A stretch of 41,125 nucleotides of DNA. Source: Nitrospirota bacterium. GTDB taxonomy: Bacteria; Nitrospirota; Thermodesulfovibrionia; Thermodesulfovibrionales; JdFR-85. The notes below the pieces were generated by a model. The model was given only the letters and a program-made list of their open reading frames with translations. It made no database searches and had not been told where the DNA came from. Shown piece by piece: positions 1 to 41,125 of the stretch. The translations under genes were made by a program, and so were the position numbers. Positions within the stretch are counted from its first letter, which is position 1, and every line of letters starts with the position of its first letter. The stretch is from assembly GCA_013152485.1 (NCBI GenBank), contig JAADGG010000055.1, positions 1-41,125 on the forward strand, in the 5' to 3' direction.

Positions 1-2
1 CG

Positions 3-446
3 AGGCTGATCCTCGGCATACCTCCCGAGGGAAAGGACATACTGCTGAACCCCGTGGCTTTTGCAGGCTGGATCGGTCTGTTCGTCACCTCGATGAATCT
101 GCTCCCCATCGGTCAGCTCGACGGGGGACATATTGCATACGCCCTGCTGGGGGGCAAGAATCACAGGCGGCTGTCGTTCGCGCTGACAACCATGCTTGCA
201 GTGGCCGGCCTGTCAGGCATATACCTCTCATACGGCCTTCCTGCCTTACCCCTGATCTCGGGGCTCAAGAACATGCTCTGGGAAGGGTGGGCCATATGGG
301 CGCTGCTGCTTTTCATACTCGGCCTGAACCATCCGCCGGTCATCTACTGGGAAAACCCGCTTGAGCGGAGCAGAAAATACATCGGATGGATCGCCATCGC
401 CATATTCGTCCTGACGTTCATACCCGTGCCATTCAGGGTGATGTAG
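3..446 (+). CDS. Site-2 protease (peptidase M50) family protein, C-terminal part; N-terminus lies outside the window
   Basis: Frame is open from base 3; contains NLLPIGQLDGGHI, the typical second M50 zinc-ligand motif (NxxPxxxLDGG), and several hydrophobic segments. Confidence 0.85.
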   Translation, partial: RLILGIPPEGKDILLNPVAFAGWIGLFVTSMNLLPIGQLDGGHIAYALLGGKNHRRLSFALTTMLAVAGLSGIYLSYGLPALPLISGLKNMLWEGWAIWALLLFILGLNHPPVIYWENPLERSRKYIGWIAIAIFVLTFIPVPFRVM

Positions 447-507
447 GACTGTCGAGAAGTCACGTGTTTCGAGAAAGCGGGAAAAAACGGCAAGGACACA
501 CTCTGTC

Positions 508-915
508 ATGAAGATCGAGTTCACCGATTTTTCAGACGTATACTACGGCACAATCTCGAGGGAGACCAAACCAGGCAAGAGAAAGGGGAAGTTCGTTCAG
601 CTGCGCAATGAGAACACGGAGCACATCGTCCTCTCACCGATACAGCTCTCTCCCTTCCACGCCAATATCATCGAGCGGTTCTGCCTGGCAAACGGAATAC
701 GCGGAAGATATACAGGGGACAAGATGGAGAGGTTCGTAATCGAACACCCGGGCTGGAAGGTAATCGGAGGGGGTCACTGGGAGATGGACGACGGAGAGAA
801 GAGACTTGTACTGGGCGGTGCGTCTTACGTATACGGACGGTTTGACGGCTCTGGATTGAGTGAACGGCTCGGAACGGTTGATGCACTGAACGGCTACAGT
901 GTCGTGATAAGATAG
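508..915 (+). CDS. Hypothetical protein (135 aa)
   Basis: ATG ORF in the same direction as the upstream gene; no family recognised. Confidence 0.6.
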   Translation: MKIEFTDFSDVYYGTISRETKPGKRKGKFVQLRNENTEHIVLSPIQLSPFHANIIERFCLANGIRGRYTGDKMERFVIEHPGWKVIGGGHWEMDDGEKRLVLGGASYVYGRFDGSGLSERLGTVDALNGYSVVIR

Positions 916-1012
916 TCCCGTCCCCGGAACATCCGTATCCGCCCTTCTCGAAATTGCCGCCCGAGCCATACGTGCAAACGAGGGGATTAAAGTTGCCCGT
1001 GCCTGAAAAATA

Positions 1013-1226
1013 TGATAAAGTCACTACTGTCCGATAAACAGAGGAAGTCCCTACAGGACAGGGGATGTTGATTTTTCATCTCCCAGTCGTCCCGGCGTCC
1101 GGCTCGCTCCGGCGGCCGGCCGGGACTCCGAGGGAATTTGCTGCGAAATCAAAACCGTTCAAAATTAACATCCCCTGTCCTTATTGATGGTTCCCGTGTT
1201 TTTACCGGACACTAATGTGATAAAGT
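1013..1226. mobile_element. MITE-like non-autonomous element with nested palindrome; 9-bp direct repeats TGATAAAGT at 1013-1021 and 1218-1226
   Basis: Imperfect terminal inverted repeats directly inside the direct repeats (CACTACTGTCCGATAAACAGAGG vs reverse complement CATTAGTGTCCGGTAAAAACACG, 17/23 identical); no transposase ORF inside. Confidence 0.6.
1056..1180. repeat. REP-like inverted-repeat element nested inside 1013-1226
   Basis: GGACAGGGGATGTTGATTTT (1056-1075) vs AAAATTAACATCCCCTGTCC (1161-1180), 19/20 complementary; central GC-rich hairpin GTCCCGGC (1089-1096)/GCCGGGAC (1119-1126). Confidence 0.75.
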
Positions 1227-1341
1227 ATTATTACTATCAGTCAGAGGACAGGCCCGCTTTCCTGAGAAAGGGAGTGCGGAAATACCGGGGATTTTTCGGC
1301 AAACAAAATCAGACAAACAAAACCAGCTACAGGAGGAGACG

Positions 1342-2415
1342 ATGCAGATCGACGGCCACCACACGATGACCTATGTTGCGGCACGCCTGGCAGGCTACGG
1401 ACACCGTCAGGCATCCATAATCGCCTACAGCGCCCAGTATGTCGACGATGCAACCAATTCGGGCGTAATCTGTTTCCGGAACGGAGCGATGTACAGCAGG
1501 ATATCGTCTGCACACAAGACGCTCGACTACCGTAATGCAGATGAACTGGCAAACCACAGGGTTTGGGTGCCTTTTCACTTTCTGCCCGGCAACGGCGGAA
1601 AACCCGCCGGAGAGAATCCGGAAGGCACTTTCATCAGGAAGCTCGTCTGCCACCCTGACAGCCACGTGGCCAGGGACATGCTCCGTGCATGTGTCAGGGA
1701 CCATGAAAAGCCATACGCATTGCACAGGCTCGGCATAACCATGCACGTATATGCCGACAGCTGGTCGCACCAGGGCTTTGCAGGAGTAAACCACGAGATC
1801 AACGAGGTCGATGACCTCAGGAGCAACAACAAGTCCATGGACAGAAACTTCCTGAACAAGATCGCAAACTTCTTTATCAGCGAGTCTTTCCCCCTGGGGC
1901 ATGGTGCCGCGCTCAGCTATCCCGACCTGCCGTTTCTCGAGTGGGAGTATCGCAACGGCATGGACGAGAAAGTCCCGAGGAACAACCCCGAGCTCTTCAT
2001 GGAAGCTGTGGACAAGATGTGCAGGGCCATGCAGTGTTTCCGCAAGCTGGACCTCGACATGAACATCGAGTCGGCGCCCGGACTGCCTGAAAAGGATGCC
2101 AGGAAGATCCTCTCTCTCATCAAGTCCAACCGCGACAAGAACGGTGAGAAACGTCATGCGAGATGGATAGAGGAGATCGGAAAAGGACGGTTCTCCTTCG
2201 GCCCGGCCGTGATAGAATACAAGGCGAAAGGACAGGGCTCCTGGAAGCACAGGGCCATCGGGCAGCTGGCAGCTTCTGATACAGGGAGGGAGGTCTTCAA
2301 GTTCAAGAAGTCCTTCCTGTCGTCCAACTGGAAATACTTCCATGACGCGCTGCAGGCACACCGTTTCGACATACTCCACGACGTGCTGCCGAAATACGGG
2401 ATCTGCGCCGCGTAG
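1342..2415 (+). CDS. DUF6765-like His-rich protein (357 aa)
   Basis: Starts MQIDGHHTMTYVAARLAGYGHRQASIIAYSAQYVDDATNSG; internal LGITMHVYADSWSHQGFAG motif; family name from memory. Confidence 0.7.
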   Translation: MQIDGHHTMTYVAARLAGYGHRQASIIAYSAQYVDDATNSGVICFRNGAMYSRISSAHKTLDYRNADELANHRVWVPFHFLPGNGGKPAGENPEGTFIRKLVCHPDSHVARDMLRACVRDHEKPYALHRLGITMHVYADSWSHQGFAGVNHEINEVDDLRSNNKSMDRNFLNKIANFFISESFPLGHGAALSYPDLPFLEWEYRNGMDEKVPRNNPELFMEAVDKMCRAMQCFRKLDLDMNIESAPGLPEKDARKILSLIKSNRDKNGEKRHARWIEEIGKGRFSFGPAVIEYKAKGQGSWKHRAIGQLAASDTGREVFKFKKSFLSSNWKYFHDALQAHRFDILHDVLPKYGICAA

Positions 2416-2429
2416 GTTCAGTACCGGAC

Positions 2430-2468
2430 GGAAGCAGCAGGTCAGGACGCCACCGACCTGCTGTTTCC
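2430..2468 (+). terminator. Hairpin downstream of the DUF6765-like gene
   Basis: GGAAGCAGCAGGTC (2430-2443)/GACCTGCTGTTTCC (2455-2468), 13/14 complementary, 11-nt loop; weak T tract follows. Confidence 0.5.
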
Positions 2469-2579
2469 TGTTCGATAACTTTCGTCTCCGTGACCGTGGG
2501 GAAAACTTCCGAGGGATTCTTTACGAACGCCTTTCTCCACGAAAAAGCGATTGAGACCAGCCCTCCTCAGGCTCTGCGC

Positions 2580-3803
2580 TCACATACCCATACCGTGCCC
2601 GCCGCACATGCGGCCCCCGGACAGAGACTCCAGGAATGCAGCCAAGTCGTCTATTTCGGCATCGGTCCAGGTCTTACTTCTTATCTCCGTGATCACCGGT
2701 GACACCGTACCTACGAAATCACCCTCGTAGGGATCATCGAAACCCGTCACCGTTCCCCTTACGACGAATTCCACTGCATCACGAATGCTGCCGTACTTGC
2801 CGTTGTGCATGTAGGGATAGGTGCAGAGCAGCTGCCTCAGGGTCGGTGTCTTGAACTTGCCGATATCGGCTGTAGAGCCTGTAACATAGTAACGCCCCAG
2901 GTCGTACCCTTCGTATTCCGGCATACCGGGATTGGGGAAAAGCGGCTCGCCGGTGGCGTCGTTCGTGCCCGTCTCGTATCCCTGGCGGAAGACACCGATG
3001 TTGTGAAAGCCCCCCTCCGGTGCATCTGCGTAAGTGACATCCGTAAACAGCGGGGCAGGATGGCACGCCGTGCAGTTGCCCTTGCCCTCGAACAGGGCCA
3101 AGCCCCTCACCTGTGCATCCGAAAGCGCCCCGGTGTCTCCTGCCGCAAAGGCATCATAAGGTGAATCAAATGCGAGTAAGGTCCTCTCGTAGGAGGCGAT
3201 CGCCTTCCCCACTGCCTGGAAGACCACGGGGACCTCATAGGGCGTGCCTATGTACTGCTCGATTTCCGGGAAGGCCTGCAGCAGGGCGTCCTCGTACCTG
3301 TAGAGCACGTAGGAGACCACGTTTTCCGGAGTATTGTTCATCTCGAGGGGGTCCTGTATGGGACCGAGCGCCTGGGCCTCGAGACTGGTGCCGGGCAGCA
3401 TATCGCCGGTCAGGGGATCTGTCAGGAACTGCGCCCTGCCGTCCCAGAACTGGCTGTGCTGGAAGGCCGCATTGAACACCGTGGGTGAGTTGCGCTTTCC
3501 CAGGCGGTTGTAAACACCCGTGGACCGGACCCTGCCGTCGGAAAAACCGAACATCGGACTGTGGCACGAGACGCACGCAACCCTGGTCCTGCCGGCATCC
3601 GGGTCGGAGAGGTTCCGGTCCATGAACAGCCTCTTGCCGAGCTGGATCTTCTCGGGAGTAAGCGGATTCGACTCCGGCACCGGCACCGCCGGAACCGTCG
3701 TCTCTCCGGCGGCCTCGGCAACACCAGGCCCCGTTCCCCCCGATATCAACAGGACGAGCACCAGTGCCAAAAAAGAACTCCCTGAACAAAAAATCCTCTT
3801 CAT
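2580..3803 (-). CDS. Diheme cytochrome c peroxidase (MauG/CcpA family), exported
   Basis: Signal peptide-like N-terminus; two CxxCH heme motifs (CVSCH, CTACH); NSPTVFNAAFQHSQFWDGRA and TPTLRQLLCTYPYMHNGKYGS typical of the family. Confidence 0.92.
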   Translation of the reverse strand: MKRIFCSGSSFLALVLVLLISGGTGPGVAEAAGETTVPAVPVPESNPLTPEKIQLGKRLFMDRNLSDPDAGRTRVACVSCHSPMFGFSDGRVRSTGVYNRLGKRNSPTVFNAAFQHSQFWDGRAQFLTDPLTGDMLPGTSLEAQALGPIQDPLEMNNTPENVVSYVLYRYEDALLQAFPEIEQYIGTPYEVPVVFQAVGKAIASYERTLLAFDSPYDAFAAGDTGALSDAQVRGLALFEGKGNCTACHPAPLFTDVTYADAPEGGFHNIGVFRQGYETGTNDATGEPLFPNPGMPEYEGYDLGRYYVTGSTADIGKFKTPTLRQLLCTYPYMHNGKYGSIRDAVEFVVRGTVTGFDDPYEGDFVGTVSPVITEIRSKTWTDAEIDDLAAFLESLSGGRMCGGHGMGM

Positions 3804-3987
3804 GACCCACCTCCCTCCTTGAAAGAAACACGATTCCTGCCCCGGTTTCCACCGCCCTGATATTCGGGCACATAATCATGCTTCTCTTATATCACACTCC
3901 GTCGTGCCTGTCAAGCATAACGGCTCGGACCCGATATCCGTCAGCCTCCGGACCGGAACAGCCGCTCCCTTATGTAGGCTGTGCTGT

Positions 3988-4017
3988 TTGACATTTGTTT
4001 CCTGTATTAACTATACT
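3988..4017 (+). promoter_or_regulatory. Sigma70-type promoter for the thi operon
   Basis: TTGACA (3988-3993), 18-nt spacer, TATACT (4012-4017), about 35 bp upstream of the TPP riboswitch. Confidence 0.65.
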
Positions 4018-4049
4018 TTATTTAAAGAACAGCTTGAAACCAAGACCGC

Positions 4050-4146
4050 GATGTCCCTGGGGGAGGCGGAAGCCTGAGAGCCCTGCAAAGTCAGTGCAGG
4101 GGACCCCTTGAACCTGATCCGGGTCATGCCGGCGTAGGGAATGGGA
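4050..4146 (+). promoter_or_regulatory. TPP riboswitch (THI element)
   Basis: CCTGAGAG and CCCCTTGAACCTGATCCGGGTCATGCCGGCGTAGGGAATGGG core motifs; P1 TCCCT (4054-4058)/AGGGA (4136-4140); upstream of thiS. Confidence 0.95.
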
Positions 4147-4152
4147 TGGAAG

Positions 4153-4182
4153 CCGTATTCCATCCAGGGATACGGTTTTTTT
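4153..4182 (+). terminator. Intrinsic terminator of the TPP riboswitch expression platform
   Basis: CCGTATTCC (4153-4161)/GGGATACGG (4167-4175), one G-U pair, 5-nt loop, followed by 7 T. Confidence 0.8.
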
Positions 4183-4346
4183 GTCCCTGAATACATTCGC
4201 CGTAACGCCGGGCCGGCTGACAGATGCCTCAACGCGGGCACGGAGGATCAGCCGGGGCTTCCGGTGAGATGTCTTAATTATTCCGGAGCCGGGCGAGGCA
4301 CGGCCCTGACGGAAGTGTCTCACGGCTTAAGTTCTCGGGTTGTATC

Positions 4347-4547
4347 ATGAAAATACTGTTGAACGGAGAGGAATACATCACGAAGGAGGCAAAGAGCGTA
4401 GGAGACCTCCTGAGAGAGCTCGGCATAGATCCCGTAAGGGTGGCTGTGGAGGTGAACCTCAAGATTGTCAGCAAGTCCGATTACGGCGGCTTCATGTTGA
4501 ACGAAGGGGATACCGTCGAGGTTGTGAGTTTTGTCGGTGGGGGATGA
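4347..4547 (+). CDS. thiS: Sulfur carrier protein ThiS
   Basis: 66 aa, beta-grasp-like, ends in Gly-Gly (VSFVGGG), directly upstream of thiG. Confidence 0.93.
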   Translation: MKILLNGEEYITKEAKSVGDLLRELGIDPVRVAVEVNLKIVSKSDYGGFMLNEGDTVEVVSFVGGG

Positions 4548-4598
4548 CTTCATCTTTATGCATGAGGACACATACCATATAGACTAAGGAGAAGTCGC

Positions 4599-5372
4599 AT
4601 GGAAGACAGGTTTGTAGTACAGGGAATAGAGTTCAAATCAAGGCTCTGGGTCGGAACCGGAAAATACAGGGACTTCGAGGAAACGGCCAAGGCGGTCGAA
4701 GAGTCCGGTACGGACGTTGTGACTGTTGCTGTCAGAAGGGTGAACATCCTTGACCGGAAGTCACCCAACCTGCTCGACTACATCGACCCCAGGAAGTACA
4801 AGATCCTTCCCAACACGGCAGGTTGTTACACGGTAGAGGATGCGCTGAGATATTCGCGCCTCGCAAGGGAGGCAGGGGTATCCGACATGGTCAAGCTCGA
4901 GGTCATCGGCGATGAGAAGACCCTCTTTCCCGATGTCTGCGGGCTTCTCAAGGCCACCGAGATACTGGCCAAGGAAGGATTCATCGTCTTCCCGTACACA
5001 AACGATGACCCAATCGTTGCAAAGAGACTCGTGGATGCAGGGGCTGCCGCGGTAATGCCGCTCGGCGCGCCCATAGGCTCCGGGCTCGGCATAAGAAACC
5101 CGTACAACATTAAAATAATACTCGAGACCGTAGATTCACCAGTGATAGTAGATGCCGGTGTCGGAACCGCCTCTGACGCTGCAACAGCCATGGAGCTGGG
5201 CTGTGATGCGGTACTTATAAACACCGGCATTGCAGGAGCAAAGGAACCCGTTGCAATGGCTGCAGCGATGAAACATGCCGTCATCGCCGGAAGACTCGCC
5301 TACAAGGCCGGGAGGATTCCGAAGAAGCTTTATGCAACCGCAAGCAGTCCCCTTGAAGGGATGCTTCTGTAA
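4599..5372 (+). CDS. thiG: Thiazole synthase ThiG
   Basis: [90 protein letters not shown]. Confidence 0.97.
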
Positions 5373-5399
5373 ACAATCAAAGACCAAGAGGTTGACATC

Positions 5400-6710
5400 A
5401 TGACGCGGATGGAGACGGCAAGAAGAGGAGAAATAACCGAAGAAGTAAGGATATGTGCTGAGCTCGAAGGTATTGCGCCGGAAGCACTGAGCAGGGACAT
5501 AGCAGATGGAGTGACCGTAATCCTCCGGAACAATACCCACAACATCGAACCTGTCGCAGTTGGCAAGGGACTCAGAACGAAGATCAATGCGAACATCGGC
5601 ACCTCGAAGGACCGGATCTCCTTTGAGGAGGAGATGGAAAAACTGGACATACTCGTCAAGTACGGGGCGGATGCAGTGATGGATCTGTCGACCGGAGGCC
5701 CCATAAAGGACATGAGGCTGTTGATGCTCAGGAAGTCTCCGCTCCCGGTGGGGACCGTACCCGTTTATGAGGCTGTTGTAAGGGCGGTAGAGGCACATGG
5801 CTCGATGGCGAAGATGACGGTGGAAGACCTGTTCGCCGTGATAGAAGACCACGGCAAGGAGGGGGTCGATTTCATTACCGTCCACTCAGGGCTCACGCTC
5901 GAGACCGTAAAACACCTTCGCACCGAGAACAGGATTCTCGATGTTGTCAGCCGCGGGGGGGCTTTCCTGGTCGAGTGGATGATTTACAACGAGCGTGAAA
6001 ACCCCCTGTATGAGTATTACGACAGGCTGCTCGACATCGCCAGAAAGTATGACATGACCCTCAGCCTCGGTGACGGCATGAGACCGGGCTGCATAGCCGA
6101 TGCCACGGACAGGGCTCAGGTACAGGAGCTCATTACCCTCGGAGAGCTGCATCAGCGGGCAAGGGATGCAGGCGTTCAGAGCATGATAGAGGGACCCGGA
6201 CATGTCCCACTGAATCAGGTCGAGCTGAACATACGGATGGAAAAAGAGCTCTGTAACGGTGCCCCGTTCTATGTACTCGGTCCGCTTGTAACGGATATAG
6301 CGATGGGTTACGACCATATTACCGCTGCAATCGGAGGTGCAGTGGCGGCGGCGGCAGGGGCTGACTTTCTCTGCTATGTCACTCCTGCGGAACACATCAG
6401 GCTCCCCTCGATCGACGACGTGAGGGAAGGAGTAATCGCTTCAAGGATCGCTGCACACGCAGCGGATATAGCCAAGGGAATTCCGGGCGCGCTCGAGCGC
6501 AACATGGAGATGGCGCGCAGGAGAAAGGCACTGGACTGGGACGGACAGATGGAACTGAGCCTTGATCCCGAAAAAGTGAGGCGTTACCGTTCCGAGGCCC
6601 CACCCACGGAGACAGAGGTCTGCAGCATGTGCGGAGAGTTCTGTGCCATAAGGACGGTGGAAAAGGCACTCAAACGGACACAGCAGTCCGGACCGCATGA
6701 TCCTGTCTGA
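5400..6710 (+). CDS. thiC: Phosphomethylpyrimidine synthase ThiC
   Basis: INANIGTS, DLSTGGPI, LGDGMRPGCIADATD, EGPGHVPLNQ, C-terminal CSMCGEFCAIR cluster motif. Confidence 0.97.
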   Translation: MTRMETARRGEITEEVRICAELEGIAPEALSRDIADGVTVILRNNTHNIEPVAVGKGLRTKINANIGTSKDRISFEEEMEKLDILVKYGADAVMDLSTGGPIKDMRLLMLRKSPLPVGTVPVYEAVVRAVEAHGSMAKMTVEDLFAVIEDHGKEGVDFITVHSGLTLETVKHLRTENRILDVVSRGGAFLVEWMIYNERENPLYEYYDRLLDIARKYDMTLSLGDGMRPGCIADATDRAQVQELITLGELHQRARDAGVQSMIEGPGHVPLNQVELNIRMEKELCNGAPFYVLGPLVTDIAMGYDHITAAIGGAVAAAAGADFLCYVTPAEHIRLPSIDDVREGVIASRIAAHAADIAKGIPGALERNMEMARRRKALDWDGQMELSLDPEKVRRYRSEAPPTETEVCSMCGEFCAIRTVEKALKRTQQSGPHDPV

Positions 6711-6871
6711 ACCGACACGGCGGCAGTTCATTGTTCCCAGGCACGGCGTGGAAAGGCCTCTTGTCCGCGATACGCTTTCAGGACGTGCGGTGTCTTGAGC
6801 CGCTTATTGCATTACGAAAAGGCCGGACGGAACGTCCACAGCAGCAGGAGACTCGTTCGACCGGCCCAGGG

Positions 6872-7966
6872 TCAGAGGAGCTTCCCGTAAAGCGCCTCGA
6901 ACTGGTCCGTAATCCTGTCCCACAGATAGGTGCTGAGCACATGATTCCTCGCCCCCGCCTTGACCGTCTCGACAGCCCTGCCGTCTCCGGTCAGATATCG
7001 CAGCTTCGCCGTCAGGTCATCTACATCCCTGCTCCTGAACTTGTAACCGAAATCATCTATCACGTCGAGATTCTCGGGAATATCGCTGACAAGACAGCAG
7101 TTGCCGTAACCCATCGCCTCAAGGAGCACGATCGGCAATCCCTCCATCTCCGACGGCAGAACAAAGAGGTAGCTGTTTGAAAGGAGCTCTTCGAGCATCC
7201 TTCCACTCACAAACGACGTAAACACTATGTTCCTGTTTCCCTCTGCAAGGCTGTAAAGCTCGGACTTGTAGAGGTCTTCATGTTTGGCATCCCCCGCGAT
7301 CACAAGCTTCATATCCGTCTCGAGCCGATTGTAAGCCTCTATCAGGTAGTGGGCTCCCTTCTCCCTCACGAGTCTCGCCATGAAGAGGATGTAATCGTTT
7401 CCATGAAGTCCATACTCTCTTATGAGGACGGGCTCCCTCGGGCAAGGCGGGTTGACTCCTGGCGGAATGTAGACAGCGTCTATCCCGTACGTATCCAGCA
7501 GGTATTTCTTCTGGGTTCTGGATACAACGGTTACAATATCCGGAAGCTTGACGGACGGAAACTCCGCCAGCCTCAGGAAAAACCTGCCGGCCTTGCCGAA
7601 CCGCGACCGCTTCCATTCAAGCCCGTGTCCTTGCACGACAACCTTCCTTCCAAACAGTCGAGGGATACAACAGAACATTGCGGGACCGAATGCGTGGAAA
7701 TGGACGATGTCCACATCCTTCTCAAAGCACTGCCGCAGAGATGCATTAAACGAGGCCGTAAGCTTCTCGAGGCTCCTCGTCTTTACAGTAGGGACGGTCT
7801 TTATCGTCATCCCCTTGTACAGGCCGTTGCTGGCCCCGTAGTGCCTCATTGTGTAGACGATGATCTCGTGCCCCCGGCTTGCAAGCCTCGAACCGAGCTC
7901 TTCCGTATACTTTTCGATCCCGCCGCCAAGCGGCATCCCTTTCAGAACGATGTATGCGATCTTCAT
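6872..7966 (-). CDS. Glycosyltransferase family 4
   Basis: PLGGGIEKYTEELGSRLASRGH N-terminus; FVLPSEMEGLPIVLLEAMGYG GT-B C-terminal motif. Confidence 0.9.
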   Translation of the reverse strand: MKIAYIVLKGMPLGGGIEKYTEELGSRLASRGHEIIVYTMRHYGASNGLYKGMTIKTVPTVKTRSLEKLTASFNASLRQCFEKDVDIVHFHAFGPAMFCCIPRLFGRKVVVQGHGLEWKRSRFGKAGRFFLRLAEFPSVKLPDIVTVVSRTQKKYLLDTYGIDAVYIPPGVNPPCPREPVLIREYGLHGNDYILFMARLVREKGAHYLIEAYNRLETDMKLVIAGDAKHEDLYKSELYSLAEGNRNIVFTSFVSGRMLEELLSNSYLFVLPSEMEGLPIVLLEAMGYGNCCLVSDIPENLDVIDDFGYKFRSRDVDDLTAKLRYLTGDGRAVETVKAGARNHVLSTYLWDRITDQFEALYGKLL

Positions 7967-9255
7967 AAGCTGCTCTTCCCCGCGGCCCTCTCATAAACCC
8001 CCATCAACCTATGATAATGAACCTCTTCATTGTATTCCTCCTCGGCCCTCCTTCTCGCCTCCCTGCCCATCATTGCAGCCGTCGACCGGTTGGAAACAAG
8101 GTCGGTTATCTTCTCTCTCAAATCCTCGTGATCTCCGGCCCTGAAGAGCAGCCCCGTACGTCCGTCCAGCACGAGCTCGGGAATACCTCCTATATCGGAA
8201 CCTACGACGCATTTTCCGTAGGCAAACGCCTCGAGCACTGTCATCGGCGCATTCTCATACCACTCGGAAGGAAGCACCAGGAATGCCGCCCCCCTGAAAA
8301 GGGCCTCGAGCTCCTTGCCCGTCTTGTATCCCTCGAACAAGACATTGTTCAGCCCCTTCTCCCCTGCGTATGCCATATACTCTTGCCTCATCGGTCCGTC
8401 TCCGACTATCCTCAGCTCCACGTCCAAACCTTCTACGGCATCCAGCAGCGTACGTACGCCTTTCTCCTGCGACAGCCGGCCGGCGAACAGGATATAGTCT
8501 TGCCCTTCATAGTCCGGCTCATATGCGGAAATATTTATGAAGTTGGGAATGTGGACCAGCTTCTCCTCGGCCACACCGATCTCTGCATGTTTTCTCAGGG
8601 AGAACATGCTGGGACATATAAAAAACGAGACATTCCGGCCGTATATATCGAGCATGCCGTGAATCTCGGCCTCGAGGAAGTGAAACAGGCTCAGTGTCAA
8701 GGACCCTTTCGTGCACCGGTTCCTTATCACCCTGACCTTGCCGTCCGAGAGACATTCCGTACATATATGACCGTTCCTGTAGAAACTATAGGTCGAGCAG
8801 CCGAGCTTATAGTCGTGAAGGGTCATGACGACGGGCACATCATGCCTTCTCAGCACGTCGAACACCGACGGGCAAACCCTGTGATAAATGTTGTGGGCAT
8901 GGGCGATATCGACCCTGTGGTCTGCCAGCAGCCTGCCCATCAACCTGTTGTTCTCAAACGAATAGAGCATCCTGAACGCGGTTTCCAGTTTCCTCAGCAC
9001 ACCCTGCCCGGTATCAAAGCTCATGGGCCTTCCGAAGTAGGAGGTGTAAGGCGACGGCAGGTTCTCTTCATGCTTCACCGAGAAATAATGCACCCTGTGG
9101 CCGTGTTCTTCGAGCAGCCGGGCAAGCTCGAAATAATACCGTTCCGCGCCTCCCCTGACATAGTGATAGTTGTTGACTTGTAAGATGTCTATCTTCTTAA
9201 ACCCCGATGTATTTCCTGATGGAGACGAATTCATACTTCCTGAGCAGACTGTCAA
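7963..9255 (-). CDS. Glycosyltransferase family 4; true start probably downstream of the ORF start
   Basis: YVRGGAERYYFELARLLEEHGHRV; FAGRLSQEKGVRTLL; VLEAFAYGKCVVGSDIGGIPELV; 4-bp overlap with the next GT. Confidence 0.9.
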   Translation of the reverse strand: MTVCSGSMNSSPSGNTSGFKKIDILQVNNYHYVRGGAERYYFELARLLEEHGHRVHYFSVKHEENLPSPYTSYFGRPMSFDTGQGVLRKLETAFRMLYSFENNRLMGRLLADHRVDIAHAHNIYHRVCPSVFDVLRRHDVPVVMTLHDYKLGCSTYSFYRNGHICTECLSDGKVRVIRNRCTKGSLTLSLFHFLEAEIHGMLDIYGRNVSFFICPSMFSLRKHAEIGVAEEKLVHIPNFINISAYEPDYEGQDYILFAGRLSQEKGVRTLLDAVEGLDVELRIVGDGPMRQEYMAYAGEKGLNNVLFEGYKTGKELEALFRGAAFLVLPSEWYENAPMTVLEAFAYGKCVVGSDIGGIPELVLDGRTGLLFRAGDHEDLREKITDLVSNRSTAAMMGREARRRAEEEYNEEVHYHRLMGVYERAAGKSSL

Positions 9256-9982
9256 GTTTTCTCTCCGTGCTGAAAGTCAGCGGAGACTGCAGTATCTTAT
9301 ACTTGAGTCGCACGTTCCTCTTGGGCTGGTCCTTGTTGAACTCCCACGGGTGCACGTAGAGCATTACGGGCTGCCCGGAGGTCCTGTACTGGGAAAAGCC
9401 CTTGTTTATAATGAACTCGGGCAGCAGCCTCAGGTACGTTCCGCCGGAAAAGACCGTCCTCAGTCCAAGAAGGCTGACCGAGGAAGGGAAGACGCGATAT
9501 ATGCGATCTCTCTGTATCGTCCTGAGATCACCGCCGCTGTTCCTCTTCTTGCTCGAATCATACTTGTATCCGTATCGTTCGAGCAGGCGGTAGAAGGTCG
9601 CTTCGTCTCTCGGAATTGTATATCCCATCGCCCTGAAGCCGAGAACCCGCCCGCCCGTAAGGGAAGAGAGTATCTCCGACGACTTCCTTATGTCCGCTTC
9701 CAGTTCATCAACCGGCACGTCCCTGAGAGACTTGTGGAGATAGCTGTGCGATGCTATCTCGTGACCTTCGTCCATTATGTACTTCACGATCTCGGGATGC
9801 CTTTCAGCCAGCTTGCCCACGACGAAGAAAGTGGCTCCTGCATTGTACCGCCTCAGCAGAGAGAGAATCCTGAGGGTGTTCTCGACTACCTGCCCCTCGT
9901 ACTTAGGCCAGTCGCTCTTGTCCGCGAGCTCGTCAAATGTGAAGTTGTCCTCCACGTCAACAGTCAGTATATGCCTTTCCAT
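9197..9982 (-). CDS. Polysaccharide deacetylase (XrtA/PEP-CTERM-associated type)
   Basis: HILTVDVEDNF, GATFFVVGKLAERHPEIVKYIMDEGHEIASHSYLHKSL, MLYVHPWEF. Confidence 0.88.
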   Translation of the reverse strand: MERHILTVDVEDNFTFDELADKSDWPKYEGQVVENTLRILSLLRRYNAGATFFVVGKLAERHPEIVKYIMDEGHEIASHSYLHKSLRDVPVDELEADIRKSSEILSSLTGGRVLGFRAMGYTIPRDEATFYRLLERYGYKYDSSKKRNSGGDLRTIQRDRIYRVFPSSVSLLGLRTVFSGGTYLRLLPEFIINKGFSQYRTSGQPVMLYVHPWEFNKDQPKRNVRLKYKILQSPLTFSTERKLDSLLRKYEFVSIRKYIGV

Positions 9983-10767
9983 AAAACCTTTCTTCCCGAG
10001 TCCCTGAACCTCTTAATATCCTCCTTCTTTGGAAAACTGAAATAGGTCGCCTCCTGAGGCAGGTTGGGCTTCGTTGGCGGATTTCCCCCGTGTTCGGAAA
10101 ACAGACTGAATGCCTCGAGCAGCGCATCCACGGTCAGGAGCTTGGTCTTCTTGATCAGGGAATCGAGGGTTTCATCCTCAGAGATCGGCACCCTCTTCTG
10201 TACCACGATGTCACCGGTGTCGATGGTCTCGTCCATCAGGTGAACGGTCGTGGCGGTCTCCTTTTCACCATGGTAGAGAACCCAGAAACTGGGAAGCATT
10301 CCCTGATACCTGGGCAGCGGTGCATTGTGGACATTGATCGTCGCCCACCTCGCAAGGCGTATCACCCTCTTTGAAAATATCTGGCTCGCCGACAGCGAGA
10401 CTATCAGGTCGGGCTCCTCAGCCCCGATCTTCTCCACAGCCTCAACGGAGTTTATGTTGTCGACTCTCGACAGAGGAACTCCATATGCCCTTGCAACCGC
10501 ATCGACCGAGAAGTACCGGCCTCCGAGCCTCACGTTCAACTTCGACAGCGCTTTGAACGTGGCATACTGAAGGCTTCTGTATACAAAGTATATGTAGCCG
10601 AACCCCATCTGCTCCTCGATAAGGGTCTTCCAGGTCCTTTTCCTCGCCGTCGGAGGCAGCAGAATGATCCTCTTGACGTCTTTCCCGACCGCTGTCTCGA
10701 GCAACTTCTGTATCGTCAGCGGCAGATAAAAGGGCTCGTCTGTCGTAACGACCACTATCTTAGCCAT
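9964..10767 (-). CDS. Formyltransferase-fold protein (Fmt/ArnA-like)
   Basis: INVHNAPLPRYQGMLPSFWVLYHGEKETATTVHLMDETIDTGDIVVQ. Confidence 0.88.
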   Translation of the reverse strand: MAKIVVVTTDEPFYLPLTIQKLLETAVGKDVKRIILLPPTARKRTWKTLIEEQMGFGYIYFVYRSLQYATFKALSKLNVRLGGRYFSVDAVARAYGVPLSRVDNINSVEAVEKIGAEEPDLIVSLSASQIFSKRVIRLARWATINVHNAPLPRYQGMLPSFWVLYHGEKETATTVHLMDETIDTGDIVVQKRVPISEDETLDSLIKKTKLLTVDALLEAFSLFSEHGGNPPTKPNLPQEATYFSFPKKEDIKRFRDSGRKVLWKGIY

Positions 10768-10862
10768 TCACGTCACCACCCCGTACAGGTTAATGCTTTC
10801 ATGTCCCGGGGAATCCCCGATGACGACCGACACGAGAGTCGGCCGAGAGAACCGTCCTGCAG

Positions 10863-11906
10863 TCACCGGAGTCTCCTCCTTATCGCCTCAGGGATACTCT
10901 TCATCCTGTTGAGGTTGACAACGAATGACATGGACAGCTTTACGGGAAGCAACACGAGGTACCACAGCAACATGAAGGGGTTTACCCTGACCGATACAGG
11001 CTCATAACCGTATTGCTTCATCAACGGGCCGGTTATCTTCTGACACAGGTATATCTCGGTCTGATTGAGTCCGCCTTCCTTTCTCCATGCCTCTACCCTG
11101 CTGCTGTCTATGCCTTTCTTCGTGGTGAAGGCCTTCAACGATGAACCTCCCTGGGGGATATCGAGCATCTCCCTGTGAAAGTCGACTCCGAGAAAACTGC
11201 AGATTCTGCCCACTTCTCTTTCAGGATCAGACAGGACATCCTCGTACTTCACCAGCAGCACCCTCGGATGGTCGGCAAAACGGCCCGCGGCACGTACCGA
11301 TGCCTTCCAGATCAGGCTCATGGTGACCGGATGATAGTTTATCTTGGTCCTGATCGACTCCTTCAGGGGGAAGTTTTTGTATCCCATCCACCGCCGTCTC
11401 CACTTATACTTCTGGGAAAGCAGGACCGGCCGGGGATCACGGATCATGTTGATGACACGTGCATCAGGATACAGCCTGAGTATATCTGCAATATAGAGGA
11501 TATATCGCGGTGTCTGATCACAAGGAATCGGTTTACCGTTCAGCATGGCGACATATCTCAAGAACCGTTCGAACACGACTACCGGGGTCATCGGATTGTC
11601 CTGGATCGACAGCACAATGGTCTTGGCTTCCTCCGTAAAGCGTGACGGATCCCCCTGTCTCCAGTAACTGTCGTGATTGATGCACAAAAGCCTTGCAGCC
11701 AGGCCGACCGCTTCGTCAAAGCCAAGAATGCGGCCGTAGTCACGCGACGCACACAACTGTTCAAAAAAGTGCAGTTCATGATGCAGGGTGAAAATATCGG
11801 GATGATTGCGCAATATATGCCCCATCATCGTGGTTCCGCTGCGGCTGTTTCCCACGATGAAGACAGGACCTCTGATGTTGTCGCCGTTTTTATTCAAACT
11901 ATTCAA
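10863..11906 (-). CDS. PAPS-dependent sulfotransferase
   Basis: 5'-phosphosulfate loop GPVFIVGNSRSGTTMMGHILRNHPDIF; INMIRDPRPVLLSQ 3'-phosphate-binding-type motif. Confidence 0.88.
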   Translation of the reverse strand: MNSLNKNGDNIRGPVFIVGNSRSGTTMMGHILRNHPDIFTLHHELHFFEQLCASRDYGRILGFDEAVGLAARLLCINHDSYWRQGDPSRFTEEAKTIVLSIQDNPMTPVVVFERFLRYVAMLNGKPIPCDQTPRYILYIADILRLYPDARVINMIRDPRPVLLSQKYKWRRRWMGYKNFPLKESIRTKINYHPVTMSLIWKASVRAAGRFADHPRVLLVKYEDVLSDPEREVGRICSFLGVDFHREMLDIPQGGSSLKAFTTKKGIDSSRVEAWRKEGGLNQTEIYLCQKITGPLMKQYGYEPVSVRVNPFMLLWYLVLLPVKLSMSFVVNLNRMKSIPEAIRRRLR

Positions 11907-12032
11907 GTAACGCTCCTTGCAGAAGGCATATGCTCCGGCATACCCGGATCCACTCCGCCGGAGGCGGAAAACGGGAATAACAGAGGCAGACGAAATCCCT
12001 GTTAATCTCTGCAGTCGACAGCCGATACAGTA

Positions 12033-12635
12033 CTACTCGATGGAGAGGAGACTGCTCTCTTCCAGAAACTCGACAACCTTCCTGACCGAACTCTCCAGGT
12101 CCAAGACCTCCGTATCTATAACCATGTCGGGATTCTCCGGTTCTTCGTATGGAGCCGATATTCCGGTATAGTTTTTTATAATCCCCGCCCTCGCCTTCTT
12201 ATACTGTCCCTTGGGATCCCTCCTTTCGCACTCCTCTACAGAGCACTTCACGTATATCTCGAAGAAGTTGTCATCCTTGAATCGTTGCCTGATATACTCC
12301 CGGTCTTCCCTGTAAGGGGATATGAAGGCTGCAAGCACGAGTATGCCGGCATCGGCAAAAAGCTTCGAGACCTCGACCACCCTGCGCAGGTTCTCCCTGC
12401 GGTCCTCGCGGCTGAAGCCGAGGTTGGCATTGAGGCCGTGACGGATGTTGTCCCCGTCGAGCACATAAGTCCTCACGCCCTGTCCGAAGAGTACCTTCTC
12501 GACATTGTGCACAATGGTGGATTTGCCCGAGGCCGATAGTCCGGTGAACCAGACAAGCCCGCTCTTGTGATTGTTCTGGCGGTTTCGGTCCGCCCTCTTT
12601 ACGTATCCGTCATGCCACACCACGTGATTCTTCAT
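12033..12635 (-). CDS. cysC: Adenylylsulfate kinase
   Basis: LVWFTGLSASGKSTI P-loop; VLDGDNIRHGLNANLGFSREDRRENLRRV; AFISPYREDRE. Confidence 0.95.
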   Translation of the reverse strand: MKNHVVWHDGYVKRADRNRQNNHKSGLVWFTGLSASGKSTIVHNVEKVLFGQGVRTYVLDGDNIRHGLNANLGFSREDRRENLRRVVEVSKLFADAGILVLAAFISPYREDREYIRQRFKDDNFFEIYVKCSVEECERRDPKGQYKKARAGIIKNYTGISAPYEEPENPDMVIDTEVLDLESSVRKVVEFLEESSLLSIE

Positions 12636-12732
12636 GGATTTCTGTCCCTCGTCTCCGTCTCTTTACGGATCAGCCGGCCTCCAGAGCGCTCTGAAGCCGG
12701 ACGTTTGCAAGAAAGTCTCTCCACCGACGCCT

Positions 12733-14025
12733 CTATTTCTTCCCGTGAATCATACTTTCAATCCTGCCCGTCATTACATCCAGAACCTCACCTCTATTAT
12801 ACACCAGTTCGTCGACAGGGAATTTGAAACCGGTCCCATCGATTGCGCTTCTCAACTCATGCCTCAACCCGGCCGCATCCTCTATCTCATACTCCGGCCT
12901 GCACCATTTTTCGGGTCTCTCCGTTCCGTATATTTCAAAATACCTCGGTGCCGGCAGGAAGACAACCGGCTTGTCGATCGCCAAGAACTCAAGGGCCATT
13001 CCGCTCACATCGGTAATCATGACATCCGAAGCAAGCATTATATCGTCTATGTCGTGACTCATCGCAACCCTTACATGGGGGTTCTTCCTTTCGATGTCAG
13101 GGAGTTTCCGGTGCCAGTCGATCCCTCCCGTCTTCCACTTCGCCCTTCCGGTCATGACGATGGGGTGTAACCGGAGCAACAGGTTCACCCCCATGTCTCC
13201 ACACACACCGACGACACGGTCAATCCACGCAGCAGTCGATGAAAAGTCCCCCCATGTAGGTGCATACATAACCGTCGGCAGGTCCTGGAGCCCGATGGAT
13301 TCAAGAAAGGCCCCTCTGTCGAAGGTCTCAGCCATTCTGATAAGCCGGTCGCCCCTCAGGTAACCGACCTCGTACATCTGCGGCAACTCGCAACCATAAT
13401 GCTTGCTGGCAACGAGCAGGGCCCGTTTATGCAGCGGACCGTTCAGGAAAACGGCATCATACCTTCCGAGCAGCCTCACATGCCTGAAATCCTTTGAAAA
13501 GTTCAGACCTGCCATTCCATGAGTATAGAGCACCCTGGGACACCTGACCTCGGCACCGTAAGAGGTTACGCTGAGCTCGAAGAACAGATCTATGTTCACC
13601 GATTTAAGCCACGGATAAGCAAAGATGTTTTCACCGTAAACGATGTTGTACCTCGATGACAGGAATCTGAATATCTCCTTCTTCTTGTCCCTGGTCATGG
13701 GGATCTTTTTCGTCGTTGTAAAAAGTATCGGCTGCATCCCGTCGTTGCTCTTCAGGGCATCCACGAGATCCCTGATGTGTTCAAGTGTGTACAGCTGAAA
13801 AACCGGAAAGGCAACCAAAGACCTGGAACCGTGCCTCCTGCAGTACTCCTTGACGCTCCTGCCCTCTTTTACCGACAGCGCCCTGTACGCGGTGTTCGAT
13901 ATGCGGCGCACAACCGGACTGAAGAACAGCTCTTCCCGCAACTTCGCCTTTATCCTGTTAATTACGACCATACAGACCTGTTTGCTCCCCGCCTCGGCGG
14001 TATCCGCTGCAACACAGCAGTTCAA
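12733..14025 (-). CDS. CDP-glycerol glycerophosphotransferase family protein
   Basis: VMYAPTWGDFSS; MLASDVMITDVSGMALEFLAIDKPVVFLP. Confidence 0.8.
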   Translation of the reverse strand: MNCCVAADTAEAGSKQVCMVVINRIKAKLREELFFSPVVRRISNTAYRALSVKEGRSVKEYCRRHGSRSLVAFPVFQLYTLEHIRDLVDALKSNDGMQPILFTTTKKIPMTRDKKKEIFRFLSSRYNIVYGENIFAYPWLKSVNIDLFFELSVTSYGAEVRCPRVLYTHGMAGLNFSKDFRHVRLLGRYDAVFLNGPLHKRALLVASKHYGCELPQMYEVGYLRGDRLIRMAETFDRGAFLESIGLQDLPTVMYAPTWGDFSSTAAWIDRVVGVCGDMGVNLLLRLHPIVMTGRAKWKTGGIDWHRKLPDIERKNPHVRVAMSHDIDDIMLASDVMITDVSGMALEFLAIDKPVVFLPAPRYFEIYGTERPEKWCRPEYEIEDAAGLRHELRSAIDGTGFKFPVDELVYNRGEVLDVMTGRIESMIHGKK

Positions 14026-14031
14026 TCGTGT

Positions 14032-14703
14032 TCACTTGAAAAAATCCTTGACCCTTTCGAAGTCCTCCTTGAAATCGACCTCTATGCACTTGCAGTTCGA
14101 GATGTCAACCGGGTAGAACTCCATTCCCTCGGAGATGCAAATCTCTATGCCCTTCTCAAAGTAGTCACTGTCACTGCACCTGTTCAGGCCTTCCAAAAAC
14201 CGGGGAAAGTCAGCCGCCGAGATCTTGTTTACTCCGACGGATTCTCCCTCTGCCTGCTCTACGGCCTTGGATATCTCCACGATCCTGCCCTGACTGTCGG
14301 TTCTGTACTTCACCTCTTCATCGTCACACTTCGACCTGTTGACGGCTATGACGTTTCCCTCCCTGGACAAGACCCTCTCGAGCACCTCTGGTTCGAGAAA
14401 AACGTCTCCGTTCAGCCAAACCGTGTCTCCGACGTCGACACTCTGCAGCGCCATCATGAGGCTTTTCGAGGTATTGGTCATGTGATAGAACGGATTATAC
14501 TTGTAGAGCACACCCGGATACTTCTCCATGATGATATCCTTCTTGAAACCCACCACCACCACTATCTCTCTGATGTTCCTCTCATGCAGTATATCTATCT
14601 GATTTCCTATTATGGTCTTGCCCGAGGGCAGTTCCATCAAGCACTTCGGCAACTGATTACCTATCCTGGTACCCGCTCCTGCTGCAAGAATCACCGCTTT
14701 CAA
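14032..14703 (-). CDS. Nucleotidyltransferase (LicC-like phosphocholine cytidylyltransferase family)
   Basis: MKAVILAAGAGTRIGNQLPKCLMELPSGKTIIGNQIDIL; YNPFYHMTNTSKSLMMAL. Confidence 0.82.
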   Translation of the reverse strand: MKAVILAAGAGTRIGNQLPKCLMELPSGKTIIGNQIDILHERNIREIVVVVGFKKDIIMEKYPGVLYKYNPFYHMTNTSKSLMMALQSVDVGDTVWLNGDVFLEPEVLERVLSREGNVIAVNRSKCDDEEVKYRTDSQGRIVEISKAVEQAEGESVGVNKISAADFPRFLEGLNRCSDSDYFEKGIEICISEGMEFYPVDISNCKCIEVDFKEDFERVKDFFK

Positions 14704-14749
14704 GGCAGCCTCCTTGTATGTCGTTTTTTGTATGTTTCAGGGATACTGC

Positions 14750-16087
14750 CTATCCCCTGAAAGCCTGCTCTCCCGGAGCAACGCCAACATCCTCTCTGCT
14801 CCTGTAGTACAGCGACATGTACATGCCGCAAAGGGCGAAGAACGTGTAAATCACGAACGGCTTGTTCAGCCCGGTGAAGAAACACATTATAATCAATGCA
14901 ATGACATAGTTTTTCAACACGCTCCCTATCCTGTGCAGATCAAGGTCGGCCCTGGACTTGAACCACAGCGATATCGCGGACAGCCTCCTGTAGAGGGAGA
15001 TCCAGATATAGAAGTAGGCCAGGAACCCCACGATGCCCAGTTCCGCGAATATCGAAGGCCAGAATGCATCCAGACTGCCCAGATTGTAAATCATGTTCCT
15101 GTAGAAAGTCGGCCAGTCGTTGTAGTATGGAGACCTGAAGAGTACCGACGCAAGCCCTCCGAACATTCCGGGTCCTGCCCCCAGGACGGGATGTTCCAGA
15201 AATATCCTTATCGCTTCGAAGTACGTGAAGCTCCTGTAATACAACTGCGGGGTCAGCCGATCTATCGATGGCAGCGTCATGGCGGCGATACCTGCGATGA
15301 TCAGCAGGCCTGGCCATATCAACCGCCTCTTCGTCAACACCATCATGGCGAACAACCCCATCCACGTCTGCCTCGAGAACGTGAGGAATATCAGCCCCAG
15401 GGTTGAAAACATGCCCAGAAACCTCCTCAGCCTGTCTTTCGTGGTTGCGTATATCAAAAACAGTCCCAGCAGTGAATACATCCCGAGATAGTTCACCCCT
15501 CCAGATCCTGTTATTGATATGACCCTGTCCAGTCCGAGCCTCTTCTTGTGTTCACCGTACATCCTCACGAGCGGGTTGAGCTTCGGATCGATACCTGCGA
15601 CCGCAAGGATCTCGGCTATTATCCCGGTAACCGCCAGTATAATTATTATCACCTTGATCCAGAAGACGAACGACATGAGTTCCTCTCTCTTCCACCTCAG
15701 GGTTGCAAAGACATAGAAGACGAGGATGTTCTTGAGGACGTCATACATGCCGAAACCGCCCTGAAGTACCGGCACCCTGTTGTATACCATCGAGAAACTC
15801 GCCACGACGAGAAAAAGCATTATCGGAACAGTCGTTGGAAGCTCCATCATCCTGAATGTGTAGACCCTCGGTTTCAATGAAACGAAGGCAAACAGAACAG
15901 CGAACATGAACAGCGTGGATATCTCGTCGGAATATGAAACCAGCTTCACGAGGAAGTGGTAATGTACGAAGAGTCTCTTGAGCAAATGTTGCAGCGGCAA
16001 TAACAAGAGGAAAAGGATGAGCAGTTTTTTTGTTATTGGTACAACATCAAAGGGTCTTGTTATATATGCGTTCTGGGTCTCTATCAT
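14750..16087 (-). CDS. O-antigen ligase/Wzy-like polymerase membrane protein
   Basis: Many hydrophobic helices; FSRQTWMGLFAMMVL, HPVLGAGPGMFGG and the large loop typical of Wzy_C/WaaL proteins. Confidence 0.83.
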   Translation of the reverse strand: MIETQNAYITRPFDVVPITKKLLILFLLLLPLQHLLKRLFVHYHFLVKLVSYSDEISTLFMFAVLFAFVSLKPRVYTFRMMELPTTVPIMLFLVVASFSMVYNRVPVLQGGFGMYDVLKNILVFYVFATLRWKREELMSFVFWIKVIIIILAVTGIIAEILAVAGIDPKLNPLVRMYGEHKKRLGLDRVISITGSGGVNYLGMYSLLGLFLIYATTKDRLRRFLGMFSTLGLIFLTFSRQTWMGLFAMMVLTKRRLIWPGLLIIAGIAAMTLPSIDRLTPQLYYRSFTYFEAIRIFLEHPVLGAGPGMFGGLASVLFRSPYYNDWPTFYRNMIYNLGSLDAFWPSIFAELGIVGFLAYFYIWISLYRRLSAISLWFKSRADLDLHRIGSVLKNYVIALIIMCFFTGLNKPFVIYTFFALCGMYMSLYYRSREDVGVAPGEQAFRG

Positions 16088-16149
16088 TCAATCTTCACAC
16101 CAGCAAAGACACCGCGTTCTCAAATTGGATTGTCCGCGCCCGCACAATC

Positions 16150-17175
16150 CTACATCTGTCGTTCATCGTAACCGATACACCTCGGCGGCAGTGAATATCT
16201 GTCCCGTACTCCATCGATGTAGTATCTGTAGAAGCCTATGAGTCCTTTAATGTTGCATCTCAGGTTGATGAGGTAATAAACGGTGTGTTTTATTACGGTC
16301 TTTACATGTTTCGACAATCCATAGTATCTGGAATGGAGGTAGCCCAGGTTCCTGTAATATATGCCGGCCTTGTCTGCAGGCCTGACAATGACCCTTCCCA
16401 GAAGGCCGAACAGCAGCCTTTCTCTCTTTCCCTTCCGTGCCGGATGCCAGTGCAGTGCGGTGATTATCGTTCCCACCCTTATGTTGTTGGCCTGGGTTCT
16501 CAGCACATACTCTCTCTCATCGCCCCATATGAACATCTCCTTCTTTATGTTTCCTATCCTTTCGACCACCTTCCTGGAGACCAGGGTGCCGTTGAAAGGC
16601 GTAACCCAGTCATAGATCACTCCGTCCTCTGCCTCTGTCTTGATTGCCTCCACACTGTTACTGACGTTCCTCAGGTGGGCGGGCCTGAAAGTCAGGGCCT
16701 GCTCGTTGTCCTTGTCTATGACAAGGGGACAGGTGAAAAGCAGGTTCTTTTGCCGTGATTTGGTCAAAAGCTCGAAAAGCTGGTTCTCCGCCGGTATGCC
16801 GTCGTCGTCCATCAGCCACAGCCAATCGAACCCCGCATCGTAGCTGCGCCTGATGCCTTCGTAAAAACCACCTGCACCCCCGGTATTCTCGTGCATCCTG
16901 ACATAATGGATCTCAGCGCTCGAGTCTCCGGACATTGATGACGGCAAGGTTTTCACCCTTTCTACGGGCTCCCTGCCGGGATGCGGAACCTCGTCGACAA
17001 ACCCCTTCTCGACAAGAAACTCCGGTGTACCGTCGACAGAGGCGTTATCGATGATGTAGATCGCATCAAGGCGGCGTGTCTGTCTGAGAACGGCATCAAT
17101 GCACTCCTTCAATGCCTCCTTCCTGTTGAAAGTCACTATGACCGCTGCGACTTTTTCTCTTTCTGTTTCAGCCAT
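16150..17175 (-). CDS. Glycosyltransferase family 2 (galactofuranosyltransferase-like)
   Basis: VAAVIVTFNRKEALKECIDAVLRQTRRLDAIYIIDNASVDGT; NTGGAGGFYEGIRRSYDAGFDWLWLMDDDG. Confidence 0.9.
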   Translation of the reverse strand: MAETEREKVAAVIVTFNRKEALKECIDAVLRQTRRLDAIYIIDNASVDGTPEFLVEKGFVDEVPHPGREPVERVKTLPSSMSGDSSAEIHYVRMHENTGGAGGFYEGIRRSYDAGFDWLWLMDDDGIPAENQLFELLTKSRQKNLLFTCPLVIDKDNEQALTFRPAHLRNVSNSVEAIKTEAEDGVIYDWVTPFNGTLVSRKVVERIGNIKKEMFIWGDEREYVLRTQANNIRVGTIITALHWHPARKGKRERLLFGLLGRVIVRPADKAGIYYRNLGYLHSRYYGLSKHVKTVIKHTVYYLINLRCNIKGLIGFYRYYIDGVRDRYSLPPRCIGYDERQM

Positions 17176-17254
17176 GTATGTTATATTTTAACTTATCAAC
17201 AGTATGTTACACAATGTTACAGCAGACAAGGACACAGAGGTTGCTTAACCGGAG

Positions 17255-18259
17255 TTACTCACGCTCTGGAGGCAGGGCAAACCTGTCGGTTGCCCCATCT
17301 ATGTAGTACCTGTAGAACTCCACGAGACCTTTGATGTTGAAGCCGGAGTTTATCAGGAAGTAAAGGGTGTATTTCGTCATGGTCTTCAGTCTCTTCCTGA
17401 TATCATAGTATCTTCCATGCTGATATCCGAGATTTCTATAATAAATGTGAGCCTTCGGGTCTGTCCTGACACTGACGCGCCCGAGGAGCCCGAACAGGAC
17501 CTTGGCCCTGTTTGCAACCCTGGCAGGATGCCGGTGGAAAGCCGAGGCCACCGTTCCCATCCTTATGTTATTGGACTCAGCCCTCAGTACATACTCCTTC
17601 TCGTCTCCCCAGATGAACATCTCCTTCTTTATGTTCCCGATCCTGTCTATCACCTCCCTGGATATCAAGGTTCCGTTGAAGGGAAACATGCAGTCGTATA
17701 TGACGTCATTCACGGCATAAGACCTGAGGGTATCGACACGGTTCTCTACATTCCCGGCATCGCCGTGTCTGAAGGAGAGGATCTGCTCATCGTCCTTGTC
17801 TATAACTATTGGACCGGCGATGAGCAGGCTGTGTCTTGTGGACTTGTCCAGCAACTCCTCCAGCTGGTCTTCTGCAGGGATGCCGTCGTCGTCCATCAGC
17901 CATACCCACCCGAAGCCGGCTTCGTAACTGCGCTTGACCCCCTCGTAGAAACCGCCTGCCCCTCCCGTATTCTTGTGCATCCTGACATAATGGACATCAA
18001 CCGTCCCGGCCTTCCGGCCGGGCAACGGGATCGTCTTCACCTTCTCCGCGGGCGTCTCCACCGGGCTCAACGGTTTGTCAATGAGACCGGCATCGACCAG
18101 ATACCCTGGAGTGCCGTCGGTGGAGGCGTTGTCTATAATATACACTGCCTCGGCAGGCCGGGTCTGGTTCAATACGGCATCGAGACAATCCCGCAAGGAA
18201 TCCACTCTGTTATAGGTTACAATGACGGCGGCAACATTGTCTCTTCCCTCTTCCCTCAT
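17255..18259 (-). CDS. Glycosyltransferase family 2 (galactofuranosyltransferase-like), paralog of the adjacent gene
   Basis: VAAVIVTYNRVDSLRDCLDAVLNQTRPAEAVYIIDNASTDGT; NTGGAGGFYEGVKRSYEAGFGWVWLMDDDG. Confidence 0.9.
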   Translation of the reverse strand: MREEGRDNVAAVIVTYNRVDSLRDCLDAVLNQTRPAEAVYIIDNASTDGTPGYLVDAGLIDKPLSPVETPAEKVKTIPLPGRKAGTVDVHYVRMHKNTGGAGGFYEGVKRSYEAGFGWVWLMDDDGIPAEDQLEELLDKSTRHSLLIAGPIVIDKDDEQILSFRHGDAGNVENRVDTLRSYAVNDVIYDCMFPFNGTLISREVIDRIGNIKKEMFIWGDEKEYVLRAESNNIRMGTVASAFHRHPARVANRAKVLFGLLGRVSVRTDPKAHIYYRNLGYQHGRYYDIRKRLKTMTKYTLYFLINSGFNIKGLVEFYRYYIDGATDRFALPPERE

Positions 18260-18268
18260 AATACAATT

Positions 18269-19360
18269 TTAACTCAACTCTTCGAATAATTTTAACGCAC
18301 CGGCAACCACCTGATCCATGTTCAGATACTTGTACTGGGCGAGCCTTCCGATGAAGTAGACCGTCTTGAGCTTGTCGGCCTCCTTCTTGTACTTGAGGTA
18401 AATCTCTTCGAACTCGGGTTTGGGGACGGGATAGTACGGGTCTCCCTCAGCCATTGGATACTCATAACATATGGTCGTCTTCGGGTGCTTCTGAAAGTAG
18501 AAGTACTTGAACTCCGTTACCCTTGTATAGTCATGCTCGTTCGGATAGTTCACGACCGCTGCATTCTGATGCCTCTCCTTGTCGAGGGTCACAAACCTGA
18601 AATCGAGACTTCTGTAAGGCAATCGGCCGTACATATAGTCAAAATAGTAATCAATCGGTCCGGTATAGATAAGCTTGTCAAACTTCACCGTGTCCAGGAC
18701 ATCCCTGTAATCCGTGTTCAGCAGTATGGGGTTGATATTTCTGTTGTCGAGCATCCTCTCGAACATGCGCGTAAACCCCGCACTCGGTATCCCCTGGAAC
18801 CTGTCCGTGAAGTACCTGGTGTCCCGGTTGAACCTTACGGGAAGCCTTTTCGTGACCTGAGGGTCGAGTTCCTCCGGATAAAGCCCCCACTGTTTTTTCG
18901 TGTAGTTCTTGAAAAAGAGTTCGTACAGCTCTTCACCCACCTGAGATACCACCACGTCCCTCGAATTGCTGATACGGTCGGACTTGACCCTGTGTGTCTC
19001 GAAGTATTCCTTCAGCTCTTCAGGCGTAAACCTGCGATCGTAGAGACGCTCCATGGTATCGAGGTTTATGGGCAGGTAGACCTCTTTGCCCCTTACGACA
19101 GCGAGCACCCTGTGGACATAGCCGTTCCACTCGGTGAAACGACAAAGATACCGCCACACGGTCTCGGAATCGGTATGGAAGATATGGGGGCCGTACTTCT
19201 GGACGAGGATCCCGTCATCGTTGTAGTAGTCATAAGCGTTACCACCGATATGGTCACGCTTTTCCACCACCAGCACCTTCTTGCCGAGCTCTGCGGCTAT
19301 TCTTTCGGCGAGAGTGCAACCGGCAAAACCCGCTCCGACTATAAGGAAATCCACTTTCAT
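18269..19360 (-). CDS. glf: UDP-galactopyranose mutase (start taken at internal Met, MKVDFLIVGAGFAG)
   Basis: FLIVGAGFAGCTLAERIA; KRDHIGGNAYDYYNDDGILVQKYGPHIFHT; KQWGLYPEELDPQVTKRLPVRFNRDTRYFTDRFQGIPSAGFT. Confidence 0.95.
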   Translation of the reverse strand: MKVDFLIVGAGFAGCTLAERIAAELGKKVLVVEKRDHIGGNAYDYYNDDGILVQKYGPHIFHTDSETVWRYLCRFTEWNGYVHRVLAVVRGKEVYLPINLDTMERLYDRRFTPEELKEYFETHRVKSDRISNSRDVVVSQVGEELYELFFKNYTKKQWGLYPEELDPQVTKRLPVRFNRDTRYFTDRFQGIPSAGFTRMFERMLDNRNINPILLNTDYRDVLDTVKFDKLIYTGPIDYYFDYMYGRLPYRSLDFRFVTLDKERHQNAAVVNYPNEHDYTRVTEFKYFYFQKHPKTTICYEYPMAEGDPYYPVPKPEFEEIYLKYKKEADKLKTVYFIGRLAQYKYLNMDQVVAGALKLFEELS

Positions 19361-19686
19361 TCGGTATTCCGTATCCCCCTCTCTCTCGGAAGAGATTCGG
19401 TTCTCATCTGTGACAGCAGCCTGCTCACCCGCCTTCGACCTCATCCCGGAAACAGGAAGTTTCATCATGGGGAAGGATATCCGGCCTGACAGCAACTCAC
19501 AACCCTGACAGGCCCCGTTCGGAAGCTCCCCGGTCCCTTTTTCACGGCGTATCACCGAACCGGCAGAGACATTATTCCTGTCTGTAGTCACCGGTGACTT
19601 CTGCAGCCAAAAGACCGCGGCGCACCTCTCCTTGAAAACACTTCATCCAAGGGCATCGCGTACAGACCTGAACCGGCCGCAGATCC

Positions 19687-20895
19687 TCACCTGTCCGGCC
19701 GTAAAGACAGATGTTTCTTCAATGTCTCCACTTTGGTCCTGTACGCGGGAGACTTCGAAACCTTATCCATGTACTCAAGGAGAAAGCTGACGAGTACAGA
19801 GAAGACAAACCCCGCAAAGGCAGCGATCATGACCATGCGTCTCCTCTTGGGCTTTATCCTCTTCTCGGGCGGAATCGCCTTCTCCAGTACCTGTATCATT
19901 ACTGCATCGCGTCCTTCGTCCAGTCTCGCCGCTTCATACTGTTTGAGAAACAGGTTGTAGAGCTCCTCTGTGAAGTTGAGCTCTCTGAGTCTTCTTATAT
20001 ACTCTATGCTTACCTCCGGCATACCGCCGGTAGACATCAGATAGTCATAGCCGTTTCCGTTGCCCTCACCCGTTTCCAACTTCCTCAATTCAGCCCTCAA
20101 CCCCTTCAGCGTCTCTTCGAGTTTCTGCAGATCGGGATTGTTCGGGGCCGAATATGTTCTCATGACCTTCAGTTGTACTTCCTTTTCGGCAATCTTGGCC
20201 CTCATGCTCGATATGGCGGATATGACCGCCTTTGCCTGGGCATCCAGCTTCAGCACACCGGTCTTCGCCTTGAAGTCCGCCATCTCCTTCTCTGCCTTTA
20301 TCAGGGCTTCTCTGGTCTCCTTGAGCCGTTCACCAAAGAACACCCTGCGCTGTGCAGCCTCGGTTATGGCGAGTCTCTTGGTCAGGTTCTTCAACTCTTC
20401 AACAAGGGCGTTGGCTATGTCGGCTGCCAGCCGGGGATCCCTGTCGTAGACTGAGATGGTTATTATTCCGCTCCAGCTGCTGGATCTGACCTTGACGTTC
20501 GAGGAGAGTTGTTCGCTTGCGGCCAGAACAGTGTCAGCCCCGTATTGCTTCACGAGGTCAAAACGCTCCACAACGGCCTCCATCACGGGCCTGCTTGTGA
20601 GTAACGCCATGTACAGTGCATTCGGACTGTTCAAGCCGAACAGCCCGGCTGCCGTTGCAGCAGCGCCTCCAAACTGGCTCAGGAGCTTGGACACAACGGC
20701 GGAACTCTCCTGTTGCGGCCTCAGGATCCTGGTCTTGGCCATGTATATCTCCGGCATGAGGAGGCTCACCACGGCGGTAACCACGACAAAGACAACCGTT
20801 ATCGACAGGACCGTCTTTTTCCGCTTCAGGGGAATGATGATAAGGTCAAGAAGGCTGATGCTGTCGTCCACCGGTTCAGTTTGATGTTTGTCCAA
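19687..20895 (-). CDS. Wzz/chain-length determinant family protein (no kinase domain)
   Basis: Two terminal TM segments, Wzz-type N-terminus (SLLDLIIIPLKRKKTVLSITVVFVVVTAV), coiled-coil middle. Confidence 0.85.
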   Translation of the reverse strand: MDKHQTEPVDDSISLLDLIIIPLKRKKTVLSITVVFVVVTAVVSLLMPEIYMAKTRILRPQQESSAVVSKLLSQFGGAAATAAGLFGLNSPNALYMALLTSRPVMEAVVERFDLVKQYGADTVLAASEQLSSNVKVRSSSWSGIITISVYDRDPRLAADIANALVEELKNLTKRLAITEAAQRRVFFGERLKETREALIKAEKEMADFKAKTGVLKLDAQAKAVISAISSMRAKIAEKEVQLKVMRTYSAPNNPDLQKLEETLKGLRAELRKLETGEGNGNGYDYLMSTGGMPEVSIEYIRRLRELNFTEELYNLFLKQYEAARLDEGRDAVMIQVLEKAIPPEKRIKPKRRRMVMIAAFAGFVFSVLVSFLLEYMDKVSKSPAYRTKVETLKKHLSLRPDR

Positions 20896-21123
20896 TCCTT
20901 CTTCTCCTTGTAAAGACTGAAAGGTGCGGAGCCCGCTTATGATGACCGACGGCTTTTGTGTTAACGGCTTTCGGGGCGTTCAGGTACAGCCTTAAATTCC
21001 TGTGCATATTGACGAATGCCGAAAAATCAGGCTAAAAACCATTAGGATGAGTTTGAAGTCCATAAAAAATAATAATAGTTTCAGGGCTCAAAAGTCAAAC
21101 GTCAGAGACGCGCAACCCCCTGA

Positions 21124-22050
21124 TTAATCGGCCTTCTTCAGCAGAGAACGCAACTTCCTCCGCAAGCGCAGCAGTACGGGCTGGGTGGACCAGAAGGTGG
21201 AGACATAAACCTCCTGGACCTTTTCGTCGACCACCCGCCTGTTGTTCTTAATCCTCGGCATCAGTCCAAGGAACAGGAGCAGCCCGTCCACGGCATATAC
21301 GATACTTGAAACGCCATCCTTCCGGAACCTCAGCATGTTCCAGAAAAAGGTGCGGAACATGAGCACGGGAAGCCTCCTGGCTGGAAAATACAGGTAGATT
21401 ATCGCCAGTTCGTTCCTGGTGGTGAAGGTTCTGAGCCTTTTAAAGCTCCTGTGTGTGGCCGAGGCCCTGTGATTGACAACGCAGCGCTCAAAGTACTTGA
21501 TTCCAAAACCCTCGTCTAAAACCCTGAGGCCGTATTCCCACTCGTGGGAATAAAGAAACATCCAGTCCGCATACCCTCCGATCCTTTCCACCACTTCTTT
21601 TCGTATTATCGCTCCGGCGCCTATGAAGCCTATCCAGTCCTGTAAATCCGTGCGTTTCAGGGTCGTAAACGCCCCTCCGATTATCTTGCACGCAAGGACG
21701 CCCACCTCCCTGTTCTCCTCCATGAAGGCAACGGCCTCCCTGACCCCTTCCACGGGATGCGAATCATCGTCCAGTACGAGGAAATACTCGCCTTTTCCAT
21801 CGGAGAAGCCGTAGTTCCAGCCTGCAATGCCTACGTTGCGGGGGATCCTTATGAGTTTGACCTCCGGGAACTCCTTACTGACCATCTCCGCGGTCCCGTC
21901 AGCCGATGCATTGTCATTGACTATAATCTCTATCCTGTCTTTCGGGTAATCGATGCTGTCTGAAATCTCTTTCAGGGTCGTCCTAAGGTCGTCTCTCCTG
22001 TTGTATGCCAGTATATTTATCGTCAATAAGGGCCACTCCATCTCGTCCAC
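21124..22050 (-). CDS. Glycosyltransferase family 2
   Basis: LTINILAYNRRDDLRTTLKEI; NDNASADGTAEMV; YFLVLDDDSHP. Confidence 0.9.
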   Translation of the reverse strand: MDEMEWPLLTINILAYNRRDDLRTTLKEISDSIDYPKDRIEIIVNDNASADGTAEMVSKEFPEVKLIRIPRNVGIAGWNYGFSDGKGEYFLVLDDDSHPVEGVREAVAFMEENREVGVLACKIIGGAFTTLKRTDLQDWIGFIGAGAIIRKEVVERIGGYADWMFLYSHEWEYGLRVLDEGFGIKYFERCVVNHRASATHRSFKRLRTFTTRNELAIIYLYFPARRLPVLMFRTFFWNMLRFRKDGVSSIVYAVDGLLLFLGLMPRIKNNRRVVDEKVQEVYVSTFWSTQPVLLRLRRKLRSLLKKAD

Positions 22051-23154
22051 TCAACAGAGGGCCTCGAACGTCTTGAGCGCCCTTGCAATGATCTGGTCCA
22101 TGTTATAATACTTGTACTCCGCCAGCCTCCCGATAAAGACCACGTCATCGAGTTTTCCCGCTTCCTCGCTGTACTTCGCGTAAATACTGCTGTTTTCATC
22201 GTTTGGAATCGGGTAATACGGATCATTGCCGCCCTTCTTGTACTCGAGGGGATATTCGTATGCAACCGTTGTCTTCCGCGACCGTGTATTCAGAAAGTGC
22301 TTATATTCGGTTATCCTCGTATAATCATGGTTTTCGGGATAATTGACCTGTGCCACGGCCTGAAAAAACTCCGTGTCATAGGACTTGAAAGTGAAGTCCA
22401 GACTCCTGTAGGAGAGCTCTCCGAACCTGAAATCAAAGAACTCGTCTATACAGCCGGTGTATATCAGTTTCTCGAACCTGACGGAGTCTTTGACATCCCT
22501 GAAATCGGTTTTCAGTTCAACCCGTATGCGGGGATTGTCCAGCATCTTCTCTATCACGCTTGTATAACCCTTCTCGGGGATCCCCTGGTACTTGTCCTGA
22601 AAATACCTGTCATCCCTGCTGATATAGACGGGCACGCGTGCAGTCACGGACGGATAGAGGTTCTCCGGTGTCAGCCCCCATTGTTTCAATGTGTATCCGA
22701 GAAAGACCTTCTCATAGATGTAGCTCGACAGGAACTGCAGGTCCTTGTCCCCGAACTCTTTCAGTTTCAGAATGGGAATCTTGACGTTGTACCCGAAGGT
22801 ATCGATCAGTTTGTTCTCCAGCCTGGAGGCCAGACCGGGAGGGAACACCTTGTAAAGCGCATTCAGGTTGAAAGGCAACGGTATCTCCATGCCGTCGACC
22901 ACCGCCCTGACCCTGTGAAAGTAAGGATACCACTCGGTGAACCTGCTGAGATAGGCCCATACGGTTTCATCATTGGTATGGAATGCATGCGGGCCGTACT
23001 TGTGAATGAATATTCCCTCGTCATCCTTGTAGTCATAGACATTGCCTGCAATATGATCCCTTCTCTCCACCACGAGGACCTCCTTTTTCAACACGCTGGA
23101 GATCCTCTCGGCCAGAACGCTTCCTGCCAGACCCGAGCCCACTATCAGATACAT
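22051..23154 (-). CDS. glf: UDP-galactopyranose mutase, second copy (start at internal Met [11 protein letters not shown])
   Basis: [90 protein letters not shown]. Confidence 0.94.
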   Translation of the reverse strand: MYLIVGSGLAGSVLAERISSVLKKEVLVVERRDHIAGNVYDYKDDEGIFIHKYGPHAFHTNDETVWAYLSRFTEWYPYFHRVRAVVDGMEIPLPFNLNALYKVFPPGLASRLENKLIDTFGYNVKIPILKLKEFGDKDLQFLSSYIYEKVFLGYTLKQWGLTPENLYPSVTARVPVYISRDDRYFQDKYQGIPEKGYTSVIEKMLDNPRIRVELKTDFRDVKDSVRFEKLIYTGCIDEFFDFRFGELSYRSLDFTFKSYDTEFFQAVAQVNYPENHDYTRITEYKHFLNTRSRKTTVAYEYPLEYKKGGNDPYYPIPNDENSSIYAKYSEEAGKLDDVVFIGRLAEYKYYNMDQIIARALKTFEALC

Positions 23155-24152
23155 TTCACCTCTCCATCCTTTTCCCTGACGTTTCCGTACAACTTCCGGT
23201 GCCAGTCCCATGCGGTCTCTATTATCTTGCGCAGTTCAAAGTACCGAGGTTTCCATCCGAGGATCGCGGACGTCTTCTTGGAGCTCCCCACAAGCACGGC
23301 CGGATCACCGGCCCTCCTGGGAGAGGCGACCTCCACGATCTCCCTTCCCGTAACATCCCTTGCAGTCTCTATCACGTCTTTCACGGAAAACCCGTTGCCG
23401 TTTCCGAGATTGAAGACATCGCTCTCACCACCATTCAGAAGATACTCCAGGGCGAGTATGTGTGCATCCGCCAGGTCGGTGACGTGTATGTAATCCCTGA
23501 TGCATGTCTTGTCGGGGGTATCGTAGTCGGTTCCGAATACCTTTATATCCTTCCTGCGGCCGATGGCCGCATCCAGCACCAAAGGGATCAGATGGGTCTC
23601 CGGGTCGTGCCACTCTCCTATCTCCCCCTCGGGATCCGCACCGGCAGCGTTGAAATACCTCAGAGCAACACTCTTCAGTCCGTATGCAGCGCTGTAGTCC
23701 GACAGTATCCTCTCCACCATCAGCTTGCTCTGTCCGTAGGGATTTATCGGGTTTTGTGGGTGGTCTTCCGTTATGGGTATCTCGACCGGGTTGCCGTACG
23801 TTGCACAAGTCGATGAGAATATGAAGTACTTAACGTCAAACTCTCTCATCACCCTCAGGATATTCAGCGTACTCGCAACATTGTTCAGGTAGTACTTCTG
23901 GGGATCCTCCACCGACTCGCCCACGTATGCAAACGCGGCAAAATGCATGACCGCCTTCACGGGATACTTGCTGAATGCCAGTCTGATCTGTTCGATGTCG
24001 GACAGGTCACCAAGGACGAACTCTCCCCACTTGACGAACTCCCTGTGCCCGTACACGAGGTTGTCGAACACGACCGTCCCGTATCCCCTCTCGTTCAGCA
24101 GCTTGTTGATATGAGAGCCTATATATCCTGCACCGCCGGCTACAAGTATCAC
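23145..24152 (-). CDS. galE: UDP-glucose 4-epimerase
   Basis: [60 protein letters not shown]. Confidence 0.95.
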
Positions 24153-25114
24153 TTTGGATCTCCTTCGATGAGTTTTTTGAAATACTCGATGGTCTTTCTC
24201 AGGCCTTCCTCCATCTGCACGGATGGTTCCCAGTTCAGCTTCTCCCTTGCAAGGCTTATGTCTGGCTGCCTCTGTCTGGGGTCGTCGGCGGGCAGCTCCT
24301 TGAAAGTGATCTTGGACTTCGAGCCGGTCAGTTCGATCACCTTCTCGGCAAGCTCGAGTATGGAAAACTCCGCAGGATTGCCGAGATTCACCGGACCGGT
24401 GAAGTCGTCAGGACTGTTCATGAGCTTGACGAGGCCGTCGATCAGGTCATCAACATAGCAGAAACTCCGTGTCTGACTGCCGTCACCATACACTGTCAGG
24501 TCTTCACCTCTCAAGGCCTGCATTATGAAGTTGCTCACAACACGGCCGTCGTTCGGATGCATCCTCGGTCCGCTTGTGTTGAATATTCGCGCAACCTTTA
24601 TTCTCAGCTTGTGCTGACGGTGATAGTCGAAGAAGAGCGTCTCGGCACACCTCTTTCCCTCGTCGTAACAGGCCCTGTAACCGATCGGGTTCACGTTTCC
24701 CCAGTAGGTTTCCGGCTGGGGATGGATCTGAGGGTCGCCGTACACCTCACTGGTCGAGGCCTGTAAGATCTTTATCTTGAGCCTCTTTGCAAGGCCGAGC
24801 ATGTTGATGGCGCCGATGACCGATGTCTTGGTCGTCTGAACAGGGTCAAACTGATAGTGTATCGGGGATGCGGGACAGGCGAGGTTGTAAATCTGGTCCA
24901 CCTCTATATAGAGCGGGAAACATATATCGTGACGCAGTATCTCAAAGTAGGGGTTGTCCCTGAGGTGGGCGATGTTTTCCTTGCGTCCCGTGTAGAAGTT
25001 GTCCAGGCATATCACCTCGTGCCCCTCGTTCAGAAGCCTCTCGCAGAGATGAGATCCGAGGAAACCGGCACCACCGGTAACAAGAATACGTTTGACTGAA
25101 TTGTACTGTCTCAT
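24149..25114 (-). CDS. UDP-glucuronate decarboxylase (UDP-xylose synthase) family SDR
   Basis: [90 protein letters not shown]. Confidence 0.93.
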
Positions 25115-25162
25115 TTTTCAAGCCTCCAAGTGTATAAAGTCCGGGAAGATACCGGCAGAGAG

Positions 25163-27319
25163 TTAGAATGTCACAAGCAGTACACCTGATGTGACCGCAA
25201 TCTGGTACAAGATCTGCGTAATATCCCTTATGTTACGCATCCACGCTATCCTTTCAAGCTTCTCGGGCACAACTATGGTGTCTCCTGACTCCACCTGTCC
25301 TGCTCCTACGTCCCATCTCGAATACTCGCTGTTCCAGGAAAGACCGAGGAAGCCCTTGCTGACTTTCAGTGCAGAGCCATCGGCCTTCAGTATATAGACG
25401 TTATCGTCGTCGGCATTCTCCGTATACCCGCCCGCAAGCGAAATATAGTAGTCGACGTCCCGTCCCTTCTCATAAAGAAAGGCCGTCTGGTTATATACGG
25501 AGCCTATAACCTGCACGGTGTGCGGATCGGTAGGAATATATATGGAGTCACCGTCTTCAAGCTCTATGTCGTAGAGGGTTCCCCTCAGGGTCTCCGGCGG
25601 TTCCAGCCGGATAGCCACCCTTCCCTTGGCCTTTATCGTCCTGAGCTTTTCAATGAAGCGCCTCTTCTGTTCGGCCTCGATCTGCATCAGCCTCGCCTCT
25701 CGAGAAGAGGATGCAGATGCGACGCGTGTGGTCCCCGTGCTCAGCATCTCCCTTTCCAGCCTGTCTATCATCTCTTCAATGCGTCTCTGCTGCAGGACTT
25801 CAACACGTTTCCTCGTGAACACAGCTCCACGTAGGAACGCCTTGTCGGTGAATCCTCCGGCCCTCTCTATCAGGGAGGAGAGCCTTTCGCCCTTCTTGAT
25901 GGTATAGGTGCCCGGAAACCTGACCTCGCCCCTTATCCGAACCGTCTGATAGAGCCGCCACTCGGGGACGGTACGGACGAATAGATAGTCGTTCTCCTGC
26001 AGGGAAATGTTGCTGTCGGGGTCTCCTGCGAGAGCCTTCTCCAGATCGACCACGATCTTTTCCGTCACGGGTCCTTCGTCTGTAACATGTATCCGCGTAA
26101 GTTCAGCCCCCTTGTCGTATGCATAGTATTTGAGTCCCCCTGCCATTGAGATCAGGTCCCTTACGGTCATGCCGGGTCTGAACCCGTACTCGCCTTCCCT
26201 CTGGACTGCACCGGCGAGCCTGACGATCCTCTCGTCCTTGACGACCTGGAAGATCTTGACGACATCGCCCGCCTGTACGGTGACATCCTTGTCCCGTATC
26301 TCCTGGAGGTCGGACTCGAAAACTATCTGACGGCTGTTGTCAACGATACGCTCTATTTGAACCCTCCCCTTGAAGGCAACGTCATTGAGTCCCCCTGCCA
26401 TCTCTATCAGGCGGGACACCGTTGTCTTGCCTGTCAGCTCATATATGGCCGGATTGTTCACACTGCCTGCAATTGCTACAAGGGGTCCGACCGGCGGTAT
26501 GAATATCACGTCCTCAGGCATGAGCCTTATGTCCTTTGTCTTGTCCCCCCTGAGCAGGAAGTCGTACATGTCGAAGCTGACTATGGTCCTGCCGTTCCGC
26601 TTTATCTGTATGGCCCTCATCGTTCCGGTCTTGCTAGGACCTCCTGCCTCGAACAGTGCATTTATCAAGGTGGAAAGTGAAGAGAGCGTATAGGCGCCGG
26701 GACGCCTGGCGTTGCCAACCACATATACCCTGATGGTCCTCAGTGATCCCATGCTGACGTTCATCTCGAAGCCTGTATAGTACTTGGAAAACTGTTTGTG
26801 CAGAAGCCTCCTCAATTCACTGAACTTCAAGCCTGCAACACCAAGCATGCCGACCTTGGGAATATTTATATTCCCGTCCCGGTCGACCACGAGGTCCCAC
26901 TGCCCTTCCACCCTGCCCCAGATGGATACCTTGATCTCGTCTCCGGGCCCCAGCACATAACCCGGCCCGACCGGCACGTTATCCACCGGTGCAAATGTCG
27001 ACGGAGGCCGGTTGAAGAGATCATAGCCGAACTGCTTGAGGTTGGTTGACACCGTGAGGGAGGTCTTTCCCGCAATGTAGTTCTCGAACTCGGAAGGGCT
27101 CTCCGCCGGCAGCGGTACGGTCCCCCCGCCCGTTCCCTCCTGGACCGCCGAACTCACGGATTGTTGAGCCGGCTCTTTTACTTCCTCTGACGGGCTCTTC
27201 TGGGATGGTCCGGAAACGGGTGATATCGGTATGGCTTGGAAATCCTCGGCATATAGGGAAACTGTACACACGAAACTGTACAGTAATGATACGATTATGA
27301 AAATATTTTTATATTTCAT
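25163..27319 (-). CDS. Polysaccharide export protein with several SLBB domains (Wza family)
   Basis: Signal peptide; YVLGPGDEIKVSIWGRVEGQWDLVVDRDGNINIPKVGMLGVAGL; repeated SLBB motifs (VRIRGEVRFPGTYTIKKGERLSSLIERAGGFT). Confidence 0.93.
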   Translation of the reverse strand: MKYKNIFIIVSLLYSFVCTVSLYAEDFQAIPISPVSGPSQKSPSEEVKEPAQQSVSSAVQEGTGGGTVPLPAESPSEFENYIAGKTSLTVSTNLKQFGYDLFNRPPSTFAPVDNVPVGPGYVLGPGDEIKVSIWGRVEGQWDLVVDRDGNINIPKVGMLGVAGLKFSELRRLLHKQFSKYYTGFEMNVSMGSLRTIRVYVVGNARRPGAYTLSSLSTLINALFEAGGPSKTGTMRAIQIKRNGRTIVSFDMYDFLLRGDKTKDIRLMPEDVIFIPPVGPLVAIAGSVNNPAIYELTGKTTVSRLIEMAGGLNDVAFKGRVQIERIVDNSRQIVFESDLQEIRDKDVTVQAGDVVKIFQVVKDERIVRLAGAVQREGEYGFRPGMTVRDLISMAGGLKYYAYDKGAELTRIHVTDEGPVTEKIVVDLEKALAGDPDSNISLQENDYLFVRTVPEWRLYQTVRIRGEVRFPGTYTIKKGERLSSLIERAGGFTDKAFLRGAVFTRKRVEVLQQRRIEEMIDRLEREMLSTGTTRVASASSSREARLMQIEAEQKRRFIEKLRTIKAKGRVAIRLEPPETLRGTLYDIELEDGDSIYIPTDPHTVQVIGSVYNQTAFLYEKGRDVDYYISLAGGYTENADDDNVYILKADGSALKVSKGFLGLSWNSEYSRWDVGAGQVESGDTIVVPEKLERIAWMRNIRDITQILYQIAVTSGVLLVTF

Positions 27320-27447
27320 AAGGTTATTTTATATCTTACTTAAAATCCGAACAAAAAGTCAATCGACAACCTCCCCAAAACAAAGGGAATTCAGGTATAA
27401 TTATCGTAATCGTTGCACAACGTCGGGTCTACCCGGAGGAACACGCA

Positions 27448-28020
27448 GTGGAGCCCTACAGATATCAGGAGCTGGCGTATCTTATAGTGCCTGTCTTCCT
27501 TGGCATGGAATTCTTTATCAGCGCAAGAAACGAAAGGAGGGAAAGGAGAGAGGCCCCTCTCGGCTCCTACGTTCTCGACTTCTGCGGATTTCTCTTCACG
27601 GCACTCGTCCCTGCCATATTCCTGTTCACCATATGGGCGATCGAGAGCAAGGCGTTCCCCTTGAGGGAGTCAACCCTCGCTCGTCTGGACCGCTACGGAG
27701 TGATGTTTCTCTTCATGGGCTCCTGGTGGCAGGTATACATGATAGGGGCACTCAGGGCGGCAAGGTTTACGGAGAGGCACAGGCCGATATATCTGTGGGG
27801 CCCATTCATAGGTCTGGGTGTTTTCATATCATTCCTTGTGCTCTGGGTCTCTCCATGGAACCTCAAGTGGATATCTACAGGATGGTTCCTGACGATTGCG
27901 GCAGTACTGCACTTCCTCAAGGTGAAGCCGAGGAACATCGCGCGTGTCTTCTGGGTACTGACCGCCGTAACGTTCTTTTTTGAGAACATACTCTTCATAT
28001 GGCTCGAGACCCTTGTTTAG
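27448..28020 (+). CDS. Integral membrane protein, unknown function (190 aa)
   Basis: Multiple hydrophobic segments; divergent from the EPS operon and directly upstream of thiE. Confidence 0.65.
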   Translation: MEPYRYQELAYLIVPVFLGMEFFISARNERRERREAPLGSYVLDFCGFLFTALVPAIFLFTIWAIESKAFPLRESTLARLDRYGVMFLFMGSWWQVYMIGALRAARFTERHRPIYLWGPFIGLGVFISFLVLWVSPWNLKWISTGWFLTIAAVLHFLKVKPRNIARVFWVLTAVTFFFENILFIWLETLV

Positions 28021-28030
28021 AGCAGAGCGT

Positions 28031-28666
28031 GTGGATTTCAGCCTGTATCTGATAACCGACAGGAGGCAGATGAAGATGCCCTTTTACGAAGGGATCGAGG
28101 CTGCGCTCAGGGGGGGAGTAAAGGCAATCCAGTTGAGAGAGAAAGACCTCACCGTGAGGGATCTCCACTCAACGGCCTGCAGGTTGCGTGATCTCACCGC
28201 CCGGTACGGGGCACGGCTGTTCGTGAACGACAGGGTGGATGTGGCGCTGTCTGTCGGAGCCGACGGTGTTCACCTCGGAGGCCGCAGCATTCCGCTGCGG
28301 GCCGTCCGAAAGATCGCGGAGGAAAAGCTGCTCATCGGCGTATCAACGCACTCGATCGAGGAAGCGGTTGAAGCCGAAAGATATGGTGCCGACTTCATAA
28401 CGTTCGGGCCGGTTTATGAAACCCCTTCGAAAAGGGCATACGGCCCGCCCGTCGGCGTGGAGAGGCTTGAGGCTGCAGCCGCAAAAGTATCGATACCCGT
28501 CTTCGCTCTCGGAGGAGTACGGCTGGAGAGGATACCGGAACTGCTGAAAGCCGGGGCCGCGGGAGTGGCTCTCATCTCCGCCATACTCTCCAGCTACGAT
28601 GTCGAAGGAGAAGCTGCAAGGTTCGTCAGGGCTCTCGACCGGACCTCGAGGGCCCCTTCCTGCTGA
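28031..28666 (+). CDS. thiE: Thiamine phosphate synthase (GTG start likely)
   Basis: FSLYLITDRRQM; GGVKAIQLREKDL; LFVNDRVDVALSVGADGVHLG; IGVSTHSIEEA; FGPVYETPSKRAYGPPVG; VFALGGV. Confidence 0.95.
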   Translation: MDFSLYLITDRRQMKMPFYEGIEAALRGGVKAIQLREKDLTVRDLHSTACRLRDLTARYGARLFVNDRVDVALSVGADGVHLGGRSIPLRAVRKIAEEKLLIGVSTHSIEEAVEAERYGADFITFGPVYETPSKRAYGPPVGVERLEAAAAKVSIPVFALGGVRLERIPELLKAGAAGVALISAILSSYDVEGEAARFVRALDRTSRAPSC

Positions 28667-29792
28667 CCACCCTGAAGAGGGACGGATAGACAATGCTCGA
28701 TACTATGGCCGTCAGGATAAGAGAGCCGTTCATCCCGGGTGTCAGCAAACCCATCTTCTCACCAAGTGTGCCTGCCACGACGATCATCGAAAGCGGTGCC
28801 GAGAGGATCAGGGACATTCCCAATGCCTCCCGCGTACCCAGCCCCATGAAACGTGACAGAAGCAATGGGAATGCATTGCTCACAAAGACCATCAACGTCA
28901 GGAAGAGTGAAAAGGAGATGGACTGGAAAGACCTCAGCAGCCCTATGTCAAAATCAGCTCCAACGCCGATGAAAAAAAACGGCGTAAAGAATCCGAAACC
29001 GACAGCGTTTATCTTGTCTTCGAACCGCCCCTTGCTCTTGAAGACGTAGCTGAATATCAGCCCTGCCATGAAGGAGCCGAGTATCGGCTCGACACCTGAA
29101 CCGTAAGCTATCAGAGCCCCGGCAAAGGCGATGGATATAACGGCCCTTATCCCCTCCTCAACAGGATCGTTACTCTCCATCACGTTCTCTATCCTCTCAG
29201 GATGCCACCATGCAATAACATAAAGGATCCTCAGAAAAAGAGCAGCAACAACGAGCAGCAAAAGGAGTTTGATCCCTTCCACGGCCGCCATAACAGTAAA
29301 TCCCAGGCGGTGATATATGTCGATGCCCGTAAGCACCACTATAGACATCAGCTCTCCGGTAAGGGCCACACCTATGATATCACGCCCCGTCTCCGACTTC
29401 ATCATCCCCAACTCCTTGAGCACCGGGATTATTATCCCTGCAGAGACTACGGATACCGCAACGCCGACATAAAAGGAATAGCCCATCAGGATGAATATCA
29501 GCGGGCCGAGCAGCAGCGAGAGGGCCGAGACGAACACATACCAGAAGAACCTTCCCTGCCTCACGAGCCCCCTCATGTCGAGCTCCATTCCGGCTATGAA
29601 CATCAGGTAGATGAAGCCTATATCCTTGAGCAGAGAAAACCACTCGGGTTTCCTCGACAGGAAAACGCTGAAAAGGACGATACCGTAGATTATCTCAAGG
29701 GTTGCAGAGGGAAGCATGAACTTCCTTGCAAGGAAAGGTATGGTGGCGGCACCACCGATGACAACAAACATGATCATGAGTTGCTCACCCAT
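28626..29792 (-). CDS. Cation:proton antiporter (Kef/CPA2 type)
   Basis: ~12 hydrophobic segments; PFLARKFMLPSATLEIIYGIVL; FMAGMELDMRGL; GSFMAGLIFS. Confidence 0.88.
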   Translation of the reverse strand: MGEQLMIMFVVIGGAATIPFLARKFMLPSATLEIIYGIVLFSVFLSRKPEWFSLLKDIGFIYLMFIAGMELDMRGLVRQGRFFWYVFVSALSLLLGPLIFILMGYSFYVGVAVSVVSAGIIIPVLKELGMMKSETGRDIIGVALTGELMSIVVLTGIDIYHRLGFTVMAAVEGIKLLLLLVVAALFLRILYVIAWWHPERIENVMESNDPVEEGIRAVISIAFAGALIAYGSGVEPILGSFMAGLIFSYVFKSKGRFEDKINAVGFGFFTPFFFIGVGADFDIGLLRSFQSISFSLFLTLMVFVSNAFPLLLSRFMGLGTREALGMSLILSAPLSMIVVAGTLGEKMGLLTPGMNGSLILTAIVSSIVYPSLFRVVSRKGPSRSGREP

Positions 29793-29857
29793 GATTCATC
29801 CTCTCAGGGCCGGGCGCCCCCGGTCTCCACATGTCCCTGCATCCGTGGCCGGGAGGC

Positions 29858-31336
29858 TCACAGGGACTCCTCCACTGGAGGGATCAGCAGTGTGGAGATC
29901 GGAGATCTGCTCACTATGTACCATACGACATCCGGGTTCAGCATCAACGAGAGCCACCTCTTCTTCTTCCATCCGCCGGTATCAACGATCATCAGGTTGT
30001 ACTCGCTCAACACCCCGGTTACGGCCTTTACAGGATTGCCCTTCAGGCGGGGGACGTTTATGCTCGATTTGTATACGAGTGCCATGTCGGAGATATTCTT
30101 TTTCATCTCTTCAAACCACCGGACCTCTTCTTCGGTGGAGATGTACCTCGAAGGCTCTACGAGCAAGGCCGTCAGTTCGTTATTCAGCGACGACGATATC
30201 TCGAAAGCCGTGTCCATCACACGCTGAACGTCTATCCCTTCAACGCACGGGACGACCACCTTTTCATAGGGAAAGGTGCCCGCGGAAAGCAGGATCGGGC
30301 ATACTGCGATCGAAGCAAGACTGTTCAGAAAGCTCCTCTTCCTCAAGTCGGAAGATGCGGGGAGAAAAGACTCGGCATGCACATCCTTTGACAGTACTAT
30401 AAGGCCGTGTTCTCCCTTCTCCTCCTTCAGCAGGCTCTCTATTGCGTTGTATGGAGAGAGGACCGTCTCCCTCTCCTCGATGTTCTTGAAGCTGTCCCTG
30501 TTTATCAACTCTCTGAAGCCGGAACGGGCCAACGCCTTTTTTGCATACATGAATATGATCTTGTTCAGCGGGAATACGGAGAAGAGGTATTCGAGCTCCC
30601 TGAAGAACCCCTCGTCTTCCTTCCCTCCCAGGTAGGCAATGGCGGTAGAGCCGTACTCGAGCGGAAAACGCTGGAAACTGAAGGTCAGTATCTCGGAAAC
30701 CGTCTTCAAGACCGCCGGATCCCCGAGGATGATAACCCTGTCCCTCGGTTTCAGCACCCTGTCCTTCCTCGGCATTATGATATTGCCGTCCCTGTAGATA
30801 ATACCTATGCGCCATCTGATCGGTGCAAGCGCCCCTATCGGCTTGTTGGCGAGCCTGGAGTTGGGATGCACCTCCACCTCCAATATCTCGTTCTTACCGA
30901 GACCGATTGCGTGTGCAGCCCTCGATCTCTGTTCAATCCTGTTCCGTATACCTGTGGCACTGGCGGTGTAGATGTTCTCAACCTCCACGCCGAGGCCCTC
31001 GAGAGTCTCAACGTTCTCCTGCGTAACACCGACGGAAATAATCCTCTTTGTATTGAAATGTTCTTTCAGGAGACGCGCAACCTCGACATTGACCTTCTCA
31101 TTGGTCGTGGTTATTATCACGACATCCGCATCCTCCACCCCTGCATCCTCGAGAACGAGTCTGCTCGTGGCGTCTCCTGCTATAAACCTGACGTCTTCCC
31201 CTTTCATCCTCCTCGCTCTCTCCTTGAGGTCGGGGTTGAGGTCAATGCATGTTATCTCGAAATCCCTGGGGAGTTTCTTGAGCAGTTCCCGTCCGATACG
31301 GCCGAGGCCTATGATCACGAGCCTGTTACGTTTCAC
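29858..31336 (-). CDS. TrkA-N/TrkA-C K+ channel/antiporter regulator fused to a C-terminal Usp-like region
   Basis: LVIIGLGRIGRELLKKLPRDFEITCIDLNPD Rossmann motif; GDAT; TrkA-C-like LKPRDRVIILGDP; C-terminal YEKVVVPCVEG...STLLIPP. Confidence 0.85.
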   Translation of the reverse strand: MKRNRLVIIGLGRIGRELLKKLPRDFEITCIDLNPDLKERARRMKGEDVRFIAGDATSRLVLEDAGVEDADVVIITTTNEKVNVEVARLLKEHFNTKRIISVGVTQENVETLEGLGVEVENIYTASATGIRNRIEQRSRAAHAIGLGKNEILEVEVHPNSRLANKPIGALAPIRWRIGIIYRDGNIIMPRKDRVLKPRDRVIILGDPAVLKTVSEILTFSFQRFPLEYGSTAIAYLGGKEDEGFFRELEYLFSVFPLNKIIFMYAKKALARSGFRELINRDSFKNIEERETVLSPYNAIESLLKEEKGEHGLIVLSKDVHAESFLPASSDLRKRSFLNSLASIAVCPILLSAGTFPYEKVVVPCVEGIDVQRVMDTAFEISSSLNNELTALLVEPSRYISTEEEVRWFEEMKKNISDMALVYKSSINVPRLKGNPVKAVTGVLSEYNLMIVDTGGWKKKRWLSLMLNPDVVWYIVSRSPISTLLIPPVEESL

Positions 31337-32301
31337 CTGAATCCCTCTGTCGCCCTGGTTACAAGGTCTTTCAGGGCTGATATGAAAAGCGGACGGGTGT
31401 TCAAGGACGGCACCCTCCTGAGGTCTGTTCCGTGTTGCTCGGCAAGCCCTCTGTACAGAATGTCTATCTCATAGAGTGTCTCTACATGGTCTGAGACAAA
31501 GCTGACAGGCACCACCAGTATACTCCCGACTCCTTTTCCCGCAAGCTCAACAATGACATCCTCGGTCGACGGCTCCAGCCACTTGACCGGCCCGCTCCTG
31601 CTTTGATACCCGATATGATACGGGATGGAGATGCCGGCCTTCGCCCTCAACCGGCCGACCACCGCTTCAACGGTCCCCCGGATCTCGTCCACATAGGGAT
31701 CACCGTCGTCGATGAAACTCACCGGCAGGCTGTGTGCACTGAAGAGCAGGTGCACCCCGTCACCGTCATACCCGGATAATCCCTCCTCTATGGTGCCCGC
31801 AAGCGCATCGACATAGAGTGGGTGGTCATACCATGAATCCACGAAGACCGACTCGATCCCAGCCCTCACAACGGCATCGTCGAATCTCTCCCTCGTAGAT
31901 CCGGTCGTGGCCCTGGAGTAGTGAGGATAGAGGCTGAGACCAACAAGCCTCCTGACCCCGTCCTTCAATGCCTGGCCGACCGCGTCCTCTATAAACGGAT
32001 GCCAGTAACGCATCCCCACGTATACCCTGAAATCCCCCTCCTCATTGAGTGCCTCCATGAGGGCATCAGCCTGCTGTCTGGTGATTCTCAGGAGGGGAGA
32101 GCCGCCCCCGATCCTGGCATATGCATCCCGGGCCTTCTTGGCCCTGAGCACTGATATAAGCCACGCCAGAGGTCTCTGCATGAAGGCAGGGCCGAGCGGA
32201 ATAATGCCGCGGTCCGAGAAGAGGTTGTAGAGAAAGGGCCTGACCGCGCCGAGGGTGTCGGGCCCACCGAGATTGAGCAGCACTACACCTGTCTTTTCCA
32301 T
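31333..32301 (-). CDS. hemH: Ferrochelatase
   Basis: TGVVLLNLGGPDTLGAVRPFLYNLFSDRGII; YPHYSRATTGS; LFSAHSLPVSFIDDGDPY; VPVSFVSDHVETLYEID. Confidence 0.95.
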   Translation of the reverse strand: MEKTGVVLLNLGGPDTLGAVRPFLYNLFSDRGIIPLGPAFMQRPLAWLISVLRAKKARDAYARIGGGSPLLRITRQQADALMEALNEEGDFRVYVGMRYWHPFIEDAVGQALKDGVRRLVGLSLYPHYSRATTGSTRERFDDAVVRAGIESVFVDSWYDHPLYVDALAGTIEEGLSGYDGDGVHLLFSAHSLPVSFIDDGDPYVDEIRGTVEAVVGRLRAKAGISIPYHIGYQSRSGPVKWLEPSTEDVIVELAGKGVGSILVVPVSFVSDHVETLYEIDILYRGLAEQHGTDLRRVPSLNTRPLFISALKDLVTRATEGFR

Positions 32302-32370
32302 ATATGGATTATATACTTTCAGAAGCCCCGCTGTAAAAGCCCGCTCTCTTCACTCACGCGGGAAAAGAGA

Positions 32371-32402
32371 GAGGCGGTGCAATCGTCCGATTGCACCGCC
32401 TC
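32371..32402 (-). terminator. Hairpin terminator downstream of the porin gene
   Basis: Perfect 14-bp stem GAGGCGGTGCAATC/GATTGCACCGCCTC with 4-nt loop, followed on the minus strand by TCTCTTTTCCC. Confidence 0.75.
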
Positions 32403-32445
32403 CCATAGAACACAAACAAAGTCTCGCCCTTGAGGCTCCCTGCCC

Positions 32446-33657
32446 TTACAGCAGGAACTGGAGCATCACCCTCAGGGTGTTGAAGTCTTCGGTCTTCACG
32501 TTTCTCACAGTGCCTTCCTTCTTGAAGTCGCTCATGGCGTACTCGGCACTCAGCCTAAGCTTCTGACCTTTTATGTAGTAGTTGATGCCGGGAGCTATCC
32601 AGGTCAGCTGCTGGTCCTCCTGCTCGTTGAGCTTGGCATACTTCCAGACCTCGTACCTGCCGTACAGCTGAACCCTTCCCACCCAGATCTTTTTGGGAAG
32701 GAGGTAGCCGGCCTTCACGTAGTAACCGTTTCTCTCACCGTACATGCCTGTTGCCTTCGGATCAGGATCCCAGCCCTTGTACGCCTCGTCAAAGCTGACG
32801 TCGAGATAAGCGCCGGAGAGGGTAAAGGCACCGACGGGAGTGGGATACTCGAAGAATCCGTCGACAGTCCAGGTTATGTTGTCCTTTGCGTCGGTCTTTG
32901 CACCGAGGTTGCCGTAAATAACGTCGGGCTCATACTGCATACCACCACCGATGGTCAGGACCTTCTTCATCCCGCGGTATGTTCCGAAGTACACGAGCGA
33001 GGCCTCGGGTTTCAGCAAGGTCAGGTGCAGCCTTCCGGTATAACGGAGGGAACTTTTCGGAGTGTTGGGATCCTCCCTGCCTTCCATGATACCTATCCTG
33101 TACTGGATCCTGTTGTTTACGAAGTTGCCCCATGCGACGATACCCACGTCCCTGGATGCCGCAAACGGGTTGTAGACGAAGAGAGAACGGTCGATGCTCA
33201 GCGGATCGAAACATCCCTCATTGTTCTCCCTCGTGAGGGGATCCTTGGTCAGACCCACCCTCATCCTCAGGTATTTCGAGAACTTGAACTTCATGAAGGC
33301 ATCCAGCATATCGAGCCTGTTTGATACGGAATCGGCGACATTGAGGTCGTTGACGAGCCTGGGACCTTTGTGCTCGATCTGTATCACGAATCCGGCATTC
33401 CTCGTCAGCCTGCCCGTGAAGTTGAACCTGTTCCTCTTGAAGTAGAAATCGACCGTATCGTCGGTACCGTCAGGGCCTGAACCCGTGTCACGCCATACTC
33501 CGTAGAACTGTGAAAAGTAGCTGATCCTGAGCGACAAGCCCCGCTTTCCCTTTATCTTCACACCAGCCTGCGCCGTATCCACAGCCATGCCGATCAGAAA
33601 GACAAAGACCAGGGCTATCACCGAGAAGAGCCCAAGCTTCTTACTTATATCTCTCAT
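32446..33657 (-). CDS. Outer-membrane beta-barrel porin (OprO/OprP-like)
   Basis: Signal peptide ending AQA; alternating beta-strand pattern (RNRFNFTGRLTRNAGFVIQIEH, LRMRVGLTKDPLTREN); C-terminal aromatic/hydrophobic strand TLRVMLQFLL. Confidence 0.85.
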   Translation of the reverse strand: MRDISKKLGLFSVIALVFVFLIGMAVDTAQAGVKIKGKRGLSLRISYFSQFYGVWRDTGSGPDGTDDTVDFYFKRNRFNFTGRLTRNAGFVIQIEHKGPRLVNDLNVADSVSNRLDMLDAFMKFKFSKYLRMRVGLTKDPLTRENNEGCFDPLSIDRSLFVYNPFAASRDVGIVAWGNFVNNRIQYRIGIMEGREDPNTPKSSLRYTGRLHLTLLKPEASLVYFGTYRGMKKVLTIGGGMQYEPDVIYGNLGAKTDAKDNITWTVDGFFEYPTPVGAFTLSGAYLDVSFDEAYKGWDPDPKATGMYGERNGYYVKAGYLLPKKIWVGRVQLYGRYEVWKYAKLNEQEDQQLTWIAPGINYYIKGQKLRLSAEYAMSDFKKEGTVRNVKTEDFNTLRVMLQFLL

Positions 33658-33714
33658 GAGTAACTCCTCCTTAATTACCAGATTGTTATGGCTTTTAGTT
33701 CCTTAAGACCCTGA

Positions 33715-35403
33715 TTAGTATCCGCCTGAGTCACCACCGCCGCCGCCGGCACCACCGCCGCCGCCAGGGCCCTCGATAGCGCATATCTCGGCATCCGTCC
33801 TGTTGACATTGTCTGCATGCTCGGCATCGGAGTTCGCCAGGATCTCCTGTACGAAGTTGGATGCGTTGTAGTTGACCGCCTCGGACAACCAGGAGGTGGT
33901 CCCTGCAGGCACGAATGCAACTGCGTCAGCAGGAATGAATGTACCTGCAGTCGCTTCATCGGTCAGGGTCACATCCTCTGAGCCGCCCGCATTGAAGGTG
34001 TATGTACCCAGCTTGTACCAGGTTCCGCCGTTTTTGGTCAGATCGACGGTCACCGTATCAGATGTACCGCTATGTGTGATCGTGAACTTGGCATCCGGCG
34101 CGTAAACTGATTTCGCCGTATGCCATACATAGACGTCATAATCACCAGCAGCGGGTAAGGAAGGAGTCCATGTGGCTGAATTGGTGCCTGTTCCGGCTGC
34201 TATGTACCTGAAGTCGGTACCGTAGTAGGAACCGTTTCCGGCACTTGTGGAGGTGTTCCAGGTACCGACCACGGAAAATCCTGTATCTGTATTGTCAACG
34301 ACCACTGCATTCGATATATCCTTCAGCTCCTTGTCGACTATCCAGCTGGAGCCGGCATCGAGTGCACCGTACTGTGCCGTCATCTGGCCCCACTCTATCC
34401 ATGCACCGTCATAGAGCTTTACAGGGTAGTTGAGCACCCCGTCGAGCGCCAGGAATGTGATCGCCGCCCTCCAGGATGTGCGGCAGTACGGATATGCCGT
34501 CGTATTCTCGCTGACGCCTATTGAATCCATGGCGGTCTTGAGATCGGTATCAGAGAGGAGTTTTCCGTCACTGTCGAGGAGGTTCGTGTATTCGAGCCAC
34601 TTTGCCCCCCTGATGTGTCCCTCGAATGCAACATACTTTCCTGCCTCGGAACCGGCAGTCCTGTAATTGTCACCTCTGTACTCCTCGTTGCTTCTCGTAT
34701 CTATGACAACTGTCTTTGGATCGTTGTCAGCAGCCACGGTTATCATGTCCTCGAGAGGAGCCCTGAACCTGTCTGGATCCTGCTTCAGGTAGCATACGCT
34801 GTAGGTGGACGGTTCCGGTGTCTCTGCAGCTTCAAACTCGAGAGGATATCCGGCATCGGCCCACGTAGTGTCCACAAAGCCGTTAAGCACCCTCAGTTTG
34901 CTCCTCGGGAATCCCCAGTAGCGGAAGTTGTAGTAGGCCCTTGCCGTGTTCATGAAGGAGAAATTGCCGCTTGGTCCGGTTATTACGATCAAGGTGGCTC
35001 CGTCTATGCCTGTCCGCTGTATAACCGCATCCATCTGATTCTTGGTGGCGACCATATCTATCGTCATGCTTACGCCGTCAGACCTGTTGGCCTTTATATC
35101 AGCATAAGAGACGAGTTGAGAACCCGGGATATGTCCGGCATCGTACTGGTCCTGTGTACCCACAAACAGCACGACTATCTTGTTGTTGCCGTAAATGTCT
35201 CCGGGATAGCCATTGTCAAGCCAGCTCTTGAGCTCGCTCGGCTCCACAAGGACGTTGATTTTCGGATCCACCCGTTCAGCGGCTATCTTATCTGAAGTAT
35301 CGTAATCTTCTGCGCAACTATACAAAAACAAAGAAACCGTCAGCATCATAAGGATCGATACCAGGGATATCGAAATACTCTTTTTACGTTTTAGAAAACT
35401 CAT
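33715..35403 (-). CDS. Secreted (probable lipoprotein) two-domain rhodanese/thiosulfate sulfurtransferase with a golvesin-like domain and Gly-rich C-terminal tail
   Basis: Lipobox-like LFLYSC; C-terminal rhodanese loop YCRTSWRAA with Cys; N-terminal rhodanese domain lacks Cys (TGPSGNFSF); golvesin-like GGTWYKLGTYTFNAG..ADAVAFVP; tail GPGGGGGAGGGGGDSGGY. Confidence 0.85.
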   Translation of the reverse strand: MSFLKRKKSISISLVSILMMLTVSLFLYSCAEDYDTSDKIAAERVDPKINVLVEPSELKSWLDNGYPGDIYGNNKIVVLFVGTQDQYDAGHIPGSQLVSYADIKANRSDGVSMTIDMVATKNQMDAVIQRTGIDGATLIVITGPSGNFSFMNTARAYYNFRYWGFPRSKLRVLNGFVDTTWADAGYPLEFEAAETPEPSTYSVCYLKQDPDRFRAPLEDMITVAADNDPKTVVIDTRSNEEYRGDNYRTAGSEAGKYVAFEGHIRGAKWLEYTNLLDSDGKLLSDTDLKTAMDSIGVSENTTAYPYCRTSWRAAITFLALDGVLNYPVKLYDGAWIEWGQMTAQYGALDAGSSWIVDKELKDISNAVVVDNTDTGFSVVGTWNTSTSAGNGSYYGTDFRYIAAGTGTNSATWTPSLPAAGDYDVYVWHTAKSVYAPDAKFTITHSGTSDTVTVDLTKNGGTWYKLGTYTFNAGGSEDVTLTDEATAGTFIPADAVAFVPAGTTSWLSEAVNYNASNFVQEILANSDAEHADNVNRTDAEICAIEGPGGGGGAGGGGGDSGGY

Positions 35404-35678
35404 TTCTCCCCTTTGCCTCCTTTTCTCTTAAAAATTTATGGTACGAGGTTGAGCCGCTTACTTCAGTTCCGCTGTGCTGTGATCTCTTTCCTTATCACCT
35501 CCCCTTCGTGATGTGCCGTTTTTGAATGTTAGAGTCTTCCGGAGGATACCATAACCGCATGCCGGACAATTATAACCTAATCCGGCCGGTTTTTGTCACG
35601 CATTTTTGGCAAAACAGGATTTTTTACAGGTACCCCCACTGTACCGTCCGGATCCATCCCCTCCGGACTGCCCCCAAT

Positions 35679-37127
35679 CTATGTAACACCCTTGTCCTTG
35701 CGGAATATGTCTCCCTTGACCCAAAGCCAGAAGAGGCTCTTCGCGCCCTTGAGCGCGGCCTTCAGGTCATCTATCGTCCGCATCCTGATTATCCTTCCCC
35801 AGATATACTTAGGTCTCGAATAGAACTTCTTGAAGGCCAGCTGCCTCAGCTTCCAGATCTCTTCCCTCGTCATGGTATAGGGAACAAAGGCCGCTCCCTG
35901 ATAAGTGTAGTCGCTCGGGTCTTCCGACATCGTACCGTACTTGTCTATGTTGTCATACAGCTCTGAACCCGGGAAAGGTGTAAGGGCGTGGAAGTTGGCC
36001 ACATCAGGGTCCAGTTCACAGGCAAACTCGATGGTCTTGAGTCCGTCCTCGTATGTCTGACCCGGGATGCCGAACAGAAAGGGCGTAAGCACCTTGAGCC
36101 CGACTTCCTTGGCCGTCTTTACGGCCCTGCGCGTCTGCTCGAGCGTTATACCCTTCCGGATCGCATTGAGGTTTCTCTGGACACCGCTCTCAGCCCCGAA
36201 CAGGATGGACCAGCATCCCGCCTCCTTGAATGCCTCGAGCAGCGGTTTGTCCACCTGGCTCACACAGGCTGAAGCAAACCAAGTGAAGTTCAGCTTGCGC
36301 GCCTTTATCTCTTTTGCTATGCGCATCGCCCTGTCGTAATTTGCCGCAAGGGTATCGTCTATGAACTTGATCTCCCGGTATCCCTGTTCGAGACAGAGCT
36401 CTATCTCCTCCATCACGTTTTCAACACTGCGATACCTGATGCCGCTCTTGCGGGTCTTGTCTATCTGGAAGCAGAAGAGACATTTGCGGTTGCATCCCCT
36501 CGATGTTATCATTACTGCAACGGGCTTCCTCTTGTACGTGGCAGGCGGCGGAACATACTTGATCGCCCCCTCACCCAGAAGGTCCCTTGCGGGGAACGGA
36601 AGGCTGTCAAGGTCCTCAATGAGGGGCCTCAAAGGATTTTTTCTTATCTCGCCGGCCTCATCACGGTATACCGTACCGAGAACCCCCTCCATGCTCTTGC
36701 CTTCCGACAATCTCTCCATCATCTCGACCAGTGTATACTCCCCCTCACCCGTAACCACAGCATCCAGCCACTCGCAGTCCTCCAGACACTTCTCCTGCAT
36801 GGCAATGGGATAGGGACCTCCGACACATACATATATGTTCCTGTCTATCTCCTTTATGGCCTTGGCCGCTTCCTTCGCCTTCTTCCAGCCGAACGTCGTC
36901 GAATAGAGCCCCACGATGTCCGGCCTCTCCTTCTCGATCTCCTTCATTATCTCCGCATTGCGCATGAAAGCTCCGTTGAGGAATCTGACCTCGTGTCCTG
37001 CTTCCCTGACGGAAGCAGCAATATAGAGCAGGCCGAGAGGCTGCCAATAGTTTATCTGCGAGCCTGCCGTCTTTGCAGAAAAAATCTCCTCAGGCAACCA
37101 TGCCGGTACTACAAGAAAACATTTCAT
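35679..37127 (-). CDS. B12-binding-domain radical SAM protein
   Basis: SRGCNRKCLFCFQ CxxxCxxC cluster motif; N-terminal QPLGLLYIAASVREAGHEV cobalamin-binding-type region; PGQTYEDGLKTIEFA. Confidence 0.9.
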   Translation of the reverse strand: MKCFLVVPAWLPEEIFSAKTAGSQINYWQPLGLLYIAASVREAGHEVRFLNGAFMRNAEIMKEIEKERPDIVGLYSTTFGWKKAKEAAKAIKEIDRNIYVCVGGPYPIAMQEKCLEDCEWLDAVVTGEGEYTLVEMMERLSEGKSMEGVLGTVYRDEAGEIRKNPLRPLIEDLDSLPFPARDLLGEGAIKYVPPPATYKRKPVAVMITSRGCNRKCLFCFQIDKTRKSGIRYRSVENVMEEIELCLEQGYREIKFIDDTLAANYDRAMRIAKEIKARKLNFTWFASACVSQVDKPLLEAFKEAGCWSILFGAESGVQRNLNAIRKGITLEQTRRAVKTAKEVGLKVLTPFLFGIPGQTYEDGLKTIEFACELDPDVANFHALTPFPGSELYDNIDKYGTMSEDPSDYTYQGAAFVPYTMTREEIWKLRQLAFKKFYSRPKYIWGRIIRMRTIDDLKAALKGAKSLFWLWVKGDIFRKDKGVT

Positions 37128-37155
37128 ATTTTTTCACCATTGTACCTGTTTTTTT

Positions 37156-38556
37156 TCACTCTAACACCTTCCTGCCCAATATCTCCTCGGCCACCTCGAT
37201 CCCGGACTCCATTGCGCGGTCCATGTTGTAGTACTTGAACAGGCCGCCCCTGCCGATGGGCCGGAGGTTCTTGAAGTTCTTGAGATACTGAAGGATCTTC
37301 TCATATGGTTCCCTGTAACCGACTTCCATGAGCGGATACGCCTTTGCAGCCCTCACGACACAGCTGTCGATCACCTCGCTCTCCTTGATGAAGCCCAACT
37401 TCTCGAGATTCTTCACCGTGATAGACGCAAGCTCCTCATCACTGGAATTCCATATCTTGTCTCCCTTGAAGCAGAAGAACTCGGCCACAACGTGCGTCTT
37501 GCCTTCAGGGGCCATGTAAGGGCTCCAGTTTTTCGGCTCATGGATTCTCCCCAGCGGCATGTCCTTCTCGGGGAAATACAGCCAGGTCAGGTTCGTCACC
37601 TTTTCACGGTCGAGCATTATCGTCACGATCACTATATCCCTGTACCTCAGCCTCGAAGCGGCTTCCATCACGTCGTCCGGGACCGCGGGCTGCAACATCT
37701 TTGCAAGGTGTGTGAGAGGAATACTCGATATGAAGTCTTCACCCTTGATCTCGTATTCCTTGCCGTTGTTGGCAACGGTTATGCTGTTTACGTTGAAGCC
37801 CTCGTGATTTACTCTCACCACCTTCGTGTCCGTTATCACGGAGCTGCCGGCCTCTTCGATGCCTTCCTTGAATTTATCCGACAGCTGGCCTATCCCATAC
37901 GGCGGATAGATAAATTCGTCAGCAAGGGTCTTTATGCTCTTTCCGCTCACCTTTATGAAACCGTTCTTTATCGCCTCCCAGAGAGAGAGCCCTTTTATTC
38001 GCTCTGCAACCCATTCCTGGCTGATGCTCTTGCAGTCGATCCCCCAGACCTTCTCGCTGTACTGCTTGAAGTACAGATCGAACATCTTGCGGCCGAACTG
38101 GTTGACCACCCAGTCCTCGAGAGAGATTATCTCCGGGGGATTCAGTGCATTCTTCACCTTTTCCTTCCAGTAATCAAGCAGAATCTGCAGGGAGGTCATT
38201 ATACCGAGGCCGAACATGGCATTTGCCGGTTTAAGAGGATAGTCGAAATACTTGTCGAACATGTAGATCTGGCTGGTTCTCAATACTTTCAGGAATTCGC
38301 CTCTCAGGAGTTCGTTTACGAAGCGTTCCAATGACCTGTTGTGAGTGATGAACCTGTGTCCCCCCAGGTCGAACATGAACCCGTTGTGCTTGTACGTCTT
38401 AGACAATCCGCCTACGGTGGAATCCCCCTCGACCACCAGCACCTTTTTTCCTTCCCTGGACAAAACATATCCGGCAGAGAGTCCGGCGAGCCCTCCACCA
38501 AGAATTACTATCCCGTTGTTGTTACTGTTAATATCCAACGTTATTGAGCACCTCAC
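37156..38556 (-). CDS. FAD-dependent amine oxidase/protoporphyrinogen oxidase-like protein
   Basis: IVILGGGLAGLSAGYVLSREGKKVLVVEGDSTVGGLSKTYKHNGFMFDLGGHRFITHN. Confidence 0.88.
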   Translation of the reverse strand: MRCSITLDINSNNNGIVILGGGLAGLSAGYVLSREGKKVLVVEGDSTVGGLSKTYKHNGFMFDLGGHRFITHNRSLERFVNELLRGEFLKVLRTSQIYMFDKYFDYPLKPANAMFGLGIMTSLQILLDYWKEKVKNALNPPEIISLEDWVVNQFGRKMFDLYFKQYSEKVWGIDCKSISQEWVAERIKGLSLWEAIKNGFIKVSGKSIKTLADEFIYPPYGIGQLSDKFKEGIEEAGSSVITDTKVVRVNHEGFNVNSITVANNGKEYEIKGEDFISSIPLTHLAKMLQPAVPDDVMEAASRLRYRDIVIVTIMLDREKVTNLTWLYFPEKDMPLGRIHEPKNWSPYMAPEGKTHVVAEFFCFKGDKIWNSSDEELASITVKNLEKLGFIKESEVIDSCVVRAAKAYPLMEVGYREPYEKILQYLKNFKNLRPIGRGGLFKYYNMDRAMESGIEVAEEILGRKVLE

Positions 38557-38604
38557 TTTTTATTTGTTGTTTAGGATTTAATGATCTTGAAGTAGACGTC
38601 GGGA

Positions 38605-38639
38605 AACCAGAGGGACTACGGATCGTAGTCCCTCTGGTT
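38605..38639 (-). terminator. Long hairpin, probable terminator downstream of the Usp gene
   Basis: AACCAGAGGGACTACG (38605-38620)/CGTAGTCCCTCTGGTT (38624-38639), 16-bp perfect stem, 3-nt loop. Confidence 0.65.
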
Positions 38640-38778
38640 CTGTTCTTATAGACGATGCGTGGCAACTTGTTTTTTTCTACTCTCTTCTGGGGACATTCAA
38701 AGGATGTTTCTTTGAGATCCATGTTTATATTATAACATCCTGTAGCAATAGAATGCTAATCTTTAAAAAGCCCGGGCA

Positions 38779-39249
38779 CTAAAACTTCTGCCCCTTTATC
38801 ACCAGTACCGGAATGTCTGCCTTCTCAAGCACTTCCCTGCTTACACTACCCATGAGCAACGGCTCAAATCTCTTGCCCCTCGAGCCTATGACTATCATCT
38901 CTATGCCTTCCTCACTGACGGTGTTGAGTATCTCTTCGGCGGGATGACCTATCTTCGCCAAGGTGCTAACGCCGGACAGCCCGTTGTCCTCAAGCAGCTT
39001 CTTGTAGTAGGTCAGTATCTTCTCGGCCTTCTTGTCGAGCATCTCCTTGTACTCCGTTCCCTGGACGGCCTCCCTCAATGCCTCCAGCTCCGACTCACCG
39101 AGCATCTCATCCATCAGGAAGCTGGCATCGAACTTTTCGACGTACAGCAGCAGTATTGACTCCGGTCGACAGGAAGTGAACATCTCGACAAACTTTGCAA
39201 CAGCATTTTTAGAGCCCTTAGTCTCGTTTACAGCTACCAATATTTTCAT
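38779..39249 (-). CDS. Universal stress protein (UspA family)
   Basis: MKILVAVNETKGSKNAV; GHPAEEILNTVSEEGIEMIVIGSRGKRFEPLLMGSVSREVLEKADIPVLVIKG. Confidence 0.95.
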   Translation of the reverse strand: MKILVAVNETKGSKNAVAKFVEMFTSCRPESILLLYVEKFDASFLMDEMLGESELEALREAVQGTEYKEMLDKKAEKILTYYKKLLEDNGLSGVSTLAKIGHPAEEILNTVSEEGIEMIVIGSRGKRFEPLLMGSVSREVLEKADIPVLVIKGQKF

Positions 39250-39336
39250 AATTCATTACCTCATGATGAACAGTTTTTGTTTAGGGTTCTTAAAAATAAC
39301 GTTTGGATTGCCACCCGGCAACTCGTAAACGGCTTA

Positions 39337-39666
39337 TCACCCACCGCTATAGTCGGCTGTATCACCGTAGTCACCGCTGTCACCGTAGTCTCCGCTGTCA
39401 CCGTAGTCTCCGCTGTCACCGTAGTCACCGCTGTCACCGTAGTCTCCGCTGTCGCCGTAGTCTCCGCTGTCGCCGTAGTCTCCGCTGTCACCGTAGTCAC
39501 CGCTGTCACCGTAGTCACCGCTGTCGCCGTAGTCTCCGCTGTCATAATCACCTGTCGCTGCTATCGCCTTCTTGATCACAATACCGTTTGGGGACAGACC
39601 ATACCCGGCAAGTAACAGCAGTATTATCCCAAGGGTCATTACCATAACTGCCTTGTTAGCTCTCAT
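39337..39666 (-). CDS. Small exported/membrane-anchored repeat protein with about ten tandem GDYGDS units
   Basis: Hydrophobic N-terminus (MVMTLGIILLLLAGYG) then AIAATGDYDSGDYGDSGDYGDS...; differences within the repeat array are synonymous Gly-codon changes. Confidence 0.8.
   Translation of the reverse strand: MRANKAVMVMTLGIILLLLAGYGLSPNGIVIKKAIAATGDYDSGDYGDSGDYGDSGDYGDSGDYGDSGDYGDSGDYGDSGDYGDSGDYGDSGDYGDSGDYGDTADYSGG
39362..39541. repeat. 18-bp coding tandem repeat, 10 units (TCNCCGTAGTCNCCGCTG on plus strand)
   Basis: Units read directly; only position N varies (A/T/G). Confidence 0.95.
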
Positions 39667-39747
39667 TACGTCCCTCCCTCTCTGTCTTTAAAGATCGCCT
39701 GCACGGGAACTCTCACGCAAAAGACTTTAAAGACCTTAAAATTATTT

Positions 39748-39800
39748 TATTCCTGCAGCATGCTGAAACGGTCGCACTCATTCAACATGCTGCAGGAATA
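39748..39800. other. Long inverted repeat (20-bp arms, 13-nt loop) between the two small Gly/Tyr repeat genes
   Basis: TATTCCTGCAGCATGCTGAA (39748-39767) vs TTCAACATGCTGCAGGAATA (39781-39800), 19/20 complementary. Confidence 0.85.
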
Positions 39801-39916
39801 TACTGGCTTTCGAACTCAGGATGCCCACATACCGCTCCGGACATCATGATGCAAGACACCCATCTCAGTGCCGGCCGTCCCGCTTAAAACAGCAGCTCTT
39901 TCCCGCAAGTCATCGA

Positions 39917-40162
39917 TTACTGGTAACCGCCGGCACCATAGCCGCCTGCTCCGGCACCATAACCACCTGCACCACCGCCGTAACCGCCGGCACCACCACC
40001 GTAACCGCCGGCTTCCTCACCGCCGCCGTAACCGCCTGCGCCGACCTCCTCAACATAACCGGCCACCTTCTGATAACCTGTATAGGACGACACGCTATAG
40101 CCCAGCAGAAACCCGATAAACAGCGCAACAACTACAAACACAAACCAGAGACCGCTTTTCAT
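39917..40162 (-). CDS. Small Gly/Tyr-rich protein with N-terminal TM/signal segment (GGYGGG/AGGYGAG repeats)
   Basis: MKSGLWFVFVVVALFIGFLLGYSVSSYTGYQKVAGYVEEVGAGGYGGGEEAGGYGGGAGGYGGGAGGYGAGAGGYGAGGYQ; AGGAGG-like site (plus CCTCCT) just upstream. Confidence 0.8.
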   Translation of the reverse strand: MKSGLWFVFVVVALFIGFLLGYSVSSYTGYQKVAGYVEEVGAGGYGGGEEAGGYGGGAGGYGGGAGGYGAGAGGYGAGGYQ

Positions 40163-40199
40163 GTCCTCTAATCCTCCTTTGGGGAATTTTTAACTGACC

Positions 40200-40451
40200 T
40201 TATTTCTTCCTGATCTTCCAGCTGAACTTACCCGAAACCTGATTCTTCTCGATGATCTCGTTGCCGTTGGAGTCACACATCGAAGAGATAGACTCGGATG
40301 ACGACGGATTGTCGAAGATCACCTCCAGGACGTCTCCGCTCTTCAGCTTCTCAAGGGCCTTCTTCGTGTAGATCTGAGGATGGGGACACACATACCCCTG
40401 AACATCAAGCAAATACTCTCCATCAGCTTTCTTTTCAAACTTCATTGCCAT
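40200..40451 (-). CDS. tusA: TusA-family sulfurtransferase (sulfur carrier)
   Basis: LDVQGYVCPHPQIYTKKALEKLKSGDVLEVIFDNPSS; Cys-Pro-x-Pro motif. Confidence 0.92.
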   Translation of the reverse strand: MAMKFEKKADGEYLLDVQGYVCPHPQIYTKKALEKLKSGDVLEVIFDNPSSSESISSMCDSNGNEIIEKNQVSGKFSWKIRKK

Positions 40452-40492
40452 GACTGATACCTCCTTATATTTTGTTTAGAGTTTGGCTATGT

Positions 40493-41125
40493 TTACAGGT
40501 CAAAGGCCGCCATCTCCTTTGCCATCTTCCTCTCTGTCCACCAGTTGAAGAACTTGACACCTATATATGCACCACCGATCATCCCGAATCCGAAAAGCCA
40601 GCCGGACGGATCACCGTTTGCAACCCTGGCAAAGAATGCACCAACGTTACAACCGAGGGCGAGCCTTGAACCTATCCCCATGAAGAAACCACCGATGACC
40701 GCCCACGTCGCCAGCTCCCTGGTCGGCTTCTTGAACTTGAACTCGTTATGCAGAAGCGCCATTGTGGCAGCACCGCCTATGAGGGCAAGAGACATCCAGT
40801 CCGCAGGATTGAACAGGGGGTTTGGTATACCGTTGGTGAATCCGAAATATATGTTGTCCATGTTGTTAACACCCAATTTGTGCAGCACCCATCCGACCCA
40901 CTGTGCCTCCTGAGTGGTGACGTACCAGTAACCGGGGTCGAAAACGGTGCCTCTCACCGACAGTCCATAGTCCTGCCCGATGGCCTTGAGGATCTGACCG
41001 GCGTTACCCACACCGAACTTGAGGCGCAGGCCCTCGATCACAAACATGTGCAGACCACTCGCTATACCGAGGAAAAGACCGGCGATCGCCGTCCTCTTTG
41101 AGGCAAGGATCATGTTCCAGTAGCC
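40493..41125 (-). CDS. YeeE/YedE-family (thio)sulfur permease, C-terminal part; gene probably continues past the window edge
   Basis: Multiple TM segments; GIGSRLALGCNVGAFF conserved-Cys motif; frame stays open upstream of the first listed Met. Confidence 0.85.
   Translation of the reverse strand, partial: GYWNMILASKRTAIAGLFLGIASGLHMFVIEGLRLKFGVGNAGQILKAIGQDYGLSVRGTVFDPGYWYVTTQEAQWVGWVLHKLGVNNMDNIYFGFTNGIPNPLFNPADWMSLALIGGAATMALLHNEFKFKKPTRELATWAVIGGFFMGIGSRLALGCNVGAFFARVANGDPSGWLFGFGMIGGAYIGVKFFNWWTERKMAKEMAAFDL

Follow-up and report, generated by a model that had tools for sequence, protein, structure and literature searches.

Small GYG membrane proteins beside a YeeE-TusA sulfur-relay cluster of a Nitrospirota bacterium: putative accessory subunits of the importer

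Genes at the contig end

The window analyzed here is a stretch of 41,125 nucleotides from a Nitrospirota bacterium. It represents the whole of contig C91 in a 96-contig genome of 2.06 Mb, and the end of the window is the end of the contig. The original prediction named five genes on the minus strand between positions 38779 and 41125, and all of them were found where it had placed them. The outermost gene (40493-41125) encodes the C-terminal 210 amino acids of a YeeE/YedE-family sulfur transporter (PF04143, 69 bits), of which the N-terminal part is lost at the contig end. We searched for the remainder of yeeE across the genome's own assembly and did not find it. The fragment in the window holds the third conserved Cys of the transporter in the motif ALGCNVG, which is equivalent to Cys293 of 6leo, and its orthologues in relatives are 79-97% identical.

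This gene is followed by that of a TusA-family sulfur carrier of 83 aa possessing a CPHP motif (40200-40451; PF01206, 76.7 bits). Next to it are the genes of an 81-aa small bitopic protein, in which a transmembrane (TM) helix is joined to a tail of AGGYGGG and AGGYGAG units (39917-40162), of a 109-aa protein composed of a hydrophobic segment and GDYGDS repeats (39337-39666), and of a universal stress protein (Usp) of 156 aa (38779-39249; PF00582, 81.2 bits). A 20-bp inverted repeat (95%, 13-nt loop; 39748-39800) lies in the gap between the 81-aa and 109-aa genes, and a 16-bp perfect hairpin (38605-38639) lies in the gap between the Usp gene and the next one. Both are possible transcript ends or processing sites.

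The minus strand continues with a FAD-dependent amine-oxidase-like protein of the PRK07208 type (37156-38556), whose homologue at locus L075 scored above the cut-off with PF01593 and NF005548, and with a B12-binding radical SAM protein (35679-37127), whose L075 homologue contains PF04055 and PF02310. Then come an ExtH-type rhodanese lipoprotein with a Golvesin_C domain and the tail GGGGGAGGGGGDSGGY (33715-35403; NF040901, PF00581, PF25275) and an ExtI-type porin (32446-33657; NF040900, PF07396). The scores of the latter two, 224.9 bits for NF040901 and 453 bits for NF040900, are to be compared with the NCBIfam equivalog cut-offs of 200 and 150, respectively. That is, an ExtHI pair, of a type known from a Geobacter selenite/tellurite cluster, stands beside the YeeE-TusA cluster (32446-35403). 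In the genus of the window, the ExtH gene is located a few genes past yeeE-tusA. The C-terminus of ExtH, GGGGDSGGY, is similar to the repeats of the small proteins, and this tail is kept in G004. The likeness between the Gly-rich end of ExtH and the tails of the small proteins hints at a possible shared tail chemistry.

The two repeat ORFs as genes

Each of the two repeat ORFs has a Shine-Dalgarno-like sequence and an N-terminal hydrophobic stretch, and neither protein contains Cys. Gly and Tyr together make up 49% of the 81-aa protein and 37% of the 109-aa protein. Tandem Repeats Finder located a 21-bp array of about 3.8 copies in the former (39934-40012, minus strand), coding for the AGGYGGG/AGGYGAG units, and an 18-bp array of 10.2 copies with 94% matches in the latter (39362-39544, minus strand), coding for GDYGDS about ten times.

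The arrays are also open in the antisense direction and in other frames. Among the nine exact GDYGDS units of the named frame, only two positions vary, both of which are third-codon positions and synonymous. The sister genomes G001, G002 and G004 encode the 109-aa protein in the corresponding place with differing repeat numbers, and a profile of the family described below detects the 81-aa protein. These results indicate that the repeat ORFs are genes beyond chance. No repeats like those of the 109-aa protein were found elsewhere in the same genome. At G001:C85, G001:C112, G004:C35 and G004:C38 the assemblies break within the GDYGDS array, and the true copy number there is not readable.

By eye, the 81-aa protein possesses a TM helix and no obvious cleavage site. 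The 109-aa protein shows, by eye, a candidate cleavage site at AIA-A, and its relative in G002 a lipobox-like LVGC. The 109-aa protein may not be anchored but secreted. Its gene is separated from the 81-aa gene by 250 bp and the hairpin.

A family of small GYG membrane proteins

The small, mostly Cys-free, single-TM proteins with a GYG motif that are encoded after yeeE-tusA are new here. They occur in two forms. Form A is a pair of neighbouring genes encoding about 55-75 aa each, with one GYG motif, and the consensus sequences are 'LWIV..GFLMGYSVPPF.E.G...YY..LY' and 'GF..GY.IS..TG.EPGYFEAVEA.GYGGG...E.Q.YYK.L'. Form B is a single gene with the same helix and a GGYG-repeat tail, which ranges from one terminal GGYG in a 52-aa protein of Burkholderiales to many in Nitrospirota and Rokubacteria. 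Most members of the family have no repeats and carry a single GYG motif behind the helix, and in nearly all of them the helix stands immediately before the tail. In the alignments, positions occupied by G, Y, YG and L are invariant. No Cys is conserved, and a few members have one Cys or more. The N side of the helix was the more positive one in 123 of 162 small proteins. Since such a charge distribution is that of an N-in helix with the tail outside, it suggests that the tail is periplasmic.

The 81-aa protein is of form B. Profile A2, made for form A from small proteins of other genomes with the 81-aa protein left out, nevertheless detects this protein at E = 9.5e-11, and alignment of the protein to the two-gene form gave z = 10. 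The protein also bears the marks of the family, that is, a TM helix followed by GF-x-x-GY, S-x-x-TG and the GYG motif, and its gene is located directly behind tusA. Profile A2 does not match the 109-aa protein. Direct comparison of this protein with the two-gene form was not significant, and comparison by way of the repeat form in L061 and L062 was significant. The 109-aa protein was seen in one genus only. We therefore consider it a probable further, genus-level relative of the family, linked through L061 and L062 only.

On the YeeE tree, forms A and B need three changes. Because of these changes, and because the repeat form is possibly the ancestral one, the notion of the repeat form as a simple late expansion was rejected as unsupported. 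Genome G103 possesses two separate yeeE loci (L165, L169), of which one carries the repeat form and the other the two-gene form, a natural comparison within a single genome. At L159 (G154), a variant small protein has one GGYGGG motif between two hydrophobic segments.

Conservation of the neighbourhood

Searches of the order and the family yielded YeeE orthologues, and 80 loci were taken from one scan of named genomes. These belong to Nitrospirota, Desulfobacterota (mostly Desulfobulbales), Alpha-, Beta- and Gammaproteobacteria and Rokubacteria, and the records are almost all MAGs. Since the 80 loci are the best matches to the YeeE of the window, the neighbour rates given below are valid for its YeeE clade only.

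The order of genes in a tblastn map was a 90-aa dsrE-family gene, a 55-aa gene, a 100-aa DsrE, a PMT_2-like GT-C gene, yeeE, tusA, the small protein or proteins, Usp, the FAD protein and the B12 radical SAM protein; a rhodanese was often near the cluster. Among the best 80 matches, a small TM protein was present beside yeeE-tusA in 77/77 loci with a visible flank, in Nitrospirota, Desulfobacterota, Pseudomonadota and Rokubacteria. The original prediction had made its case depend on such a conserved neighbourhood in relatives, and the neighbourhood is there. In the same set of best matches, TusA follows yeeE in 74 of the 77 visible loci, DsrE is upstream in 45/57 loci with enough flank, and Usp is nearby in 39/69. 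That is, the small protein is a steadier partner of this YeeE than TusA, DsrE or Usp. The Usp loci include every Nitrospirota and Desulfobacterota locus with enough flank, and most Pseudomonadota loci keep the small proteins with no Usp nearby.

We also searched 148 Nitrospirota genomes with the form A profile. It matched in 10 of the 24 genomes having this YeeE clade and in none of the 124 without it (Fisher p = 1.9e-9). Nine of the ten matches lie within about 1.2 kb of yeeE, and the tenth is located at a contig start. Thirteen of the other 14 genomes with this YeeE have form B, another small protein bearing GGYG, or the N-terminal part of the small protein, as in G065, where the rest is masked; the fourteenth is cut at a contig end. 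Searched against 12 whole genomes from other phyla, the form A profile matched at one spot only, namely the cluster.

Among loci of the best 80 matches with flank, the GT-C gene is upstream in 54/57, the radical SAM protein is downstream in 54/63 and the FAD protein in 45/63. The importer alone does not account for these conserved neighbours. The GT-C gene is absent from the sister genomes of the window, and several Nitrospirota and Desulfobacterota loci possess the small proteins with neither the FAD protein nor the radical SAM protein. At L075 (4155-5813) and in its homologues, the PMT_2-like GT-C glycosyltransferase stands between the dsr-like genes and yeeE. The B12 radical SAM protein next to the PRK07208-type FAD protein (35679-38556 in the window, and homologues) is HpnJ-like, and a SPASM radical SAM protein is often found opposite, on the other strand.

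Sulfur import and relay

The published YTD genes are yedE, tusA, dsrE and chp1-3 (PMC12998232). The original prediction had pointed to a cluster of this type, suggested that the present locus could be a variant of it and supposed that any dsrE would lie past the window edge. In the window, yeeE and tusA are adjacent on the same strand. In the sister genomes L039 and L040, three small DsrE/F/H-like genes are located directly upstream of yeeE, so that the supposition about dsrE was right for the genus, and the locus of the window can be regarded as a YTD-type variant. The 100-aa DsrE-like protein matches PF02635 and has an invariant Cys61. Its 90-aa partner has a confident DsrE/YchN fold in the predicted structure, and the 55-aa protein has a predicted small alpha/beta fold with no decisive structural match. 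Profiles built from the DsrE- and DsrH-like sequences gave nothing useful against the PDB. Judging from the gene content, the PF02635 match, Cys61 and the predicted fold of the partner, we place the locus, as a variant, with the YTD (yeeE-tusA-dsrEFH type II) clusters for sulfur relay. The genome of the window also has a second YeeE (C17) and other TusA copies; no YTD neighbours were found around C17, C86 and C37.

The part of the prediction that concerned the cluster type thus holds, and other parts need correction. The two classic hypothetical proteins of YTD are DsrF and DsrH rather than the small proteins seen here, and the link of YTD to disproportionation is doubted (PMC13293266). By the same assignment, the possibility that the small proteins are Chp1/Chp2 of YTD was ruled out. 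The picture of YTD clusters is corrected in this respect, as the 'hypothetical proteins' there differ from the small GYG proteins. The present locus shares with the published clusters (PMC12998232, PMC13293266, PMC9751629) the YeeE/YedE transporter, TusA, the three small DsrE/F/H-like genes, the conserved Cys of DsrE, and hosts among Nitrospirota and Desulfobacterota that possess dsrAB. It differs in that the dsrEFH-like genes are upstream, often with the GT-C gene in between, and in that the published gene set is without small GYG membrane proteins, Usp, and the FAD and radical SAM proteins. Our literature search turned up no description of Gly-rich small proteins in the neighbourhood of YedE-TusA, and in the searchable papers the small GYG proteins, Usp and the GT-C, FAD and radical SAM genes are not described with YTD genes.

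We know of no small TM partner in the solved TsuA/TsuB structures. The locus resembles the TsuA/TsuB (YeeE/YeeD) thiosulfate transporter (6leo, 8j4c) in the transporter family, the three channel Cys and the TusA-like partner. However, the present YeeE family has about 480 aa, compared with 339 aa in 6leo, and its scores fall well short of the equivalog cut-offs for TsuA and YedE. The three channel Cys (Cys22, Cys91 and Cys293 of 6leo) are invariant in our YeeE alignment A1 at the 6leo positions, and they are reported as functional (PMC11582611). A related pair, YedE1E2, imports zero-valent sulfur (PMC10812762). TusA and DsrEFH type II hand sulfur to DsrC, and subtype 1 of DsrEFH type II is found mostly in Nitrospirota and Pseudomonadota (PMC13293266).

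The PF04143 and PF01206 matches, together with the DsrE-family genes of the sister genomes, agree with the earlier view that this is a sulfur-handling module. A predicted function in importing sulfur and relaying it to the Dsr system, be it in the oxidative or the disproportionating sense, is well grounded, because the YeeE Cys, the literature on TusA and DsrEFH, the Cys and fold of DsrE, and the dsrA gene found in the window's own genome all point to it.

Proposed role of the small proteins

The small protein stands beside this importer in every checkable relative, in four phyla, and we therefore think that the family probably belongs to the importer, as a component that has been overlooked, and does not serve to coat sulfur droplets. 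More specifically, the small proteins may be bitopic accessory subunits of YeeE with a periplasmic GYG tail, forming a putative complex that is read from synteny; we give this proposal about an even chance of being right. It is based on the almost invariable association with this YeeE, the absence of a conserved Cys, the single helix and a parallel near SoxT1A. In the SoxT1A neighbourhood of Hyphomicrobium denitrificans, a YeeE-like importer stands beside Hden_0678, a Cys-free, single-TM, N-in protein of 56 aa with unknown function (PMC11582611). The two cases are likened by description, and Hden_0678 differs in that it concerns one organism, another YeeE subfamily and the sHdr/Sox pathway, with no GYG repeats reported.

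The proposed mechanism would be as follows. By analogy with known families, the three-Cys channel of YeeE would carry thiosulfate or zero-valent sulfur, TusA would receive the sulfur at the cytoplasmic face, and the DsrE-type proteins, encoded just upstream in relatives, would pass it towards DsrC/DsrAB. The helix of the small protein, N-in by charge, may pack against YeeE, and its flexible GYG tail may extend into the periplasm and recruit or gate a sulfur donor. Candidates for this donor are polysulfide and a periplasmic rhodanese, for instance ExtH, and repetition of the GYG motif could raise the avidity. The small proteins generally lack Cys, so that they are unlikely to be sulfur carriers themselves. 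A broader speculation, which we consider unlikely, is that they represent an undescribed universal class of subunits of dissimilatory sulfur importers. The GYG tail, single in some lineages and repeated in others, would then form a flexible matrix that captures sulfur at the mouth of the transporter and also assembles donors with Gly/Tyr tails, ExtH among them.

These findings bear on the route by which bacteria that disproportionate sulfur or reduce sulfate bring zero-valent sulfur or thiosulfate into the cytoplasm. The small protein, which accompanies this importer across four phyla more constantly than TusA does, is a concrete candidate for a part missing from that route.

Other explanations

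The small TM protein might instead be a regulator or stability factor that sets the level or activity of YeeE according to sulfur, or serves Usp-linked signalling. Small bitopic proteins often tune transporters, as AcrZ and KdpF do, and the constant presence of Usp in Nitrospirota and Desulfobacterota would fit this role. However, the small proteins remain at most Pseudomonadota loci where Usp is missing, and a strict 1:1 presence is at least as well explained by a structural part as by a regulator. We consider this explanation unlikely.

SgpA/B/C of Allochromatium are small, exported and Gly/Tyr-rich. The repeat proteins resemble them in being small, predicted to be exported and Gly/Tyr-rich, and the original prediction took them as a scaffold of this kind, that is, an envelope or matrix around polysulfide or S0 at the cell surface beside the importer. 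Their location next to sulfur transport genes and the differing repeat numbers among sister species are compatible with such a scaffold, and sulfur-globule formers exist among Nitrospirota (PMC10278575). Nevertheless, the small proteins are repeat-free in most lineages, with a single GYG motif behind the helix, and globule coating therefore cannot be the common function. The family further differs from SgpA/B/C in its TM anchor directly before the tail with no clear cleaved signal, in its tie to YeeE, and in the absence of a detectable family match. Pfam and NCBIfam, which may hold no Sgp model, gave only collagen-like low-complexity matches with the repeat proteins. The family is also present in Desulfobulbales and other groups, for which we have no evidence here of globules. 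A globule scaffold is thus poorly supported and could apply to the repeat forms at most; as a whole we regard it as quite unlikely.

Another explanation is that the tails are substrates; the GYG motif would be modified by the B12 or SPASM radical SAM protein, the FAD protein or the GT-C transferase to give a cofactor-like or glycosylated periplasmic tail. The frequent GT-C and radical SAM neighbours of the best 80 matches, and the fact that GYG is the conserved element of the tail, agree with this idea. But loci without the FAD and radical SAM proteins keep the small proteins, the GT-C gene is missing from the window's sister genomes, and the neighbouring enzymes resemble lipid/glycan enzymes (PRK07208, HpnJ-like), so that we think modification of the tail very unlikely. 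The related idea that the small proteins are RiPP precursors is weak. It is highly improbable that they are ordinary low-complexity envelope proteins merely sharing an operon with sulfur genes: repeat number and unit vary freely and nearby genes of the window read as serving the cell envelope, but the family is strictly tied to one YeeE clade across four phyla and is absent elsewhere.

Other features of the window

An Rfam scan of the whole window gave only a TPP riboswitch (4049-4158), which is unrelated to the sulfur cluster and lies upstream of genes reading as thiG (4599-5372) and thiC (5400-6710). The region 2580-3803 encodes a protein with two CxxCH motifs that reads like a di-heme cytochrome c peroxidase of the MauG type.
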